Of a stretch of DNA of 64,000 bases, positions 1 to 64,000 are shown piece by piece. Under the pieces are notes generated by a model. The model did no database searches. It saw only the letters and a list, made by a program, of their open reading frames with translations, and was not told where the DNA came from. Each line of letters opens with the position of its first letter. Position 1 is the first letter of the stretch. Made by a program: the position numbers and the translations under genes. Origin of the DNA: Nocardia altamirensis NBRC 108246 (lineage in GTDB: Bacteria; Actinomycetota; Actinomycetes; Mycobacteriales; Mycobacteriaceae); assembly GCF_001612685.1 (NCBI RefSeq), contig NZ_BDAY01000011.1:1-64000 (forward strand). The letters are read 5' to 3'.

Positions 1-81
1 CTCTGAGCTCTGTGAACCGTATGAACAGTGTGTGGACGCGGCCGCATCGGTGCGGTTCGGGGAGCATCAGCACCGGCGGTT

Positions 82-951
82 TCAGGTTCGCGCGATGACC
101 TTTTCGGCGAAGCGGGAGAGGTTGTCGATCTTGGTCTGCAACGGTTCGGTGTCTTGTTCGAGGGTGTAGGGCAGGCGGAAGCCGACGATCACATCGGTGA
201 CGCCCTTGTCTTCCAGTCGTTTGATCCCGTCGACGGTGAATCCGTCGAGCGAGATGACGTGCACCTCGAAGTCCTTGCGCGTCCCGTATTCGGCACGCAA
301 CGCGTCCAATTCGACAAGCAGCCGGTCGAGTTCGGCACCGTCGCCGCCCGCGTGCATCCAGCCGTCGCCGCGCTGGGCGGCCCGCCGCAGCGCGGGCTTG
401 CTGTGCCCGCCGATGAGAATCGGCACCGGCTCGGTCGGCACCGGACTGATCTTGATGGGCGGAATGTCGTAGAACTCGCCGTGGAATTCGAAGTACCCGC
501 CCGCGGTCAGCCCGCGCACGATGTCGATGCACTCGTCCATCCGCGCACCGCGCTTGTCGAACGGCACCCCCATGATCTCGAAATCATCGGGCCACGGGCT
601 GATCCCGACACCGAGCCCGAACCGGTTGCCGCTCAACGCCGCCACCGACGCGGCCTGCTTGGCGACCAGCACCGGCGGGCGAATCGGCAACTTCAACACG
701 AACGGCGTGAACCGCAACGTGGTGGTGGCCGCCGCCATCGCCGCGCTGAGCACGAACGCCTCGATGAACGGCTTGTCCTCCAGGAACTCCCGGCTCCCGT
801 CGGGCGTGTAGGGGTACTTGGCGTCGGAGTCCCTCGGGTAGGCGACGCTGTCGGCGACCGCCATCGACGCGTACCCCGCCTCCTCCGCGGCCCTGGCCAA
901 CGGCAGGTAGTAGGCCGGGTCCGTCATCGTCTCGGCATAGGTGAAGCGCAT
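82..951 (-). CDS. LLM-class F420-dependent oxidoreductase
   Basis: The 289-residue product has the luciferase-like monooxygenase pattern. It starts MRFTYAETM, has a central segment with VLVAKQAASVAALSGNRFGLGVG, and continues with the GGxxxPxxRRAAQRGDGW-type stretch typical of F420-using family members. These enzymes oxidise or reduce small organic substrates with coenzyme F420 in the cytoplasm; the substrate cannot be read from sequence. The start at 951 is chosen because it lies one base after the TGA of the upstream FAD gene, whereas an upstream extension of 76 codons would run into that gene and is basic and low in complexity. It is the last gene of a three-gene minus-strand operon (VOC, FAD, LLM). 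Confidence 0.88.
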   Translation of the reverse strand: MRFTYAETMTDPAYYLPLARAAEEAGYASMAVADSVAYPRDSDAKYPYTPDGSREFLEDKPFIEAFVLSAAMAAATTTLRFTPFVLKLPIRPPVLVAKQAASVAALSGNRFGLGVGISPWPDDFEIMGVPFDKRGARMDECIDIVRGLTAGGYFEFHGEFYDIPPIKISPVPTEPVPILIGGHSKPALRRAAQRGDGWMHAGGDGAELDRLLVELDALRAEYGTRKDFEVHVISLDGFTVDGIKRLEDKGVTDVIVGFRLPYTLEQDTEPLQTKIDNLSRFAEKVIART

Positions 952-952
952 A

Positions 953-2404
953 TCAGTCGCCTTCCTGGCGCTGCGAGTGCCGCGCCGCGTCGGCCCCGGC
1001 GCGGCGCCCGAAGAACGAGCCCTCGCCGAGACAGGTACCACTGGAATAGCCGCCGCAGTCCTGCGCGATATTCGACGCGCAGGCTCCGGCCGCGTACAGG
1101 CCCGGAATGATCGAGTCGTCGCCGCGTTGCACCGCGCCGTCGACGGTGGTCCGGAGGCCACCGAGGGTGAACCCGACATAGGTCGCCGTACCAGGCGTCA
1201 AATCGAAAGCGCCCCAAGGTCCTTCGGTCAACGGCCGAATCCAGTCCGGATGCTTGTCGAACTCGGGATCGTGTTCGTCGGCGGCCGCGACGTTGTAGTT
1301 CGCGACCGTCTCCTGCAGCGCACCGACCGCGATGCCGAGCGCCGCTTCCATCAGCGCGACCGTCTCCCAGCCGTCGATGAACCGCACCATCGGCAGCTCG
1401 GGCCACACCATGTGCTTGCTGTCCACGATCAGATAGGCCGTCGAATCCGGCTGCGCGACAACCTCACCCGCGGTGAGCCCGTGATAGGAATCCTCGGCGA
1501 CGAACCGGCGCCCCGCCTTGTTCACGATGATCCCGTACAGCAGTTCGGCAGGCGGATAGAACGACGCGGTCAGGAACACCCCGTCCATGTGCGCGGTCGC
1601 CGCGCCCGCCGACTGCCCGAGCCGGACCCCGAGGCCGTCATCGGTCGGCACCCCCAACGGCAGGAAGTGCCGCGACATCCGCGCCGCATAGGCGGTCAGC
1701 ATCTCCGGGTTCATCACGAACCCGCCCGCGGCAAGCACCACCGCACCCGCCGCGGCACCGCCCGGCCATGTCACGCCGACCACGCGCCCCCGATCGACCA
1801 CCAGATGCTCGACCCGCGTCTCGAACCGCACCCGGATGCCGAGCGCACGCACCCGCGCGGCAAGCACCCGCATGATCTCGGCGCCACCGCGTTCGGCGGG
1901 CGCGTTCACCTTGTGCCCGCGCGGCGCGGGCTCCGCCGATTCCCGAAAGGGCGCGACCTTCTCGTTGCCGGTCCACATCAGCCCCTCGGTGCCCGGCTGC
2001 ACCACCGCCTTGCCGGGATAGAACGAGCGCTCGAAGCTCAGCCCCTGCGCCTCCAGCCACTCGAAATGCGCGACACTGCCCGCACAGTAGGCGCCGAGCT
2101 TCGCGTGATCGGGGTCCGGTGTCACCGCCGTCAGATAGTCGCGCATCGCGGCGACGGAGTCGTCGTGCCCGGTGGCCTGCTGAACCGGTGTGCCGCCGCC
2201 GAGATAGAAATGCCCCGCCGCCAGCGCCGACGCCCCGCCCGCCGCGCCGGTGCGCTCCAGGATCAACACCCGCGCCCCCGCCTCGGCCGCACCGATCGCC
2301 GCGCACGCACCGGCGATGCCGAAACCGACGACAACAACATCGGCGGCATCGGCCCAGTCCGGCGGGGGCGAGATCAGTTCGGGGAGTGCGGTTCCTACTG
2401 CCAT
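953..2404 (-). CDS. FAD-binding dehydrogenase (fumarate reductase/ketosteroid dehydrogenase-like)
   Basis: The 483-residue protein opens with a Rossmann FAD motif (VVVVGFGIAGACAAIGAAEA, about residues 23-42) followed by an acidic residue after a beta strand (LILERT). It ends with a typical flavoprotein cap (GLYAAGACASNIAQDCGGYS, a GTCLGEGSFFGRRAG-type tail). This layout is shared by fumarate reductase flavoprotein-like proteins and 3-ketosteroid dehydrogenase-like enzymes, which remove or add hydrogens across C-C bonds. The start overlaps the VOC gene by 10 nt and the stop lies one base from the LLM start, so the three are probably translated together. A catabolic role is inferred; the substrate is unknown. 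Confidence 0.88.
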   Translation of the reverse strand: MAVGTALPELISPPPDWADAADVVVVGFGIAGACAAIGAAEAGARVLILERTGAAGGASALAAGHFYLGGGTPVQQATGHDDSVAAMRDYLTAVTPDPDHAKLGAYCAGSVAHFEWLEAQGLSFERSFYPGKAVVQPGTEGLMWTGNEKVAPFRESAEPAPRGHKVNAPAERGGAEIMRVLAARVRALGIRVRFETRVEHLVVDRGRVVGVTWPGGAAAGAVVLAAGGFVMNPEMLTAYAARMSRHFLPLGVPTDDGLGVRLGQSAGAATAHMDGVFLTASFYPPAELLYGIIVNKAGRRFVAEDSYHGLTAGEVVAQPDSTAYLIVDSKHMVWPELPMVRFIDGWETVALMEAALGIAVGALQETVANYNVAAADEHDPEFDKHPDWIRPLTEGPWGAFDLTPGTATYVGFTLGGLRTTVDGAVQRGDDSIIPGLYAAGACASNIAQDCGGYSSGTCLGEGSFFGRRAGADAARHSQRQEGD

Positions 2405-2898
2405 GGATTCGAAAAGCCTTCCGGGATCATGGCGTCGAACATCGCTTTCATGTCGTCGGACAGGCGCATCAGCTCGATGTGGGACCCGATCGGACCGCCC
2501 GCAAGATAGGCGAACTCCATCCCGATGCCCTCGAACCTGCCCTGTGCCACTACCTCGATACCCGCCGCCTGCGCTGCGTCGAGCGCTCCGTCATAGTCCT
2601 CGGGTACCCAGGCCGCGTGATGCAGGCCAGGTCCGATCCGCTCGAGCTGCTCGGCATAGAGACTTGCCCCGCCGCGCGGCTCGATCAGCTCCAGCTGCTG
2701 TCCGCCCGCGTACCCCAGGGCGACAGTAATCGTGTAATCGGCAGGCGCACCACGAAATTCGCAGAACTCCGGGCCGAACCGGACGTCAGGAACGGTGAAC
2801 CACCGGGCAACCCCGTAGTGCTCGGTGAACCGCTGTTGTGCGGCAGCCATGTCCTCGACCACCCAGCAGAGCTGAAAGATCGGGCCGTCCGCGATCAT
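2395..2898 (-). CDS. VOC-superfamily (glyoxalase/dioxygenase fold) protein
   Basis: This 167-residue protein has the start typical of a vicinal-oxygen-chelate fold (PIFQLCWVVEDMAAAQQRF) and a second half with GLHHAAWVPEDYDGALDAA, where the HH pair could supply a metal ligand. An IGSHIELMRL segment near the end could supply another ligand. VOC proteins include isomerases, dioxygenases and epimerases, so the reaction cannot be named. It is the first gene of the minus-strand operon; its promoter must lie in the 88-bp gap shared with the divergent TetR gene, where an operator-like palindrome sits. Confidence 0.8.
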   Translation of the reverse strand: MIADGPIFQLCWVVEDMAAAQQRFTEHYGVARWFTVPDVRFGPEFCEFRGAPADYTITVALGYAGGQQLELIEPRGGASLYAEQLERIGPGLHHAAWVPEDYDGALDAAQAAGIEVVAQGRFEGIGMEFAYLAGGPIGSHIELMRLSDDMKAMFDAMIPEGFSNPWQ

Positions 2899-2935
2899 CG
2901 CGCGCTCCGGACTCGCTCACTTCGCACACCTCAAC

Positions 2936-2951
2936 TAAACACGTGTGTTTA
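2936..2951. promoter_or_regulatory. Palindromic operator between TetR and the VOC-FAD-LLM operon
   Basis: TAAACACGTGTGTTTA is a perfect inverted repeat with 7-bp arms and a 2-nt centre. It sits in the divergent intergenic gap, 35 bp from the TetR start and 37 bp from the VOC start. TetR repressors usually bind such sites next to their own gene, so repression of both transcription units is inferred. Confidence 0.65.
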
Positions 2952-2986
2952 ATGCAGTCAAGGATCGGCTTTAGTACAGTGCACCC

Positions 2987-3601
2987 ATGCTCATCGCCGA
3001 CTCGCGCGGAATCCTGCTCGACGCGGGGGAGCGGCTCATCGCCGAACGCGGCGTCGACGTCCCGCTCCGTGACATCGCCGCCGCGGCAGGCCACCGCAAC
3101 AACTCCGCGGTGCACTACTACTTCGACTCACGCACCGGCCTGATCGAAGCCATCGTGGAACGCCGCATGAACACCCTCGAGAACCAGCGCATGCACCTGC
3201 TCGCCCGGCACGAGGCCGACGGCACCGCCAACGACCTGCCCACCCTCGTCACCATGCTGGTCACCCCGATCCTCGAGCTGATCACCCAACCCGACGTCAC
3301 CCACTACGGCCGCTTCCTAGACGTCGTGCGCGCCCACCCCGTGGTCACCGACGCGAGCCGCCTCGCAGGCGCCGACCGCGCCGCCGTCCGCATCATCGCC
3401 ACCCGCCTGGCCGCCGCCCTCACCCACGTGCCCGCGCGCCGACGCCGCCAACGCCTCGAAACCATGACCACCGTCATGTTCGCCCTCATCGCCGACTACG
3501 AACGCACCCTCGAATCCGGCACCCGCACACCCCATCCCGACGACGCCACCGAAATCGTGGCCATGATCGTCGCCATGCTGCACGTCCCCACCCACCCCTG
3601 A
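2987..3601 (+). CDS. TetR-family transcriptional regulator
   Basis: The 204-residue protein begins with a TetR helix-turn-helix: ILLDAGERLIAERG, then VPLRDIAAAAGHRNNSAVHYYF and the conserved DSRTGLIEAIVERR helix (residues 8-55). The remainder is an alpha-helical ligand domain that cannot be assigned. It is divergent from the VOC-FAD-LLM operon and probably represses it through the palindrome at 2936-2951, with a substrate of that pathway as inducer. Confidence 0.88.
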   Translation: MLIADSRGILLDAGERLIAERGVDVPLRDIAAAAGHRNNSAVHYYFDSRTGLIEAIVERRMNTLENQRMHLLARHEADGTANDLPTLVTMLVTPILELITQPDVTHYGRFLDVVRAHPVVTDASRLAGADRAAVRIIATRLAAALTHVPARRRRQRLETMTTVMFALIADYERTLESGTRTPHPDDATEIVAMIVAMLHVPTHP

Positions 3602-3611
3602 ACCCTGTCAG

Positions 3612-3674
3612 GATCGAGAGGGTACTGGTGTCGGCATCGCCCGAGTAGCTGCCTGCACCATTACCCTCTCGATC
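3612..3674. repeat. 13-bp inverted repeat with long loop after the TetR gene
   Basis: GATCGAGAGGGTA (3612-3624) and its exact complement TACCCTCTCGATC (3662-3674) flank a 37-nt loop. The right arm can also form a short hairpin with the following CGAGAG. It lies 11 nt beyond the TetR stop and may act as a terminator or an RNA-stabilising structure; no U-tract follows. I see nothing else in 3602-3829. Confidence 0.5.
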
Positions 3675-3829
3675 ATCGCGAGAGAACTACGCGCGTCGAC
3701 CAACCAGGCGTGGCTGCTGGAACGCGTGCGGATTCACAGGAGAGCTGATCTGCGCTTTAGCGGAACCCGATTCCTAGCCGCAGCGGTGGGTCGTCCGAAG
3801 CCGCGTCTGCGCTGAGATACGGTCGCTGC

Positions 3830-4216
3830 GTGGAACTACTAGGCATTCATCACGTGGCGATCATCGCGTCCGACTATGTGCGGTCCAAGCGGTTCTACGC
3901 CGAAACACTCGGCCTCGCGGTCATCGCCGAGCACTACCGGGCCGACCGCCGCTCCTACAAACTCGACCTCGCGATCCCCGGCGGCAGCCGCATCGAACTG
4001 TTCTCCTTCCCCGAACCACCGGACCGCGCCAGCTGGCCCGAAGCCGCAGGCCTGCGCCACCTGGCCTTCGCAACCCGCGACGTCGCCGCCACCCTCGAAG
4101 AACTGTCCGCCAAAGGCGTGCGCACCGAGGAACTCCGCGTCGACGAGATCACCGGCAAGCGCATGGCCTTCTTCTTCGACCCCGACAACCTGCCACTGGA
4201 ACTCTACGAAGTCTGA
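3830..4216 (+). CDS. VOC-family protein (YaeR/GloA2-like)
   Basis: The 128-residue single-domain protein reads ELLGIHHVAIIASDYVRSKR, the hallmark start of the YaeR/SMU1112c branch of the VOC superfamily, with the HH pair giving the first metal ligand. It ends FFFDPDNLPLELYEV, where the last Glu is the usual final ligand. A second half with GLRHLAFATRDV adds another His. The length matches the family. The start is GTG at 3830; no good ribosome-binding site is visible. The substrate is unknown. Its stop lies only 3 nt from the stop of the convergent HugZ-like gene. Confidence 0.82.
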   Translation: MELLGIHHVAIIASDYVRSKRFYAETLGLAVIAEHYRADRRSYKLDLAIPGGSRIELFSFPEPPDRASWPEAAGLRHLAFATRDVAATLEELSAKGVRTEELRVDEITGKRMAFFFDPDNLPLELYEV

Positions 4217-4219
4217 GCG

Positions 4220-5029
4220 CTACGAGCTCTGCAACATCCCCCGTGACCGACGCGCCAATTCGACTGTCGCCGCACGCAACTCATCGATGGCATCGATCGG
4301 CTCGGCATAACCGACGCGGGTACGTGCAACACCACGCGGCGTCACCACCCGCAGATCCAACCCGTAACGATCGGCCCGCTCACAGCTCGCCTCGGTCGCA
4401 TCGGGATAGCCGCCGAGCGCCTGCGCCATCGCCAGCAACGCCGGGGCGTGATCGTCGTTGAGATGCTCGATCGCATCCGCCGCCAACGGGACAACCGGGT
4501 CAGGCACCGAGGCCGTGTACTGCTCGGCCGTCGCGGAATCCATCCGGCCATAACCGCCGACCCACCGGACCCGCCGCACCCGCAAAATCCACACCGAAAA
4601 ATCGCTGTAGTCGATGTAGTACTTCGCCGCAGGCACCGCGGCAAGATGCGCCGCACGCGCCGCCTCGGCCTCCGCGCCCACCGGCTGCTCGACCACACCC
4701 GCCAACGTGATCCGCGTCCCCGCCAACGGATCCGCAGGCATATCCGGCGCCACGATCGCGATACTGGCCCGCGGATCGCCCGCAAGGTTACGGCCGTGCT
4801 CGGCCATCCGCGACACACACAACACCGGCTGCCCGTCCAGCAGCCCATACGTGATGAACGACGCCCACGGAGTGCCGTCCTCACTCAAACTCGCCAGCGT
4901 CGCGGTGTTCGTCGCCGCGGCAACCGTTCTCGCCTCCTCGGCCGCCGAAGGGCGGGCGGCATTCGCTACCGGCGCGGTCGGCTGCGGAATCGAGGGCGCA
5001 TCACCGGGATCACCGTGGTCGAGGCTCAT
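4220..5029 (-). CDS. HugZ-like flavin/haem-binding protein with DUF2470 domain
   Basis: The 269-residue product has an N-terminal split-barrel domain of the pyridoxamine 5'-phosphate oxidase type (TATLASLSEDGTPWASFITY, then RMAEHGRNLAGDPRASIAIV). It also has a C-terminal DUF2470-type domain (DAIEHLNDDHAPALLAMAQA, then RYGLDLRVVTPRGVARTRVG). This combination occurs in HugZ-like haem-utilisation proteins, whose members bind or degrade haem. Start codons are possible at 5059, 5038 and 5029; 5029 is preferred because AGGAGAGG lies about 9 nt upstream. The haem role here is inferred from the architecture only. Confidence 0.78.
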   Translation of the reverse strand: MSLDHGDPGDAPSIPQPTAPVANAARPSAAEEARTVAAATNTATLASLSEDGTPWASFITYGLLDGQPVLCVSRMAEHGRNLAGDPRASIAIVAPDMPADPLAGTRITLAGVVEQPVGAEAEAARAAHLAAVPAAKYYIDYSDFSVWILRVRRVRWVGGYGRMDSATAEQYTASVPDPVVPLAADAIEHLNDDHAPALLAMAQALGGYPDATEASCERADRYGLDLRVVTPRGVARTRVGYAEPIDAIDELRAATVELARRSRGMLQSS

Positions 5030-5183
5030 GCCGTCCATCCTCTCCTGCCCGCCCGACATGCCGCCAACGGGTATGCCTGCCAGTGGACTTTATCCAGCGT
5101 GCCACCTCGAATCGCCGTGCGCGCCGCGATCAATGGATGGGATTGAGCGCGCGGATCGCGCCGGAATAGACCAGACTTGCCGG

Positions 5184-6275
5184 GTGACCCGATACGCATT
5201 CGACGCCGACCGGACCGTACTGATCGCCACCTGGGCGACCGGACGCGGTGACCTCGCGCAGACGGTTGCTGCGCTGCCCCCGGTCGTAACCCACGATCAA
5301 GCAACAAATCTGGCGTCGAACCTGACCACGCTGTCGCGGTTCCAGTGGCGCACCTACACCCACCCGGCCAGCGCGGCAGGCGACCCCGACATCCCCAACA
5401 GCGAAGCCTGGCGCCGCGCCGAGGAACGCAGGAACTTCAAGGAGGTCGAAGCAGGCCTCCGCACCCCCAACCTACCCACCGACGAAGGACTCGTCGTCTC
5501 CTACAGCGGCGTCGTCGAATCCGCGCACCGCCTCGGCCGCACCCTGCACGACATCGACGACCCCACCCTGCGCGACACCATCGTCGCCGAGGTGGGCGCC
5601 GAACAGGCCGCCATCGAATCCGCCGAACGCGGCGACCTGTCCGGGCGCGCCCGCCAAGCCGTCGAACTGTCCCGCCCCGACGTCTCGCCCGCCCAGGTGC
5701 AAGCCGCCGACGACCTCTTACGTGCCGACCCACTCGGCTCCATCGAACTGTTCACCGAACTCGACCCCGCCTCCGCCGCCGTCGCGGCCGCACACTGGCT
5801 GCTCGCCGCCGCCGAGGTCGCCGGGGAAATGGCTGGCGTGCCCGCGACCGACGTGGTCGTCGAAGCCGACGACATCGAAGCACTGCAAGTGGAGACCCCC
5901 ACCCTGGTGCTCGAACGACTCGACGAAGGCGAAAGCCCCACCGAAGTCGTCGTCGACCTCATCGCCGAGGCGATGGCCGTGCACGAAGGCCGCGTGCCAG
6001 CACCGTGGGGCCTGGTCGCCCGCGTCGCCGAAATCGAAGAGCAGGCACGCAAATTCGAGGTCGACGCCGACACCCGCGCCGCCATGCTGGCCGGCTTCCG
6101 GATCAGCCGCCTCGACCCGTCCCGTCCCGCCCTCGACCTCCTGGAAGACCTCCTCGACGGCATCCGCGGCTGTCTGCTGCTCTACGCAGCCCACACCGAC
6201 GACCCCGACGTGGAAGCCCTGTTCACCGCCGACGTCCGCCTCGAAGCCGACTCCGACCCCGAACACCTCCTGTAA
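5184..6275 (+). CDS. Conserved hypothetical protein, acidic helical
   Basis: The product of about 363 residues is not recognised. It starts TRYAFDADRTVLIATWATGR and has a central helical, acidic region rich in Asp, Glu and Ala. It has no signal peptide, membrane segment or known catalytic motif. The open frame extends upstream to 4707, but that part overlaps the opposite-strand HugZ-like gene and reads as low-complexity shadow sequence. I therefore take GTG 5184, with ATG 5133 as an alternative. Codon use with G/C at third positions supports real coding. Confidence 0.6.
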   Translation: MTRYAFDADRTVLIATWATGRGDLAQTVAALPPVVTHDQATNLASNLTTLSRFQWRTYTHPASAAGDPDIPNSEAWRRAEERRNFKEVEAGLRTPNLPTDEGLVVSYSGVVESAHRLGRTLHDIDDPTLRDTIVAEVGAEQAAIESAERGDLSGRARQAVELSRPDVSPAQVQAADDLLRADPLGSIELFTELDPASAAVAAAHWLLAAAEVAGEMAGVPATDVVVEADDIEALQVETPTLVLERLDEGESPTEVVVDLIAEAMAVHEGRVPAPWGLVARVAEIEEQARKFEVDADTRAAMLAGFRISRLDPSRPALDLLEDLLDGIRGCLLLYAAHTDDPDVEALFTADVRLEADSDPEHLL

Positions 6276-6373
6276 CCACGCCCGGCCGGAGACCGGCACT
6301 CGCGGCGGGTGGTCGGTGCACGCGGCTGCCCGTCGGTTCATCGCTGGAATGCGACGGGCGCTCGTGTGGCGAA

Positions 6374-7621
6374 TTATCGGGCTGCGGCGGCGGTTTCCGG
6401 GTCGGTGCTCAACCACCGGCGCAGGCCCTCGTACACGGCCTCATGGTTGAGCAGCGTGAAATGGTTGGCGGCAGGGATGTGCAGGCCGTTGGCGTCGTCG
6501 AAACCGATGCGGCGGGCCCGGTTTCGACCAGACGCGCTCGGCGTCAGCACGAGACCGTCGCCGATGATGCGGCCAAGCGGATGGCGCGGACTGCGGGTGA
6601 TGCAGGCGGTCACGAAGTAGTGATCGGCGCCGTCCAGCAACGGCACCTCGCGAATCGCTCTGCGGCGCAAGGAGTCCGTGTCAGCGCCGCGCCAGTCCTC
6701 GTCGACCAGCGAACCATGGCGCAAATCGCGGATCCCCGCGCTGCGCCTGCGCAACAGCCGACCCAGCGGCTTCGTCTCGGGCACCCGCACCAACGCCGCC
6801 GACGCAAAATGCACGAGCTGCTCGAGCGGCGCACCCAGATGCGGGGACCCGAGGCACACCAGATGCCGCACCCGCCGCACCCACGGCAGCTTCGCCTCGT
6901 TCGCGTCGAAACACGCACCGCGCGCGATCAACCCACCCATCGAATGACCGACCAACGACAATTCCTCGATCTCGACCGGCCAATGCTCGACCAGCCGCGC
7001 AAGCAACTCGCTCAACTGACGAGCGTTCTCGGAGATGTGCAGGCCGCTGTTGTACCGGATCTGCAGAGTGCTGTACCCGAGGTCCTGCTCGATCCGCTCG
7101 GTGTAACTAGCCCGGCCACCCAACCGCCACGCATGCTCGGTCTCCACCAGCCCGTGCAGAAACACCACCACTCGCCGACTCGGCCGCCCGACAACGGCGC
7201 CGATCTGCTCGGGCGCGACCGGCGCACCGTCGACCCGCACCGTCATCGGCCCGGCCAGGATCGGCCGCGAATCCTCGAGGCTGTCCCCGATGAGCCCTTG
7301 CAGCGCGCCGAGGAAGCCCGCGCCGTACACGGTCCGCGACGGTACCTCGATGCCAGGGAGATCCACGGCGCGTTCGGCGACCTGTCCCGCCACGATCGCC
7401 GTCCCGCTGACGATCCGATACACCCCGTCGGTGATCACGTCGTGCACCGCTTGCACCGGGATCGCGGCCGGACCGACCCCCAACCGCACCGCCGCGAACA
7501 CTCGCCCTGCGATCGCCCGATGCACAGCGGCGATACCGTCGACCGCGCCGCCGAGCTCATCGCCTGCGAGCCGGGCGAGGGCCCGGACCTCGGCCTTACG
7601 CTGGTGTGTCTGCTCAGCCAT
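6374..7621 (-). CDS. Alpha/beta hydrolase (PGAP1/lipase-like)
   Basis: The 415-residue protein has RRVVVFLHGLVETEHAWR (oxyanion region), the nucleophile elbow LSLVGHSMGGLIARG and a late His in HFTLLNHEAVYEGL, together fitting a lipase-type Ser-Asp-His triad. The HGL...GHSMGG...GSPHLGAPLEQ pattern resembles PGAP1-like esterases and triacylglycerol lipases. No signal peptide is evident, and an N-terminal helical extension of about 150 residues precedes the hydrolase core. The start is set at ATG 7621 rather than 7645, since an operator-like palindrome covers 7629-7646. The substrate is unknown. Confidence 0.8.
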   Translation of the reverse strand: MAEQTHQRKAEVRALARLAGDELGGAVDGIAAVHRAIAGRVFAAVRLGVGPAAIPVQAVHDVITDGVYRIVSGTAIVAGQVAERAVDLPGIEVPSRTVYGAGFLGALQGLIGDSLEDSRPILAGPMTVRVDGAPVAPEQIGAVVGRPSRRVVVFLHGLVETEHAWRLGGRASYTERIEQDLGYSTLQIRYNSGLHISENARQLSELLARLVEHWPVEIEELSLVGHSMGGLIARGACFDANEAKLPWVRRVRHLVCLGSPHLGAPLEQLVHFASAALVRVPETKPLGRLLRRRSAGIRDLRHGSLVDEDWRGADTDSLRRRAIREVPLLDGADHYFVTACITRSPRHPLGRIIGDGLVLTPSASGRNRARRIGFDDANGLHIPAANHFTLLNHEAVYEGLRRWLSTDPETAAAAR

Positions 7622-7628
7622 ACGTTTG

Positions 7629-7646
7629 AGTGTACAAGCGTTCACT
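7629..7646. promoter_or_regulatory. TetR-type imperfect palindrome upstream of the hydrolase
   Basis: AGTGTACAAGCGTTCACT is an 18-bp imperfect palindrome (AGTGnAC/GTnCACT arms). It sits 7 nt before the hydrolase start codon, a position suited to repression. No TetR gene is adjacent, so the cognate regulator would act from elsewhere. Confidence 0.4.
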
Positions 7647-7727
7647 GAATCCCGCGTGCCTGCGGATCGCCTTGCCGCCCTTCGACGCCTGCTATCGCAG
7701 CGTCAAAGACCCGACGGCAGGTCCAGT

Positions 7728-8726
7728 TCATGGCACCCGGCTGACCCCAACGGCCGACTCGGTGAGACTGCCCAGATACAACACACCCTCGTGCTCGACG
7801 ACACCCGTCACCATCTGGAAATTGGTGCCCTTTCGCTGCAAGTCGTGCACGACATTGCCGTCGAAGTCGACCGCGAGCACCCAGATGGTCCGAGCAGGCT
7901 TCGGCTGTACCCACTTCGGCAGCAGCCACACGAGCTGCCGCAGCATCCCCGGCAGCGGAAGCAGCCGGTCCAGCAACGGATTCCGGGCGGACGGCAAGGT
8001 GATCCAGATCAGCCCGTCGCTGCCCAGACCCAGGTTGTCGGGAAAGCCGGGCAAGTTCTCCACCAGGAAGTCTCTGGTGCCAGCCCGCGGACCGGTGAGC
8101 CAATACCGGGACAGTCGATAGCCGCCGGTCTCGGCGACGACCACACACGAGCGATCAGGGGCGAGGACCACGCCGTTGGCGAAAACCAGGTCATCGATCA
8201 AGGTTTCGACCTTGCCGGCGGGGTCACGACGGAACAGCCTGCCCGTCTTCGAATGTTCGAGCAGGTCGCCCATGTAATCCTCGAGCGAGTATCGGGCCGA
8301 GGACGACGAGAAGTAGATGGTGCCGTCGCTGTCCCGAACGACATTGCTGGCGAAGGGGAGTGGAACGCCGTCGACTTCGTCGACGAGAACCGTCAACTCG
8401 CCGTCCGGCCGCAATTCGAGCAGGCCGCGCTCGAAGTCGCAGATCAGAATCGTGCCGTCCGGGTCGGCATGCAGGCCGAGGGGACGACCGCCGGTATTGA
8501 CGAGCTCACGGACGTCACCACTGGCCGGGTCGATGCTGAGGATGGATCCGTCGGCGATTCCGGTGACCAGCCGACCGTCGGGGCCGAGCACGACGCCCTC
8601 GGGACCGGGGCCGGGGAGTGCGAGCCGGGTGACCTCCGGAAGTGGTGGCGTGCTACGGCTTTGGCGCGCACGCGGGGGAGCGGAGGGCGGTGTCCAGCGT
8701 TGCGGATTCATCGATGTAGCGGGCAC
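7728..8726 (-). CDS. Strictosidine synthase-like/SMP-30 beta-propeller protein
   Basis: The 332-residue protein reads as a six-bladed beta-propeller: GPEGVVLGPDGRLVTGIADG, then RPLGLHADPDGTILICDFER, then FANGVVLAPDRSCVVVAETG, YRLSRYWLTGPRAGTRDFL and LPGFPDNLGLGSDGLIWITL. These are strictosidine synthase/APMAP-family signatures, whose bacterial members are mostly lactonase-like hydrolases. No signal peptide is clear. The start is GTG 8726, with ATG 8711 as an alternative. It is monocistronic as far as can be seen, 106 bp upstream (in transcription order) of the alpha/beta hydrolase, and could be co-transcribed with it. Confidence 0.8.
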   Translation of the reverse strand: MPATSMNPQRWTPPSAPPRARQSRSTPPLPEVTRLALPGPGPEGVVLGPDGRLVTGIADGSILSIDPASGDVRELVNTGGRPLGLHADPDGTILICDFERGLLELRPDGELTVLVDEVDGVPLPFASNVVRDSDGTIYFSSSSARYSLEDYMGDLLEHSKTGRLFRRDPAGKVETLIDDLVFANGVVLAPDRSCVVVAETGGYRLSRYWLTGPRAGTRDFLVENLPGFPDNLGLGSDGLIWITLPSARNPLLDRLLPLPGMLRQLVWLLPKWVQPKPARTIWVLAVDFDGNVVHDLQRKGTNFQMVTGVVEHEGVLYLGSLTESAVGVSRVP

Positions 8727-8806
8727 GCCTCAGCGTAACTGCGGGCTTGGTGAGTCCGAGGGATCCTGGGGCCGTCAGGTCGAAGGTCAACAGAAACAAC
8801 ATTGTT

Positions 8807-8843
8807 TTACGTAGATATGCGCATCTACGCATGTTGGCTCTAT
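8807..8843. promoter_or_regulatory. Unassigned palindromic motif, copy A
   Basis: The segment holds CGTAGAT-N6-ATCTACG, a perfect 7-bp inverted repeat around ATGCGC, with TTACGTA at its left edge and CTCTAT at its right. It lies 81 bp upstream of the propeller gene start. A related 37-bp sequence occurs at 10019-10055 (about 27 of 37 positions identical), which suggests a shared regulator. Confidence 0.45.
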
Positions 8844-8947
8844 CTATCCAATCTCACGACAACTCACTGGTCACGACTAAAGCCTGCAAGGACGAGGGGA
8901 GGGGCCAAGGTCGACTGGACGTGAGCGGACCTCCGCGATGATGGTCG

Positions 8948-9017
8948 CCGCGTTGACGGGAGTTCAATGGTTGCGATGCGCACTCCGGCGTCCGCCATTG
9001 GACTCCCGTCAACGCGG
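8948..9017 (-). terminator. Long-armed hairpin after the YdjM-like gene
   Basis: Arms 8948-8970 and 8995-9017 pair over 23 bp with one G-T type mismatch and a 24-nt loop. The structure starts 5 nt beyond the stop of the minus-strand gene, which is the position of a terminator. A U-tract is missing, so it could instead protect the 3' end of the mRNA. Confidence 0.55.
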
Positions 9018-9021
9018 GGGC

Positions 9022-9738
9022 CTACGGCTGGTGGGTGATTGTGTACCAGAGCACGGCGAGGGTGCCGAGGACGAACAGCGGTGACAGGACCCAGGTTTCG
9101 AGTTTGTTCCCGGTGCGGTCGATGATCGGCAGGCTGGTGCGAAGTTTGAACGGCCAGAACAGCCGGCAGCCGCGGTCGGTGAGGCAGTCGCCGAGCAGGT
9201 GGGTCAGTGCGCCGAGGCCGACGGAGAAGGGCAGCCAGGCGGGTTTGTCGGCGATCCAGTGGTCCATCGCGAAGGTGCCTGCGACCGCGAGCACCACCAC
9301 GGTGCCCCACGCCTCGAATCCGTCGCCGGGCGGGCAGAGGTGCAGTGCGCGTACGGCCAAGGCCAGCAGGAAGAAGACGAGCCCGAGGGTGAACCAGCGG
9401 CCGATCCAGTGCTCGCCCGCCCACGTTCCGTAGGTGACCGCGGCGACGAAGGCGAAGGAGTGGGTGGCGTGCCGGTGTCCGCCGGAGATCCAGGAGATCA
9501 GTTTGCAGAGGTAGTACGAGATGGGTCCGAGCACATGCGCGATCGTTCCGTTCGGGTGGTCGGCGTCCGGGAGGAGCGCGGCGCCCGCCGTGAGGAATGT
9601 CCCGAGCAGGAGGTCGACGGGGCCGAGATGTCCTGTCGCGCCTTGGATTGCCGGGTAGGTCAAGATCGCTACGGGCAGCGCCGCTGCCGCCCCCGACCAG
9701 GCGAAAGCGCCGCTGGTCGCATGTGAATGTCCTAGCAC
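9022..9738 (-). CDS. YdjM/DUF457-family membrane-bound metal-dependent hydrolase
   Basis: This 238-residue membrane protein starts MLGHSHATSGAFAW and has the family's metal-binding patterns: GAALLPDADHPNGTIA (Asp-x-Asp-His), GGHRHATHSFAFV (HRHxTHS) and GLGALTHLLGDCLTDRGCRL (HLLxD). Several hydrophobic helices separate them. This matches the LexA-regulated YdjM family, predicted zinc or metal hydrolases of the inner membrane with unclear substrate. The start is GTG 9738. A TGAAC/GTTCA palindrome lies 5 nt upstream and a strong hairpin follows the stop. Confidence 0.85.
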   Translation of the reverse strand: MLGHSHATSGAFAWSGAAAALPVAILTYPAIQGATGHLGPVDLLLGTFLTAGAALLPDADHPNGTIAHVLGPISYYLCKLISWISGGHRHATHSFAFVAAVTYGTWAGEHWIGRWFTLGLVFFLLALAVRALHLCPPGDGFEAWGTVVVLAVAGTFAMDHWIADKPAWLPFSVGLGALTHLLGDCLTDRGCRLFWPFKLRTSLPIIDRTGNKLETWVLSPLFVLGTLAVLWYTITHQP

Positions 9739-9742
9739 CGAG

Positions 9743-9756
9743 TGAACGTTAGTTCA
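9743..9756. promoter_or_regulatory. TGAAC-N4-GTTCA operator-like palindrome
   Basis: TGAACGTTAGTTCA is a perfect 5-bp inverted repeat with a 4-nt centre, 5 nt before the GTG start of the YdjM-like gene. The position would allow a TetR-like repressor to block transcription or initiation; the regulator is not in the immediate neighbourhood. Confidence 0.4.
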
Positions 9757-10018
9757 GCTCAGCATTGTTCAGCGAATGCTGGTTCAGTGCTGTTGCGGGG
9801 TAGGGGGATCAGGATACGGGCTGGTGGGATGGGCTGTGCGCAAGGCGGAGTCGCTTGAAGCGCTAGGGGAGGGGAGCGGCCGCCACAGGGCATGCGCGCG
9901 GAAGGGGAAGTGTGAGTGGGCATCTCGTGATCGGACGAGAGTTTCCTCGAGTGCGAGGCTCGGGACAAGTGTGGCTCGTGCGTTGGTCGCGGTTAATCAG
10001 TAGAGAAAATACATCTGG

Positions 10019-10055
10019 TTACGTAAACGTGCGTATATATGCATATGAACTCTAT
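10019..10055. promoter_or_regulatory. Unassigned palindromic motif, copy B
   Basis: This segment aligns without gaps to copy A at 8807-8843: both begin TTACGTA, share TGCG, then AT, TA, GCAT, and end CTCTAT. It lies 64 bp beyond the stop of the kinase gene and about 280 bp upstream of the YdjM-like start. The function is unknown. Confidence 0.4.
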
Positions 10056-10119
10056 TGCGGCTGCTCGCGACATCTTCAACCTCTACAAAAGACCGCAAGG
10101 AGCCCAGAGGCCGTGCAGT

Positions 10120-12429
10120 TCAGCGACGGGTCTGAGGATTGACGATGCGGTCCAACGCGTGCAGGTCCGATTCGAGGGTGTAGAACACCCGCAACGCGCC
10201 GACGAAGGCGAACAGCCCACCGACACAGAGCGCCACGATCGAAGCGATCACCGTCTGCTGCTGAATCGGGTTGAGGAACGCCACCCCTGCCGCGACACCG
10301 AACAGCGGTACCGACGCGGCGATACCGAGATACACCCGGCTACGCCGGGCCAGCCGATGCAGCTGTACCGCTTCGCCGGGGGAACTGTGCCCTGCGGCGA
10401 CCAATCCTGGGTAGTACCAACGCAGGACGAAGAACGTCACCGGGAAGTAGGTGTAGACCACTGCCACCGCGGCCGCCACCAGATGCGAGGCAATCAGGTT
10501 GATGAGCAACGTCCCCGACAGGTCGGCGATCTCGTGCAACTTGATCAGGAACACCACCAGCGCGACCGCCCAGCCGGAGAACGCCACGATGGCGATCCGG
10601 TCGCTGACCGCGAGGGTGTCGGCCCGCGCCTTGGCGAGGGTCTGCTCGTCGTAGTGCTGCCCGCGGCGTAAGCCGTTGGGCACCAAGAACACCAGCCTGC
10701 ACCAGTACAGCAGCAACCCGATCCCGACGGGATAGCCGATGGCGGCGACGAGCAGCGCGAGCCGTTGTAGTTGCAGTCGCCCGTCGACGCTGAGTTCGAG
10801 GTCCAGCAGCCTGGTGTTGTGCGCCGAGAGGTACAGCCCGCCGAGCAGCTGCCCGATCGCGCTGGAGAGGGTCACCACCGGCATAGGCCGCATCCGCAGC
10901 CTGCCGCGGACGCTGCGTGATGGCGGGTCGACGAGGTCGCGTGCGGTGCGATCGAGGGTGAGTTCGAGGTGCTGCGCGAGGTCGGCGCCGGAAGCGTAGC
11001 GGTCGTCTCGGTTGGGGGAGAGGCAGGTCAGCAGCGCGTGCCGGAGGATCTGCGGGCAGTCCGCCGGGACGGTGGCCTCCAGGCGCGCGTCGAGCGGCTG
11101 CCGGCGCAGTTCGATCATTCTGGTGAGCGAGGTGTCGGATTCGCCGATGCCGAGCTCGTCGACGAACGGCAGCCTGCCGGTGAGCAGCTCCCACAGCACG
11201 ACGGCGAGCGCGTACAGGTCGCTGCGGGTGTCGAGGTCGGCGGCCGTTGTCGGGATCGTCGGATGGCAGGCTTCGAGCTGTTCGGGTGACATGTAGGCGA
11301 GTGAGCCGCCGAAGTAGGCGACGGGGCTCGCCCCCGGAATGTGGGCGCTGAAGCTGATATTGAAGTCGGCGAGCTTGGGTTGGCCGTCGACGGTGAGCAG
11401 CACGTTGGCGGGTTTGATATCGCGGTGCAGCACGCCGGCGCGGTTGGCGTAGTCCAGTGCGGTGGCGAGTCGGCTGCCGAGCCAGGCGACGGTTTCGGAC
11501 CAGCTGAGCTTGGCGATGTCGGCTCGGGTGCTGGAGGGCTGCGGCGTCAGTACTCCGCCGGAGCTGACGGCGGCGTCGACGGCGTCGAGCAGCAGTTGGC
11601 CGGTGCGCTGTGCGATGGGTGTGCTGCGGACCTTGCGCAGCACACCGAGCAGTGTGCCGCCGGGCACGTACTGCATGTACATCAGTTTCAGGTGCTGTGC
11701 TTCGATCTGGCGCTGGTCGAAGACGCGCACGACGTGTTCGTGATCGAGTTGTGCCAGTGTCTGTGGTTCACTGCCGCGGTCTCGCGAAACCTTCACCGCC
11801 ACAAGTCGTTGCATGGAGCGCTGTCTGGCGAGGAAGACTCGCGCGAACGCGCCTTGGCCGAGCAGGATCAGCAGATCGAAGTCGTCGACGGTGGCGCCGG
11901 GGGCGATGGTGTCGAGTGCGTTGCTTGCGGTGGCGTCGGCGAGCACGGTGGTGCGGAAGTTCTCGGCGGTGTGGTCGCCGGTGCCGAGTTGGTCGGCGAT
12001 CTGCGCCATCTGGGTGGCGAAGTCGTGTTCGTACTCGGTGAGGTCGAGCTCGAGGTCGCCGCTGCGGCTGCGCGCGGTGATCTCTTCGTAGATCAAATCC
12101 GGTGGGAGCGGGGCGATGTCGAGTTCCGGGAACTGTGCTCGGTAGTCGGCGAGGCGCTTGCCTTTGGTGGCTTCGCGCCAGCGGTGCTGCAGGTCGACCT
12201 TGATCAATTCGATCAGCGCGGTGCGGCGCAGCCTGGTTTCGGCAGGCAGGTGTGCCGCCAGATCAGGGGGTTCGTCCTCGTCCTCCCAGGCGTTGTCGAA
12301 CCCCGCGACCAGCCGCGTCAACGCGTTTTGCGTCGCCGCCACCCGATCAGCACCGATGTGCATCTCCATGTGGCCCACCCGATCAAAAATTTCATCCCGA
12401 ACCCCCAACCGAGGATAAACGATCAACAC
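10120..12429 (-). CDS. Membrane-anchored serine/threonine protein kinase
   Basis: The protein of about 769 residues has an N-terminal helical region with GKRLADYRAQFPEL, a segment often found before bacterial kinase domains. A kinase domain follows at about 184-450: glycine loop LLGQGAFARVFLA, VAVKVS Lys near 213, catalytic loop VLHRDIKPANVLL near 335, YMSPEQ in place of APE, and DTRSDLYALAVVLWELLTG. The DFG motif reads DFN (residues 355-357), which is unusual. The C-terminal third has about six hydrophobic helices, so the catalytic domain should be cytoplasmic. GTG 12429 is chosen because the longer frame overlaps the divergent phosphatase-like gene; ATG codons nearer the kinase are alternatives. 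Confidence 0.85.
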   Translation of the reverse strand: MLIVYPRLGVRDEIFDRVGHMEMHIGADRVAATQNALTRLVAGFDNAWEDEDEPPDLAAHLPAETRLRRTALIELIKVDLQHRWREATKGKRLADYRAQFPELDIAPLPPDLIYEEITARSRSGDLELDLTEYEHDFATQMAQIADQLGTGDHTAENFRTTVLADATASNALDTIAPGATVDDFDLLILLGQGAFARVFLARQRSMQRLVAVKVSRDRGSEPQTLAQLDHEHVVRVFDQRQIEAQHLKLMYMQYVPGGTLLGVLRKVRSTPIAQRTGQLLLDAVDAAVSSGGVLTPQPSSTRADIAKLSWSETVAWLGSRLATALDYANRAGVLHRDIKPANVLLTVDGQPKLADFNISFSAHIPGASPVAYFGGSLAYMSPEQLEACHPTIPTTAADLDTRSDLYALAVVLWELLTGRLPFVDELGIGESDTSLTRMIELRRQPLDARLEATVPADCPQILRHALLTCLSPNRDDRYASGADLAQHLELTLDRTARDLVDPPSRSVRGRLRMRPMPVVTLSSAIGQLLGGLYLSAHNTRLLDLELSVDGRLQLQRLALLVAAIGYPVGIGLLLYWCRLVFLVPNGLRRGQHYDEQTLAKARADTLAVSDRIAIVAFSGWAVALVVFLIKLHEIADLSGTLLINLIASHLVAAAVAVVYTYFPVTFFVLRWYYPGLVAAGHSSPGEAVQLHRLARRSRVYLGIAASVPLFGVAAGVAFLNPIQQQTVIASIVALCVGGLFAFVGALRVFYTLESDLHALDRIVNPQTRR

Positions 12430-12600
12430 CCTGGTGAAACGGTATTTTCCCGCGACCGAGGGTTTCGCCGGGCGGCGATGTCTGTGTAATGGCCGGTCGG
12501 TGGGTTGGTGGTCGGTGCGTGCCCCTACTTTTCTGGTGGCGCGGCAGGGGTGGGTCAGTAGTCTTGATCGTCGATCTGGTCCCGTGCTCGAGGAGTGTCC

Positions 12601-13230
12601 ATGCAGGATCTGTACGTGGTGAGTCATCCGCATGCGGAGCACTCCGAGCGTGATCTTGTCGGTGGGTGGTACGACTCGACGCTGACCGAGCGCGGGCGGC
12701 GGGACGCGGGTTCGGTGGCCGAGGAGTTGGCGCGGCGACGGTCCGGTGCGCGGCGGTCGCTGCGGATCACCACGTCCGATCTGAAGCGCTGCGCCGAGAC
12801 CGCGCAGATCATCGCTGCGACGCTGGATGTGCCTGTGGCGGAGGATGTTCGGTTGCGTGAGATCAGCTTCGGTGTGGCCGAGGGGCGTCCGAATGCCTGG
12901 CTTGCGGAGCGGCAGGTGCCGGCTCCCGATGACGATCGGCTGGACCATCGTGGCCCGATTCCTGGTGCGGAGACCCGGCGGGAGGTGGCGAGCCGGGTGG
13001 GTGCGTGTGTCGGTGAGCTGATGGCCGATATCGAGCACGATCATGTGGTCGTCACCCATGGTTACGCGCTGACGTTCGTGGTCACCGCGTGGCTGCGGAT
13101 TCCGGTGGAGGCGTCGGGGTTCGTGGCGTTCACGACCAGTCCGGGTGCGATCACGCATCTTCGGTGGGACGACTACTGGCGCAACCGTGCCGTGGTGAGT
13201 CTGGCCGACGACGTGCATCTGCGGAAGTAA
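12601..13230 (+). CDS. Histidine phosphatase (phosphoglycerate mutase-like) protein with altered RHG motif
   Basis: The 209-residue protein has the phosphoglycerate mutase-like fold: first motif YVVSHPHAEHSE, then RRSLRITTSDLKRCAETAQI, the acidic EISFGVAEGRP segment and the second catalytic His in HVVVTHGYALTF. The usual R-H-G triplet is S-H-P, keeping the phospho-accepting His but losing the Arg phosphate clamp, a variant I associate with actinobacterial members. AGGAG at 12591-12595 sets the ATG at 12601. It is divergent from the kinase across 171 bp; a functional link is only inferred. Confidence 0.82.
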   Translation: MQDLYVVSHPHAEHSERDLVGGWYDSTLTERGRRDAGSVAEELARRRSGARRSLRITTSDLKRCAETAQIIAATLDVPVAEDVRLREISFGVAEGRPNAWLAERQVPAPDDDRLDHRGPIPGAETRREVASRVGACVGELMADIEHDHVVVTHGYALTFVVTAWLRIPVEASGFVAFTTSPGAITHLRWDDYWRNRAVVSLADDVHLRK

Positions 13231-13232
13231 TA

Positions 13233-13294
13233 CGCAACTAAGTGTTGCGCATCGAGGCAATGCCGACTACCGTCACACGCAACAAGTTGTTGCG
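13233..13294. promoter_or_regulatory. Twin 17-bp palindromes, probable ArsR operators
   Basis: CGCAACTAAGTGTTGCG (13233-13249) and CGCAACAAGTTGTTGCG (13278-13294) share 14 of 17 bases and have centres 45 bp apart. The second is a perfect palindrome (8-bp arms) ending 14 nt before the SRPBCC start. ArsR-type regulators bind such sites near their own operons, and an ArsR gene is the second gene here, so autoregulation is inferred. Confidence 0.65.
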
Positions 13295-13308
13295 AATAGG
13301 AGGTCGAC

Positions 13309-13773
13309 ATGGAGTACGGAACGATCGAACGCTCGATGTACATCGAAGCCACGCCCGACGTGGTCTACGAGGTGGTGAGCAGCCCCGAGCACATCAAGGA
13401 ATGGTTCCCGGACGACGCCGTGCTCGACGCGGCGCCCGGCGGCGTCGGTGAATTCGTCTGGGGGGACAGGTCTTCGCCCGACGTGTACATCGTGCCGCTG
13501 ACCGTCGTCGATGCGAGCCCGCCCCGGCTGTTCTCCTTCCGCTGGGGTCATCCCGCCGACGAAGTCGCCGTGCCCGCCAACTCGTTGCTCGTGGAATTCG
13601 AGATGGTCCCGTCGGGGACCGGCACGACGCTGCGGATGACCGAAAGCGGATTCCGCGAACGCGGTTGGGAGATTGCCACTCTCGAACACCACTACAACGA
13701 CCACATCGACGGTTGGGACAAGCACCTGCCGGATCTGGTCGCCTATGTCGGCAAGTTGGTCGCGAGCAAATGA
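13309..13773 (+). CDS. SRPBCC (AHSA1-like) domain protein
   Basis: The 154-residue protein begins ERSMYIEATPDVVYEVVSSP, then HIKEWFPD, and ends with HHYNDHIDGWDKHLPDL, the standard START-like AHSA1/SRPBCC profile. The fold binds hydrophobic ligands; the ligand is unknown. AGGAGG at 13299-13304 is an ideal ribosome-binding site. Its stop overlaps the ArsR start by 4 nt (ATGA), so the two are translationally coupled. The pairing of an ArsR regulator with AHSA1-like proteins is a common actinobacterial arrangement. Confidence 0.85.
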   Translation: MEYGTIERSMYIEATPDVVYEVVSSPEHIKEWFPDDAVLDAAPGGVGEFVWGDRSSPDVYIVPLTVVDASPPRLFSFRWGHPADEVAVPANSLLVEFEMVPSGTGTTLRMTESGFRERGWEIATLEHHYNDHIDGWDKHLPDLVAYVGKLVASK

Positions 13774-14108
13774 CCGGCATCGTCGACGACGACCTGTGGT
13801 CGGCGATCGGAGATCCGACCAGGCGCCGCATGCTCGATCTGCTGCTGGCTGACGGCGAGGGGACAGCGACCACGCTCAGCGAGCGACTACCGGTCACTCG
13901 GCAAGCCGTCGCGCGACATCTCAGTGTCCTCGATCGGGTCGGGCTCGTGCACGGCACTCCCGCGGGACGGGAACGGCGCTATCGCATCGACGACGCGCAA
14001 TTGGCCCGCGCGGTAGCGCAACTGAACGCGGTGGGGTCGACCTGGGATGCCAGGTTGCAGCGCATCAAGCGGATTGCCGAAGCGATCCAGCACAGCAAGA
14101 AGAAGTAG
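13770..14108 (+). CDS. ArsR-family winged-helix regulator
   Basis: The 112-residue protein has the family pattern: LWSAIGDPTRRRMLDLLLAD, LSERLPVTRQAVARHLSVLD (recognition helix) and VGLVHGTPAGRERRYRID (wing). It has no visible Cys metal site, as in the subgroup paired with SRPBCC proteins. The ATG at 13770 overlaps the upstream stop by 4 nt. It probably binds the twin palindromes at 13233-13294 and represses its own operon. Confidence 0.9.
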   Translation: MTGIVDDDLWSAIGDPTRRRMLDLLLADGEGTATTLSERLPVTRQAVARHLSVLDRVGLVHGTPAGRERRYRIDDAQLARAVAQLNAVGSTWDARLQRIKRIAEAIQHSKKK

Positions 14109-14127
14109 CCGAGAAGAGGAATTCGCA

Positions 14128-14568
14128 ATGGTAGATATTTTGCACAGGGTCGGGATCAAGTCCTCGGTCGATGAGGTCTATTCGGCCTTGGCGACTGTCG
14201 ACGGACTGTCCGGCTGGTGGACCGACCAGACGCAAGGCGACTCGAATGCCGGGGGAGTCGTGCAGTTCCGTTTCAAGGCGGACGGCTTCGATATGAAGGT
14301 GACCGACCTGCAGCCGGGCAAGCAGGTGCAGTGGGAGGTCGTCGGCGGGCCGCCGGAATGGATCGGCACCGAGGTGGTGTTCGACCTGAAGCAGGACGGC
14401 GAGTACGCGATCGTCCTGTTCAAGCATCAGGGCTGGAAGGAACCCGTCGAGTTCATGCACCACTGCACCACCAAGTGGGGCGTGTTCCTGATGAGCCTCA
14501 AGTCGATGGTCGAAACCGGTACGGGGGCACCGTATCCGCGCGATGTCCATATCGACAACTGGGGCTAA
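14128..14568 (+). CDS. SRPBCC domain protein
   Basis: The 146-residue protein starts MVDILHRVGIKSSVDEVYSA and continues GLSGWWTDQTQGDSNAGGVV, then DLQPGKQVQWEVVGGPPEW, a polyketide cyclase/AHSA1-like SRPBCC layout. It lies 19 nt after the ArsR gene with AGAGGA at 14115-14120 as ribosome-binding site, and a strong terminator follows. It is the third gene of the ArsR operon and shares only fold-level similarity with the first. Confidence 0.82.
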   Translation: MVDILHRVGIKSSVDEVYSALATVDGLSGWWTDQTQGDSNAGGVVQFRFKADGFDMKVTDLQPGKQVQWEVVGGPPEWIGTEVVFDLKQDGEYAIVLFKHQGWKEPVEFMHHCTTKWGVFLMSLKSMVETGTGAPYPRDVHIDNWG

Positions 14569-14575
14569 GGGAGTG

Positions 14576-14609
14576 CGTGGCCCGTCCGGTGTCAGCCGGA
14601 CGGGCCACG
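14576..14609 (+). terminator. Terminator of the SRPBCC-ArsR operon
   Basis: A perfect stem pairs 14576-14589 with 14596-14609 (CGTGGCCCGTCCGG and its complement) around a 6-nt loop, 8 nt past the stop of the last operon gene. No long U-run follows, as is common in high-G+C actinobacteria. Confidence 0.8.
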
Positions 14610-14801
14610 TTCAACTGGCGAGGGTGTCTCGACAATGCTGTAGATGGCTTGGCGGCCAACATGATTCAACACCATTGACTCGTCTTCGGTTGTTACGGAA
14701 CACAAGTGGGAAGAAGATGCGCCGCTACCTCGCTGTTACGCTCCGAGCGCCCGGGTACGAGCCGGGGAATGGACCCCGGCACCCGGCGTGATGAGGAGGC
14801 C

Positions 14802-15398
14802 ATGATGCGAGGTTCTATTCTTCCAAAGTTCTGTTCCTCCAACGAATCCCGTGAAACAAATGTACGCCGGACGGTGGCTGCCGGTGCGATGTCCGCCATT
14901 TTCGCGGCGGGTCTCGTGAGCGGTCTCGCCACAGCACCGGCGCAGGCCGCACCCGGCGACCTGACCTGCCGGGGGACCGCAACAGTCAACTTCAAACCAG
15001 GCATCACCTACGGTTCCGCGCCAACCACCATCTCCGGTAGCGCCAAGCTCGGCGTCGCCGCCGACCCGGCCGCCCCGTGCACCTCGACCACCGGTAAGAC
15101 CATGACCGGCGGCACCTTCACCCTCGACCCGGTCAACACCAACGCCAGCTGCGCGGCAACCAACGCCCGCGGCACCGGCACCATCGCCTGGAACAACGGC
15201 AACCCCGCCAGCAAGGTCACCTGGACCGTGAACTTCGCGATCTTCCCGCCCCAGCGTTCCTTCGTCGTCAAAGTCGTCTCCGGCCCGCTGGCCGGTGACA
15301 CCGCCACCCTCGACGTCACCCCGGCCAGTCAAACAGGGGACTGCTCGGCCGGCCTCACCCAACTGGTTGCCGACAACATGACCGCCACCTTCCGGTAG
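14802..15398 (+). CDS. Secreted hypothetical protein
   Basis: The 198-residue product has a basic N-terminus (VRRTVAAG) and a hydrophobic stretch ending ATAPAQA before APGDLTCRGT, a clear signal-peptidase I site near residue 50. The mature part is rich in Thr, Gly and Asn with four widely spaced Cys, suggesting two disulphides and a beta-rich exported domain. No family is recognised. GAGGAGG just upstream supports ATG 14802; ATG 14805 is equally possible. It is flanked by strong terminators, so it is probably transcribed alone. Confidence 0.75.
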   Translation: MMRGSILPKFCSSNESRETNVRRTVAAGAMSAIFAAGLVSGLATAPAQAAPGDLTCRGTATVNFKPGITYGSAPTTISGSAKLGVAADPAAPCTSTTGKTMTGGTFTLDPVNTNASCAATNARGTGTIAWNNGNPASKVTWTVNFAIFPPQRSFVVKVVSGPLAGDTATLDVTPASQTGDCSAGLTQLVADNMTATFR

Positions 15399-15406
15399 CA
15401 CCGCGT

Positions 15407-15444
15407 CGGTTCGGCCATCGGATACGCAGCCGATGGCCGAACCG
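15407..15444. terminator. Bidirectional terminator hairpin
   Basis: CGGTTCGGCCATCGG (15407-15421) pairs perfectly with 15430-15444 around an 8-nt loop. It lies between the convergent secreted-protein gene and the decarboxylase gene, 8 nt from each stop, and can serve both. Confidence 0.8.
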
Positions 15445-15452
15445 CCTTTCGG

Positions 15453-17063
15453 CTACGGGCCGAACTGGGCCACGGGTGTGGTTCGCACGTTGATGAGGGT
15501 GGGTCGGTCGCGGTCGGTGATACCGACCTTCAGCATGTCGGCCAGCTCGTCGGTGCTGCCTGCCTCGTGGGTGTCGACCCCGTATCCGTTGGCGATGGAC
15601 ACGATGTCGAGGGGAGGCAGATCCAAACCCGGCACACCCGCGGTTTTCTCGTAGCCCGCGAACAGCTTGAGGATGCCGTACTCGGCGTTGGACGCGACCA
15701 CGATGGTGACCGGGATCCGGTACTGCGCGGCGGTCGACAGCGCACTGATCGCATAGTGCATCGACCCGTCGCCCATGGCGGCGATGACCGGGCGGTCGGG
15801 AGCAGCCAGCTGTGCACCGAGTGCGGCGGGCAATCCCCAGCCGAGGCCGTCACCTCGGCCGAACAAATGCGACAGTGGTGCGCTCGAGTGCAGGTATTGG
15901 GGCAGCACCGCTTCGTTGCTGCCCGCCTCGCTGACATACAGCGCGTCGGCAGGCGCAACCCGACCGACGGTGCCCCACAACGCCTCCGGGCTCATCGGCG
16001 CCGTCTCCAGTGTCACCGCAGGCGGCTGGGGCCGAGCAGGCGGTCGCGGCCGGTCGGTGACAGTGACATGGGCGAGGATCGCGGCGACGGCGGCGGTCGC
16101 GTCGGTCACGTACGCATCGCCGATCGGCGCGCGAGCGGCCTCGTCGGGATCGTTGGTGAAATGGATGAGCTCGGTGCCCTTCGGCAGGTACGGCCCAGGC
16201 ATGTACGGGTAGTAGCGGAACACCGCGGAGCCGATGACGACGACCAGGTCGTGGCCTTCGAGCCGCTCGGTGACCCAGGCGCGACCGGGTAGGAGCGGGC
16301 CGCGGTACTGCGGATGGTCGCTGGGGAATCCCGGCGTCCCGGCCAGCGGCGCGTTCCACACGACGGCGTTGATGCGTTCGGCCAGCGCGATCACCGAGTC
16401 CCACGCGTTCGACTGATCGACCTCCATTCCCACCACCAGCGCCGGGTTCTTCGCCGCGTTGATCCGCGCGGCCAGTTCACGAGCGAGTGCGTCGGGAAAG
16501 CCCGTGGCGTGCACAACTCTTCGCCTGGCGACCACCGTGGTGTCGGCGACCTGCTCGTCGGTCAACTCGACGTCCATGTCGTCCATCGGCAGCGACACGT
16601 AGACCGGTCCGGTCGGCGGGGTCTGCGCCAGATGAATCGCGTGGGCCAGGACGGCGGGGGTCTCGCTGGCGATGGCGGGTTCGGCGGACCATTTGACGAA
16701 CGGTTTGGGCACGGTGGTCGGGTCGATATTGGTCAGGAGGTTGTTCTGGTTCTGCATGATCCGCCGCTGATTTCCGGCGGTGACAATCAGCGGCGACTTG
16801 TTCATGTACGCGTTGTACAGGGCGCCTTGGGCATTACCGCTGCCCGGTGCGGTGTGCAGATTGACCAGCACCGGTCGACCGCTGATCTGTGCGTAGCCGT
16901 CGGCCATTCCCACCGGCACCATTTCCTGCAGGCCGAGGAAGTACCGCATATCGTCCGGAAAGTCTTGCAGGAGACTCAATTCCGACGATCCCGGATTTCC
17001 GAACCAGGTCGTTATGCCGTGCGCGCGAAACAGGTCGAGCGTTGCTTCCCTGACAGTGGTCAT
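15453..17063 (-). CDS. mdlC: Benzoylformate decarboxylase-like ThDP enzyme
   Basis: The 536-residue protein has the three-domain thiamine-diphosphate architecture. The N-terminal domain has FGNPGSSELSLLQDFP and LQEMVPVGMADGYA, with the cofactor Glu. The middle domain has DLVVVIGSAVFRYYPY. The C-terminal ThDP domain has AAMGDGSMHYAISALSTAAQ followed by VASNAEYGILKLF. GDGS with this spacing and the ISAL-TAAQY-IP block match benzoylformate decarboxylases, which turn benzoylformate into benzaldehyde and CO2 in mandelate-type degradation. GAGGAG upstream supports ATG 17063. The specificity is inferred from family resemblance. Confidence 0.82.
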   Translation of the reverse strand: MTTVREATLDLFRAHGITTWFGNPGSSELSLLQDFPDDMRYFLGLQEMVPVGMADGYAQISGRPVLVNLHTAPGSGNAQGALYNAYMNKSPLIVTAGNQRRIMQNQNNLLTNIDPTTVPKPFVKWSAEPAIASETPAVLAHAIHLAQTPPTGPVYVSLPMDDMDVELTDEQVADTTVVARRRVVHATGFPDALARELAARINAAKNPALVVGMEVDQSNAWDSVIALAERINAVVWNAPLAGTPGFPSDHPQYRGPLLPGRAWVTERLEGHDLVVVIGSAVFRYYPYMPGPYLPKGTELIHFTNDPDEAARAPIGDAYVTDATAAVAAILAHVTVTDRPRPPARPQPPAVTLETAPMSPEALWGTVGRVAPADALYVSEAGSNEAVLPQYLHSSAPLSHLFGRGDGLGWGLPAALGAQLAAPDRPVIAAMGDGSMHYAISALSTAAQYRIPVTIVVASNAEYGILKLFAGYEKTAGVPGLDLPPLDIVSIANGYGVDTHEAGSTDELADMLKVGITDRDRPTLINVRTTPVAQFGP

Positions 17064-17322
17064 ATCGGCTCCTCGTTGTTGTGGGTCTGCCACCACTACA
17101 GCGATCCCTGACCACTCGAGGACTACTGCCTGACGATCAGCATTCGCTCGATTACCAGTGTTCGTCGCGAGCCTCGAACTGAACCGGAGCTATTTTATAG
17201 CGAATATGTGCGAGTGGGTCGCATTCGTACGAGATCCGATATCGACCGGTGAATGCCCGCCATTTCCCTCTGGTGTCGCGGGGGTCAGCGTCACGTGCCC
17301 GCGGTGATCCGCTGAGGAACCG

Positions 17323-18101
17323 CTACTCATCCGTGTCGAAGATCGCCACCGCACGGGTCCACCCGGCCGAGGCCGCGTGCACTTTGACCGGGAAGCAGGA
17401 TATCTGGAAGCCGGTGGCGGGAGTTGTTCGAGATTGTGCAGCTTCTCGATGTGGCAGTAGCCGATCTCCCGGCCGGCCTTGTGCCCCTCCCAGATGATCG
17501 AGCTGTCCCGATCTTTCGCATACCGTGCGGCGGTGAACTGGAACGGGGCATCCCAACTCCGCCCGTCGGTGCCGGTCACCCGGACGCCCTGGGAGAGTAG
17601 GTGCAGTGTGGCGTCGTGTCCGATGCCGCAGCCTTTGCTGACGTAATCGTCCTGCCCGTAGTGGGTTCCGGCGCTGGTGTTGACCACGACGATGTCCAAC
17701 GGACGCAACGAGTGGCCGATACGGTCGAGCTCGGCGTCGATGTCCGCGGGGGTCACGACGTAGCCGTCGTCGAAATGGCGGAAATCGAGCTTCACGGCCG
17801 GTTGGAAGCACCAGTCGAGTGGCACCTCGTCGATGGTGATCGCCCGCTGTCCGTGGTTCATCGTCGAGGCATAGTGGTAGGGCGCGTCCAGGTGGGTGCC
17901 GCTGTGCGTCGTCATCGACACTCGCTCGATCGCCCACGCTTCACCATCGGGAAGATCGTCGACCGTGGCGCCGGGGAAGAACCGCAACATGTCATCGACG
18001 GTGTCGGTATGCGTGAGGTATTCGATGGAAGGCACGAGACCTGGCGGGTCAGAGGCGATTCCGGCCATCAACGGTGCCGAAATATCTACCAATGTGCGCA
18101 T
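17323..18101 (-). pseudogene. Cyclase-family (kynurenine formamidase-like) gene with a frameshift
   Basis: The first 225 or so residues fit the cyclase/KynB family, including the metal motif TTHSGTHLDAPYHY and later GTHYGQDDYVSKGCGIGHDA. After EKLHNLEQLPP the frame goes astray and would run to 17190 with unrelated Arg/Ser-rich sequence. The expected ending (TGFQISCFPVKVHAASAGW, then TRAVAIFDTDE and a stop at 17323) is in another frame. One base appears to be missing near 17412-17422. The gene may be inactive, or this may be a sequencing error. Its product would be a metal-dependent hydrolase. It lies 260 bp upstream of mdlC on the same strand. Confidence 0.75.
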
Positions 18102-18140
18102 GCGACCGAGCTTAGCGCCGGGCCTGCGCGCCCCTGGAGT

Positions 18141-18746
18141 TCATCGCACCATCTGCATGCTCTCGACGATCGCAACGTTGTGTTCCCCTGAACGCTGCTC
18201 GAAGATCGCGACGTCCGCATAGGGGAGTACCCACGCTTGATGCGGTTGCGGTGCCATGCCGTCCGGGCAGGTGATCACCCATTTTCGGTACTCGGCCGTC
18301 CCTTCGCCCACCCGCCGAGATCGGGTGCCGTCCCCGGTCGTGGCGGTGACGTCCTCGACGTGCAGTGCGTCGATGGGCGGGACGCCGTGCTTGAAGCAGC
18401 CACCTTTGATAGTGGGCTGTAGTTCGGCGATTTCGCCGGTGAACGCCACGTCGTATCGCAGCGGCAAATCCCCGGACCCGCCTGCTGGATATCCGATGAC
18501 TCCCTGTGTCGGTGGTCCGCTGCAGTACGCGATAACGCGGAATCTGGCGGGGAGCGTGAGGCGCACTTTCGGAGCGAGACCGGTGTCGGCTGGTGGAATC
18601 ACGGCCGAGGAGTGGGTGGATGCTGGTATTGATGTTGTCGATCGAGCTGATTCGTGTTCGCTAGCGTTGCCGCCGCACGCCACCGAACACGCCGCGATCG
18701 CCACTGTGCAGACAATCCGGAATGTCGTGGCAACACGGTGCAGCAT
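18141..18746 (-). CDS. Putative lipoprotein, unknown function
   Basis: The product of about 201 residues has a short basic start (MLHRVATTFR), a hydrophobic stretch and a lipobox-like IAAC or SVAC before CGGNASEHES, so surface anchoring is likely. The mature part, after a Ser/Thr-rich linker, has paired Cys (AYCSGPP, KGGCFKHG, VITCPDGM) and a beta-rich pattern. No family is recognised. ATG 18746 is preferred to a TTG at 18776 because the signal peptide then starts normally. Confidence 0.6.
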   Translation of the reverse strand: MLHRVATTFRIVCTVAIAACSVACGGNASEHESARSTTSIPASTHSSAVIPPADTGLAPKVRLTLPARFRVIAYCSGPPTQGVIGYPAGGSGDLPLRYDVAFTGEIAELQPTIKGGCFKHGVPPIDALHVEDVTATTGDGTRSRRVGEGTAEYRKWVITCPDGMAPQPHQAWVLPYADVAIFEQRSGEHNVAIVESMQMVR

Positions 18747-18776
18747 CCGGCGTGTCCATTCCGCAGGTCGATCCAA

Positions 18777-19380
18777 CTTCCGCGAACCGCGGAGACGTCA
18801 GCATATCCGGAGAACGTCATTGGCTGATGCACCGACTTTTCGGGGGATTGCCTTGGGCCAGGCGGAGATCCACGTCTGGACGCTTCCGGGCGGGGAGGGT
18901 CGTGATGATCGCCGTCATGCAGCCTGAAGCAGGCTAGTTGACATAATGTTGATTATCGGCGGAGAAACGGTGCCGGTGAGCGGGCTGTGTTTGTTCGTGT
19001 CATGTTGGTGTGCACCCATGCGTGGCCGCCTCGGCTCGGCGTCCTCGGGTGGCTCGCCTGGCGAGCTCGTCGGGCTGCGTGCTGCGGTTCGATGTTGATC
19101 TCCCCTGAGGCGATTATCGCTGATGTAAATATTCCTGCCGTTTGGTCGGATTGCCGGAAAGTCTTGAGTGGGTTCTGGATTGGGATGTTCGGGGTCCTCC
19201 CCTAGGTCCAACTCCCCTTCAGTAAAACGTCACAGTGACGAAATGAAGGTAGGTCGGTTGGTCGCTCGAATTTCGTTGTGGGCGTGGCGAATATCGTCGA
19301 ATCGGCAGTACCGGCGTGCCGCGCGTTGGTGCTGATCATTCCTGGGCCGGATCTGGGCTCGGTGGGCATGCGTTAGACCA
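18777..19380. other. 600-bp gap without a convincing gene
   Basis: Only short frames occur here, including a 98-residue minus-strand frame at 18915-19211 that is rich in Pro, Arg and His and lacks a ribosome-binding site. The only structured element I find is the palindrome at 19228-19240. Confidence 0.55.
19228..19240. promoter_or_regulatory. CGTCACAGTGACG operator-like palindrome
   Basis: This perfect 13-bp palindrome lies 140 bp upstream of the YczE-like gene. A near copy (CGTCACTGTGACA, 20171-20183) follows that gene, so the pair brackets it. Such sites are typical of TetR-like regulators; none is encoded nearby. Confidence 0.5.
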
Positions 19381-20088
19381 GTGGTGAGGCCGGTTGGGAG
19401 GCCAGTGGTTGGTGGGTGGCTCTGTTTTGGCGGGCCAGTTGTCGATCATTATGGGCTGGTGTTGATTCGGCGGCTTGGTGCTTTGTATGTGGGCTTGTGG
19501 TTGTATGGGTTCTCGATGGCGGTGATGGTGCGCGCCGGGCTGGGGTTGGATCCGTGGGATGTGTTCCATCAGGGCGTGGCCGGGCATGTGCCGATCAGTT
19601 TCGGTGCGGTGACGGCGATTACCGGGATCGCGGTGTTGCTCGCGTGGATCCCGCTGCGGCAGAAGCCCGGGCTGGGCACGGTGAGCAATGTCGTGGTTAT
19701 TGCGGTGTCGGTGGATGTCGGGCTGTGGTTGTTGCCCGCGTGGGAGGCGATTCCGGCGCAGGTCGGCGCGATGGGCGTTGCCGTGGTGCTGAATGCTGTT
19801 GCGACGGTGCTGTATATCGGGGCTGGGATGGGTCCGGGGCCGCGGGATGGTCTGATGACTGGACTGGTTCGCCGGACCGGGGTGTCGGTGTGGGTGGTGC
19901 GGACGGTGATCGAGGTGACGGTGCTGTCGGTCGGGTGGGTGCTCGGCGGCAGTGTCGGTATCGGGACGTTGGTGTATGCGTTCGGGATCGGGCCGTTGAT
20001 TCAGTTGATGATTCCGGTGGCCAATCGGTTCCTGCCCGGGTTCCATATCGATCCGAAGCCGGATCAGGTGACGGCGGTTTCAGCCTGA
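19381..20088 (+). CDS. YczE/YitT-family membrane protein
   Basis: The product of 209-235 residues has about five hydrophobic helices and family motifs: RRLGALYVGLWLYGFSMAVM, RAGLGLDPWDVFHQG, YIGAGMGPGPRDGLMTGLVR and a late GIGTLVYAFGIGPLIQLM. These match the YczE-like integral membrane family, whose transport or sensory role is not settled. GTG 19459 gives a more typical N-terminus than GTG 19381. It stands alone between two CGTCAC(A/T)GTGAC palindromes. Confidence 0.78.
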   Translation: MVRPVGRPVVGGWLCFGGPVVDHYGLVLIRRLGALYVGLWLYGFSMAVMVRAGLGLDPWDVFHQGVAGHVPISFGAVTAITGIAVLLAWIPLRQKPGLGTVSNVVVIAVSVDVGLWLLPAWEAIPAQVGAMGVAVVLNAVATVLYIGAGMGPGPRDGLMTGLVRRTGVSVWVVRTVIEVTVLSVGWVLGGSVGIGTLVYAFGIGPLIQLMIPVANRFLPGFHIDPKPDQVTAVSA

Positions 20089-20170
20089 GTGTCAGGCGCT
20101 TCATAGGGCGGGGTGGGTAGCGGGTCGGCTCCCCCGCTGTTTGTCGGCGCATCGAGGTGACCAATCGAAA

Positions 20171-20183
20171 CGTCACTGTGACA
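20171..20183. promoter_or_regulatory. Second CGTCACTGTGAC palindrome
   Basis: The core GTCACTGTGAC is a perfect 11-bp palindrome and shares AAACGTCAC-N-GTGAC with the site at 19225-19239. It lies between the convergent ends of the YczE-like gene and a small membrane gene, an unusual place for an operator. Confidence 0.4.
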
Positions 20184-20206
20184 GAAAGAGTGCTGCTGTC
20201 CCCTGC

Positions 20207-20638
20207 TCAGCTGAACGTTGCGGGTCTGCCGGGTCGCCATCGCAGCACTCGCACCCCCACGACGAGACCGACAACGAGCGCGGTATGCAGCACCCACAGC
20301 GCAAGCCACGGTCGCAGGAACCCGACCTCTCGGTACTGGCCACGCTCGCCCACGCAGTACATCGAGTAGTTGGTGCTCTGCCCTTCGGAGTCGTGATAGG
20401 TGTCGGAGACGACGATCGGCTCGGTGTACGGCTCGCTGCAGAACAACGGCGCGGTCAGCTTCGCCTCGCCGGGCCAGATGGCAATGGGCAGAATGCATCC
20501 GAGCATCGCGGTGCTGAACAGGATCACCGCCAGGGTGGCCAGGATGCGCGGTGATCGGCGCGGTGCCGCGTCCGATACCTGCTCGTCGACGTCGGCGGAG
20601 CGGTATTCGGTTCCGCTGGTGGGGTTTTCGTCGCTCAT
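20207..20638 (-). CDS. Small membrane protein, unknown function
   Basis: The 143-residue protein has an acidic, hydrophilic N-terminus, a first membrane helix (LATLAVILFSTAMLGCILPI), an external loop with two Cys (LFCSEPY, YSMYCVGE) that could pair, and a second helix (WLALWVLHTALVVGLVVGV) with an Arg-rich tail. The family is not recognised. Its ATG overlaps the stop of the upstream lipoprotein gene by 4 nt, so the two probably act at the same membrane site. Confidence 0.7.
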   Translation of the reverse strand: MSDENPTSGTEYRSADVDEQVSDAAPRRSPRILATLAVILFSTAMLGCILPIAIWPGEAKLTAPLFCSEPYTEPIVVSDTYHDSEGQSTNYSMYCVGERGQYREVGFLRPWLALWVLHTALVVGLVVGVRVLRWRPGRPATFS

Positions 20639-21297
20639 GCCGGGCTCGTTCGTTGAAAGGTGCCTGCGCCGTCGAAGTAGGCGATGACGGTGCTGCGTGG
20701 TGAGGTGACGGTGACGGCGATCCGCAGGCCTGCTGCGGTGCGGTCGACGATGACGAGCGGGACGTACCCGTTGTCGAGTGCGGCTTCGGTGCGTGCGGTG
20801 TCGAGGATTTGGTCGAGCCGGTGGAGTCCGGAAGCGTCTCGGAGGTCGAAACTTTCGTCGTCGAGGCGGTCGAAGGCCGACACGTGTACGGGGGTGGGAC
20901 CGTGCAGGGCGTTGTTGGCGTAGGTGTAGTCGTCTTGCTGGTTCGGTTGGTTCGGTACTCGGATGCGTAGCCGCACGGCGGCGTCCTGGCCGGTGAGGTC
21001 GGGGTGGTCGGCGAGGTAGCGGGTCAGTTGTGGTGAGGAAGCGATGATCTGCCGGGAGTGTGTGGAATCGGGGGCGGTGAGCACGAGGACGCTGGCTTGG
21101 ATGTCGGTGACGCCGAGGCGTTGCCGGAGGGTGTCGATGGCGGTGGTCGGCAGTGCGGTGACGAGTCCGCCGCCGCGTGCGCGCAGGCCGGCTTCGAAGT
21201 CGGCGCGGTCAACGGCGCCAATGCATCCGGTGGCGGTGATGAGCAGTGCTCCGGCCATCGCGATGAGGCGGGAGCGACGATGTCGCATGGGCTGCAT
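20635..21297 (-). CDS. Putative lipoprotein, unknown function
   Basis: The 220-residue product starts MQPMRHRRSRLIAMAGALLI and has lipobox ITATGC, so it should be lipid-anchored at the cell surface. The mature part has VTDIQASVLVLTAPDS and LRIRVPNQPNQQDDYTY and ends with a beta-rich segment. No catalytic motif was recognised. It is co-transcribed with the downstream two-helix membrane protein through a 4-nt overlap. Confidence 0.7.
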   Translation of the reverse strand: MQPMRHRRSRLIAMAGALLITATGCIGAVDRADFEAGLRARGGGLVTALPTTAIDTLRQRLGVTDIQASVLVLTAPDSTHSRQIIASSPQLTRYLADHPDLTGQDAAVRLRIRVPNQPNQQDDYTYANNALHGPTPVHVSAFDRLDDESFDLRDASGLHRLDQILDTARTEAALDNGYVPLVIVDRTAAGLRIAVTVTSPRSTVIAYFDGAGTFQRTSPA

Positions 21298-21391
21298 CGT
21301 ATAGCCCGGTGGTTACTGGCGGTCACCATTGCCCATGCTATGTTCCAGCCTCGGATGACTTTTCCGAGTCGGGCCGGTGTAGGGAGACATT

Positions 21392-22267
21392 GTGCGCGTG
21401 ACGGTGGTGGCGTGTCTGGCGCTGGGTGTGGTGGTGTCGGGCGGCGGTGCGCCGGTTGCTTCGGCGGTGCCGGTGTTCGGTGAATATGTGGCGCTGGGTG
21501 ATTCGTGGGCGGCGGATGCGTCGCCGATGCGGCCTGCGGTCGAGTTCGCGCCGTACGGGTGTGCGCAGAGTGCAGGTAATTTCGCCAGGCAGGTGGCGGC
21601 GGCGCTGGCGGTCCCGGTGTTTCGGGATGCGAGCTGTGGTGGGGCGTTGTCGAAGCACATGACGGTGCCGCAGCAGTCGCTGCTCGGGGTCAATCCCCCG
21701 CAGTTCGATCGGTTGAGTGCGTCGACGGATCTGGTGACGCTCGAAATCGGCGGCAACGACGCGGGTTTGGCGGCGGTGGTGCCGCAGTGTTTGACGGTGA
21801 GTGCGTCGGCGTCGCCGTGTCTGGACGCGGTGGTGTCGGGTGGGGTGGATCAGATCTCGCTCAACATCGCCGCGGCCGAACCGAAGGTGCGTGCGGTGGT
21901 AGAGGGTGTGCGAGAGCGTTCGCCGCGCGCGCGGATTCTGCTGCTGGACTATTTCCAAGGCATCCGGCTCGAGCGCGGCTGCTTTCCCGAGGTGCCGATC
22001 TCGGACGCCGACGCTGATTGGCTCGGCCGCAAGATGATCGAGCTGAACGCGATGCTGGCTCGGGTCGCTGCCGCCGCGAACGCGGAGTTCGTCGACACCT
22101 ACAGCACCAGCGCCGGCCACGACGGCTGCCAGCCACCGGGCGTTCGCTGGGTGGAGGGTCTGGTGCCGTTCTCGAGCACCCCGCTGGGCCCCGCGGTCCC
22201 GTTCCACCCGAATCAACTCGGCGCCGACCATCAAGCCCGCAGCGTGCTCGCGGCGCTGGGCCGTTGA
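21392..22267 (+). CDS. Secreted SGNH/GDSL hydrolase
   Basis: The 291-residue protein has a signal peptide ending PVASA-VP near residue 25. The SGNH blocks follow: block I YVALGDSWAADASP (nucleophile Ser), block II near SCGGAL, block III VTLEIGGNDAGL and block V VPFHPNQLGADHQA (catalytic His, with the HPN-x3-G pattern). Cys pairs (YGCAQ, ASCGG, PQCLT, SPCLD) suggest disulphides, as in secreted Streptomyces-type lipases. It would act outside the membrane on lipid or other esters. The start is GTG 21392 with AGGGAG upstream. Confidence 0.88.
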   Translation: MRVTVVACLALGVVVSGGGAPVASAVPVFGEYVALGDSWAADASPMRPAVEFAPYGCAQSAGNFARQVAAALAVPVFRDASCGGALSKHMTVPQQSLLGVNPPQFDRLSASTDLVTLEIGGNDAGLAAVVPQCLTVSASASPCLDAVVSGGVDQISLNIAAAEPKVRAVVEGVRERSPRARILLLDYFQGIRLERGCFPEVPISDADADWLGRKMIELNAMLARVAAAANAEFVDTYSTSAGHDGCQPPGVRWVEGLVPFSSTPLGPAVPFHPNQLGADHQARSVLAALGR

Positions 22268-22555
22268 CGGTCCGGCGAGGCACGCCGAAACCCGAGGGTT
22301 TGTCCTGTATACGGCCGATACCGTTGACGAAGCTGATCGAGACATCGTAGAAGGTGTATCGGTTGCTCCGTATCCATACTTTCACCCCGGGACTTGAGTG
22401 ACACCCGGGTCGTGCCTGTCGCTTCCCCGCCGCGAGTCCATGGCATTGTGCGGTCAGCTCTGTTGCGGGGCGGCGTTGTTCGTGAATTCCGACGGCAGCC
22501 CGGCGTGCGTTTGATGGACGGACGTCTGCTCGCGCGCTGTGCCACACTATGATTC

Positions 22556-23260
22556 GTGACCGAGGGGGATGTGCGGGTTGCCGCACGCAACAATGCATTG
22601 TGGTGCGACGCTATATGCCGATCGCACGGGATAGCAGGCCGGTTCGAGGACACCATGTGGACAAGTGCGTGTCGGACGCCGCCCTTGTATCCGGATGCGG
22701 TGACGCTCAGTTCGCATGCGTCCGCTGGGGAGATCCTGGCGCGGATCGACCGTGAGAAGTCCGGCGCTTCGATCAAGGACAGTTTCGCCTGCCTGAATCT
22801 GGCTGACGCGGGATTTGACGTGCTGTTCGAGGCGCAGTGGATCTATCGGCCTTCCGATCGACCGCCGCCTGCTTCAGCGACGCAGCTGTGGACCCTGGTT
22901 AACGGTGCATATGAGCTGGCTGCTTGGGCAACGGCTTGGGATCGGAATCAATTGGCAGGCAGTGTGTTCCGGCCGGATTTGCTGGTCGACAGCTCTGTCT
23001 CGGTGATCGGCAAATGGGAGGCTGGCCGAGTCGTTGCCGGGGCGGTTGTGTATCGCAGCGAATCGGTGGCAGGTGTGTCCAATCTGTTCCATTCGGACAA
23101 CGCCGCTGAGGATGCGTGGGCCGAGTGTCTGAGCACGATCGCTCGACTATGGCCAGGTCGCAGCATTGTCGGATATGAGCGAGACGAGGACTTGGCTGCT
23201 GCGGTCCGCAACGGATGCTCCGCAATCGGAGGACTGCGCGTCTGGCTCGCTCTCGACTAG
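22556..23260 (+). CDS. Hypothetical protein, possible GNAT-like fold
   Basis: The 234-residue protein is not firmly recognised. The N-terminal third has LWCDAICRSHGIAGRFEDTM and DSFACLNLADAGFDVLFEAQ. The end reads SIVGYERDEDLAAAVRNGCS then IGGLRVWL, a closing pattern that resembles GNAT acetyltransferase-like actinobacterial proteins. No signal peptide or membrane segment is seen. The start is GTG 22556, with no strong ribosome-binding site. It stands alone; nothing is visible in the 288-bp gap upstream. Confidence 0.6.
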   Translation: MTEGDVRVAARNNALWCDAICRSHGIAGRFEDTMWTSACRTPPLYPDAVTLSSHASAGEILARIDREKSGASIKDSFACLNLADAGFDVLFEAQWIYRPSDRPPPASATQLWTLVNGAYELAAWATAWDRNQLAGSVFRPDLLVDSSVSVIGKWEAGRVVAGAVVYRSESVAGVSNLFHSDNAAEDAWAECLSTIARLWPGRSIVGYERDEDLAAAVRNGCSAIGGLRVWLALD

Positions 23261-23393
23261 GCCCAAAAAATAGGGTCTGGCCTATCGACTGGTCACCGTC
23301 TGCTGCGACGTCGGGGTTTGTCCGGTGAGGGGATCGGTCGTGTTGTACTTCACTGCGGCGGTCAGGAGAGTCTTGGGACCTGTCGCGACTCGT

Positions 23394-23879
23394 TCAGTGT
23401 TGGGGGCAGGTTTGGGGGCCTGTGGTGTCGAAGGCGAACTCGACCACGGCGTGGGTCGCTTCGGCGTCTCCACTCTGCCGGGCGACTCCTAGCGCGGTGC
23501 ACACGATCTGGTCGATGCCTCGGGCTCCGATTTCCTTGCCGGAGAACGCATTCAGGTGGATCACGATCGTCGTCGGGTCCGTTTTTGTTGTCCACGGTCC
23601 GAAGGTGTCGAGCTTGGGCAGGTCTGTGTGCAGCCCGGGCTTGATCGGCTTGTCGACGCGCAGCAGCGTGTCGACGGCGGCGGCTACGGTGCCGAGGCTG
23701 CTCATGTAGATCAGCAGTGGTTGCAGGTTGTTCTGTTCGTCGAGGAAGTACAGGCTCATCCCTGGCGCGACGCCGGTCGGTGCCTTCCCGCCGTTGATCA
23801 CACCGCTCGGGTCGATCCCGCAGCCGCCGAGCGCCAGTGCTGCGATGATCGAGGCACAGGCCGTGCGGACGCTTCTCAT
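23394..23879 (-). CDS. Lipoprotein of the two-component operon
   Basis: The 161-residue product has lipobox LALGGC after a 19-residue signal segment. The mature part reads GMSLYFLDEQNNLQPL and ends with a beta-rich segment, resembling GerMN-like domains only weakly. Its ATG overlaps the histidine-kinase stop by 4 nt, so it is made together with the two-component system. A lipoprotein partner of this kind commonly modulates its sensor kinase from outside; that role is inferred. Confidence 0.75.
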   Translation of the reverse strand: MRSVRTACASIIAALALGGCGIDPSGVINGGKAPTGVAPGMSLYFLDEQNNLQPLLIYMSSLGTVAAAVDTLLRVDKPIKPGLHTDLPKLDTFGPWTTKTDPTTIVIHLNAFSGKEIGARGIDQIVCTALGVARQSGDAEATHAVVEFAFDTTGPQTCPQH

Positions 23880-25321
23880 CCGATCCTCCGTGGGAATCTG
23901 GGCAGGGTCGCGACGAACCGCGCGCCGCCGTCCGGGCTGTTGGCTGCGGTGATGTCGCCGTCGTGGAGTCGAGCGATCTCCAACGCGATCGCCAGCCCGA
24001 GCCCGCTGCCCTCCGAGCGTGCCCGTGCGGTGTCGTGTTTGTAGAACCGGTCGAATACCTGCGCGATCGCCGATTCCGGCAGTCCGGGTCCGTGATCGGT
24101 CACCTCGATCCGCACTGTCGACTCATCGACGGTCAACATCACCCGGACCGGCGGCTGCCCGTGTCGCAGCGCGTTGCTCACCAGGTTGGCGACCAGCACA
24201 TCGATCCGGCGGCGGTCCAGGACCGCGACAGTGCCGCTCGGACCGGTCAGGTCGACGCGATCGCGCCAGTGCCGCAGGTCGAGACAGTCCTCGATGATCC
24301 GGCGCGGGTCGACCTCCTCCAGGTTCGCGCGTGCGGTCCCGGCATCGAAGCGTGAGACCTCGATCAGATCCGTCACCAGCTGGGTGAGTCGATCGACCTC
24401 GTCGACGGTCAGCAAGGTCGACTCCCGCTCCACCTCGCCCATCCCTTCGACACTGGACTGCAGGACGTGCACGACCATGTTGAGGGTGGTCAGCGGTGTC
24501 CGCAGCTCGTGCGAGACGTCGGCCACGAACCGTCGCGAGTTCGCTTCCCGCTGCTGCAGTTCCGCGACCGAGTGCTGCAACGCTCTCGCCATGTCGTTGA
24601 AGGTGCCTGCGAGCTCGGCAAGTTCGTCGGCGCCCGGCATGCGGGAGCGGGCGCCGAGATCACCGTCGGCGAGTTGTCGCGCGGTATCGCGCAGATGTCG
24701 TACCGGCCGCAGCACGCCGCGTACGGACAGCAGTGCGAGCAGGACCGCCGCCGCCAATGTCAGCAGTGCCGCTGTGGCTGCGGTGCGCACGGCGGAATCC
24801 AGTGTCCGCACCGTGGAGGCGAGGTCGCGGACGACGTAGACGTCGATGCCCGAAGGAGTTCGGGAGCCGTCCAGTGCGGTCAGCATGATCGGTGTGCCGA
24901 TCACCAGTGTGGGGCCGGTCGCCGAATTCACCCGCTGATACACCAGATCGTTGCCTGCGGCCACTGCCCCACGCAGATCGGCGCTCACGACATCGGCGAT
25001 GCCGGCGTCCGCGGAAACCACCGAACCGTAGGTCACCAGCGCCGCGCCACCCAGCGCGCTGCGGAACCGGTCCAGCTCCTGCTGGTCGGGTTGAAAGTGC
25101 GCCTCGGATTGATAGTGCAGATCCGGTGTCAGCACGCCGATGCGGGAGCGCACGTCGTCGACGGACTGTTGTTCGGCGTTGGTCACCAGCGCGTCGCGAA
25201 ACGAGACGTAGACGGCGGCACCCACGGCACCGGCGCTGATCACACTGACCGACACGAATGCCAGGACAAGGCGTGCCTTGAGGGTTTTCGGCCGGCCGAG
25301 CACGGCACGCGGTGACCTCAT
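23876..25321 (-). CDS. Sensor histidine kinase (AfsQ2-like)
   Basis: The 481-residue protein has an N-terminal membrane helix (LVLAFVSVSVISAGAVGAAV), an external domain of about 130 residues and a second helix (AATAALLTLAAAVLLALLSV). A HAMP domain (LRPVRHLRDTARQLADGDLG) follows, then the phospho-accepting H-box RRFVADVSHELRTPLTTLNM and the ATP-binding N, G1 and G2 boxes (LVSNALRHG, DHGPGLPE, GSGLGLAIA). The ATG at 25321 overlaps the regulator stop by 4 nt. Order and overlap (regulator, kinase, lipoprotein) support a single operon similar to afsQ1-afsQ2 of streptomycetes. Confidence 0.9.
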   Translation of the reverse strand: MRSPRAVLGRPKTLKARLVLAFVSVSVISAGAVGAAVYVSFRDALVTNAEQQSVDDVRSRIGVLTPDLHYQSEAHFQPDQQELDRFRSALGGAALVTYGSVVSADAGIADVVSADLRGAVAAGNDLVYQRVNSATGPTLVIGTPIMLTALDGSRTPSGIDVYVVRDLASTVRTLDSAVRTAATAALLTLAAAVLLALLSVRGVLRPVRHLRDTARQLADGDLGARSRMPGADELAELAGTFNDMARALQHSVAELQQREANSRRFVADVSHELRTPLTTLNMVVHVLQSSVEGMGEVERESTLLTVDEVDRLTQLVTDLIEVSRFDAGTARANLEEVDPRRIIEDCLDLRHWRDRVDLTGPSGTVAVLDRRRIDVLVANLVSNALRHGQPPVRVMLTVDESTVRIEVTDHGPGLPESAIAQVFDRFYKHDTARARSEGSGLGLAIALEIARLHDGDITAANSPDGGARFVATLPRFPRRIG

Positions 25322-26007
25322 ACCGGGCCGAATCGGTAGCCGAAACCGCGCACTGTTTGCACGAATACCGGTGTGGCCGGGTTGTTCTCGATCTTTGCCC
25401 GTACTCGCTGGACGCAGTTGTCGACCAGGCGTGAATCGCCGAGATAGTGGTGGCCCCAGACGGATTCGAGCAGCTGCAACCTGGTGAACACTCGCGTCGG
25501 CGCTGCGGACAGTTCCAGCAGCAGCCGTAGTTCGGTGGGTGTCAACGCGACCGGGGTGCCGTCGCGGGTCACGACCAGCGACTCGGCGTCGATGACCAGT
25601 CCCGCGTGGTTGGCCGGTTCGTCCTTGCGGGCATCGGCGCGCGCGGTGGGCCCACGGCGCAACACCGCCTTGATCCGCGCGTCGAGTACTCGCGGTTGCA
25701 CCGGTTTGCAGACGTAGTCGTCGGCGCCCGCCTCGAGTCCGACGACGATGTCGATATCGTCGTCGCGCGCGGTGAGCATGACGATCGGCACCGAAGAGTC
25801 CGAGCGCAGTCTGCGGCACACCTCGAAGCCGTCGACGCCGGGCAGCATGATGTCCAGGATCACGACATCCACGGCGACCGTGGCGAATTCCCGTATTCCG
25901 TCCGCGCCCGTCGCCGCGCCGCGAACTGTGTAACCGTACTGGCCGAGTGCGAGTTCCAACCCTCGACGGACCTGATGATCGTCTTCTATCAAGAGCACGG
26001 TAACCAC
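25318..26007 (-). CDS. OmpR-family response regulator (AfsQ1-like)
   Basis: The 229-residue protein has a receiver domain (VLLIEDDHQVRRG with the acidic pair; phospho-Asp in VVILDIMLPG; switch Thr in IVMLTARDDD; Lys in CKPVQPR) and a winged-helix output domain (LTPTELRLLLELSAAPTRVF, SRLVDNCVQRVRAKIE, VRGFGYRFG). The blocks DDIDIVVGLEAGADDYVCKP and GDSRLVDNCVQRVRAKIE closely recall AfsQ1. It should bind DNA as a phospho-dimer; the target genes are not known. The start is GTG 26007. Confidence 0.9.
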   Translation of the reverse strand: MVTVLLIEDDHQVRRGLELALGQYGYTVRGAATGADGIREFATVAVDVVILDIMLPGVDGFEVCRRLRSDSSVPIVMLTARDDDIDIVVGLEAGADDYVCKPVQPRVLDARIKAVLRRGPTARADARKDEPANHAGLVIDAESLVVTRDGTPVALTPTELRLLLELSAAPTRVFTRLQLLESVWGHHYLGDSRLVDNCVQRVRAKIENNPATPVFVQTVRGFGYRFGPV

Positions 26008-26130
26008 CCAGCAATTCTGGCATCGAGGGCGCGCACGCGGGTCGGCCGAAACCCCACCGTGTGGTCGGTACTGACGCTGCGGTGAGCAGATAATGATGTG
26101 ACAACAGCCGGTTTCGGAGAATTCGTCACG

Positions 26131-27690
26131 TCAGAGACCTTGCTCGAGCTCGGGTGCCATCATGTGCGTCCAGGTCTGCGACCACGGGTGGGTTGGGCGC
26201 TCGCATTTCCACACGGTGATCTTGCGGTTGATCCCGGGAATTCCGAGGTGTTCGTCGAGTAGAGCCACGGGTTCCACCGAGGCGAAGTCGGTGTGCAATG
26301 CGGCGGCGGCGTTGTCCGCGCCGACGTAGAGCACCGTCGACACCCAATCGGGGGGTGCGCCGAAGTAGCCGAACCCCCGGTTGGGACTGTAGATGGCCGG
26401 GAGATGATACGGCTTGCCGAACTCTTCGAGAGCGCTTGCCTGCCAATAGTTCTGCGTGATGATGACTGTGTCGAGCTGTTCGATCGGGGTCAACGTCCGA
26501 TACGCGTCGTCGACTGTCTCGGTCAGCTGCGACCAGCCTTCGGTGCCGTAGAGCGACACCCGCTGGACCAGCTGGCTGGGGGTGTCGATCGGCGTACGGA
26601 GCCAGGAACCAGGCAGCGGCACCATCGTCAGCGCGGCAACGACGGTTGTCACGGAGATCGCGAGGACCGGGATCCCGGTGATTCGCGCCCACCGTCCGGC
26701 GTCGACACCGGAAAGGCTCACTGCGCCTGCGGCGAACGCCACCGGAAACATCCCGCCGATGTAATACGGTCGCCCGTCACTGAGGGCGATCAGCCAGGCA
26801 TAAATCAGGAACGCGGGCACCAGAAACCGATACGGCTGCAGACTTTGCACGCGGAACACGCCCCAGATTCCGAACGCCAGCAACAGCGCACCGAGCAGCC
26901 CTGCCAGTCCGACCATCTGGACCACGCAGCCGATCCGTCCACCACCGGTGGCATCCTGCTCGGCGCCGACCACCGAACCCATTGCCAGTTGCGGCCATCC
27001 GTGCGCCGATTGCCAGACCAGCCCTGGGATCCCCGCCGCGGCGAAAACAGCTGAGCCGAACCACAATGCGGGACGACGCAGCATCGCACGCGGTCCCGAC
27101 ACGGCGACACCGATCCCGAGGCACACCCAGGCCACCGGAATCAGCCACTTCACCTGAATGTCGATGGCCGCGACTATCCCTGCCGCGAAGAGCAACCAGT
27201 CCTGGCGAGTCCGGACCCAGCGTGCCAACAGCCAGGTGACCACAGCCAGGAATGTCGCGTCGAAAGCGAACGTGCTCAGCATCGCCGACTGATTCACCAT
27301 GAACGGAGACGTGGCGTAGGCGGCCGCCGCGACTATTTGCGGAAGCCGACCGCCGCCGAACTCGCGGGCGATGGCAGCACTCACCACAATGCCTGCCACG
27401 CTCAGGACAACAACTGGAATACGCAGTGCCAGCGGTGATCCCGGTGCGGCCAGCTGCGTCAGATGGGCGACCATCGGCACCAACGGACCTTGATCGGCGC
27501 CGCCGAAGGCGAGTCGGCGTCCGGCCGCCAGGAAATACAACTCGTCGCCGAAGAATTCGTAGCGCGTGAGCGTGACGGTAAGCGCTATCGCCGCTAGCAC
27601 GGCTATCGCACTGACCTCGCGAACATGAAACTGCAGAGCGGATACCGGAGTAGCCCGCAGCCGAGCCGGCTCTCTTACAACGGTGATCAA
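26131..27690 (-). CDS. GT39-family membrane glycosyltransferase
   Basis: The 519-residue protein has about 10 hydrophobic helices and the first-loop acidic motif TRYEFFGDELYFLAAGRRLA, typical of ArnT/PMT-like GT39 enzymes that take sugars from polyprenyl phosphate. It also has DIQVKWLIPVAWVCLGIG and DGRPYYIGGMFPVAFAAGA before a C-terminal extracytoplasmic domain. The acceptor cannot be predicted. The start is TTG 27690, with AGGA 7 nt upstream. It is followed by the two-component operon on the same strand, after 123 bp. Confidence 0.82.
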   Translation of the reverse strand: MITVVREPARLRATPVSALQFHVREVSAIAVLAAIALTVTLTRYEFFGDELYFLAAGRRLAFGGADQGPLVPMVAHLTQLAAPGSPLALRIPVVVLSVAGIVVSAAIAREFGGGRLPQIVAAAAYATSPFMVNQSAMLSTFAFDATFLAVVTWLLARWVRTRQDWLLFAAGIVAAIDIQVKWLIPVAWVCLGIGVAVSGPRAMLRRPALWFGSAVFAAAGIPGLVWQSAHGWPQLAMGSVVGAEQDATGGGRIGCVVQMVGLAGLLGALLLAFGIWGVFRVQSLQPYRFLVPAFLIYAWLIALSDGRPYYIGGMFPVAFAAGAVSLSGVDAGRWARITGIPVLAISVTTVVAALTMVPLPGSWLRTPIDTPSQLVQRVSLYGTEGWSQLTETVDDAYRTLTPIEQLDTVIITQNYWQASALEEFGKPYHLPAIYSPNRGFGYFGAPPDWVSTVLYVGADNAAAALHTDFASVEPVALLDEHLGIPGINRKITVWKCERPTHPWSQTWTHMMAPELEQGL

Positions 27691-28318
27691 GACTGATTCC
27701 TCGTATCCCCGGTGCCGCTGCCTGTCTCGGTGCGACGTCGAACTCCGTCGAATGTGGTCATGCCACGAAACTGCCGGTCCGATGTCCGGGCGCGGTGGCG
27801 AGAATGTCGCAGTCGTGTCGCAAACCCCGCTGGCGCGGGTTCAGCCACCCGCACGCCGGGGCGCATCGTTGTTTTCGTCGAGCCAGCACACACGCAATCG
27901 AGAGGACCTGCTGCACGATCTCTCAGTAATAAACACCTTCTCCGGCAATGCCGCGGTAAACGACACCTGCTTTTTCTGCGCTTTCGACCATCACATCTAG
28001 GTGATCGCCTCCGACGGCGACATGGAAGCGATGGCTGAGCAGTTCGTCGAGTTCCATTCCGGCCCGATTTCGCGGGTCAATGAAGTCAGGGAGCTGTTTC
28101 GAGACTCGCTGGAGACAAACTCGGGCAGCGAGTGGTCGGCGAGGCCAATTAGGATGAGAGGCGATCGGTCAGTGTCGGTCGGATGTAATCCGATTGGGCC
28201 GATCTCCTTGTGTCGCACTCGACGTGAGCGCGCCGGATGGGATTCCTCCGACGAAAGTGCCGGGGTGGTCTCACCCGCCGCACCCGTGGCGGGTCCCGTC
28301 AAAGGAGAGGAAGGCCGA
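27691..28318. other. 630-bp region with one gene remnant
   Basis: Apart from the remnant at 27905-27967 I find no convincing gene. A 177-residue frame at 28001-28534 contains the small gene called at 28319, but its first 106 codons have no ribosome-binding site and a poorly biased composition. The gap lies between the GT39 start and the small membrane gene and probably carries promoters for both. Confidence 0.5.
27905..27967 (+). pseudogene. Remnant of a molybdopterin oxidoreductase C-terminus
   Basis: The 63-bp stretch encodes DLLHDLSVINTFSGNAAVNDT, matching NLLHDPSLTDTFSGNAAVNN of the intact oxidoreductase that ends at 31280. At DNA level about 49 of 63 bases agree, with differences mainly at third positions, so the fragment derives from a once-functional paralogue rather than a recent copy. 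Sequence on both sides is unrelated. Confidence 0.7.
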
Positions 28319-28534
28319 GTGCCCGAGGCTCAGCCGGAATCGAACACACCGCCACCGCAACCGCCGAGTCGCCGGAGCCGCCTCCGGTGGACGCTGAACC
28401 TGCTCGAATGGGTTCGGACTGCGGTGACCGTCTACACGCTGCTGACAAGCGAAAACACCGTCGGCTCAGCGATCGAGACGATCACCGAGCCGACGGTGCG
28501 GGTGCTAGTTGCGATCCTCGGCCTAGGAAACTGA
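28319..28534 (+). CDS. Small 71-residue membrane-associated protein
   Basis: GTG 28319 is preceded by AAAGGAGAGGAAGG, a strong ribosome-binding region. The product has a Pro-rich start (PEAQPESNTPPPQPPSRRSR) and an amphipathic or hydrophobic second half (LNLLEWVRTAVTVYTLLTSE then VRVLVAILGLGN). A strong terminator lies 26 nt after the stop. No family is recognised. Confidence 0.6.
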   Translation: MPEAQPESNTPPPQPPSRRSRLRWTLNLLEWVRTAVTVYTLLTSENTVGSAIETITEPTVRVLVAILGLGN

Positions 28535-28560
28535 TCGATCGCACCAGCTAGGTGGGACGG

Positions 28561-28590
28561 CCCCCGGTTGGCTCGCTGAGCCGCCGGGGG
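28561..28590 (+). terminator. Hairpin terminator
   Basis: CCCCCGG pairs with CCGGGGG, and an inner GGCTC-GCT-GAGCC stem extends it, giving a strong hairpin from 28561 to 28590 followed by TTCCGTTT. It ends the small gene at 28319. Confidence 0.75.
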
Positions 28591-29066
28591 TTCCGTTTGC
28601 CGGAATACGAACCTGTGGAACAGGAACCTTTCCCGCATCCCTAATTCTACCCACATGGGTCACGCGCGCAGAACGCAGAAATACCGAAGCCCTCGAAACC
28701 GGCTTTGGCAAAAGTGCAACGTGAAGCGAATCCACGTCACCCCGAACGTGAAATCACCGATCGCCATCCACGAGAACGAACACCGGAACGCTGATTGTCA
28801 CCAAGAACCGCGAGCCGGCAAGCTGTTCGGGCATGGCCTGCACCGACCCCGGCGTTCGGCCCGAACTTCGGTCGCCCGGAACCTGTCCGGCCGGATCGCT
28901 CACCGAGGCGGCTTCCCGCCGCACGCCACGCAGGCACCCCGCTCCGAATCGTTCGTCCCAGACACCGGGTGTGCTATTGGCGTTCGGCCGATAAGCTCGT
29001 CACAAGGTTTGGGTGTGCTTCGGCAGTGCCCATACAAGCGGTTCGACCGATGCGGAGTGAAAGCTC
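28591..29066. other. 476-bp gap upstream of the oxidoreductase
   Basis: I see no gene here. A long frame running into the oxidoreductase from 28655 is rich in Arg, His and Pro and is judged to be chance. The region must carry the oxidoreductase promoter, but no clear -35/-10 pair stands out. Confidence 0.5.
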
Positions 29067-31280
29067 ATGAGCGCGACCACGATTGCCCGCCAGTGCACAC
29101 TGTGCGAGGCGCACTGCGGGATTCTGGTAACCGTCGAGGACGACCGGGTGACCCGGATCGAAGGCAACCCCGATGACGTGCTGTCGGCGGGCTACATCTG
29201 TCCGAAAGCGACCGCGATGGGTGGTTTGCATCATGATCCGGACCGGTTGCGGACCCCGGTGCGCCGGGTCGGTGACGGGTTCGAGCCGATCGGGTGGGAC
29301 GAGGCGTTTCGGGAGATCGGGCAGCGGCTGCGCGCGATCCGTCGCGCGTACGGGCCGAGCGCGATCGGCATGTATCTGGGTAATCCGGCGGCGCACAGTT
29401 CGTCGGTGATCTACGGGGGTCTGCTGCGTGCGGTGTTGTTGACCCGCAACTTCTATTCGGCGTCGTCGATCGACCAGTTCCCGCAGGAGTTCGTGGCGTG
29501 GCGGATGTTCGGGTCGAACGTGTTGATGCCGATCGTCGACATCGATCGCACCGATCGGCTGGTGATCCTCGGCGCGAATCCGGCGGTGTCGAACGGGTCG
29601 ATCACGACGATGCCCAACGCCAAGCAGCGGATTCGGGAGGTGCGTCGGCGCGGCGGGAAGGTGGTCGTCATCGATCCGCGCCGGACCGAGACCGCGCGGC
29701 TGGCCGATCAGCATGTGCCGGTCAGTCCCGGCGGTGATGTGTATCTGCTGCTGGGGATGCTGCATGTGCTGGTCACCGAGAATCTGTGCGACGAACGCGC
29801 GATCGGCACGCAGAGCACCGGCTGGGCCGAGCTGCGGGCCCTCGTCGCCGAGGCGGACCCGGAACGGATGGCCGGCTATGCCGGAGTCGATGCCGACACC
29901 ATCCGCCAACTGGCCCGCGAGCACGCCGCCGCACCCTCAGCGGTGCTGTATGCGCGGATCGGGGTGTGCCAGCAGGTGACCGGCACCCTCACCCACTGGC
30001 TGGTGAACACGATCAACGCGGTCACCGGCAATCTCGATCGGGTGGGCGGGCAGATGTTCGCGACACCACCGGTGGACGCGGCACGGTATGCGAAGTTTCT
30101 GCCGATGGGTTACGGCGCGTGGACCGATCGTTCCGGCGTGCACAAGTCGTTTCGCTCCGAACTGCCGGTGGCCACCCTCGCCGACGAGATTCTCACCGAA
30201 GGCGAGGGCCGGATCCGCGCGATGATCACCTACGCGGGCAACCCGGTGCTGTCGACACCGCAGCGCGGGCGCCTGGGTGCGGCGTTGGATTCGCTGGATT
30301 TCTTTGTCGCCGTGGACATGTACATCACCGAGACGACCCGGCACGCCGACATCATCCTGCCGCCGATCTCGCCGCTGGAACGCGAAGACGTCAACATCCT
30401 GTTCCCGCTGTTCAGCGTCCGCAACAACCTGCGCTACGACGCCCGCGTCTTCGAGCCGCCCGCCGACGGGCTCGAGGACTGGCAGATCATGGCGCGGATG
30501 GTGACCGAGATGGTGCCGCTGCCCGCGCGACGGTTCACCGGGCGCGCGCTGAATGCGGTGCTCGGACAAGCCAGTCCGGTGCGGATGGCCACGGTCGGGG
30601 TGGCGACCGGACCCTACGGGGTGTTGCGGCGCGGGCGTAAAGGACTGTCGGTGGCCAAGGCGCGCGCGTCGGCCGGCGGCATCGATCTCGGCCCGCTCGA
30701 ACCTCGGCTGCGCAAGCTGATCGGCACCTGGAACCGGAAGGTGCGGTTGGCGCCGCCGGATTTCCTCGTCGCCGCCCGCGCCGTCCTCGACGAGGCCCGC
30801 GCAGGCAATGCGCTCACCACACCCGTCGACGGTTATGACCTGAAGCTGATCGGGCGCCGTCACCTGCGCAGCAACAACTCCTGGCTGCACAACGTCCCCG
30901 CGATGGTCAAGGGCCGCGACCGCTGCACCGCGCTCATGCACCCGGCGGATGCGTCCGCGCGCGGGCTCACCGACGGTGAGCGTGTCGCGGTCACCTCCCC
31001 CACCGGCTCGATCGTGGTGCCCCTGGAAATCAGCGACGAGATCCGTGCGGGCACCATCGCCGTCCCGCACGGCTGGGGTCACCGTGAGCCCGGCGTCGGC
31101 TGGTCGGTCGCGGCCGCTCTGCCCGGCGCCAACGTGAACCTGCTGCACGACCCCTCGCTGACCGACACGTTCTCGGGCAACGCCGCAGTCAACAACACCT
31201 GGGTGACAGTCACCCGCGCACCCGCCGAGGCCGCTGTCCCGATCGACGTGCCAACCGTCGCCGTCACCGCACCTCAGTAG
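29067..31280 (+). CDS. Molybdopterin-dependent oxidoreductase (4Fe-4S)
   Basis: The 737-residue protein starts with the 4Fe-4S motif CTLCEAHCGILV and a distant CPK (SAGYICPKATAM), then MGD-binding blocks: LVILGANPAVSNGS, GGKVVVIDPRRTETARLADQ, MITYAGNPVLSTPQR, DMYITETTRHADIILPP. The C-terminal dinucleotide domain has ALMHPADASARGLTDGE and ends PSLTDTFSGNAAVNNTW. This is the DMSO reductase superfamily (BisC/formate dehydrogenase-like). It has no Tat signal, so it is cytoplasmic, and no obvious partner subunit is adjacent. The substrate is unknown. GGAGTGAAAG upstream supports ATG 29067. Confidence 0.9.
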   Translation: MSATTIARQCTLCEAHCGILVTVEDDRVTRIEGNPDDVLSAGYICPKATAMGGLHHDPDRLRTPVRRVGDGFEPIGWDEAFREIGQRLRAIRRAYGPSAIGMYLGNPAAHSSSVIYGGLLRAVLLTRNFYSASSIDQFPQEFVAWRMFGSNVLMPIVDIDRTDRLVILGANPAVSNGSITTMPNAKQRIREVRRRGGKVVVIDPRRTETARLADQHVPVSPGGDVYLLLGMLHVLVTENLCDERAIGTQSTGWAELRALVAEADPERMAGYAGVDADTIRQLAREHAAAPSAVLYARIGVCQQVTGTLTHWLVNTINAVTGNLDRVGGQMFATPPVDAARYAKFLPMGYGAWTDRSGVHKSFRSELPVATLADEILTEGEGRIRAMITYAGNPVLSTPQRGRLGAALDSLDFFVAVDMYITETTRHADIILPPISPLEREDVNILFPLFSVRNNLRYDARVFEPPADGLEDWQIMARMVTEMVPLPARRFTGRALNAVLGQASPVRMATVGVATGPYGVLRRGRKGLSVAKARASAGGIDLGPLEPRLRKLIGTWNRKVRLAPPDFLVAARAVLDEARAGNALTTPVDGYDLKLIGRRHLRSNNSWLHNVPAMVKGRDRCTALMHPADASARGLTDGERVAVTSPTGSIVVPLEISDEIRAGTIAVPHGWGHREPGVGWSVAAALPGANVNLLHDPSLTDTFSGNAAVNNTWVTVTRAPAEAAVPIDVPTVAVTAPQ

Positions 31281-31313
31281 CAACCACCCGCAATGACACC
31301 CGCACCAGCGCAG

Positions 31314-31378
31314 GGTCAAAGTGGGAACTGGTGGCGGACGCTACTCGCGAAATGCCGCCACAGATTCCCACTTTGACC
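31314..31378. terminator. Bidirectional long-armed terminator hairpin
   Basis: GGTCAAAGTGGGAA (31314-31327) pairs perfectly with 31365-31378, and after three mismatches GTGGCGG extends the stem, giving 24-nt arms and a 17-nt loop. It lies between two convergent genes, 33 nt from one stop and 18 nt from the other. Confidence 0.75.
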
Positions 31379-31396
31379 ACCAGCGCGACTCGGCGG

Positions 31397-32584
31397 CTAT
31401 CGTCCGGCGCCCGGCTTGCCGCACAGCGCGATGCTCAGGAAGTCTCTGGACGCCGCGGTCCATGGCGGTTTGGGTGCGCCGGGCATGTGACTGGCCATGT
31501 TGCGCCCTACCGCGACCTGGCGCTGTCCGTCCTCGGTGCTGAACGCGTCGGTGATCATCCCCGCGACGCCACCGTTGTGGCCCCAATACCCCTGCCCGCA
31601 CGCATCGATCCATTGGTAGGTCAGTCCGAGACCGTATCTGCTTCCCGCGCCCATCCGCGCCGACGCATCCACGGTCTGTTTCATCTGTGCCACCAGGTCA
31701 GGTGGGAGCAGCGCGCCGGTGAGCAGCAGCCGATAGAACCGGGCCAGATCGTCCATCGTGGAGACGATGCCGCCGCCGACACCGGCCGAGAATGCCGAAA
31801 CCGGCTGCACGGACACGTTCAACGGAGCCTTGCCTGGCCCGAGATCTTCGTAGGCTTCGGCGTGCGGGCCGCGGATCTGCGGTTCAGCGCCGGGGAAATA
31901 GGTGTTGTGCAGTCCGGCTCGCTCGATGACGTTGCGGGTGATGAATTCTCGCGCGGGTTGCCCGCTCATCGCGTCCAGCAGCAGCTCGATGATCGCGTAG
32001 TTGGCGTTGGAGTAGGCGAACTTGCCCTGTTCGGTGGGTGGGGCGCCGAGTCCGAGCGCGGCCATGTCCCGTGCCGCCGGGGTGCTCAGCATGTGGCGCT
32101 TGGCGGCCTCTGGTGTGTCTAAGTCCCTCATCAGGATCGGATAGTGGTCGGCGATGCCGCTGGTGTGGTTGAGCAGCATGCGGACGCTGATCTGCCTGCC
32201 GCGTTCGCCGGGCACCACCTCGGGCAGATAGTGGGCGATCGGGGTGTCCAGGTCGAGGACGCCTGACGCCACCAGCTGCAATACCGCAGTGGCTGCAAAG
32301 GTTTTGGTGGTGCTGCCTGACCGATGCTGGAAATCCGGTTGCATCGCGCGCCCGGTGTCCAAGTCGGCCACGCCGGCGGCGTGCCGCCAGGTCTGCTCCC
32401 CGTCGCGGACCAGCGCGTAGGTGCCGGGCAGGTGGTTGTCCACCATCGCCGACAACGCCCGCTCCAGCGCGGGATGATCAAGCCTCGTGTCGTCCAACGG
32501 ATACGGCGCGCACGCCCCGATCGCCGGCATCCCCATCATCATCGCCACCCCGAGCACTCGCGCCAGTAGTGCGTGCACTGTCAT
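31397..32584 (-). CDS. Secreted serine hydrolase (class C beta-lactamase/DD-peptidase fold)
   Basis: The 395-residue protein has a signal-like N-terminus (LLARVLGVAMMMGMPAIGAC, with a possible lipobox Cys). The beta-lactamase-fold motifs follow: S-x-x-K in HRSGSTTKTFAA, Y-x-N in FAYSNANYAIIE and an H-x-G equivalent in GYWGHNGGVAG. The MLLNHTSGIAD block is characteristic of the class C/DD-carboxypeptidase/esterase group. It probably acts on peptidoglycan peptides or esters outside the membrane. ATG 32584 is the only sensible start. Confidence 0.87.
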   Translation of the reverse strand: MTVHALLARVLGVAMMMGMPAIGACAPYPLDDTRLDHPALERALSAMVDNHLPGTYALVRDGEQTWRHAAGVADLDTGRAMQPDFQHRSGSTTKTFAATAVLQLVASGVLDLDTPIAHYLPEVVPGERGRQISVRMLLNHTSGIADHYPILMRDLDTPEAAKRHMLSTPAARDMAALGLGAPPTEQGKFAYSNANYAIIELLLDAMSGQPAREFITRNVIERAGLHNTYFPGAEPQIRGPHAEAYEDLGPGKAPLNVSVQPVSAFSAGVGGGIVSTMDDLARFYRLLLTGALLPPDLVAQMKQTVDASARMGAGSRYGLGLTYQWIDACGQGYWGHNGGVAGMITDAFSTEDGQRQVAVGRNMASHMPGAPKPPWTAASRDFLSIALCGKPGAGR

Positions 32585-32825
32585 TTCTGCCTTCCTCGAA
32601 TACCTGTGGAACCACTCATCAGCCTGTCGGGCGGCGAGGGTCAGCAGAAGCGAGGTGACCCGCGATCGGTGGTGCGGCTACCCGCACCACCGGGTGCGCG
32701 CTATGGCGTGGATCGCGGGCTGTGCCAGAGGTGCTCACGGTTCTGCGCTACCTCGAGCAAGAGTGAATCCCTATCGTTGCAGCGTCGCGGGGATTGAGTG
32801 GCGCCCGAGCGGGTACGCCTAACGC
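32585..32825. other. Divergent promoter region with a strong hairpin
   Basis: The region holds a perfect hairpin at 32668-32691 (GGTGGTGCGG, loop CTAC, then the complement) and a SigF-like promoter at 32792-32816. The hairpin would lie in the leader or upstream region of the serine hydrolase transcript; its role is unknown. Confidence 0.5.
32792..32816 (+). promoter_or_regulatory. SigF-type promoter, 41-aa peptide
   Basis: GATT (32792-32795), a 15-nt spacer and GGGTAC (32811-32816) fit the mycobacterial SigF pattern GTTT-N15-17-GGGTAT. The -10 ends 9 nt before the ATG at 32826, implying a very short leader. Confidence 0.6.
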
Positions 32826-32951
32826 ATGGCACGCACTGAGTCGACCCGTCACAGTTTTCCTGGTACCGGTGTCGCGGCGATCGTCGCGACGGTGGCGGTG
32901 ATCGTGGTGTGTACCGCGGTGGCGCTCGGTATCGTCATATCGATCATGTGA
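32826..32951 (+). CDS. 41-residue single-span membrane peptide
   Basis: The frame encodes a short polar start (MARTESTRHSFPGTG) followed by one hydrophobic helix of about 25 residues (VAAIVATVAVIVVCTAVALG then IVISIM). No Shine-Dalgarno sequence is visible, but a SigF-type promoter sits just upstream, so leaderless or near-leaderless translation is plausible. It is the first gene of the stress-type cluster. The function is unknown. Confidence 0.5.
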   Translation: MARTESTRHSFPGTGVAAIVATVAVIVVCTAVALGIVISIM

Positions 32952-33038
32952 CCTCTCGGAGTGCCGGATTGCGTTGCCCCCGTATCTGGTTCGCGTATGG
33001 CGCCGCTTTCGGTGCTGGATCGCGAAGCGGGGTCGGAG

Positions 33039-33063
33039 GTTTCGTTCGCGATCGCGCGGGCAT
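33039..33063 (+). promoter_or_regulatory. SigF-type promoter, glycosyltransferase
   Basis: GTTT (33039-33042), a 15-nt spacer and GGGCAT (33058-33063) match the SigF consensus with one change. It lies 100 bp before the GTG of the GT4 gene. Confidence 0.55.
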
Positions 33064-33162
33064 AACTGGCGTGGAGCCGAATTCCAGAAACCGCACGCGA
33101 TTCCTGGTCGCGGGCACCGCAGCGCGGTTCGCCCGGCGCCCGTGGTGAGAACGGAGCACATC

Positions 33163-34386
33163 GTGAAAATTGCCATGGTGTCCGAGTGCGCCAGCCCGCT
33201 GGCCGAACTCGGCGCGACCGACACCGGCGGGCGCACCGTCCACGTCGCCGGACTGGCAGCGGCTTACGCCCGGCGCGGGCACCAGGTCACCGTCTACACC
33301 CGCCGCGACCATCCGAGCCTGCCGCGGGAAGTGAACACCGACGCAGGCTACCGAGTCGTCCACGTGCCCGCAGGACCAGCCGAACCCATCCCCGGCGACC
33401 ACGTGCTGCCCTACCTCGGTGATTTCGGCACCTTCCTGCAACGACAGTGGGGTCTCGACACTCCCGACATCGTGCACGCGCACTACTGGATGTCGGGTCT
33501 GGCCGCGGAACTGGCCGCACGCGCCAACGGCATTCCGGTGGTGGTCACCTTCCACGCCCTGGGCACCGTGCGCCGCCGCCACCTCGGCCTGGCCGATGCC
33601 AGCCCGCGCAGCCGCATCCGGTTCGAACGGCTCATCGCCGGACGCGCCGCCCACATCGTGGCCACCTGCTCCGAGGAAGTGGTCGAGCTGACCAGGATGG
33701 GCGTGCCCCGGTTCCGTGTCTCGGTCGTGCCGTCGGGGATCGATCTGTCCGCGTTCACCCCCGAGGGTCCGGCCGCCGAGCGCGGACAACGCCATCGCAT
33801 GCACCGGGTGCTGTCGGTGGGACGGCTGGTGCCGCGCAAAGGTTTCGACGTCGCGATCAAAGCGCTCACCGAGCTGCCCGACACCGAGCTGGTGATCGCA
33901 GGCGGCCCGGTCGGCGACGACATCGACGACGACAGCGAAGGCAGGCGGTTGCGTCGACTGGCCACGGAATACGGTGTGCACGAACGACTTCGGATGATCG
34001 GCCCGGTGCGCCGCAGCGAACTGCCGCGCTGGTACCGCTCGGCCGACGTCGTGCTGTGCACACCGTGGTACGAGCCGTTCGGGATGGTGGCACTCGAGGC
34101 GATGGCCTGCCGCAAACCGGTGGTGGCCACCGCGGTCGGCGGCCTGCTCGACACCGTCGTGGACGGGGTCACCGGCCGTCTGGTCGCACCACCGGACCCG
34201 GTCACCCTCGCCCGCGCGGTCCGCCCGCTGCTCGAAGACCGCACATTGCGCGAAACCTGGGGCGCGGCAGGCTATCAGCGTGCCGCAGGCCGCTACGCCT
34301 GGGATCAGCTCGCCCTGGAAACCTTGACCGCCTACCACCGGGCAGCCCCCGCCCACGCAGGCGAGGTCGTGTCCTCCGCGCGCTGA
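33163..34386 (+). CDS. GT4-family glycosyltransferase
   Basis: The 407-residue protein is a GT-B enzyme: N-terminal MKIAMVSECASPLAELGATD and DTGGRTVHVAGLAAAYARRG (donor/acceptor loop), HAHYWMSGL, VTFHALGTVRRRHLG, then the C-terminal GT1/GT4 domain with VVPSGIDLSAFTPEG, VLSVGRLVPRKGFDVAIKAL and the EPFGMVALEAMACRKPVVAT nucleotide-binding block (E-x7-E). It probably transfers a hexose from an NDP-sugar; the acceptor is unknown. GTG 33163 has ACGGAG upstream; longer frames start without a ribosome-binding site. Confidence 0.88.
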   Translation: MKIAMVSECASPLAELGATDTGGRTVHVAGLAAAYARRGHQVTVYTRRDHPSLPREVNTDAGYRVVHVPAGPAEPIPGDHVLPYLGDFGTFLQRQWGLDTPDIVHAHYWMSGLAAELAARANGIPVVVTFHALGTVRRRHLGLADASPRSRIRFERLIAGRAAHIVATCSEEVVELTRMGVPRFRVSVVPSGIDLSAFTPEGPAAERGQRHRMHRVLSVGRLVPRKGFDVAIKALTELPDTELVIAGGPVGDDIDDDSEGRRLRRLATEYGVHERLRMIGPVRRSELPRWYRSADVVLCTPWYEPFGMVALEAMACRKPVVATAVGGLLDTVVDGVTGRLVAPPDPVTLARAVRPLLEDRTLRETWGAAGYQRAAGRYAWDQLALETLTAYHRAAPAHAGEVVSSAR

Positions 34387-34454
34387 CCGCCGGCCCAACG
34401 CTGCGATCACTCGCGCACCGCCTGGGTTGATCCGCGCCTGGCGCGGGCGTCGGG

Positions 34455-34982
34455 TCAGGCGTCCTCGGGTGCACTGCCGCGACGCCAGTGCCACGGCACG
34501 ACCAGCCACGCCAGCACGAACAGCGCCGCGGTGACCACGCCCGCCGTCACGCCCGCTGCCGTCCCGGCGACCATGTCGAACACCATCGCCATCGCACCGA
34601 TCAACGCCACCCCGAGCAATGCGATCCCGGCGATCGCGCACCGGTGTGCCGCCGCGACCACTTCACCTAACCGGTGGCGCCGGAACAGGATCCGATGCCA
34701 GGCAACCGGCGCGACCAGGAACACCGTTGCGCCGATGGCCGCGCCCAGCGTGATCAGATACAGCACCCGCAGGTGATGGTGCAGATCCTCCTGGAACGTT
34801 TCCTGGAACGGCACGATCAGCAGCGCGGAAATGAGGAACTGCACGCCGGTTTGCACGACCCGCAGTTCCTGCACCAGGCTGATCCAATTGCGGTCCAGGC
34901 GTTCGGTGTCGGTCTCGCGGCGGACGGTGTCGTGATCGGCGCCGGTATCGGTGTCGGGCGCGAACCGATCCTCGCTCATCAT
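34455..34982 (-). CDS. DUF6328-family membrane protein
   Basis: The product of about 175 residues has an acidic N-terminus, the family block LVQELRVVQTGVQFLISALL, and about four membrane helices (LYLITLGAAIGATVFLVAPV, ALLGVALIGAMAMVFDMV, GVVTAALFVLAWLVVP). The function is unknown. ATG 34982 or 34979 follows AAGGGAAC. A SigF-type promoter drives it divergently from the UsfY-like gene. Confidence 0.8.
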   Translation of the reverse strand: MMSEDRFAPDTDTGADHDTVRRETDTERLDRNWISLVQELRVVQTGVQFLISALLIVPFQETFQEDLHHHLRVLYLITLGAAIGATVFLVAPVAWHRILFRRHRLGEVVAAAHRCAIAGIALLGVALIGAMAMVFDMVAGTAAGVTAGVVTAALFVLAWLVVPWHWRRGSAPEDA

Positions 34983-35050
34983 CGGTCGTTCCCTTCTCAT
35001 CACGCATGGAGCCCGCCCAGGTCGCACGCGTCGACCTCGGCATGAATCGC

Positions 35051-35075
35051 ATACCCGGGCGTGCGGCGCTCAACC
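35051..35075 (-). promoter_or_regulatory. SigF-type promoter, DUF6328 gene
   Basis: On the minus strand GGTT (35075-35072), a 15-nt spacer and GGGTAT (35056-35051) match the consensus well. The -10 is 69 bp from the gene start. Its -35 lies 7 bp from the -35 of the divergent promoter at 35083. Confidence 0.65.
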
Positions 35076-35082
35076 AGCGCGC

Positions 35083-35107
35083 GATTGACCTGCACCGGGC
35101 GGGGTAT
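35083..35107 (+). promoter_or_regulatory. SigF-type promoter, UsfY-like gene
   Basis: GATT (35083-35086), a 15-nt spacer and GGGTAT (35102-35107) lie 50 bp before the ATG at 35157. It is back-to-back with the minus-strand promoter at 35051-35075. Confidence 0.65.
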
Positions 35108-35156
35108 GCGATGCAAGGCCCGCCGTTGTGGCGGGGCGGACCAGAAAGGATCCAGC

Positions 35157-35498
35157 ATGCTTCCCGGACCGAACGAATCGACCACGGGACACAGCGGTGC
35201 CGAGCACCACAGCCCGCCCGAGGACAACTTCCCCGACTACACCCGCACCACCCGCACCCATGTCGGTGAATCCATCGAGGACGCCCGCAACTGGCCGGGC
35301 ATCGTCCTGGTCGCGCTCGGCCTGGTCGGCCTGGGCCTGACGTTGACCGCCGCGGGCTACGGGTTCGCGGGCTGGGCAGTGATCGGCGCTGTCGCGACCG
35401 TGGTGCTGCTCGTGCTCGGCGTGCTGCTCGTAGTTCTCGAACACCGCAGGCTCAAGGCCCAAGAAGGTCTGCGCCTGAGCGATCAAGCAGGTCACTGA
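35157..35498 (+). CDS. UsfY-like small membrane protein
   Basis: The 113-residue protein reads TRTTRTHVGESIEDARNWPG, followed by two hydrophobic helices and a closing LVVLEHRRLKAQEG. TTR-x-GES-x-WPG and EHRR are the features I associate with UsfY, a protein linked to the SigF locus in mycobacteria; its molecular role is unknown. AGAAAGGA precedes ATG 35157. The SigF-type promoter just upstream agrees with that assignment. Confidence 0.7.
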   Translation: MLPGPNESTTGHSGAEHHSPPEDNFPDYTRTTRTHVGESIEDARNWPGIVLVALGLVGLGLTLTAAGYGFAGWAVIGAVATVVLLVLGVLLVVLEHRRLKAQEGLRLSDQAGH

Positions 35499-35521
35499 TT
35501 GGCCGGATCGGGCACGGGTAT
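35497..35521 (+). promoter_or_regulatory. SigF-type promoter, lipoprotein pair
   Basis: GATT (35497-35500, overlapping the UsfY-like stop), a 15-nt spacer and GGGTAT (35516-35521) precede the lipoprotein gene at 35564 by 42 bp. The elements are identical to those of the promoter at 35083. Confidence 0.65.
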
Positions 35522-35563
35522 TGCGCCAGGTACCCCGCCCATCGAATCCTGAGGACTCCCACC

Positions 35564-36010
35564 ATGACTCGACATCGTCACCGGCCTACGGTGCGCACGC
35601 TACTGCTCGCCGGTGCGTGTGCCGGATTGCTGGCCGCATGCTCGGACACCGAATCCAAGGATCCGGCCCCGGCCACCCCCGGCGACAGCACCATCTCGCT
35701 GACCATGCCGTCGACGAAAGCCCAGATGCCCGACCCCGACGCGGTCAGCCCTGCTGCGGGCAAACAGTTGTGCGACATGATGAACGCCGATCTGGGCCAG
35801 TGGCGCGTGCAGGGCGCGATCCCGGCGCGGGTGGCGTTCAACGGCACCGTGCACAACTGGGCGGCCCGCAACGGCGGCTTGAACGACACCGTGCTGACCG
35901 ACCGCGCGATCATCGACACCATCACCGAGCAGAACTGCCCCGACGTGCGCAAGCAGGCGCTCGAGGTGCTCGACGCGGACAATCTCGCCTCGACATTGCT
36001 GGGTGGTTGA
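35564..36010 (+). CDS. Small lipoprotein, unknown function
   Basis: The 148-residue product has signal sequence TVRTLLLAGACAGLLAACSD with lipobox LAAC. The mature part includes GKQLCDMMNADLGQWRVQGA, AFNGTVHNWAARNG and a final EQNCPDVRKQAL, with two Cys likely paired. No family is recognised. It is 2 nt upstream of a second lipoprotein gene and follows a SigF-type promoter. Confidence 0.75.
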   Translation: MTRHRHRPTVRTLLLAGACAGLLAACSDTESKDPAPATPGDSTISLTMPSTKAQMPDPDAVSPAAGKQLCDMMNADLGQWRVQGAIPARVAFNGTVHNWAARNGGLNDTVLTDRAIIDTITEQNCPDVRKQALEVLDADNLASTLLGG

Positions 36011-36012
36011 TC

Positions 36013-36339
36013 ATGAACATGAACAAGACCGGATCGATACTCCTTGCCGCGGCAGCCGCGGCGCTGCTGCTCGGCGGCTGCGGCGAGGACGCGAAGAAGC
36101 TCGTCAACAAGGGCGGTGACACACCGTGCACCGAGTTCCTCGCCCAGGACGCCGACAAGCAGCGCATCACCGTCACCAAATTCCTGGAACAGGAACGCGG
36201 CAGCACCACCAGCCCGGCCACCGACGCGACCACCGTGGACGCGGCGATCGCCTCGATCAAACTCATGTGCACCGCACAGGCCAACCCGTCGACCCCGATC
36301 AGCAAGGCCGACCTGACCGGGATCCTGGTCCCGAAATAG
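36013..36339 (+). CDS. Small lipoprotein, unknown function
   Basis: The 108-residue product starts MNMNKTGSILLAAAAAALLL with lipobox LGGC. The mature part has two Cys (TPCTEFLAQD, KLMCTAQANP) like the preceding lipoprotein, and reads KQRITVTKFLEQERGSTTSP. ATG 36013 is 2 nt after the upstream stop, so the two are co-expressed; they may form a pair on the surface. A longer frame starting at 35521 is a shadow of the preceding gene. Confidence 0.72.
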   Translation: MNMNKTGSILLAAAAAALLLGGCGEDAKKLVNKGGDTPCTEFLAQDADKQRITVTKFLEQERGSTTSPATDATTVDAAIASIKLMCTAQANPSTPISKADLTGILVPK

Positions 36340-36376
36340 ACCCAACGACATCGCGGTCGGAGAACGAGGCAACACA

Positions 36377-36571
36377 ATGAGCACGCAGCATCATCGAAAC
36401 GTGGTGGATCTGCTTGTGCTGCAACACACTCGGATGCGTGAACTGCTCGACGAGATGCTGGCCACCGTCGGCGCCGAACGCAGGGAGTCCTTCGAGGAGT
36501 TCGTGCGCTGGCTGGCCGTGCACGAGGCGACCGAGGCCGAGTTGATGCGGTACCCGGTCGCGTCGCCGTGA
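36377..36571 (+). pseudogene. Truncated hemerythrin-like (HHE) gene
   Basis: The 64-residue frame keeps the first HHE helix pair (VVDLLVLQHTRMRELLDEML and FVRWLAVHEATEAELM), with His residues in QHTR and VHEA that ligate iron in intact proteins. It then ends after RYPVASP, where intact family members continue for about 100 residues with a second helix pair. The opposite-strand P1 peptidase gene ends 4 nt beyond, so the 3' half seems lost by deletion. The fragment is unlikely to bind a di-iron centre alone. Confidence 0.7.
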
Positions 36572-36574
36572 ATG

Positions 36575-37651
36575 TCAGTGTGCGGCCAGCAGTTTCACCA
36601 CCGTGTCCACCGGCATGCCCGGTGAGCGGTGACCGTCGCGCCCGATCATGGTCTGCCCGGCGAACAGCGCGTTGACCACGGCCTCCTCCACCACCTGCAC
36701 CACCGCCTCGTAGAAGGGGTTGAGCTGACCCCACGGAATGAACCGCAGCTGCTCGTAGCGGTGTTCACCGTCGGGGAAGGCACTGGTGAGCGCGCCGGCG
36801 TTGGCGGTGGAGAAGCCGAGGAAGATATCGCCGGAGAAATGCGAGCCGGTCGTTCCGGTGCGCGCCAACCCCAGCGACACCCGCCGGGTCATCGCGGTCA
36901 GCTGCCCGGGCAGCAGCGGCGCGTCGGTGGCAAGCACCACGATCACCGACCCTGATCCCGAAGGCGCCACCCACTCGCGCATCGGGTCGTCGTCGGCGAG
37001 CTGGCTGCCCAGCGGCACCCCACGGATCACCAGTTCGCGACGCGCACCGAAGTTGGCCTGCACGAACGCGCCGACGGTGTAGGTGTCCGCACCGTAGTCG
37101 ACGCGACGCGAGGAAGTGCCGTTGCCCGCCTTGTAGGCATAGCAATTCATGCCCGTGCCGCCGCCGACACTGCCCTCCGCGACCGGCCCGCCCGTCGCGG
37201 TCTCGATCGCGGCCACCGCATCGGCCGCGGTGACATGCGCGCCGCGAATATCGTTGAGGTAGCCGTCCCAGGTCTCGGCGACCACCGGCAACGACCAATC
37301 CTCGGGCAGCTCAGGAAACGCACCGACCAGCCAGTCGATGATGCCGCGATGACAGGTGCCCACCGCATGGGTGTTGGTGATCAGCACCGGCAACGTCAGC
37401 GACCCGGTCTCGGTGAGCCAGGTGGTGCCGGTCATCTCGCCGTTGCCGTTGAGCGAAAACCAGCCCGCCGCACACGGAGTGAACACCCCGGCCTTGCCGC
37501 GCGGCAGAATCGCGGTGACACCGGTGCGCACGTCCTCGCCGCGGATCAACGTCGTGTAGCCGACCTCGACGCCGGGCACATCGGTGATCGCGTTCAATTC
37601 TCCTGGCACACCGGGGAATTCCAGTCCGTGCTCACGCGCGCGTAGGTTCAT
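36575..37651 (-). CDS. P1-family (DmpA-like) aminopeptidase
   Basis: The 358-residue protein has the N-terminal block NAITDVPGVEVGYTTLIRGE, the GGGTGMNCYAYKAGNGTSSR segment and the self-cleavage region TGTTGSHFSGDIFLGFSTAN, where members of this Ntn-type family cut themselves before a Ser or Thr to free the nucleophile. ITNTHAVGTCHRGI also matches. It would release D- or L- N-terminal residues or beta-peptides. No signal peptide is seen. The length matches the family. It is divergent from the Rieske-FAD gene. Confidence 0.87.
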   Translation of the reverse strand: MNLRAREHGLEFPGVPGELNAITDVPGVEVGYTTLIRGEDVRTGVTAILPRGKAGVFTPCAAGWFSLNGNGEMTGTTWLTETGSLTLPVLITNTHAVGTCHRGIIDWLVGAFPELPEDWSLPVVAETWDGYLNDIRGAHVTAADAVAAIETATGGPVAEGSVGGGTGMNCYAYKAGNGTSSRRVDYGADTYTVGAFVQANFGARRELVIRGVPLGSQLADDDPMREWVAPSGSGSVIVVLATDAPLLPGQLTAMTRRVSLGLARTGTTGSHFSGDIFLGFSTANAGALTSAFPDGEHRYEQLRFIPWGQLNPFYEAVVQVVEEAVVNALFAGQTMIGRDGHRSPGMPVDTVVKLLAAH

Positions 37652-37708
37652 CCTGCGAGCCTAGGCAACCAGCAGCGCCGCCGCCCGCCATTTTCGGGGC
37701 AGGCCGGT

Positions 37709-37733
37709 GTTTGCCGCCGCGCACACCGGTTAT
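37709..37733 (+). promoter_or_regulatory. SigF-type promoter, Rieske-FAD gene
   Basis: GTTT (37709-37712), a 15-nt spacer and GGTTAT (37728-37733) resemble the SigF pattern with one change. The -10 ends 9 nt before ATG 37743, implying a nearly leaderless transcript. Confidence 0.5.
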
Positions 37734-37742
37734 GTCGGGCCT

Positions 37743-39248
37743 ATGACCTCACTGTGGTTGACCGACGCCCAGGTCCCGGCGCGGCTGCGGCTCACGCCCG
37801 GTTCGCGGTTCGACACCGTCGTGATCGGCGCCGGCCTCACCGGTCTGGTGACCGCGCTGCTGCTGGCCGAGAACGGCGTGCAGGTGGCGGTGGTCGAAGG
37901 CCGCAGGGTCGGAGCGGGCACCACCGGCGCCACCACCGGAAAGATCAGCCTGCTGCAGGGAATTCGCGCCCAGCAGATCCGCGCTCGGCATTCCCTTGCC
38001 ACGCTCGGCGCCTACGTCGAGGCCAATCGTGCAGGCCAGCAATGGTTGCTGCGGTTCTGCGCCGAACAGGGGGTGGCGGTCCAGCACGCGCCCGCTTACA
38101 CCTACGCGCAGTCCGAAGCCGAAAACGCCACGGTGCGTGCCGAATACGACGCGACCAGGCAAGCCGGGCTGCCCACCGAACTCCTCACCGAGTTCGACGC
38201 ACCGTTCCCGGCCCACCATGCGGTGCGCCTGGCCGATCAGGCCCAGCTCGATCCGATGGCGCTGCTGGCCGCACTCGCCGCGCGCGTGGAATCGCATGCG
38301 GCCCCGATCTACGAATCCACCCGGGTGCGCGGGGTGCGCCGCGGGCGCGACGGTGCTCTGGTCCTCGACACCGAACACGGCGAGCTCGGCGCGGGCACGG
38401 TCGTGCTGGCCACCGGCACCCCGATCCTGGACCGTGGCGGGTTCTTCGCCCGGCTCGAGGCGCAACGCTCCTATCTGGCCGCCTTCCGGGTCGGCGAACC
38501 GTTGCCGCGCGACATGTACCTCAGCGCAGGCACACCCACCCGGTCGCTGCGCTACGCGCCGACCCCCGACGGGGAGGTGCTGCTCGTCGGCGGCAACGGC
38601 CACGGCGTCGGACGCGCCCGCGCACCGCGCGCCAAAGCCGCCGACCTGGTCGCTTGGACCCGCACCTGGTTCCCCACCGCGGAACTTCTGCACGAATGGT
38701 CGGCTCAGGACTACAGCCCCATCGATGAACTGCCGTATGTCGGCCCGCTGCTGCCCGGCCAGGACAGCATCCTGCTCGCCACCGGATACGCGAAATGGGG
38801 ACTCACCAACGGCGTCGCCGCCGCCCTCGCCCTGGCCGGCCGCCGCACCGGTAAACCACCCCGCTGGAGTGACGCCATGGCCAGCTGGCGGCCCGGTGAA
38901 CTCAAGGCGCTGCCCGCCGCGGCCATGGCCAATACCGCTGTCGCCCAACACCTCACCGGCGGCTGGCTGCGCGCGGCCGTGCACAGCGGCGAGCACATTC
39001 CGGCCGAAGGCTGCGGTGTTGTCGAACGCCACGGGCTGCGCCCCACCGCCACCTGCACCGTCGACGGCATCACCAGCCGGGTCTCGGCGATCTGCCCGCA
39101 CCTCTACGGCATCCTCACCTGGAACGACGCCGAACGGTCCTGGGACTGCCCGCTGCACGGCTCCCGCTTCGCCGCCGACGGCGCCCTGCTCGAAGGACCG
39201 GCCACCCACGACCTCACCCCGCTGCCCGCACCGCCCGCCGCCCGCTGA
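37743..39248 (+). CDS. FAD-dependent oxidoreductase with C-terminal Rieske domain
   Basis: The 501-residue protein has a DAO-type FAD domain: FDTVVIGAGLTGLVTALLLA (GxGxxG) and VAVVEGRRVGAGTTGATTGK near the start, then ATGYAKWGLTNGVAAALALA. Its last 75 residues form a Rieske 2Fe-2S domain with C-x-H in AICPHLYGIL and C-x2-H in DCPLHGSRF. Such proteins are electron-transfer oxidoreductases of unknown substrate found widely in actinobacteria and stress regulons. It starts at ATG 37743, just behind a SigF-type promoter. Confidence 0.87.
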   Translation: MTSLWLTDAQVPARLRLTPGSRFDTVVIGAGLTGLVTALLLAENGVQVAVVEGRRVGAGTTGATTGKISLLQGIRAQQIRARHSLATLGAYVEANRAGQQWLLRFCAEQGVAVQHAPAYTYAQSEAENATVRAEYDATRQAGLPTELLTEFDAPFPAHHAVRLADQAQLDPMALLAALAARVESHAAPIYESTRVRGVRRGRDGALVLDTEHGELGAGTVVLATGTPILDRGGFFARLEAQRSYLAAFRVGEPLPRDMYLSAGTPTRSLRYAPTPDGEVLLVGGNGHGVGRARAPRAKAADLVAWTRTWFPTAELLHEWSAQDYSPIDELPYVGPLLPGQDSILLATGYAKWGLTNGVAAALALAGRRTGKPPRWSDAMASWRPGELKALPAAAMANTAVAQHLTGGWLRAAVHSGEHIPAEGCGVVERHGLRPTATCTVDGITSRVSAICPHLYGILTWNDAERSWDCPLHGSRFAADGALLEGPATHDLTPLPAPPAAR

Positions 39249-39467
39249 GGCGTTGCCGGCGGCGTGTCGCATCGAACGCCTGCTCTGCCGCCGAGGCGTT
39301 GCGTGGGGTAGAGCACGGCGGACTCGGGCCCAGGTAGCCCGGAAGTCGCCCTGGCGTCCACGGGTTCGGGTCACCCGTAGCAACATCTTGCCCTGCGGTC
39401 GCAGTACCGGAGCCGGACCGCGCCATGGTCGTTAGCGTGAGTGCAGATCACCTGCGCTGGAGGAACA

Positions 39468-39986
39468 ATGACCGATGGACTGCTGCTGCCCCCGGGTGCA
39501 GGACGCCGACTGCAAACCATGACGTTGAAGGCCGGCGCGGAACGCTCAGCGATCTGGTCGACCTTCGAAGCCGACGTGCCACCGGGTTTCGATGTCGGCG
39601 CGCACTGGCACGGCCAGGCCGAGGAGGTGTTCTTCGTGCTCGACGGCGAACTGGACCTGCTCGCCTTCCACCCGAAATCCGCGCCCACCGGTGACTGGCG
39701 GCGCTGGGAAGCCGCCGACGGCACCGCCGTATTCCGGGGTGGCCCAGGCAGTTTCATGCATGTTCCGGCCGGATGCCCGCACGCGTTCTTCAACCCCGGC
39801 ACCGAGACCGCGAAGATGCTGTTCCTGGTCTCACCGTCGGGGCACGAGGTGTATCTGCAGGAGCTGACCGACCTGCTGCGTTCCGGCGGCGCACCCGATC
39901 CGGCCGAGATCGCCGCACTGCGCGAACGCCACGATATCCACCAGCTGACGCCACTGACCAATCACCCAGTGCCACACCAGCACTGA
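39468..39986 (+). CDS. Cupin-domain protein
   Basis: The 172-residue protein has the cupin motifs: motif 1 GAHWHGQAEEVFFVLDGELD (two His and the Glu ligand) and motif 2 PGSFMHVPAGCPHAFFNPG (third His), so a mononuclear metal site is intact. Cupins include dioxygenases, isomerases and sugar-binding proteins, so the role is open. GGAGG precedes ATG 39468. The 219-bp gap upstream shows no clear promoter. Confidence 0.83.
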   Translation: MTDGLLLPPGAGRRLQTMTLKAGAERSAIWSTFEADVPPGFDVGAHWHGQAEEVFFVLDGELDLLAFHPKSAPTGDWRRWEAADGTAVFRGGPGSFMHVPAGCPHAFFNPGTETAKMLFLVSPSGHEVYLQELTDLLRSGGAPDPAEIAALRERHDIHQLTPLTNHPVPHQH

Positions 39987-40009
39987 CACCGAGGGGTGTT
40001 CGCGCGCAG

Positions 40010-40537
40010 TCAGTCCAGTACTGGCTGCGCGCGATCCACTATCTGCGTCACCGTCTCCTCGACCGTGAGATCGGAAGAATCCAGCCACAATCCCAACGGC
40101 GGTGTCTCGGTGCGCAGCACGGTGTCGAGATCCTCGACGGTGAACGCACCGTAAGCGGTTTTGGCGCGACCGGACTCACGGGCGGCCACCGCGTCCGGTC
40201 GCGGCGCGAGCACCATCACATACAACGGGCGGGTACGCAGCTGGGCGATGGTGTAGGGCAACAACTCTCCGAGCACGGTGTCCTGCAGGACCGCGGTGAA
40301 CCCGGCCGCCGCATAGCCGTCCGCGGTCTGGGCGGCCAGCCGGTGCCGCAACCGCAGCTGATCCAGCGCCTCCGGCGAAGGATCCGGGCTCATCTCCGCC
40401 CGGCCGCCGACGACGAAACGCCGGAAACTGTCACCGCGCACATGCGCCGAGCGCGGCAACCGTTCGGCCAGTGCCTGCGCGACCGTCGACTTTCCCGCCG
40501 CTTGAATACCGGTGAGCAGATAGACCGAAGCAACCAT
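40010..40537 (-). CDS. P-loop ATPase/kinase-like protein
   Basis: The 175-residue protein begins ASVYLLTGIQAAGKSTVAQA, a Walker A motif (GxxxxGKST), with SAHVRGDSFRRFVVGG and TAVLQDTVLGELLPYTI typical of small AAA/zeta-toxin-like phosphotransferases. It should phosphorylate a small molecule or nucleotide; the substrate is unknown. The start is at ATG 40537, with two nearby alternatives up to 40546. It ends 24 nt from the convergent cupin gene and starts 35 nt after the CocE-like gene. Confidence 0.75.
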   Translation of the reverse strand: MVASVYLLTGIQAAGKSTVAQALAERLPRSAHVRGDSFRRFVVGGRAEMSPDPSPEALDQLRLRHRLAAQTADGYAAAGFTAVLQDTVLGELLPYTIAQLRTRPLYVMVLAPRPDAVAARESGRAKTAYGAFTVEDLDTVLRTETPPLGLWLDSSDLTVEETVTQIVDRAQPVLD

Positions 40538-40571
40538 GATGATCATGGTCGCAGCCGAGGCAACCAGTTTT

Positions 40572-42458
40572 TCAGCGGGCGCAGAAGCTCAGATAGCTCG
40601 GCAGGCGCGGGTCGAGCATGATCGTCTGCCCGCCCATCCTGCGTCGCCGCCACGGCGGAACCAGGTGGCGCGGAAAACTGCCGCGGCTCACCGCAACCCG
40701 CAGCCGATGCCCGGCGCGCAGCAGCGCCTCGGTCGGGTTGATCTCGATGTCGATCGTGAACGGCTCCCCCGGGACCACCGCAAGCGCGGACTCCGCGGTC
40801 AGCGGATGCAGCGGGAACACCAGTTCGTCCTCGACATAGTCGCTGGCGGCCAGGTCGGTGGCGCGCAGGCTCGACAGCAGCGCCCCTCGGGTGATCGGCA
40901 CCGAGGCCCCGTCGGGTTCGACATCGCACACGGTCACCGACCAGAACGCGTCGGCGCCATCGGCCTCGGCGCACAGATGCAGATTCATCGGACCCGACAC
41001 GACGAGATCCTCGGACAACGGTGCGCTGGTGAAGGTGACCGCGCCCGCCTCGGCATGCCGGTCATCGGTGCCGAAACGCCTGCCGAACAGCAACGTCACC
41101 CCCATGCTGAGGATGCCGGTGTTGTTGGACGCCATCCGGATTCGCCGCGTCGGCACCGGTAGTCGGGCCTTGACCTCGCACGGGACACCCGACAACGCGG
41201 CATCGGTGCCCGCGTGCGGTGCGGTGGCGGTGTTCTCGCTGTCGAGATAGAGCCTGCGCGCGGTGGCGGCCGGATCCGGGAACACCGCATGCTGGTGCCA
41301 GCGCCCTTCGCCCTGCCTGCGCACCGTGACCGGCCCGAAGCCGTCGATGCCGTTGTCGATGCCCTTGACCCACCGGTCGAACCACGCGCACTGCAATTCG
41401 TCGAGGGCCTGCGGGCCCTCCGGTGCACCGAACCCCGACCCGGCGCTCAGGTGATAGGAGTCGTCGACCAGCACCTGTTTGGCGCCGCCCAGCAACGGAA
41501 TACGGTCGTACATGCGGAAATTGGAGCGGTTGTAGACATCGTGCCAGCCGCCGTGGATCCAGGTCGGTGCCGTGATGTCTTCGAAGCGAGCCAATTTCGC
41601 CGCCCACATCGGATTCAGATAGCCGTCGGGATGCTCGGCGACCAACCCGATCTCGATCGCACGCCGCACCCAGCTGGCCGGATCCGCCAGCCGGTCACGC
41701 AGGAACGCGCCCAGCAGCCCCGCACGCACCAGACCAGGCCACGACGGCAGCCACTTGAACCCGTTGACCGCCAGAATCCACAGCAGCATCCCCGGCGTCG
41801 GCACCCCACCGGTCAAGCCGAGCTCACGCATCGGGTTCTCACCGGCCTCGATCGCGAACACCGCACGCAACCCCGGCGGGCGCAGGCCCGCGGCGATCAA
41901 CGCCGCGATCGCACCATAGGAGACGCCGGTGACCGCCACATCACCGTTGCACCACGGTTGGCGGCGCACCCACTCGATCACCTCGAGGTAGTCCTGCTGT
42001 TCGCGCGGTGCGAAGAAATCCCAACTGCCCGTGGAGGTTCCGGTGCCACGCACATCGATCATCAACCCGACATAGCCGCGGCGCACCGCGGTCCGGTTGA
42101 TCGTGAACGGCTCGAGGATCCCACCCGCGGGAGTGTGCAGCAGGTCGCGGGCGGTGAACCGCCGCCGATCCGAAGGCCTGATCCGCCCCGCCCAGTCCCG
42201 CAGCAGGGTGTGCGCGCGCATGCCGTGACGGTTGAGCATCTTGTTGTATGGGGTGAAGTTCAAGATCGCAGGCAGCGGCTCACGCGCCGGTCCCGCCTTG
42301 TCACCGGGGCGCAGGATATCGGCGGTCAGCACCACACCGTCCGACATCGGGATCGGGACGGTGGTGGCGGCGAACAACGCCGGATACCGCGCGGGACCGA
42401 TATCGAATCGGTGCTGCGGCGGCACCGTCGCCGCGGTGGGTAGCTGCGGCTGGGCCAT
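40572..42458 (-). CDS. CocE/NonD-family hydrolase (X-Pro dipeptidyl-peptidase S15-like)
   Basis: The 628-residue protein starts its catalytic core with VPIPMSDGVVLTADILRPGD, RRGYVGLMIDVRGTGTSTGS and the nucleophile elbow VTGVSYGAIAALIAAGLRPP. A later WIHGGWHDVYN block fits the His/Asp part of the triad. The C-terminal jelly-roll (LVVSGPMNLHLCAEADGADA) completes the CocE/S15 architecture. It would hydrolyse esters, beta-lactams or peptides; no signal peptide is seen. ATG 42458 follows AGAGGA; longer frames have no support. Confidence 0.85.
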   Translation of the reverse strand: MAQPQLPTAATVPPQHRFDIGPARYPALFAATTVPIPMSDGVVLTADILRPGDKAGPAREPLPAILNFTPYNKMLNRHGMRAHTLLRDWAGRIRPSDRRRFTARDLLHTPAGGILEPFTINRTAVRRGYVGLMIDVRGTGTSTGSWDFFAPREQQDYLEVIEWVRRQPWCNGDVAVTGVSYGAIAALIAAGLRPPGLRAVFAIEAGENPMRELGLTGGVPTPGMLLWILAVNGFKWLPSWPGLVRAGLLGAFLRDRLADPASWVRRAIEIGLVAEHPDGYLNPMWAAKLARFEDITAPTWIHGGWHDVYNRSNFRMYDRIPLLGGAKQVLVDDSYHLSAGSGFGAPEGPQALDELQCAWFDRWVKGIDNGIDGFGPVTVRRQGEGRWHQHAVFPDPAATARRLYLDSENTATAPHAGTDAALSGVPCEVKARLPVPTRRIRMASNNTGILSMGVTLLFGRRFGTDDRHAEAGAVTFTSAPLSEDLVVSGPMNLHLCAEADGADAFWSVTVCDVEPDGASVPITRGALLSSLRATDLAASDYVEDELVFPLHPLTAESALAVVPGEPFTIDIEINPTEALLRAGHRLRVAVSRGSFPRHLVPPWRRRRMGGQTIMLDPRLPSYLSFCAR

Positions 42459-42576
42459 GGCAGGGTCCTCTCGGCGGCTGCGCACGCTGGTCGTGGCCTC
42501 TCGACGATAGGCGTCGACGAACACCGCTGTCCATGAAATGGCCGATGCTGTCCCAGACGCAGAAACCTGCTGTCGC

Positions 42577-43353
42577 TCAGGCGGGTTCGACGCCACCCGG
42601 CTCGGTCGAGAGCACGATCGTGGTCCAGCCGCCGAGATGGATGCGATCCCCGCTGCGCAGCGGCACCGCGACCGTCGCCGGAATCAGCTCGTCGCTGCCG
42701 TTGACACTGGTGCCGTTGGTCGACCCCAGATCGGTGACCGTCAGCCCGTTCTCGTCCAGATGCAGCATGGCGTGCGCGCGCGAGACACCGACATCGGCCG
42801 GCGCGATCCCCAGATCGATATCGGGACGCACGCCTTGTGAGACACTGCGCTTGCCGATCAGGATCTCACTGCGCGACAACACTATTCGACGCTCAGGGTA
42901 GAAATCGGGGAACCCGACCTGATCGGCATCGGGACCCTTACGCGCGATCACCCGGTCAAAGAACGCACGATCAGCGGTCACCGTGGCCACCCACGCGACC
43001 GTCGCCGCGGAATTCACCACCGTGGCAGCCGGTTCCGCTGCGCCGGGTTGCACTGCGGAGGCAGGTTCCACCCCGCCAGCGGGGTGCACTGTGGCATCCG
43101 GCCGCACTGTGCCAGCGGGTTGCACTGTGGCGCCAGGTTGTACCGTGACGGCGGGTTCCACTGCTGGGGCAGGTTGCGCTGTGAGGGCGGGCAGCGCCGA
43201 ATCGTGCCCGCACACTTCACAAAAGCGCCCGCCGCTGGGCGCACCACACGACGGGCACCGCGAGACCGGTGCCGCGACCGCCGCCATCGGTGCCCCGCAC
43301 ACATCGCAATAGTCGAGCGCGCTCGACTGGTGTCCCTCCGGACAGGTGCCCAT
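42577..43353 (-). CDS. FHA-domain protein with N-terminal zinc ribbons
   Basis: The 258-residue protein starts with two zinc-ribbon-like Cys groups (CPEGHQSSALDYCDVCG, about 4-20; CPSCGAPSGGRFCEVCG, about 33-49). A Pro/Thr linker of seven six-residue repeats (65-106) and a C-terminal FHA domain (about 150-245: ILIGKRS, VSRAHAMLHL, VTDLGSTNGTSVNG) follow. FHA domains bind phospho-threonine, so this is a likely reader or substrate of the PknG encoded upstream. Its start shares one base with the VWA stop. GarA, the mycobacterial PknG target, is also an FHA protein, but lacks the ribbons. Confidence 0.85.
   Translation of the reverse strand: MGTCPEGHQSSALDYCDVCGAPMAAVAAPVSRCPSCGAPSGGRFCEVCGHDSALPALTAQPAPAVEPAVTVQPGATVQPAGTVRPDATVHPAGGVEPASAVQPGAAEPAATVVNSAATVAWVATVTADRAFFDRVIARKGPDADQVGFPDFYPERRIVLSRSEILIGKRSVSQGVRPDIDLGIAPADVGVSRAHAMLHLDENGLTVTDLGSTNGTSVNGSDELIPATVAVPLRSGDRIHLGGWTTIVLSTEPGGVEPA
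43036..43161 (-). repeat. 18-bp tandem repeat coding a Pro/Thr linker
   Basis: Seven diverged 18-bp units in the FHA gene encode V-x-P-x-x-T/A/G hexapeptides (VEPAVT, VQPGAT, VQPAGT, VRPDAT, VHPAGG, VEPASA, VQPGAA). The linker offers several Thr residues that could be phosphorylated and read by the adjacent FHA domain; that is inference. Confidence 0.8.
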
Positions 43354-44639
43354 CAGCCCTCCTTCCTGACCCTCGCGGTCTTGGTCGAGCGAGCATCCAG
43401 GGCCATCTCGTCGGCGGCTTCGACACTGGCCCGCAACCGGACCGTCCCGCTGCCCTCGTCGACCTCCACCACGCCACGCAACAGCTTGGCGGTGCTCTCG
43501 TTGCCCGACTCCGCCGCCAGCTCGACCGCGCGGCGCAGTTTCGCTGTCGCGGTGTCGGCGTCACCGCTCTTGCGCGCGGCCAACCCCTCCTGCACCGCCT
43601 GGGCCAGCTCGGCCTGCCCGGTGTAATGGGCGACCCGCCTGCTGATCCGGGCCGACAGCTCGGTGTCGGTGGTCCACACCGCCTTGACCAGACCTTGCCC
43701 GAGCACCTGCTCGCCGCTGACCACACTGACCCGCGCGGCCAGCTTCTCCCGCCCCGGCGCGGCCGGTTCCACCTGCACCTGCACGTGATAGTCGCGGTCC
43801 TCAGCACCCCAGGCGCCCAACGGATATTCACCCACCTGCGCGGCCGTGTCGACCCGGCGCGCGGTCAGATCCTCGATGGCAGGGGCGACCTGCTTGACGA
43901 AACGCACCGTCGCTCCCGCAGGCGTCCACACCCGCAGCGTCAGCTCCGGGATCGCCTTTGCCATCGACCCCTGCATCATCGCGGCGAAGTCCGCGGCCAG
44001 CTTGGCCGGATCGGCGACGATGTCGACACTGCCGTGCAACGCCGAAGCGATCGACCGCAATTCATCGACGCGCCAATCGGTGCCGACACCACGACAGTCA
44101 CAGGTGAATACGCCCTGCGACTGCTGGATCTCCGCGGCGAGCGCCGCGGGCTCCTCGTGCTCGTTCTTGCCGTCGGTGAGCAGGATCGCGTGCACCATCG
44201 CGCCGGGATGCTTCTTGGCCAGCTGCCTGGCCAGCCCGAGCCAGGTGCCCATCGCGGTGCCGCCGCCGGGCTTGAGCTTGTCGAGTGCACGCCGGGCAGC
44301 GGCACGGGTGTCGTGGTTGGCAGGCAGCGACGGCACCTCTTTCGGGAAGGCCAGTCGTGCCATCGCGGTGCCTTCGATGATCGCGAACTGGGTGCCGTCG
44401 GCCATCACGTCCAGTGCGGCGAGCGCGGCCTCGCGGGCGCCGGGGAACTTGCGCCCGGTGGCCATCGATCCCGAGCAGTCCAGGATCAGCAGCTCGAGAC
44501 GTTCCTGGGCAGGCGCGGCGACCACCAGATCGGCCGCGGTCTCCACCGTCACCACCGCATCGACGAGGCCGACCCCGTCGGCCAGATACTCGTTCTGATC
44601 GACAGCGACCGAAATACCATTGCCTGCCACGGAACTCAC
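43353..44639 (-). CDS. VWA-domain protein
   Basis: The 428-residue protein has a von Willebrand A domain in its first half: MIDAS motif ELLILDCSGSMATGR (D-x-S-x-S), a Thr in GGGTAMGTW and the Asp in AILLTDGKNEHEEP. The rest is beta-rich, then helical (LAQAVQEGLAARKSGDADTA). VWA domains bind protein partners through a metal ion, so it may be a scaffold of the phospho-signalling module. GTG 44639 overlaps the PP2C stop (GTGA) with AGGAG upstream; its stop overlaps the FHA start by one base. Confidence 0.87.
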   Translation of the reverse strand: MSSVAGNGISVAVDQNEYLADGVGLVDAVVTVETAADLVVAAPAQERLELLILDCSGSMATGRKFPGAREAALAALDVMADGTQFAIIEGTAMARLAFPKEVPSLPANHDTRAAARRALDKLKPGGGTAMGTWLGLARQLAKKHPGAMVHAILLTDGKNEHEEPAALAAEIQQSQGVFTCDCRGVGTDWRVDELRSIASALHGSVDIVADPAKLAADFAAMMQGSMAKAIPELTLRVWTPAGATVRFVKQVAPAIEDLTARRVDTAAQVGEYPLGAWGAEDRDYHVQVQVEPAAPGREKLAARVSVVSGEQVLGQGLVKAVWTTDTELSARISRRVAHYTGQAELAQAVQEGLAARKSGDADTATAKLRRAVELAAESGNESTAKLLRGVVEVDEGSGTVRLRASVEAADEMALDARSTKTARVRKEG

Positions 44640-45727
44640 TGTGTTACTCCTGGATCTACGGTCCACGGGACGGGGACGATCGCGACGGTGATGTTGTCGC
44701 TGCCGCCGCAGCGCAGCGCGAACTCGACCAGTTCGCGGGCCGCGACGGCCGGCGGATGCGCGGTCGCCACCTCGGCAAGGGCGATCGCGTCGGACAGGTA
44801 ATTCCACAGCCCGTCGCTGCACACCAGCAGCACCCCGGGCCCGGTGGTGCGCAGGGTCCGCACGCAGTTGTCCGACCACGGCTTGACCGGGCCGTCGGCG
44901 CCGAGCCAGCGGATCAGGGTGTGCGCGCGTGGATCGTTCATCGCGGCCTGCTCGTCCATCGCGCCGGCGTCGACGAGCGCCTGAGCCCACGAGTCGTCCA
45001 CGGTCAACCGCTGCGAAGGCGGGTTGTCCGGGTGCACCGGCGCGTCGGCATGCAACCAATATGCCCTGCTGTCACCGACATTGGCGACGGTGATCTCGGT
45101 GCCGGTCGCGTCGGTGCGCACGATCGCCGACACATACGTGCACGAGGGTGCGTGGCCGTCGGTGACCGCGCTCTCGCGCACCGCGGTGGCCGCCGCCACC
45201 AGCCCGGCCATCGCCGCCTCGCTCGCAGGCTGCCCGTCGAGCAGCGCGACCCGGGTGGCTTCGACACCGACCCTGGCCGCCGCGCCCGAGGCCACCTGCG
45301 GATCCTCCGAGGAGGACACCCCGTCGGCGACCGCGAGCACCGCCGCGGCAGGCACACCGTCGGGGCCGTCGAGGACCGCGGCGGCGACCGCGTCCTCGTT
45401 GCGGGCGTGCGCGATACCCCGGTCGGTGATCACCGCGACCGCACCCAGATCGGCGGCGAAACGATCCGGCGGCCTCCGCAACTGCCCACATCCGGCGCAG
45501 TAGCCGTCGCCGTCGTAGTCCAGCCCGCCGCATCCCTCGCACGCGGTCACCGGACCCGGCTCGTGATGGGGCAACGCCACCTGACGGCCACCCAACTCCT
45601 GACCGCAGTTCTCGCAGAACCGATCCTGCGCGTGCACCTCGGCTGCACAGCCAGGACACAGCGAAACCGTTACCGGCGCTGGAGCTTTCACCACCGACTC
45701 CACTGTGTCGTCGTTGTCGCTCACCAC
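44636..45727 (-). CDS. PP2C-family protein phosphatase with zinc ribbons
   Basis: The 363-residue protein has two N-terminal zinc ribbons (CPGCAAEVHAQDRFCENCG and CEGCGGLDYDGDGYCAGCG). A PP2C domain follows with DRGIAHARNEDAVAAAVLDG, LAVADGVSSSEDPQVASGAA, ITVANVGDSRAYWL, LLVCSDGLWNYLSDA and CGGSDNITVAIVPV, which keep the Asp residues that bind Mn or Mg. It should remove phosphate from Ser/Thr residues in the cytoplasm and oppose PknG. The start is GTG 45727 or 45724. The VWA gene overlaps its end. A gap of 362 bp separates it from pknG, so it may have its own promoter. Confidence 0.9.
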   Translation of the reverse strand: MVSDNDDTVESVVKAPAPVTVSLCPGCAAEVHAQDRFCENCGQELGGRQVALPHHEPGPVTACEGCGGLDYDGDGYCAGCGQLRRPPDRFAADLGAVAVITDRGIAHARNEDAVAAAVLDGPDGVPAAAVLAVADGVSSSEDPQVASGAAARVGVEATRVALLDGQPASEAAMAGLVAAATAVRESAVTDGHAPSCTYVSAIVRTDATGTEITVANVGDSRAYWLHADAPVHPDNPPSQRLTVDDSWAQALVDAGAMDEQAAMNDPRAHTLIRWLGADGPVKPWSDNCVRTLRTTGPGVLLVCSDGLWNYLSDAIALAEVATAHPPAVAARELVEFALRCGGSDNITVAIVPVPWTVDPGVTQ

Positions 45728-46089
45728 GCCCCCTCACCGATCACCGGAACCATCCGAGCAGTCGCCGCACTGCCGGGCGCCTCGAGCACCGAACCCGCCC
45801 GCGATGCCCGCGCACGCATTGTGTCCGTGGCCTTATTGCCGTGTCTGTTCACCACAACCCCTCACCTGTGCCCACTATCACCTGGCCGATCGACGCGATA
45901 CCGCCGAGCACCGTTCTGCTGCCCGCTGGGCCTGTCACTGCCTCGGCGACAAGCAGACCATGCGGTAGACAGTCCACGAACGGTGTGCGGGTGGCTGTTT
46001 CGCCGTCCTCGCCCATCACGACCCCCGCGCCCAGAGGTGCCCCCGCCGCGTCGGCAGGTGCCGGAGGCCGCGCGTGCCTGCGCGCCGAG
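45728..46089. other. 362-bp gap between pknG and the PP2C gene
   Basis: Apart from the weak small frame at 45849-46016 no gene is visible. The gap breaks an otherwise tight minus-strand run and probably carries the promoter of the PP2C-VWA-FHA operon, but I cannot point to clear -35/-10 boxes. Confidence 0.5.
45849..46016 (-). CDS. Possible 55-residue small protein
   Basis: The frame from ATG 46016 encodes MGEDGETATRTPFVDCLPHG and a Gly/Val/Ile-rich end (VLGGIASIGQVIVGTGEGLW). Unlike chance frames in this DNA it is not Arg- or Pro-rich. No strong ribosome-binding site is seen. It could be a small gene or the end of a lost one. Confidence 0.25.
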   Translation of the reverse strand: MGEDGETATRTPFVDCLPHGLLVAEAVTGPAGSRTVLGGIASIGQVIVGTGEGLW

Positions 46090-49840
<3,751 letters not shown>

Positions 49841-49844
<4 letters not shown>

Positions 49845-50812
49845 CCCACATACCGCGGGATCGGCGGGCCCGGTGAGGGACCGAGTGCGGCCAGCCGGTC
49901 GGTGTAGATGCGCTGCCAGCCGCCGTCGGTGCGCAGGCGTTCGAGCACACCGTTGACGAACCGCACCAGCTCCGCGCTGCCCTTGGGCACCCCGACCGCG
50001 TACGCGCCGAGACCGATCGGTTCGCCGACCACCCGCAGCGTACGGTCCTGGGCGACGAGCCCGAACAGGATCGGATCATCGCCGCTGATCGCGTCCACAT
50101 TGCCCTGCTGCAGGGCGACCAGGCAGTCGGTCCAGTTCGCGACACCGAGCACCGTCGGGCGTTGGGGCATCCGGAACAGTGGACCGGCCGCGGTCGTGCC
50201 GCGCGCCACACAGACCCGCTTGCCTGCCAGGTCGGCGCTGGCGGCGATACCGGAATCGGCCGGGGCCAGGATGCGCTGTGCGGCACGGTAATACACCGCC
50301 GAGAAGTCGACCTCGCGGCGGCGCTCACAGGTGGCGGAGAAGGTGCGCACGATCATGTCGACCTTGCCGTCGCGCAGCGCCGGAATGCGTTCGGCGGCAT
50401 TGACCGAACGCAACTCGATCTTGTCCGGATCGCCGAACAGATCCCTGGCGATCTCGCGCGCGATATCGATGTCGAAACCCTCGAGCCTGCCGGTGGCCGG
50501 ATTGCGGAACCCGAACAGGTAGGTGTTCTGGTCGACACCGACGCGCAGCGTGCCCCGCGCCGCGATCGCGGCCATCGGCGAGCCTGGCGGCATCGCACCC
50601 GGTCTCGGCAACGGCCCGGGACGTAACGAGGCCTCCTCGTCGCACCCGCCTTGGCCCTCGGCCTGCGGCGCGATCGTGATCTCCGCGGCGCCCGCCGGTG
50701 TCGGATGCACCGCGTCCAACGTGCTCGGTGCCGGCAATTCCCCGGCGCCGCAACCGCTCACCAGCAGCATCGTCGCGGCCAGCAGTGCGGCGGCCAGCAC
50801 AGGTGTCTTCAC
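49841..50812 (-). CDS. glnH: Periplasmic amino-acid-binding lipoprotein (GlnH)
   Basis: The 323-residue lipoprotein (signal TPVLAAALLAATMLLVSGCG, lipobox VSGC) has the solute-binding family 3 fold: AIAARGTLRVGVDQNTYLFG, GRLEGFDIDIAREIARDLFG, KVDMIVRTFSATCERRREVD, VLGVANWTDCLVALQQGNVD and AISGDDPILFG. In mycobacteria GlnH binds Asp and Glu outside the membrane and signals through GlnX to PknG. There is no ABC permease or ATPase gene here, consistent with a sensory role. GTG 50812 overlaps the glnX stop by 4 nt. Confidence 0.9.
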
Positions 50813-52068
50813 AGGAACTCCTTCAACCGCGGCCACAGACCGGCGACCACCGCGGCCGCGGCGAACACCAGCAACGCCAGCGTGCCCACCGGGCTGAAGG
50901 TCAGCACGGTGCCCGCGGTGTCCAGCCCGCCACGCAGGTCGCGGCGCGACTGGGCCAGGTTGTCGGTGAGCGCGCGATCCAGCGCGGCGAAGCGGGTCGC
51001 CGAGGACTGCGGCGCGGCACCGATCGCCTGCGCCACCGCCGCCGGATAGTCGGCGGACTGATAGGCCGCCACCTGCCAGCGATGGCCTTCGGTCCAGCTG
51101 GTGAGCGCTTGGGCGGCAGGTGAATCCGCGCCGACTACCGCGGCGAGCCGATCGCGCAGGTCGGCGGCGTGCGTGGTGTAGCGCTCCTCACCGGCGGTGA
51201 TGTCGCCGCGGGTGACCAGCTGCAGTGTCTCGTCGGTGCGTGCCTGCTGGGCCGAAATGCGGGCCTTGGCAAGGGTTTCGAAGCGGCTGCTGGCACCGGA
51301 GCTGCCGGTGTCGAGGTTGGCCGCGGCCACGGTCGACGCCAGCACCAGCCACAGCAGCGCCACCCCCGCCGCGCCCGCGCCCACCGCGACCCCGAGGTTG
51401 ACGCGGCGATTGGTGCGCCGCACCAGGATCGCCGAGGCCACCGCGCAGGCGATCAGCACAAGCAGCACCAGCACGATGCTCACCATCGGCAGCGCGCCGA
51501 TCGCGCGCTGGTCGGCGCGCACCGCCGCGAACCTGGCCTCGGTGAGCCGCTGCGCGTTGGGCAGCAGCGAATCCTGCATCACCGCCGAAGCCTCGGCCAG
51601 ATACGAGGCGCCGACCGGGAACCCTTGCCTGCTGTTGGCTCTGGCCGCTTCCACGAGCCCGGTGTAGGCGGGCAGATCGGCGCTGATCCTGGCCACGATC
51701 TGGCGGGTCTGCTCGTCGGAGGCGCTGATCGTGGCATCCGAGAGCGCGGCCGCGGCATCGGCGAGGGCCTGCTGGTACTGCCCGCGCACCGCGCCGGCCT
51801 CGAGCCCGCCGGTCAGGAACGCGGTGGCCGCGGTCGAATCCGCCGCCGAGAGCGCCACATACAGCCGTTGCGCCGCGAACGCGCGCGGCTCGGTGCGTTC
51901 CAGTGCGCTGTCCTGGCGTGCGTTCTTGCCGCTCATCTGGCTCATCGCGGCGAACCCGGCCAGCAGGCACAGCACGACCGACACGACGGCGACGACAACG
52001 ATCACCCCCGGTGTCGTTCCGGCGAAGCGTCGCAACCACAGGGTCCCGTTGCGGATGCGAGGTCCCAC
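50809..52068 (-). CDS. glnX: GlnX-like membrane sensor protein
   Basis: The 419-residue protein has about four membrane helices (GVIVVVAVVSVVLCLLAGFA, ALPMVSIVLVLLVLIACAVA, VGAGAAGVALLWLVLASTVA, GTLALLVFAAAAVVAGLWPR) and two helical external domains, the topology of mycobacterial GlnX, which relays GlnH-amino acid binding to PknG. The first external part reads AAMSQMSGKNARQDSALERT. It is the first gene of the minus-strand sensory operon; its promoter must lie in the 117 bp before the upstream MFS gene end. The assignment rests on topology plus synteny. Confidence 0.85.
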   Translation of the reverse strand: MGPRIRNGTLWLRRFAGTTPGVIVVVAVVSVVLCLLAGFAAMSQMSGKNARQDSALERTEPRAFAAQRLYVALSAADSTAATAFLTGGLEAGAVRGQYQQALADAAAALSDATISASDEQTRQIVARISADLPAYTGLVEAARANSRQGFPVGASYLAEASAVMQDSLLPNAQRLTEARFAAVRADQRAIGALPMVSIVLVLLVLIACAVASAILVRRTNRRVNLGVAVGAGAAGVALLWLVLASTVAAANLDTGSSGASSRFETLAKARISAQQARTDETLQLVTRGDITAGEERYTTHAADLRDRLAAVVGADSPAAQALTSWTEGHRWQVAAYQSADYPAAVAQAIGAAPQSSATRFAALDRALTDNLAQSRRDLRGGLDTAGTVLTFSPVGTLALLVFAAAAVVAGLWPRLKEFL

Positions 52069-52185
52069 ACCGTCCTCCTAACATCTCCCCGGCCGGTGTC
52101 TCGATCGAGATAGTACGGGAGGACCTCGAGGTGTGCCGATCGATTGCGGGCGGAGTGCACAAACCGCGACCGCTGCGGCGCCGGG

Positions 52186-53604
52186 TCAGCGGCGGCGGTG
52201 AATCACGATGGTGGTGGTGCTGATTCGCGCGACCACGAGCGCGGCCACGCACAGGGCGGTGATGGTCAGCCAGCCCAGATGCGCCGGGGCGCGGAAGCTC
52301 GCGGCCGAGGCCAGCGCGCCGGGGTGGCTGGCGATCAACGAGCCGATCAGCGCGACACCCAGTGATTGCCCGACCTGGCGTGAGGTCGTCGCCAGGCTCG
52401 CGGCCACCCCAGCCTGCGCGGGCGGCAGACCGGCCACCGCGGTGGCCGTGATCGGGGTGTAGAGCAGTCCGATGCCCGCACCGAAGAGCCCATAACCCAG
52501 CAGCAGCAACACTTTTCCGCTGCCGTCGAAGGTCACCGTCAGCACCGCCGCCGCGGCCGTCGCCACGATCGCGCCCGCGGTGAGCGCGCTGCGCGCCCCG
52601 CGTTCGGCGACCAGGCGCCCCGACATCGGCCCGAACACGAACATCGCCGCCGCCATCGGCAACAGCGCCAGCCCGGCCGTCAACGGCGAATCATGGCGAA
52701 TCTCCTGCAGATAGAACGTATTCAGGAACAGAAACCCGCCCATCGCGGCGAAGCCGAAGATCGCGATCACGAACGCGCCGGTGAACGGCGCCGAGCGGAA
52801 CACCCGCAGCTCGATCAGCGGCTGCGGGTGGCGAGGGGCGTGCCACAGCAGCGCGGCCAGGCACAGCGCCGACCCGGCGAAGCTGCCCAGTGTCTCGAGC
52901 GCGAGCCAACCCCGGTGCGGGCCTTCGATGATCGCGAACACCAGCAGTCCGAGCAGCCCGATCACCAGCAGCTGGCCCACCGGGTCGAAGGCGCGCGGGC
53001 GTTCGGCGCGTGACTGCGGCACCACCAGGACCGTCAACGCCAGCGCGGCCACCGCGATCGGCACGTTGATCCAGAACACCGCCTCCCAGCCGACGGTCTC
53101 CACCAGCAGCCCGCCCACCACCGGGCCCGCGGCCATGCCGATCCCCACCGAGCCGCCCCAGATGCCGATGGCGCGCACCCGCCGCCCCGGCTCGGTGAAA
53201 ACGCTCGTAATGATCGCCATGGCAACGGGATTGAGCATCGACCCGCCGACGGCTTGCAGCACCCGGAACCCGATCAGCCAGCCGACCGACGGCGCGAGGC
53301 TGCACGCCAGCGAACTCACGGCGAATAAGGAAAGCCCGATCTGGAAGACGGTGCGCCTGCCGATGCGGTCGGCCAGCGAGCCGGCGAAGGTCAGCAGGCA
53401 CGCCAGGGTCAAGGTGTAGGCGGCGACCACCCACTGTGCGCCGGCTAGCGATCCGCCCAGGCTGTGACCGATCGCGGGCAGGGCGACGTTGACCGCGGTG
53501 GTGTCAACGTTGGCCATGACCACCGCGGCGCAGCAGACTGCCAGAATGACGGCCTGGCGGGCGGTCTTCGGTGTGCTCGGCGCGACAGGGGCGCTGATCG
53601 ACAT
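52186..53604 (-). CDS. DHA2-type MFS transporter (14 helices)
   Basis: The 472-residue protein has the DHA2/EmrB-QacA signatures: NVDTTAVNVALPAIGHSLGG (motif D1), LADRIGRRTVFQIGLSLFAV (motif A), GSVGIGMAAGPVVGGLLVET (motif C) and about 14 helices. It should export drugs or other compounds with proton antiport. ATG 53604 gives the usual short cytoplasmic start; the longer frame adds an Arg/Pro-rich leader. It follows an AraC gene by 150 bp on the same strand and may be its target. Confidence 0.87.
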   Translation of the reverse strand: MSISAPVAPSTPKTARQAVILAVCCAAVVMANVDTTAVNVALPAIGHSLGGSLAGAQWVVAAYTLTLACLLTFAGSLADRIGRRTVFQIGLSLFAVSSLACSLAPSVGWLIGFRVLQAVGGSMLNPVAMAIITSVFTEPGRRVRAIGIWGGSVGIGMAAGPVVGGLLVETVGWEAVFWINVPIAVAALALTVLVVPQSRAERPRAFDPVGQLLVIGLLGLLVFAIIEGPHRGWLALETLGSFAGSALCLAALLWHAPRHPQPLIELRVFRSAPFTGAFVIAIFGFAAMGGFLFLNTFYLQEIRHDSPLTAGLALLPMAAAMFVFGPMSGRLVAERGARSALTAGAIVATAAAAVLTVTFDGSGKVLLLLGYGLFGAGIGLLYTPITATAVAGLPPAQAGVAASLATTSRQVGQSLGVALIGSLIASHPGALASAASFRAPAHLGWLTITALCVAALVVARISTTTIVIHRRR

Positions 53605-53754
53605 GCCAGCATACTGACAGCATCGTCGCCGTGGCCCGCCCAGCGACACGGGCGCCAGCGTCAATGGGCGTGTCATTGTTAACCGATTGCGCGCGTTTCA
53701 CTTTCGCGGTGATCGGTGATCACTGTGCGGTGCTCAAACTGGGGTGGTGAGCGT

Positions 53755-54798
53755 TCAGCGCGCGCCGACCGGTGCCGGGGTCCCCGACACTGCGAGCTCG
53801 CGGCCGCCGCGCAGCCGGAACTCCTGGGGCGGGCAGCCCTTCCACCGCCGGAATGCGCGGATGAACGAGGCCGCCTCCGCATAGCCGAGCCGGGCGGCGA
53901 CCTGCTCGGTGGTCAGGTCGGTGTGGGCGAGCAGCTGCTCGGAGAGCAGTTGGCGGACCTCGTCGAGCAGCGCGCGGAAGGAGGTCTGTTCCTCGTTGAG
54001 CCGTCGGGACAAGGTGCGCGGGCTCAAGAACAGTTCGTTGGCCACCGCGATCTGATCGGGGATATCGCCCGGTGTGCGGATGAGCAGCTCGCGCACCCCG
54101 CCCGCGACCCCGGTGCGGGGGCGATGGCGTTCGAGCAGGTCGCGGCAGAAGCGGGTGCAGGTGAATCGGGCACGCTCGTCGAGCGGGGGCAGTGGCCGGT
54201 CGAGTCTGCGGCCGTCGAAGACCACCGCGTTGGCTGGTGCGTCGAAAGCGAGGTCGGTGCCGAAGTTTTCGCGGTGGCGGCGGATATCGGCGGGTGCGGC
54301 ATGGCGGAATTCGGTGCGCGCGGTGGACAGTGCGGCGCCGTAGAGTTCCCTGCCGACCGCGGGAATGGCGGCCAGTGTGCGTTCGGTGAGGAAAACCCGT
54401 AGGGGCGGCGGTGTTTCGGTGTCGTCGAAACGCAGGCGTAGTTCGCCGCTGGTTTCCTCGACGGTGAGCCGGCCCGCGACCAGGGTGCGGTCGAGATAGC
54501 GCACCATGGCATCGATCAGGTCGCGCAGGGTGCGGCTGCTGAGCAGTGCCAGGCCCCACGGGCCCGAGCGCGGTAGCTCGAGCCGGTGCCCGGCCTCGGC
54601 GCCGAGGCCTGGCTCATTGCCGAAGCGCTCCACCAGGTTTCGCACGACGCGCAGTTCCTGATGGGTGGTGCAGTGCTCGTCCTCGGGGGTGAGCGTGGTG
54701 CCGGACAGGCAGTCGAGTGCAGGCATGCCACGTTCGTCAGCCAGCGCGATCAACACGCGAACGCCGGACGTGGTGCGGCGAAGGTCCCGGTCGAACAT
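53755..54798 (-). CDS. AraC-family transcriptional regulator
   Basis: The 347-residue protein has a long N-terminal domain of the arabinose-binding-like type found in OruR/ArgR-like AraC members (PALDCLSGTTLTPEDEHCTT, HRLELPRSGPWGLALLSSRT). Its C-terminal AraC helix-turn-helix pair begins IAVANELFLSPRTLSRRLNE and continues TEQVAARLGYAEAASFIRAF and RRWKGCPPQEFR. ATG 54798 is preferred; the longer frame to 55053 overlaps the TetR gene and has a Cys/Ser/Thr-rich, non-protein-like extension. It may control the MFS gene downstream. Confidence 0.85.
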   Translation of the reverse strand: MFDRDLRRTTSGVRVLIALADERGMPALDCLSGTTLTPEDEHCTTHQELRVVRNLVERFGNEPGLGAEAGHRLELPRSGPWGLALLSSRTLRDLIDAMVRYLDRTLVAGRLTVEETSGELRLRFDDTETPPPLRVFLTERTLAAIPAVGRELYGAALSTARTEFRHAAPADIRRHRENFGTDLAFDAPANAVVFDGRRLDRPLPPLDERARFTCTRFCRDLLERHRPRTGVAGGVRELLIRTPGDIPDQIAVANELFLSPRTLSRRLNEEQTSFRALLDEVRQLLSEQLLAHTDLTTEQVAARLGYAEAASFIRAFRRWKGCPPQEFRLRGGRELAVSGTPAPVGAR

Positions 54799-54904
54799 GT
54801 ACTCGCATTCCTCATCGAATTTCGCCGTCGCGACGGCTTGGCGAAATCTATCAATGCCGAGGCCGCTGGTGCAGGGAAATCGCGAACTGGAAATGGGCGA
54901 TTGT

Positions 54905-55564
54905 TCAGGGTGGGCGCAGCAGGAATTCGTCGAACATGGTGACGATCCGGTCGTTGTCGAACAGATCCGGCGCGTCGAGCACCAGCCGGGCCGCGGCGTC
55001 GACGATGCCGTGCACCAGATGCGCCAGCACGTCGAGGTCGACCTGCTCGGCATGTCGTTTGCTCGAAAGCCATTCCCCGAGTAGGGAACTCAGTGGAGCC
55101 CGGACTTCCTCCCGGGCCCGCTCGACCTGATCGCGCAGCATCGAGGGCACCCCGTCGATCGGGAAATACACCAGCCGCCAGCTGCCCGGTTCGGCGCGCA
55201 CCTCGTCGAGAAAGCGGGCGAGCCCGCCCGAGAGCCGCGCGGCCGTATCCGCTTGCGGCACGGTATCGGTTGCCTGCGTGGAAGATTCGACGCCGAGCAG
55301 TGATCGCTCGACCACGGCGAGCATGCGGGCGCGCTCGCGGTCGATCAGCTCGTAGAGCAGCTCGTCGCGGCTGGCGAACGAGTCGTAGACCACCGGGCGG
55401 GTGACCCCGCCGCGTTCGGCGACCGCGGCGATGCTCACCTCGGCGAACCCGCGCTCGAACACCAGGGCGCGCGCGGCATCGAGCAGCGCGTGCTTGCGGT
55501 CGGTGGGAGCGAGCCGCTTGGCGTAGCGGCGGCGTTGTCCGCCTTCGGGTTTCGCCGTTGCCAT
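54905..55564 (-). CDS. TetR-family regulator
   Basis: The 219-residue protein has a basic start (GGQRRRYAKRLAPTDRKHAL) and the TetR helix-turn-helix (LLDAARALVFERGFAEVSIA, VAERGGVTRPVVYDSFASRD). The C-terminal ligand domain is not assignable. It lies 4 nt after a second TetR gene, so both are in one transcript. It may belong to the regulation of the divergent mce operon. Confidence 0.87.
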   Translation of the reverse strand: MATAKPEGGQRRRYAKRLAPTDRKHALLDAARALVFERGFAEVSIAAVAERGGVTRPVVYDSFASRDELLYELIDRERARMLAVVERSLLGVESSTQATDTVPQADTAARLSGGLARFLDEVRAEPGSWRLVYFPIDGVPSMLRDQVERAREEVRAPLSSLLGEWLSSKRHAEQVDLDVLAHLVHGIVDAAARLVLDAPDLFDNDRIVTMFDEFLLRPP

Positions 55565-55568
55565 CGCC

Positions 55569-56171
55569 CTACCCCGTGTCCATGGCCAGTGCGGCGGCGG
55601 TCATTCGCCGGGTCAGCCAGCGCAGCGTCGCGGCGATCGGCTCGCGGCGGGTGTCGTCGGCCAGCAGCAGCCGCGCCCCCGTCTCGCTGATGCTGATCAC
55701 CGCGTAACTGAGCAGCTCGGCATCGACGGTGCGCTCGCGCAGCGCGGCCACCATCGTGATCGCCGCCGCGAGCCGTTGGCGAATCTCGCTGCGGACAGTG
55801 TCGATTCGCGCGTGCACGGCGGTGGGCAGCCCGTCGCCGGGCATCAGCACCAGCTGCCAGGTCTGCGGCGCGGACAGCACCAGGTCCAAATAGACCTCGA
55901 CCGCGGCTTCGGCGACCTCGACCGCGAGGTCCTCGGGATCGGTGTCGGGGCGGACGGTCGGTGTCGCGTCCGCGGCCATCGCGAGCACGCGCGCCTGCTC
56001 GCGGTCGAACAGGGCGGCGAAAACCGCGTCGCGGTCGTCGAATTCGGCGTAGAGCGCGGGCCGGGTGATCCCGGCGGCCCTGGCGATGGCGTGCATGCTG
56101 ACCCCCGGATAGCCCTCCCGGACGATCACCCCGCGCGCGGCATCGAGGATGCGTTCGCGTCGCGCCGACAC
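55569..56171 (-). CDS. TetR-family regulator adjacent to the mce operon
   Basis: The 200-residue protein has the TetR helix-turn-helix (RILDAARGVIVREGYPGVSM, IARAAGITRPALYAEFDDRD) with an all-helical ligand domain. GTG 56171 has AGGAC just upstream. It is divergent from the yrbE-mce operon across 391 bp that hold a 27-bp inverted repeat, so control of mce expression is likely. The sequence resembles the neighbouring TetR only in the DNA-binding part. Confidence 0.87.
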   Translation of the reverse strand: MSARRERILDAARGVIVREGYPGVSMHAIARAAGITRPALYAEFDDRDAVFAALFDREQARVLAMAADATPTVRPDTDPEDLAVEVAEAAVEVYLDLVLSAPQTWQLVLMPGDGLPTAVHARIDTVRSEIRQRLAAAITMVAALRERTVDAELLSYAVISISETGARLLLADDTRREPIAATLRWLTRRMTAAALAMDTG

Positions 56172-56305
56172 AGTGTCCTCCCGTGGTGCTCGATCGATGA
56201 CCAGGCGACGCAGCGGTGCGCATCGGCTATCAATCCTACGACGGCGCGCGCGGCGATGTCGCGGACCGAGGTGGTGATCAACGGTCGAATCCTACGTGCT
56301 CATCG

Positions 56306-56332
56306 ACAGTGTCACAGCCAAATTGACACTGT
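56306..56332. promoter_or_regulatory. TetR-type operator of the mce operon
   Basis: ACAGTGTCA (56306-56314) and its complement TGACACTGT (56324-56332) form perfect 9-bp arms around a 9-nt spacer. The right arm touches the -35-like TTGTTC at 56332-56337. This would allow the divergent TetR protein to block transcription. Confidence 0.6.
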
Positions 56333-56360
56333 TGTTCTCGGGTCGAACCGGTGCTACGGT
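56332..56360 (+). promoter_or_regulatory. Possible promoter of the mce operon
   Basis: TTGTTC (56332-56337) and TACGGT (56355-56360) are separated by 17 nt. The -35 shares only TTG with consensus, and TACGGT fits the TAnnnT form common in actinobacteria. Start site mapping is lacking, so confidence is limited. Confidence 0.4.
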
Positions 56361-56562
56361 GTGCCCGAGTGCTGGTGGGGCGGGTCACATTCGAGTGACC
56401 GGCCCCATGATCGGCGCGCGACCACGCGACCTCATCGGAGCGGTTGCCCACCACTGTCATCACCCGAGCAACCCGTCCGGTACGAACACAGCTCCGCCGG
56501 TGCCACCACACCGCGCAGGGCACACCTCATCACCGCACCGTGATGAGGGCGCAGGAGGATTG

Positions 56563-57414
56563 ATGAAGGGCGCCGCACCGCTCGCGCAGGCCGATACCGA
56601 CTCGGCCGCCCGCCTCGTTCGCGAGAACCTCACCGGCACCGTGCTTTCCAGCCTGCGCACCTTCGGGCGTGCGGTGGATCTCGGACTCGAATCGGTGCGC
56701 GGCAGCGTCACCGACGTGCTCGCCGCGCGGTTCCAATGGTCGGAAATGCTGCGCCAGGCCTGGTATCTGATCACCGTCACCGCGATACCGGCGGTGCTGA
56801 TGGCGGTTCCGTTCGGCGTGGTCGTCTCGGTGCAGGTGGGCAACCTGATTCACCAGCTCGGCGCCGACTCGATGATCGGCGCCGCAGGCGGCCTCGGGGT
56901 CATCCAGCAGGGTGCGCCGCTGGCCACCGGCCTGCTACTGGGCGGGGCAGGCGCCTCCGCGATCGCCGCCGACCTGGGCGCGCGCACGGTCCGCGAAGAG
57001 ATCGACGCGTTGCGCACCATGGGCATCAGCCCCGTGCACCGGCTGGTCATCCCGCGCGTGGCCGCCATGCTGCTGGTCGCGCCGCTGCTCAACATCCTGA
57101 TCATCTTCGTCGGCATCGTCTCCGGCTACGCCGTCGCCATCGGCGCCCAGAACGTCACCCCCGGCAGCTACTGGGCCACCTTCGGCTCCTTCGCCGTACT
57201 CGCCGACGTGTGGATCTCCCTGGCCAAGGCGATGCTGTTCGGGTTCCTCGTGGTGATCATCGCCTGCCAGCGCGGACTCGAAGCCCGCGGCGGGCCGCGC
57301 GGAGTCGCCGATGGGGTGAACGCCGCGGTGGTCGTCTCGGTCGCCGCGATCATCCTGGTCAACCTGGTGATCACCCAGATCGTCACCATGTTCCTGCCGC
57401 TGCGGGTGGCGTGA
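56563..57414 (+). CDS. yrbEA: YrbEA-type MlaE permease of the mce operon
   Basis: The 283-residue membrane protein has the MlaE/YrbE fold: WYLITVTAIPAVLMAVPFGV, TGLLLGGAGASAIAADLGAR (EQ-loop region TVREEIDALRTMGISPVHRL), then RVAAMLLVAPLLNILIIFVG and a final helix. YrbE proteins form the inner-membrane permease that, with an MceG-type ATPase, moves lipids taken by Mce proteins. GCAGGAGG precedes ATG 56563. The yrbEB start overlaps its stop (TGATG). Confidence 0.93.
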   Translation: MKGAAPLAQADTDSAARLVRENLTGTVLSSLRTFGRAVDLGLESVRGSVTDVLAARFQWSEMLRQAWYLITVTAIPAVLMAVPFGVVVSVQVGNLIHQLGADSMIGAAGGLGVIQQGAPLATGLLLGGAGASAIAADLGARTVREEIDALRTMGISPVHRLVIPRVAAMLLVAPLLNILIIFVGIVSGYAVAIGAQNVTPGSYWATFGSFAVLADVWISLAKAMLFGFLVVIIACQRGLEARGGPRGVADGVNAAVVVSVAAIILVNLVITQIVTMFLPLRVA

Positions 57415-58280
57415 TGACCGCGACACCCTACGCGCCAAGAGGTCTGCGCTGGGCCTATCGCCTTGTCCGACACCGTGATCGGGCCTTCGCGCCGTTCGAG
57501 CACACCGGCTTCCTGCTCGGCTTCGTCGGCCACACGCTGTGGGCGATCCCGCTGACCCTGCACCGCTATCGCGCCCAGACCATGCGCACCATCACCGACA
57601 TGACCTGGGGCCGTGGCTCGGTGCTGGTCGGCGGCGGCACGGTGCCGATGCTGGTGGTGCTCGGCCTGGCGATGGGCGCGGGCGTCGGCATCCAATCCTT
57701 CGCCGCCCTCGACCTGCTCGGGCTCGGCCCGATGACCGGGGTCATCTCGGCCTTCGCCAACACCCGCGAGCTGGCACCGATCGCGGCCGCGGTCGGCTTC
57801 GCCGCCCAGGCAGGCTGCCGGATGACCGCCGAAATCGGCGCGATGCGCATCTCCGAGGAAATCGACGCACTGGAATCGCTTGGCCTGCGCTCGATTCCGT
57901 TCGTGGTCACCACCAGGGTGATCGCAGGCGCCATCGCGATCGTGCCGACGTTCCTGATCGCGCTGGTGCTCAGCTACCTGGCCTGCTCGGGGGTCGTCGT
58001 GCTGCTGCACGGGCAGGCCGCAGGCGTCTACGACCACTACTTCTTCCAGTTCACCAGCGGCTACGACGTGCTCGCCGCGGTGCTCAAGATCCTGGTGTTC
58101 GGCGTCGCGGTCATCCTGATCCACTGCTACTACGGCTTTTTCGCCTCCGGCGGACCCGAAGGGGTCGGCATCGCCTCGGGTCGGGCGGTGCGCGCGAGCT
58201 TCGTCGCCATCGTCGCCCTGGACATGGTGCTGACCATGCTGCTGTGGGGCGTCAACTCCGCCATCGAATTCCCGGGGTGA
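57414..58280 (+). CDS. yrbEB: YrbEB-type MlaE permease of the mce operon
   Basis: The 288-residue protein is the second permease subunit: TWGRGSVLVGGGTVPMLVVL, then AAVGFAAQAGCRMTAEIGAM, RISEEIDALESLGLRSIPFV (EQ-loop) and VIAGAIAIVPTFLIALVLSY. Together with YrbEA it should form a heterodimer in the inner membrane. ATG 57414 shares a base with the yrbEA stop. The MceA start is 5 nt after its stop. Confidence 0.93.
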   Translation: MTATPYAPRGLRWAYRLVRHRDRAFAPFEHTGFLLGFVGHTLWAIPLTLHRYRAQTMRTITDMTWGRGSVLVGGGTVPMLVVLGLAMGAGVGIQSFAALDLLGLGPMTGVISAFANTRELAPIAAAVGFAAQAGCRMTAEIGAMRISEEIDALESLGLRSIPFVVTTRVIAGAIAIVPTFLIALVLSYLACSGVVVLLHGQAAGVYDHYFFQFTSGYDVLAAVLKILVFGVAVILIHCYYGFFASGGPEGVGIASGRAVRASFVAIVALDMVLTMLLWGVNSAIEFPG

Positions 58281-58285
58281 GTCGG

Positions 58286-59329
58286 ATGCCGAACTACAGC
58301 ATGCCCGGCGTCGCGATGACCAGGCGCGGTTCCCGGATCCTCGGCGCGTGCGCGCTCGTCACCGCCACCGTCGTCGGCCTCACCTGGCGCGGCACCCTCG
58401 ACGACCCCGACCCCGCGCGAGTGCGCATCCAGGTGCGCACCGAGCAGATCGGCGAAGGCGTCGACGCGGGCACCACAGTGCGCATGGACGGGGTGCGCGT
58501 CGGTGCGATCGCTGCGGTCACCGGCATCGACCAGGGCCGCCAACTGATCACCCTTGACCTCGACCGCGCCGAAACCGTCTCCCTCACCGACACATTTACC
58601 ATCGACTACGCCCCCGACAACCTCTTCGGCATCAGCGCGCTGACCCTGCGCCGCGCCACCGGCGGCACCGCACTGCGCGAGGGCGCCGTCATCGACCTGG
58701 CAGGCCGGCACGCCGACCGGGTCACCGACGTGACCATGGGCAGGCTGCTGCGCGCGCTCACCGAAACCTCCACCGACGTGCTCACCCCGACACTGACCGA
58801 ACTGATCACCCAGTTCCACCGGGACCTGCGCGCGTTCACCCCGCTGCTCGAGGCCATCGTCACGATGAGCCGCACCCTGGCCGAGACCCAGCGGTATCCG
58901 GTCCCCTACCTGCTCGACCAGTACTCCTCGTTCTTCGGCGGGCTCGGAGTCTTCGCCTCGGCCACCTTCCGGCTGCTCAACGCCATCATGAACATCGAGG
59001 TGTTCCGCAACGACCGCCCCGCCTACGACGCCTTCATCGCGATGATCGTCGACGGGGTGTTCCCCGCGATCGGCACCGTCGGCGACGCCGCCAACGCCCA
59101 ACTGCTCGGCTACGCCGACATGCTCACCCCGCTGCTGCATGCCGTCGCCGCGACCGTGCCCGACCCGCGGCGCAGCCAGGCCGAGACCGCCGCGCTCATC
59201 GAGCGGCTCGACCGGATCTTCGCCGACACCCCCGACGGGCCCGCGGTCAACGTGGCGGTGGTGCTGCACGGCATGCCGGGACTGAGCGCCGCGCTGCTGG
59301 GCCAACCGGGCCGAGGAGGTCACCGATGA
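58286..59329 (+). CDS. mceA: MceA-type lipid-transfer protein
   Basis: The 347-residue protein has one N-terminal helix (GSRILGACALVTATVVGLTW) and an MCE domain (VRIQVRTEQIGEGVDAGTTV, MDGVRVGAIAAVTGIDQGRQ), followed by the long helical region that forms the periplasmic tube. Mce proteins A-F assemble into a hexamer carrying lipids to YrbE. ATG 58286 is chosen because GGGGTGA lies 5 nt upstream; GTG 58277, overlapping the yrbEB stop, is an alternative. Confidence 0.9.
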   Translation: MPNYSMPGVAMTRRGSRILGACALVTATVVGLTWRGTLDDPDPARVRIQVRTEQIGEGVDAGTTVRMDGVRVGAIAAVTGIDQGRQLITLDLDRAETVSLTDTFTIDYAPDNLFGISALTLRRATGGTALREGAVIDLAGRHADRVTDVTMGRLLRALTETSTDVLTPTLTELITQFHRDLRAFTPLLEAIVTMSRTLAETQRYPVPYLLDQYSSFFGGLGVFASATFRLLNAIMNIEVFRNDRPAYDAFIAMIVDGVFPAIGTVGDAANAQLLGYADMLTPLLHAVAATVPDPRRSQAETAALIERLDRIFADTPDGPAVNVAVVLHGMPGLSAALLGQPGRGGHR

Positions 59330-60348
59330 GGCAACTGCCGCTGCGCTCGATCATCGTGCGGCTCAGCCTGTTCGCCGTCGTCACCATGCTGCTGCTGGTG
59401 GTGATCGCGCAGGCGATCACCCGCCCGATCGACGGGGACACCGACCGCTTCCACGCCAGGTTCACCGATGTCAGCGGCCTCAAAACCGGTGACGGCGTGC
59501 GCATGTTCGGTGTCCAGGTCGGCAAGGTCACCGGCATCGACCTCGACGGGGCGCGGGCGGTGGTGCGGTTCACGGTGCAGCGCGACCGGCCCCTCTACGA
59601 CACCAGCGTGCTCGCCATCCGCTACCAGTCGCTGACCGGGCAACGCTACGTCGACATCCGCCAACCCGACCGGCCCGGCACCCGACTCGCCGCCGGATCG
59701 ACCATCGCCGAGGCGAACACGACGCCCTCCTTCGACATCACCCAGCTGTTCAACGGATTACAGCCGGTGATCGCCGAATTCTCCCCCGCAGCGCTCAACC
59801 AGTTCACCGAGAACGTGCTCGCGGTGATCGAAGGCAACGGCTCCGGCATCGGGCCCGCCCTGCAATCGCTGGACAAACTCAGCAGATACGCCACCGACCG
59901 CCAGGCGGTGATCAGCACCATCGTGGCCAACCTGCACACCATCTCCGGCCAAATCGGCGGCCGCTCACCACATCTGGTCACGCTGCTGCGCGGCATCGCC
60001 GACGTGTTCACCGCGTTCCGCGCGAAACTCGACGGGCTCATCGCCTTCGCCGCCACCGCACCGACCGCGCTCGGCCCGCTCAACAACCTCATGGACACCC
60101 TCGGGTTCACCGAGACCACCAACCCCGACCTCATGACCGACCTGCGCCTGCTCTTTCCCGACCCGCAGGCCGCACTCGAGCTGCTCGGCCGACTACCCGG
60201 CCTGCTCCAAGCCCTCAGCGCCGCACTGCCACCCGCCGGTGCCGCCGCCGCCCAGGTGAACACGACCTGCACCAAAGGCGCCGCTGAACTACCCCAGGCA
60301 TTGCAGATCCTCGTCGCCGGACAGCGAGTCACGATATGCAACGGCTGA
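59326..60348 (+). CDS. mceB: MceB-type lipid-transfer protein
   Basis: The 340-residue protein has a membrane helix (SIIVRLSLFAVVTMLLLVVI) and an MCE domain (FHARFTDVSGLKTGDGVRMF, GVQVGKVTGIDLDGARAVVR, IRYQSLTGQRYVDIRQPD), then the helical tail with a final Cys pair (NTTCTKG, VTICNG). Its start overlaps mceA by 4 nt and its end overlaps mceC by 13 nt. Confidence 0.92.
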   Translation: MRQLPLRSIIVRLSLFAVVTMLLLVVIAQAITRPIDGDTDRFHARFTDVSGLKTGDGVRMFGVQVGKVTGIDLDGARAVVRFTVQRDRPLYDTSVLAIRYQSLTGQRYVDIRQPDRPGTRLAAGSTIAEANTTPSFDITQLFNGLQPVIAEFSPAALNQFTENVLAVIEGNGSGIGPALQSLDKLSRYATDRQAVISTIVANLHTISGQIGGRSPHLVTLLRGIADVFTAFRAKLDGLIAFAATAPTALGPLNNLMDTLGFTETTNPDLMTDLRLLFPDPQAALELLGRLPGLLQALSAALPPAGAAAAQVNTTCTKGAAELPQALQILVAGQRVTICNG

Positions 60349-61382
60349 CCCTCACGCGCCCGAACCGCTTGGCGCACACGCTGATTCCCGGCACCGCGCC
60401 CCTGGACCGGCACGAGGCCGCCAAGAACCGGCGCGAACTGCGCCTGGGCGTGGCAGGCGCCGGATTCGTCGTCGTGCTCCTGCTGATCACCGCGTTGATC
60501 TATGTCGTCCCGATCGGCAAGGCCACCTACACCGCCGAACTCACCGAGGCACAGTCGGTCAAGGTCGGCGACCAGGTGCGCATCGCCGGAGTCACCGTCG
60601 GCGCCGTCACCGCACTGGACCTGGAATCGGACCGGGTGCGCATGGCCTTCACCGTCGACCGCGACGTCTTCCTCGGCGAGGCAACAACACTGGAGCTGCG
60701 CATGCTCACCGCGGTCGGCGGCCACTACCTGGCCGTGCTGCCCGCAGGCAACACCCCACTGGGCACGACCACCATCCCCGCCGAGCGAGTCCGGCTGCCC
60801 TACAGCCTCATCCGCACCCTGCGCGACGCCGCCGCACCCACCCGCCAGATCGACGGCGACACCCTGCGCAAAAACCTCGCGGCCCTACAGGATTCACTCG
60901 AACAGAGCCCCGACGCGCTACGCAGCATGGGCAGGGCAGTGCAATCGTTCGTCGACGTCCTCAACCAGCAGAACACCGAGGTGTCGCGGGCGCTGAGCGT
61001 GATGACCGAATACCTCGCCACCCTCGACGACAGCAAATCCATCGTCGGTGAAGTGGTGCGCGCCCTGGGGATGCTGATGGTCGCCGGACTGGACAAACGC
61101 GGCGAGATCGCGGTGGCCTTGTCGATCACCGCGCAGCTGCTCTCGCGCATCGCCGCACTGGAACCGGCCTCGCGCGAGATCCTCGAACCGCTGGCAGGCA
61201 AGCTACGCGACACCCTGCCCCAACTCACCGAACTCAGCGCACAACTCGATGCCGCGGTGCCCGCATGGCGCGAGCTACGCGACCGGCTCGTGGCTGCCAC
61301 CGCCGGACCGGACGGTGTCGTGATCGATCACTCCGCGCTCATACCCGAGATCTGTGTGCCGGTGCCGGGGAGGGCGTGCTGA
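60336..61382 (+). CDS. mceC: MceC-type lipid-transfer protein
   Basis: The 348-residue protein has a membrane helix (GVAGAGFVVVLLLITALIYV) after a 35-residue cytoplasmic tail and an MCE domain (YTAELTEAQSVKVGDQVRIA, GVTVGAVTALDLESDRVRMA). A long helical region ends with Cys residues (EICVPVPGRAC). It belongs to the hexameric Mce complex. Its stop overlaps the mceD start (TGATG). Confidence 0.92.
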   Translation: MQRLTLTRPNRLAHTLIPGTAPLDRHEAAKNRRELRLGVAGAGFVVVLLLITALIYVVPIGKATYTAELTEAQSVKVGDQVRIAGVTVGAVTALDLESDRVRMAFTVDRDVFLGEATTLELRMLTAVGGHYLAVLPAGNTPLGTTTIPAERVRLPYSLIRTLRDAAAPTRQIDGDTLRKNLAALQDSLEQSPDALRSMGRAVQSFVDVLNQQNTEVSRALSVMTEYLATLDDSKSIVGEVVRALGMLMVAGLDKRGEIAVALSITAQLLSRIAALEPASREILEPLAGKLRDTLPQLTELSAQLDAAVPAWRELRDRLVAATAGPDGVVIDHSALIPEICVPVPGRAC

Positions 61383-62479
61383 TGAAACGACTGCTCACCA
61401 CACCGGGTTTCGTCACCGTCGTCGGCGCGCTGATGCTGGCCGTGCTGGCCGTGGCCGGATATCTGATCGTGGTCGCACCCGCCGAGAAGACGGTCGGCTA
61501 CTGCGCACAGCTGCCCGACGCGATCGGGCTCTACCCCGGCAACCAGGTGACCAGCCTCGGCATCCCGGTCGGCACCGTCACCACCATCCGCCCCGAAGGC
61601 ACCGGCGTGCGCGTCGAATTCGACATCGACGCAAAGCATCCGCTGCACGGCCAGCCCACCGCCACCACCGTGTCCGACACCCTGGTCGCCGACCGCAGCC
61701 TGGCCGTGTTCGGCGAACCCGGTGCGCCGCTGTGGGATCGCGGGCGCTGCCTCACCAAGACCTTCACCCCCAAGAGCATCAGCCAGACCCTCGACAGCTT
61801 CGCCAAGGTCGCCGCCCAGCTCAACGGCGGCAACACACCCGCACAGCAGCACCGAATCCGCGACGGCGTCAACGCCTTTCGCGCCGCGACCGCCGACACC
61901 GGCCCGCAACTCAACACCCTGATCACCGACCTGGCGACCGCGCTGCGCCAACCCGACGCCGCGATCGGCAACATCGGACGCCTCATCGACGCCTTCGCCG
62001 CCATCGCCTCGAGCATCTCGGCGAACTGGGACGACATCGCCAGAGTGGTGCTGCGCGCCAACGACGGGATCGGATTCATCAACGAACTCTGGGGACGGGT
62101 GGTCCAGATCGCCGACTCACTGCTGGTGCTGCTGCCCTGGCTCAACCGCCTCGCCAACACCTACGGCCGCCCACTGCTCGGCGCCCTCGACGGCGCGGTA
62201 CCCGGACTGCGGCTGCTGGCCGCCAATGTCGGCTCCCTGCAACAGATCATCACGATGATCCCGCCGATCGCGACCGCCTTCGCCAAGACCACCGACCCGG
62301 CCACCGGCTGGCCGCGCCTGACCTACGCACCACCCACCCTGACGCTGCCCCAGCCGCAAGCCGACCAGATCTGCGCCGTGCTCGACACAATCACGCCAGG
62401 GCAGTGCCGCACCGCAGCCGACGGGCTGTTCGTCACCGAGCTGGCGCCACTGATCCTCGGCACAGTGGGTGCACGATGA
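61382..62479 (+). CDS. mceD: MceD-type lipid-transfer protein
   Basis: The 365-residue protein has an N-terminal helix (GFVTVVGALMLAVLAVAGYL) and an MCE domain (YCAQLPDAIGLYPGNQVTSL, GIPVGTVTTIRPEGTGVRVE). It continues with helical segments and paired Cys near the C-terminus (DQICAVLD, GQCRTAAD), as in other Mce D-type proteins. Its stop overlaps the mceE start by 4 nt (ATGA). Confidence 0.92.
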   Translation: MKRLLTTPGFVTVVGALMLAVLAVAGYLIVVAPAEKTVGYCAQLPDAIGLYPGNQVTSLGIPVGTVTTIRPEGTGVRVEFDIDAKHPLHGQPTATTVSDTLVADRSLAVFGEPGAPLWDRGRCLTKTFTPKSISQTLDSFAKVAAQLNGGNTPAQQHRIRDGVNAFRAATADTGPQLNTLITDLATALRQPDAAIGNIGRLIDAFAAIASSISANWDDIARVVLRANDGIGFINELWGRVVQIADSLLVLLPWLNRLANTYGRPLLGALDGAVPGLRLLAANVGSLQQIITMIPPIATAFAKTTDPATGWPRLTYAPPTLTLPQPQADQICAVLDTITPGQCRTAADGLFVTELAPLILGTVGAR

Positions 62480-63804
62480 ACCGGCAGGCGCGTCGCAGCG
62501 CCATCGTGGTGGCCGTGCTCGCGGGCTTGCGCCGCAGCATCGTCGGCGTGGCCGTGCCTGCGGGCTTGCGCCGCAGTGAAATCGGCGTGGCCGTGCCTGA
62601 GGGCCTGCGTCGCAGTGTCATCGGCGTGGCCGTGCCTGAGGGCCTGCGTCGCAGTGTCATCGGCGTGGCTGTGCTCGCGGTGTTGCGCCGCAGCATCGCC
62701 GACGTGGCCGTGCTCGCGGGCTTGCGCCGCAGCATCGCCGGCGTGACTGTGGTCGCGGGCTTGCGCCGCAGTGTCATCGGCGTGACTGTGGCGGCGGTGC
62801 TCGCGGGCTCGGGGTGTGCGTTCGATCCGTCGACCGTGCCGGTGCCGGGTGCGACTGTATCCGGGCCCACTTATCAGGTGCGGATCCAGCTCGCCAACGC
62901 CCTCAACCTGCCCGCCCAGGCCAAAGTCGTCGCCAACGGCGCACAGATCGGCAGCCTGCGCTCGGTGCACGTGGTCGATCCCAGCCCGACCGGCAGCGGT
63001 CGCGTCGACGCCGTCGTCGAGATCTCCCGCGCGATCCGGCTACCCACCGCCACCACCGCGCAACTGCGCCAGAACACCCTGCTCGGCGACATCTACATCG
63101 GACTCACCACCGCCGCAACAGGTTCCACCGACACCATCGCCGACGGCGGCACCATCCCGCTCGCCCAGACCCGGCCCGCGCTGCAAGTCGAAGACCTGCT
63201 GGCAGGCATGTCCACCTTTGTCGCGGGCGGCGCGATACAACAGGCCCAGGACATCATCGACCGCGTCAACACCGTGCTGCCCGCGCAACCAGCCGACACC
63301 GCACGGATCTTCGACGTGCTCGGCCGCGACGCAGTCGATCTGGCCGCCGACCTCGGCGCGGTCGACCGGCTGCTCGACGCCGTCGAACAGGATCTGCGGG
63401 TGGCACTGGACAACCCGACCGAGCTCGGCGAGCTGCTCAGCGAACGCGGCGCCGTCGAGATCCCCGCCGACGCCAAATCGCTGGTGCTGACCCTCGGTGT
63501 CGTCGGCGGCCTCGGCATCATCGGCGCCGCGGTGCAATGGCTCGGGCCGCTGCTCGCCGCCGGTGACGCCACCGCCAAAGCGCTGGTGCCACTGCTGTTC
63601 ACCTACCGCCCGCTCGATCTGAGCGCGCCGTCGAACCTCAACCGGGTAGTAGCGCTGTTGCGGGACAAGGTGATTCCCTTCGCCGAACACGGACCCAAAC
63701 TCAACATCACCCGGATCGAGATCGACGGCGCCGCCACCCCGAGCACCGACGAACAGCTCCAGCAGATGCTGAGCGCCTTGCGCATGATCGGAGTCGTGCG
63801 ATGA
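62476..63804 (+). CDS. mceE: MceE-type lipoprotein with expanded N-terminal repeats
   Basis: The MCE part (YQVRIQLANALNLPAQAKVV, ANGAQIGSLRSVHVVD, RQNTLLGDIYIGLTT) and the lipobox-like VLAGSGC mark this as the lipoprotein of the hexamer. With the coupled start at 62476 (ATGA overlap) the lipid-attached Cys is residue 114, because residues 6-109 are eight 13-residue units of form GVAVxxGLRRS-x-I. A normal signal peptide is about 20-35 residues long. GTG 62749 inside the last units would give a normal 22-residue signal, but has no ribosome-binding site. Without repeats the remaining protein has ordinary family length. Confidence 0.88.
   Translation: MNRQARRSAIVVAVLAGLRRSIVGVAVPAGLRRSEIGVAVPEGLRRSVIGVAVPEGLRRSVIGVAVLAVLRRSIADVAVLAGLRRSIAGVTVVAGLRRSVIGVTVAAVLAGSGCAFDPSTVPVPGATVSGPTYQVRIQLANALNLPAQAKVVANGAQIGSLRSVHVVDPSPTGSGRVDAVVEISRAIRLPTATTAQLRQNTLLGDIYIGLTTAATGSTDTIADGGTIPLAQTRPALQVEDLLAGMSTFVAGGAIQQAQDIIDRVNTVLPAQPADTARIFDVLGRDAVDLAADLGAVDRLLDAVEQDLRVALDNPTELGELLSERGAVEIPADAKSLVLTLGVVGGLGIIGAAVQWLGPLLAAGDATAKALVPLLFTYRPLDLSAPSNLNRVVALLRDKVIPFAEHGPKLNITRIEIDGAATPSTDEQLQQMLSALRMIGVVR
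62491..62802 (+). repeat. 39-bp minisatellite in mceE, eight units
   Basis: Units begin with CG(T/C)CGCAG at 62491, 62530, 62569, 62608, 62647, 62686, 62725 and 62764, an exact 39-nt period. The units have diverged from one another and keep the reading frame. Two neighbouring units (62608 and 62647) are almost identical through GTCATCGGCGTGGC. The array lies wholly inside the signal-peptide region. Confidence 0.95.
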
Positions 63805-64000
63805 ACCGGGTGCGCAGCAACGCCGGACCGCTGGCCTCCCTCGGCGCCATCGGCGCGATCCTGCTGCTGGGCAGCGCGTATCTGCTGTTCGGGGTGGTCA
63901 AGATCGACTGGTTCGCTCAACGCCTCGACGCGACCATGGTGCTCGCCGACTCCGGCGGGCTGATGCCACGATCGAAGGTGCTGCTCTCGGGCATCCAGAT
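63801..64000 (+). CDS. mceF: MceF-type lipid-transfer protein, partial
   Basis: The first 66 codons are present before the window ends. They give a short basic start (MNRVRSNAGPLASLG), one membrane helix (AIGAILLLGSAYLLFGVV) and the beginning of an MCE domain (VLADSGGLMPRSKVLLSGIQ). The ATG overlaps the mceE stop by 4 nt. It is the sixth mce gene, as expected. Confidence 0.88.
   Translation, partial: MNRVRSNAGPLASLGAIGAILLLGSAYLLFGVVKIDWFAQRLDATMVLADSGGLMPRSKVLLSGIQ

Follow-up and report, generated by a model that had tools for sequence, protein, structure and literature searches.

The window analysed here, the first 64,000 nt of contig NZ_BDAY01000011.1 of Nocardia altamirensis NBRC 108246, ends within an operon with the gene order yrbE, yrbE, mce genes, in which mceE lies between mceD and mceF with overlapping starts. 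Two matches to MlaE-family permeases and further Mce-family matches, several of them under the curated cut-offs, were found in the operon, its first mce gene lying outside the scan. The mceE product carries an MCE/MlaD domain (PF02470, E 8e-12), and with an 11-sequence profile its best solved relative was chain E of 8fed, from the Mce1 complex of M. smegmatis (E 2e-25), while its match to TIGR00996 stayed under the cut-off (80.6 of 140.5 bits). The Cys at the lipobox is invariant in the 11-sequence alignment A1. As judged from these matches, the gene encodes MceE, a lipoprotein from an mce operon for lipid transport in Nocardia. The features of the locus are as follows.

61382..62479, + strand: mceD (sequence, list of open reading frames and PF02470; TIGR00996 match below cut-off)
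62476..62478, + strand: coupled ATG start of mceE in an ATGA overlap (sequence, overlap in relatives, Shine-Dalgarno (SD) pairing)
62491..62802, + strand: tandem array of eight 39-nt in-frame units (TRF, unit table, sole own-genome match)
62491, 62530, 62569, 62608, 62647, 62686, 62725 and 62764, + strand: starts of the array units (codon register)
62764..62814, + strand: last unit plus AGSG, RRSVIGVTVAAVLAGSG, presumed signal-peptide core and lipobox (translation, hydropathy)
62815..62817, + strand: lipobox Cys, residue 114, presumed mature N-terminus (conservation in relatives)
62815..63804, + strand: mature MceE with stop codon; MCE/MlaD domain at residues 131-211, then a C-terminal part
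63801..64000, + strand: start of mceF in an ATGA overlap with the mceE stop, continuing beyond the window (sequence)

The start of mceD appears to overlap the preceding mce gene in TGATG, and its stop codon, TGA at 62477-62479, overlaps the ATG of mceE. Eight in-frame 39-bp units displacing the Cys to residue 114 had been described in a first-pass annotation of this DNA, and both points were confirmed, the units by reading of the sequence and by TRF, and the Cys by counting from ATG 62476 to the codon at 62815. TRF called an array at 62490-62784 (period 39, 7.6 copies, 83% matches, 0% indels) with a score of 331, the highest in the 64-kb window, where the runner-up scored 126; this call ends 21 nt into the eighth unit, and the codon register carries the array on to 62802. 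The units thus stand head to tail and in frame, with a length that is a multiple of three, as in a coding minisatellite. Each was also said to supply Arg-Arg-Ser and a hydrophobic run, and in translation RRS is present in all eight and is followed by 10 mostly hydrophobic residues, the run being interrupted by Pro in three units (2, 3 and 4), by Glu in two of these (3 and 4) and by Asp in unit 6.

The genome is a draft (9.83 Mb, 167 contigs) and arrays of such length are prone to mis-assembly, which raises the question of a wrong copy number. Against this, all eight units differ mutually at 3 or more of 39 positions, so that each is uniquely placed in the assembly, although an identical collapsed or missed copy would escape this argument; furthermore, a comparable feature, consisting of two 24-bp arrays, occurs in genome G131, which is assembled in 5 contigs. 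An assembly error is therefore hardly to be expected.

Searching the own genome with the array DNA returned one match at E <= 0.001, the array itself (40 of 171 first-look candidates scored), and a MIRU-like dispersed repeat was rejected on this result. Across the genus a match at E <= 0.001 was obtained in 46 of 150 genomes, the own genome included; outside it the matches covered 27-81 bases only, with E >= 1.8e-5. Other minisatellites are present in the own genome, since in 400 kb from parts of contigs C3 and C11 eight places reached a score of at least 100 (best 257), and in six of them the period is divisible by three; each of the eight is overlapped by three or more open frames, long ones among them, which in G+C-rich DNA is no proof of coding. 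Minisatellites are thus ordinary for this genome, and the MceE array ranks highest among those observed. Among 40 mce loci (189 kb, that of the window included) just one further array reached a TRF score of 80. A special RNA structure was sought in a stretch of 381 nt, which proved to fold scarcely better than its shuffled versions (z = -1.24, with 12 of 100 shuffles as good).

In type II signal peptides the Cys usually lies about 15-35 residues from the start. The region preceding Cys114 has the positive n-region, the hydrophobic core, with 15 uncharged residues ahead of the Cys in the RRSVIGVTVAAVLAGSG segment, and the lipobox (RRSVIGVTVAAVLAGSG-C, judged by eye) of such a peptide, but a Cys at the usual distance is obtained only from internal codons, the Cys being residue 114 from the coupled start. 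The array might accordingly be an untranslated spacer between mceD and mceE, with MceE starting inside it, for example at GTG 62749, from which the Cys is residue 23 and the signal peptide would have an unremarkable 22 residues. GTG codons do recur in frame along the array, and at this G+C content a chance open frame of such length would not be improbable. SD pairing, on the other hand, was strongest at 62476 among the 25 in-frame ATG, GTG and TTG codons, with -7.0 kcal/mol against -6.0 for the next codon, a lead of only 1 kcal/mol, and -3.7 for 62749. For comparison, random places gave a median of -2.7 and a 5% quantile of -7.0, two upstream starts in the same operon gave -12.8 and -5.4, and nine related coupled mceE starts ranged from -7.2 to -12.3. 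The comparison favours the coupled start at 62476 by a small margin, and the suggestion that the array could tune the choice of start site was not borne out.

The position of the start was also examined in relatives, by a survey of the sequence ahead of the conserved Cys in 186 rows. These represent 162 distinct loci, the better-scoring ones among the matches listed; the partial row G091:C39 was excluded. A Cys stood at the lipobox place in 184 of the 186 rows, duplicates included, the two exceptions (L205 and L206) being probably other Mce subunits that were kept in the 162. In 159 of the 162 loci mceD and mceE share an NTGA overlap; the script found none at L017, L068 and L111, where other readings give leaders of 17, 21 and 45 residues, and L123 and L138 were ambiguous. 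The overlap is also present at L085, which bears an array of its own, and was read by hand at L075. The common start in these relatives is therefore the mceD/mceE overlap and not an equivalent of 62749. Together with the frame kept through eight units, where the other two forward frames have three stops each (one of them that of mceD itself), and with a weak purifying signal on the amino acids described below, these data make an internal start rather unlikely.

Leaders in the relatives are mostly short. In the 159 loci with the overlap the median was 26 residues and the 95th percentile 64, and 147 of them have 16-49 residues. The closest orthologue among the matches listed, L013 (80% identical), has a 23-residue leader with one core, the 12 distinct loci from outside Nocardia, L003 included, have leaders of at most 34 residues (two of the 12 being without the Cys), and two paralogues in the own genome have 24 and 29 residues, a third at G000:C60 standing outside the comparison. 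Removal of seven units of 13 residues from the 113-residue leader of the window leaves 22 residues, which would then be the ancestral length. The short leaders and coupled starts of the relatives show the array to be a derived feature of this lineage, grown from a leader of normal length (about 22 residues) and lying truly within the signal peptide.

Leaders of 50 residues or more were found at 12 of the 162 loci, 11 by script and L075 by hand: L146 and L160 (153 residues each), L075 (136), L156 (134), L165 (124), L151 (116), the window (113), L164 (100), L085 (76), L155 (63), L086 (59) and L159 (53). Ahead of the last 22 residues the net charge is positive in all 12 (+3 to +17), as expected for a segment left in the cytosol. 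The other 11 are hydrophilic before the final core, with a mean hydropathy below 0 and a best 11-residue mean of at most 1.65, whereas the leader of the window is hydrophobic (mean 0.71, best 11-residue mean 2.85) as a result of the repetition of its core; a reiterated hydrophobic core was seen in the window alone. The leaders of L146, L156, L160, L164 and L165 begin with MRIGxW and share further stretches in several species, which suggests a conserved N-terminal tail of one MceE group. In the 116-residue leader of L151 (G050:C110) a tandem repeat and a palindrome arm were looked for and neither was detected.

The first-pass annotation knew of no described Mce lipoprotein with such a feature, but taken as uniqueness this does not stand, given the 11 other leaders of 53-153 residues and the arrays that L075 and L085 have at the same place. 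L075 (G131:C1 near 275512) carries two in-frame 24-bp arrays of 4.6 and 5.5 copies flanking a palindrome, and L085 (G145:C72 near 12224) an in-frame 27-bp array of 4.4 copies. Neighbouring units in these arrays differ at 0-2 positions, giving them a young look, and share sequence with the palindrome arms. In addition, an 8-residue leader stretch looks doubled in G035, G054, G055 and G122 when compared with G094, G115 and G057. In a TRF survey of 158 upstream segments, each of 760 nt and some of them duplicates, all five calls scoring at least 60 (L012, L075, L085 and L155) fell between start and Cys, a region making up about 12% of the bases, and none in the mceD part. With the window set aside, the remaining three loci would be placed in this way with a chance of about 0.002, a value that weighs tolerance and not mutation rate.

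An arm of the palindrome, queried as CCSGCNTGCTTTTGGCCGGRAT, was matched exactly in 22 of 148 Nocardia genomes, 370 times in G131 and not once in the own genome. Both arms, with at most two mismatches each, are present in frame in 6 of the 12 long leaders (L075, L086, L146, L155, L156 and L160), one arm in L085 and L165, and neither in the window, L151, L159 and L164. The palindrome at L156 starts with CGTC, and this dispersed, REP-like element may belong to the CGTC-tagged REPs. Its insertion, or that of a Rickettsia palindromic element (RPE), was rejected as the source of the array: the window gave no match to the palindrome at up to three mismatches, at least seven mismatches being needed within its leader, and the own genome held no exact copy. 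On the evidence of these loci, the MceE leader in Nocardia appears as a recurrent site of growth that accepts in-frame repeats and inserted palindromes.

The units of the window array have diverged. Adjacent units differ at 8, 7, 3, 7, 9, 4 and 10 of 39 positions and no two are identical, which argues against a recent change in copy number, so that the array looks old, without recent duplication, unlike those of L075 and L085, which on the same grounds are the better candidates for copy-number polymorphism. The proposal of copy-number tuning from strain to strain was thus unsupported, since, with one genome per species, nothing indicated that units had been gained or lost recently. Over all 28 unit pairs together, pS was 0.32 and pN 0.18 (pN/pS 0.57), against 0.40 and 0.115 (pN/pS 0.29) for mature MceE compared with L013, and by this measure the array is under weaker constraint than the mature protein. 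Nevertheless, in a base-reassignment test the amino-acid differences between units fell below the neutral expectation (P 0.036), while charge was not avoided in the hydrophobic positions (4 charged residues against 2.5 expected, P 0.87).

These figures bear on whether the reiteration has been selected, with several RRS-hydrophobic cores raising, slowing or tuning the export or assembly of MceE and copy number possibly serving as a dial. RRS is kept in 8 of 8 units despite synonymous variation, and the deficit of amino-acid differences is in line with such selection, as is the hydrophobicity of units 1 and 5, whose 11-residue means of 2.63 and 2.85 compare with 2.44 for the last unit; the lack of core reiteration in the other 11 long leaders can be read in the same way. 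However, Glu, Asp and Pro occur in units 2, 3, 4 and 6 with no avoidance of charge, the units are diverged without recent copy change, and L013 has one core, and selection for reiteration is consequently considered fairly improbable.

Whether the leader is removed at all was considered as well, as an uncleaved leader could stay associated with the membrane and serve as an anchor, in the way that N-terminal helices do in other Mce subunits. Taken as a whole the array is hydrophobic, with 19-residue means of up to 2.02, but Arg-Arg every 13 residues divides it into 11-residue segments, which would be short for membrane helices, and the Cys is conserved. In the predicted structure (11 sequences; mean pLDDT 40.5, pTM 0.26) residues 1-97 are without secondary structure, and the sole helix before the MCE domain in this low-confidence model comprises residues 98-110. 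As for the twin arginines, which occur eight times in the contexts ARRS and LRRS, Tat signal peptides have theirs within S/T-R-R-x-F-L-K. Anchor regions of Mce proteins are rich in Arg pairs, and 12 of 161 were recognised as Tat substrates, according to the accessible part of PMC1810536. In the Mce1 complex, as presented in the accessible sections of PMC9882608, Mce1E is resolved only from its to-be-lipidated Cys; cleavage at Cys114 fits this picture, and an uncleaved anchor is very unlikely.

Taken together, the array is probably best explained by expansion of a weakly constrained leader that is discarded, the last unit being the working signal. A lipoprotein signal peptide of about 22 residues would have been lengthened by repeated tandem duplication, always in frame, of the 39 nt that encode its RRS-plus-hydrophobic part. 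Translation would begin at ATG 62476, coupled to mceD, the Arg-rich leader would remain on the cytosolic side, and the last unit, RRSVIGVTVAAVLAGSG, would drive export; after lipid attachment signal peptidase II would cut before Cys114 and the 113-residue leader would be thrown away. It is this removal that is proposed to leave the region weakly constrained, and we infer that the extra units are without function. The main contrary fact is that units 1 and 5 match the last unit in hydrophobicity, so that unit 1 could engage the export machinery, which speaks against a passive leader; likewise, the P value of 0.036 and the RRS in all eight units point to some constraint and speak against inert extra units. 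The N-terminal tails of MceF, a neighbour that is not cleaved, were compared at 57 loci and measured 11-43 residues (sd 6.2; the value of 11, at L184, rests on an internal start), against 16-113 (sd 14.1) for MceE at the 47 of them for which a leader length was available. When the window and L189 (134) are excluded, MceE leaders at the compared loci have a maximum of 43, the same as the MceF tails, and the contrast is thus weak evidence for the discard idea. The MceE leader of Nocardia could instead be a hot spot at which minisatellites and palindromes build species-specific positive leaders with a cytosolic job before cleavage, such as the timing of export or docking to the permease or ATPase, and the window, where such growth would have gone furthest by repeating the signal core, would then hold eight consecutive entry points for export; we regard this as unlikely.

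Long signal peptides are known, and so are coding minisatellites and in-frame REPs. MIRU repeats occupy the overlapping stop and start codons of mycobacterial operons and are dispersed at many intergenic junctions; the MceE array shares with them the location at an ATGA junction in an operon, but its unit is undispersed and comes from the signal peptide of the gene itself. With MceE proteins of the Mce1E/LprK type, such as M. smegmatis Mce1E (8fed chain E), the protein of the window has in common the MCE domain, the position between MceD and MceF and the lipobox Cys. This Cys is residue 33 in Mce1E, going by the accessible sections of PMC9882608, and in the window it follows a 113-residue leader of eight repeats. 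Actinobacterial coding minisatellites or VNTRs, for example those of pe/ppe genes, likewise consist of head-to-tail coding units with a length that is a multiple of three; the MceE array differs in its diverged units and in lying in a cleavable signal peptide and not in the mature protein. In-frame pe/ppe variants and promoter repeats are the subject of PMC12817950, in the accessible main text of which the terms 'lipoprotein' and 'signal peptide' are absent. CGTC-tagged REPs and RPEs also provide in-frame additions that are tolerated, some of them near N-termini, but the window array is without a palindrome, the REP-like element occurring instead in other Nocardia MceE leaders; Nocardia is unmentioned in the accessible main text of PMC3733652 on REPs. 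Neither a repeat-expanded Mce leader, nor repeats recurring in one cleavable leader, nor a reiterated signal core was found in the open-access literature searched.

The array illustrates the apparent extent to which the signal peptide of a bacterial lipoprotein can be lengthened in nature. The Nocardia leaders form a natural series, with 16-153 residues ahead of the Cys and with the core repeated or not, that lends itself to probing the requirements on the n-region. For assigning the starts and mature ends of Nocardia MceE proteins, the conserved Cys and the overlap with MceD are a better guide than the expected leader length.

Further repeats were seen elsewhere. In the own genome, minisatellites with periods of 27-36 lie in open frames at L208 5265-5464, L208 11527-11823, L210 9708-9873 and L211 19443-19592. 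Within the window, the protein predicted on the minus strand at 42577-43353 has, as judged by eye, a zinc-ribbon-like N-terminus and perhaps an FHA domain, and the short Val/Pro-rich repeats of its linker correspond to an 18/36-bp array at 43044-43191.
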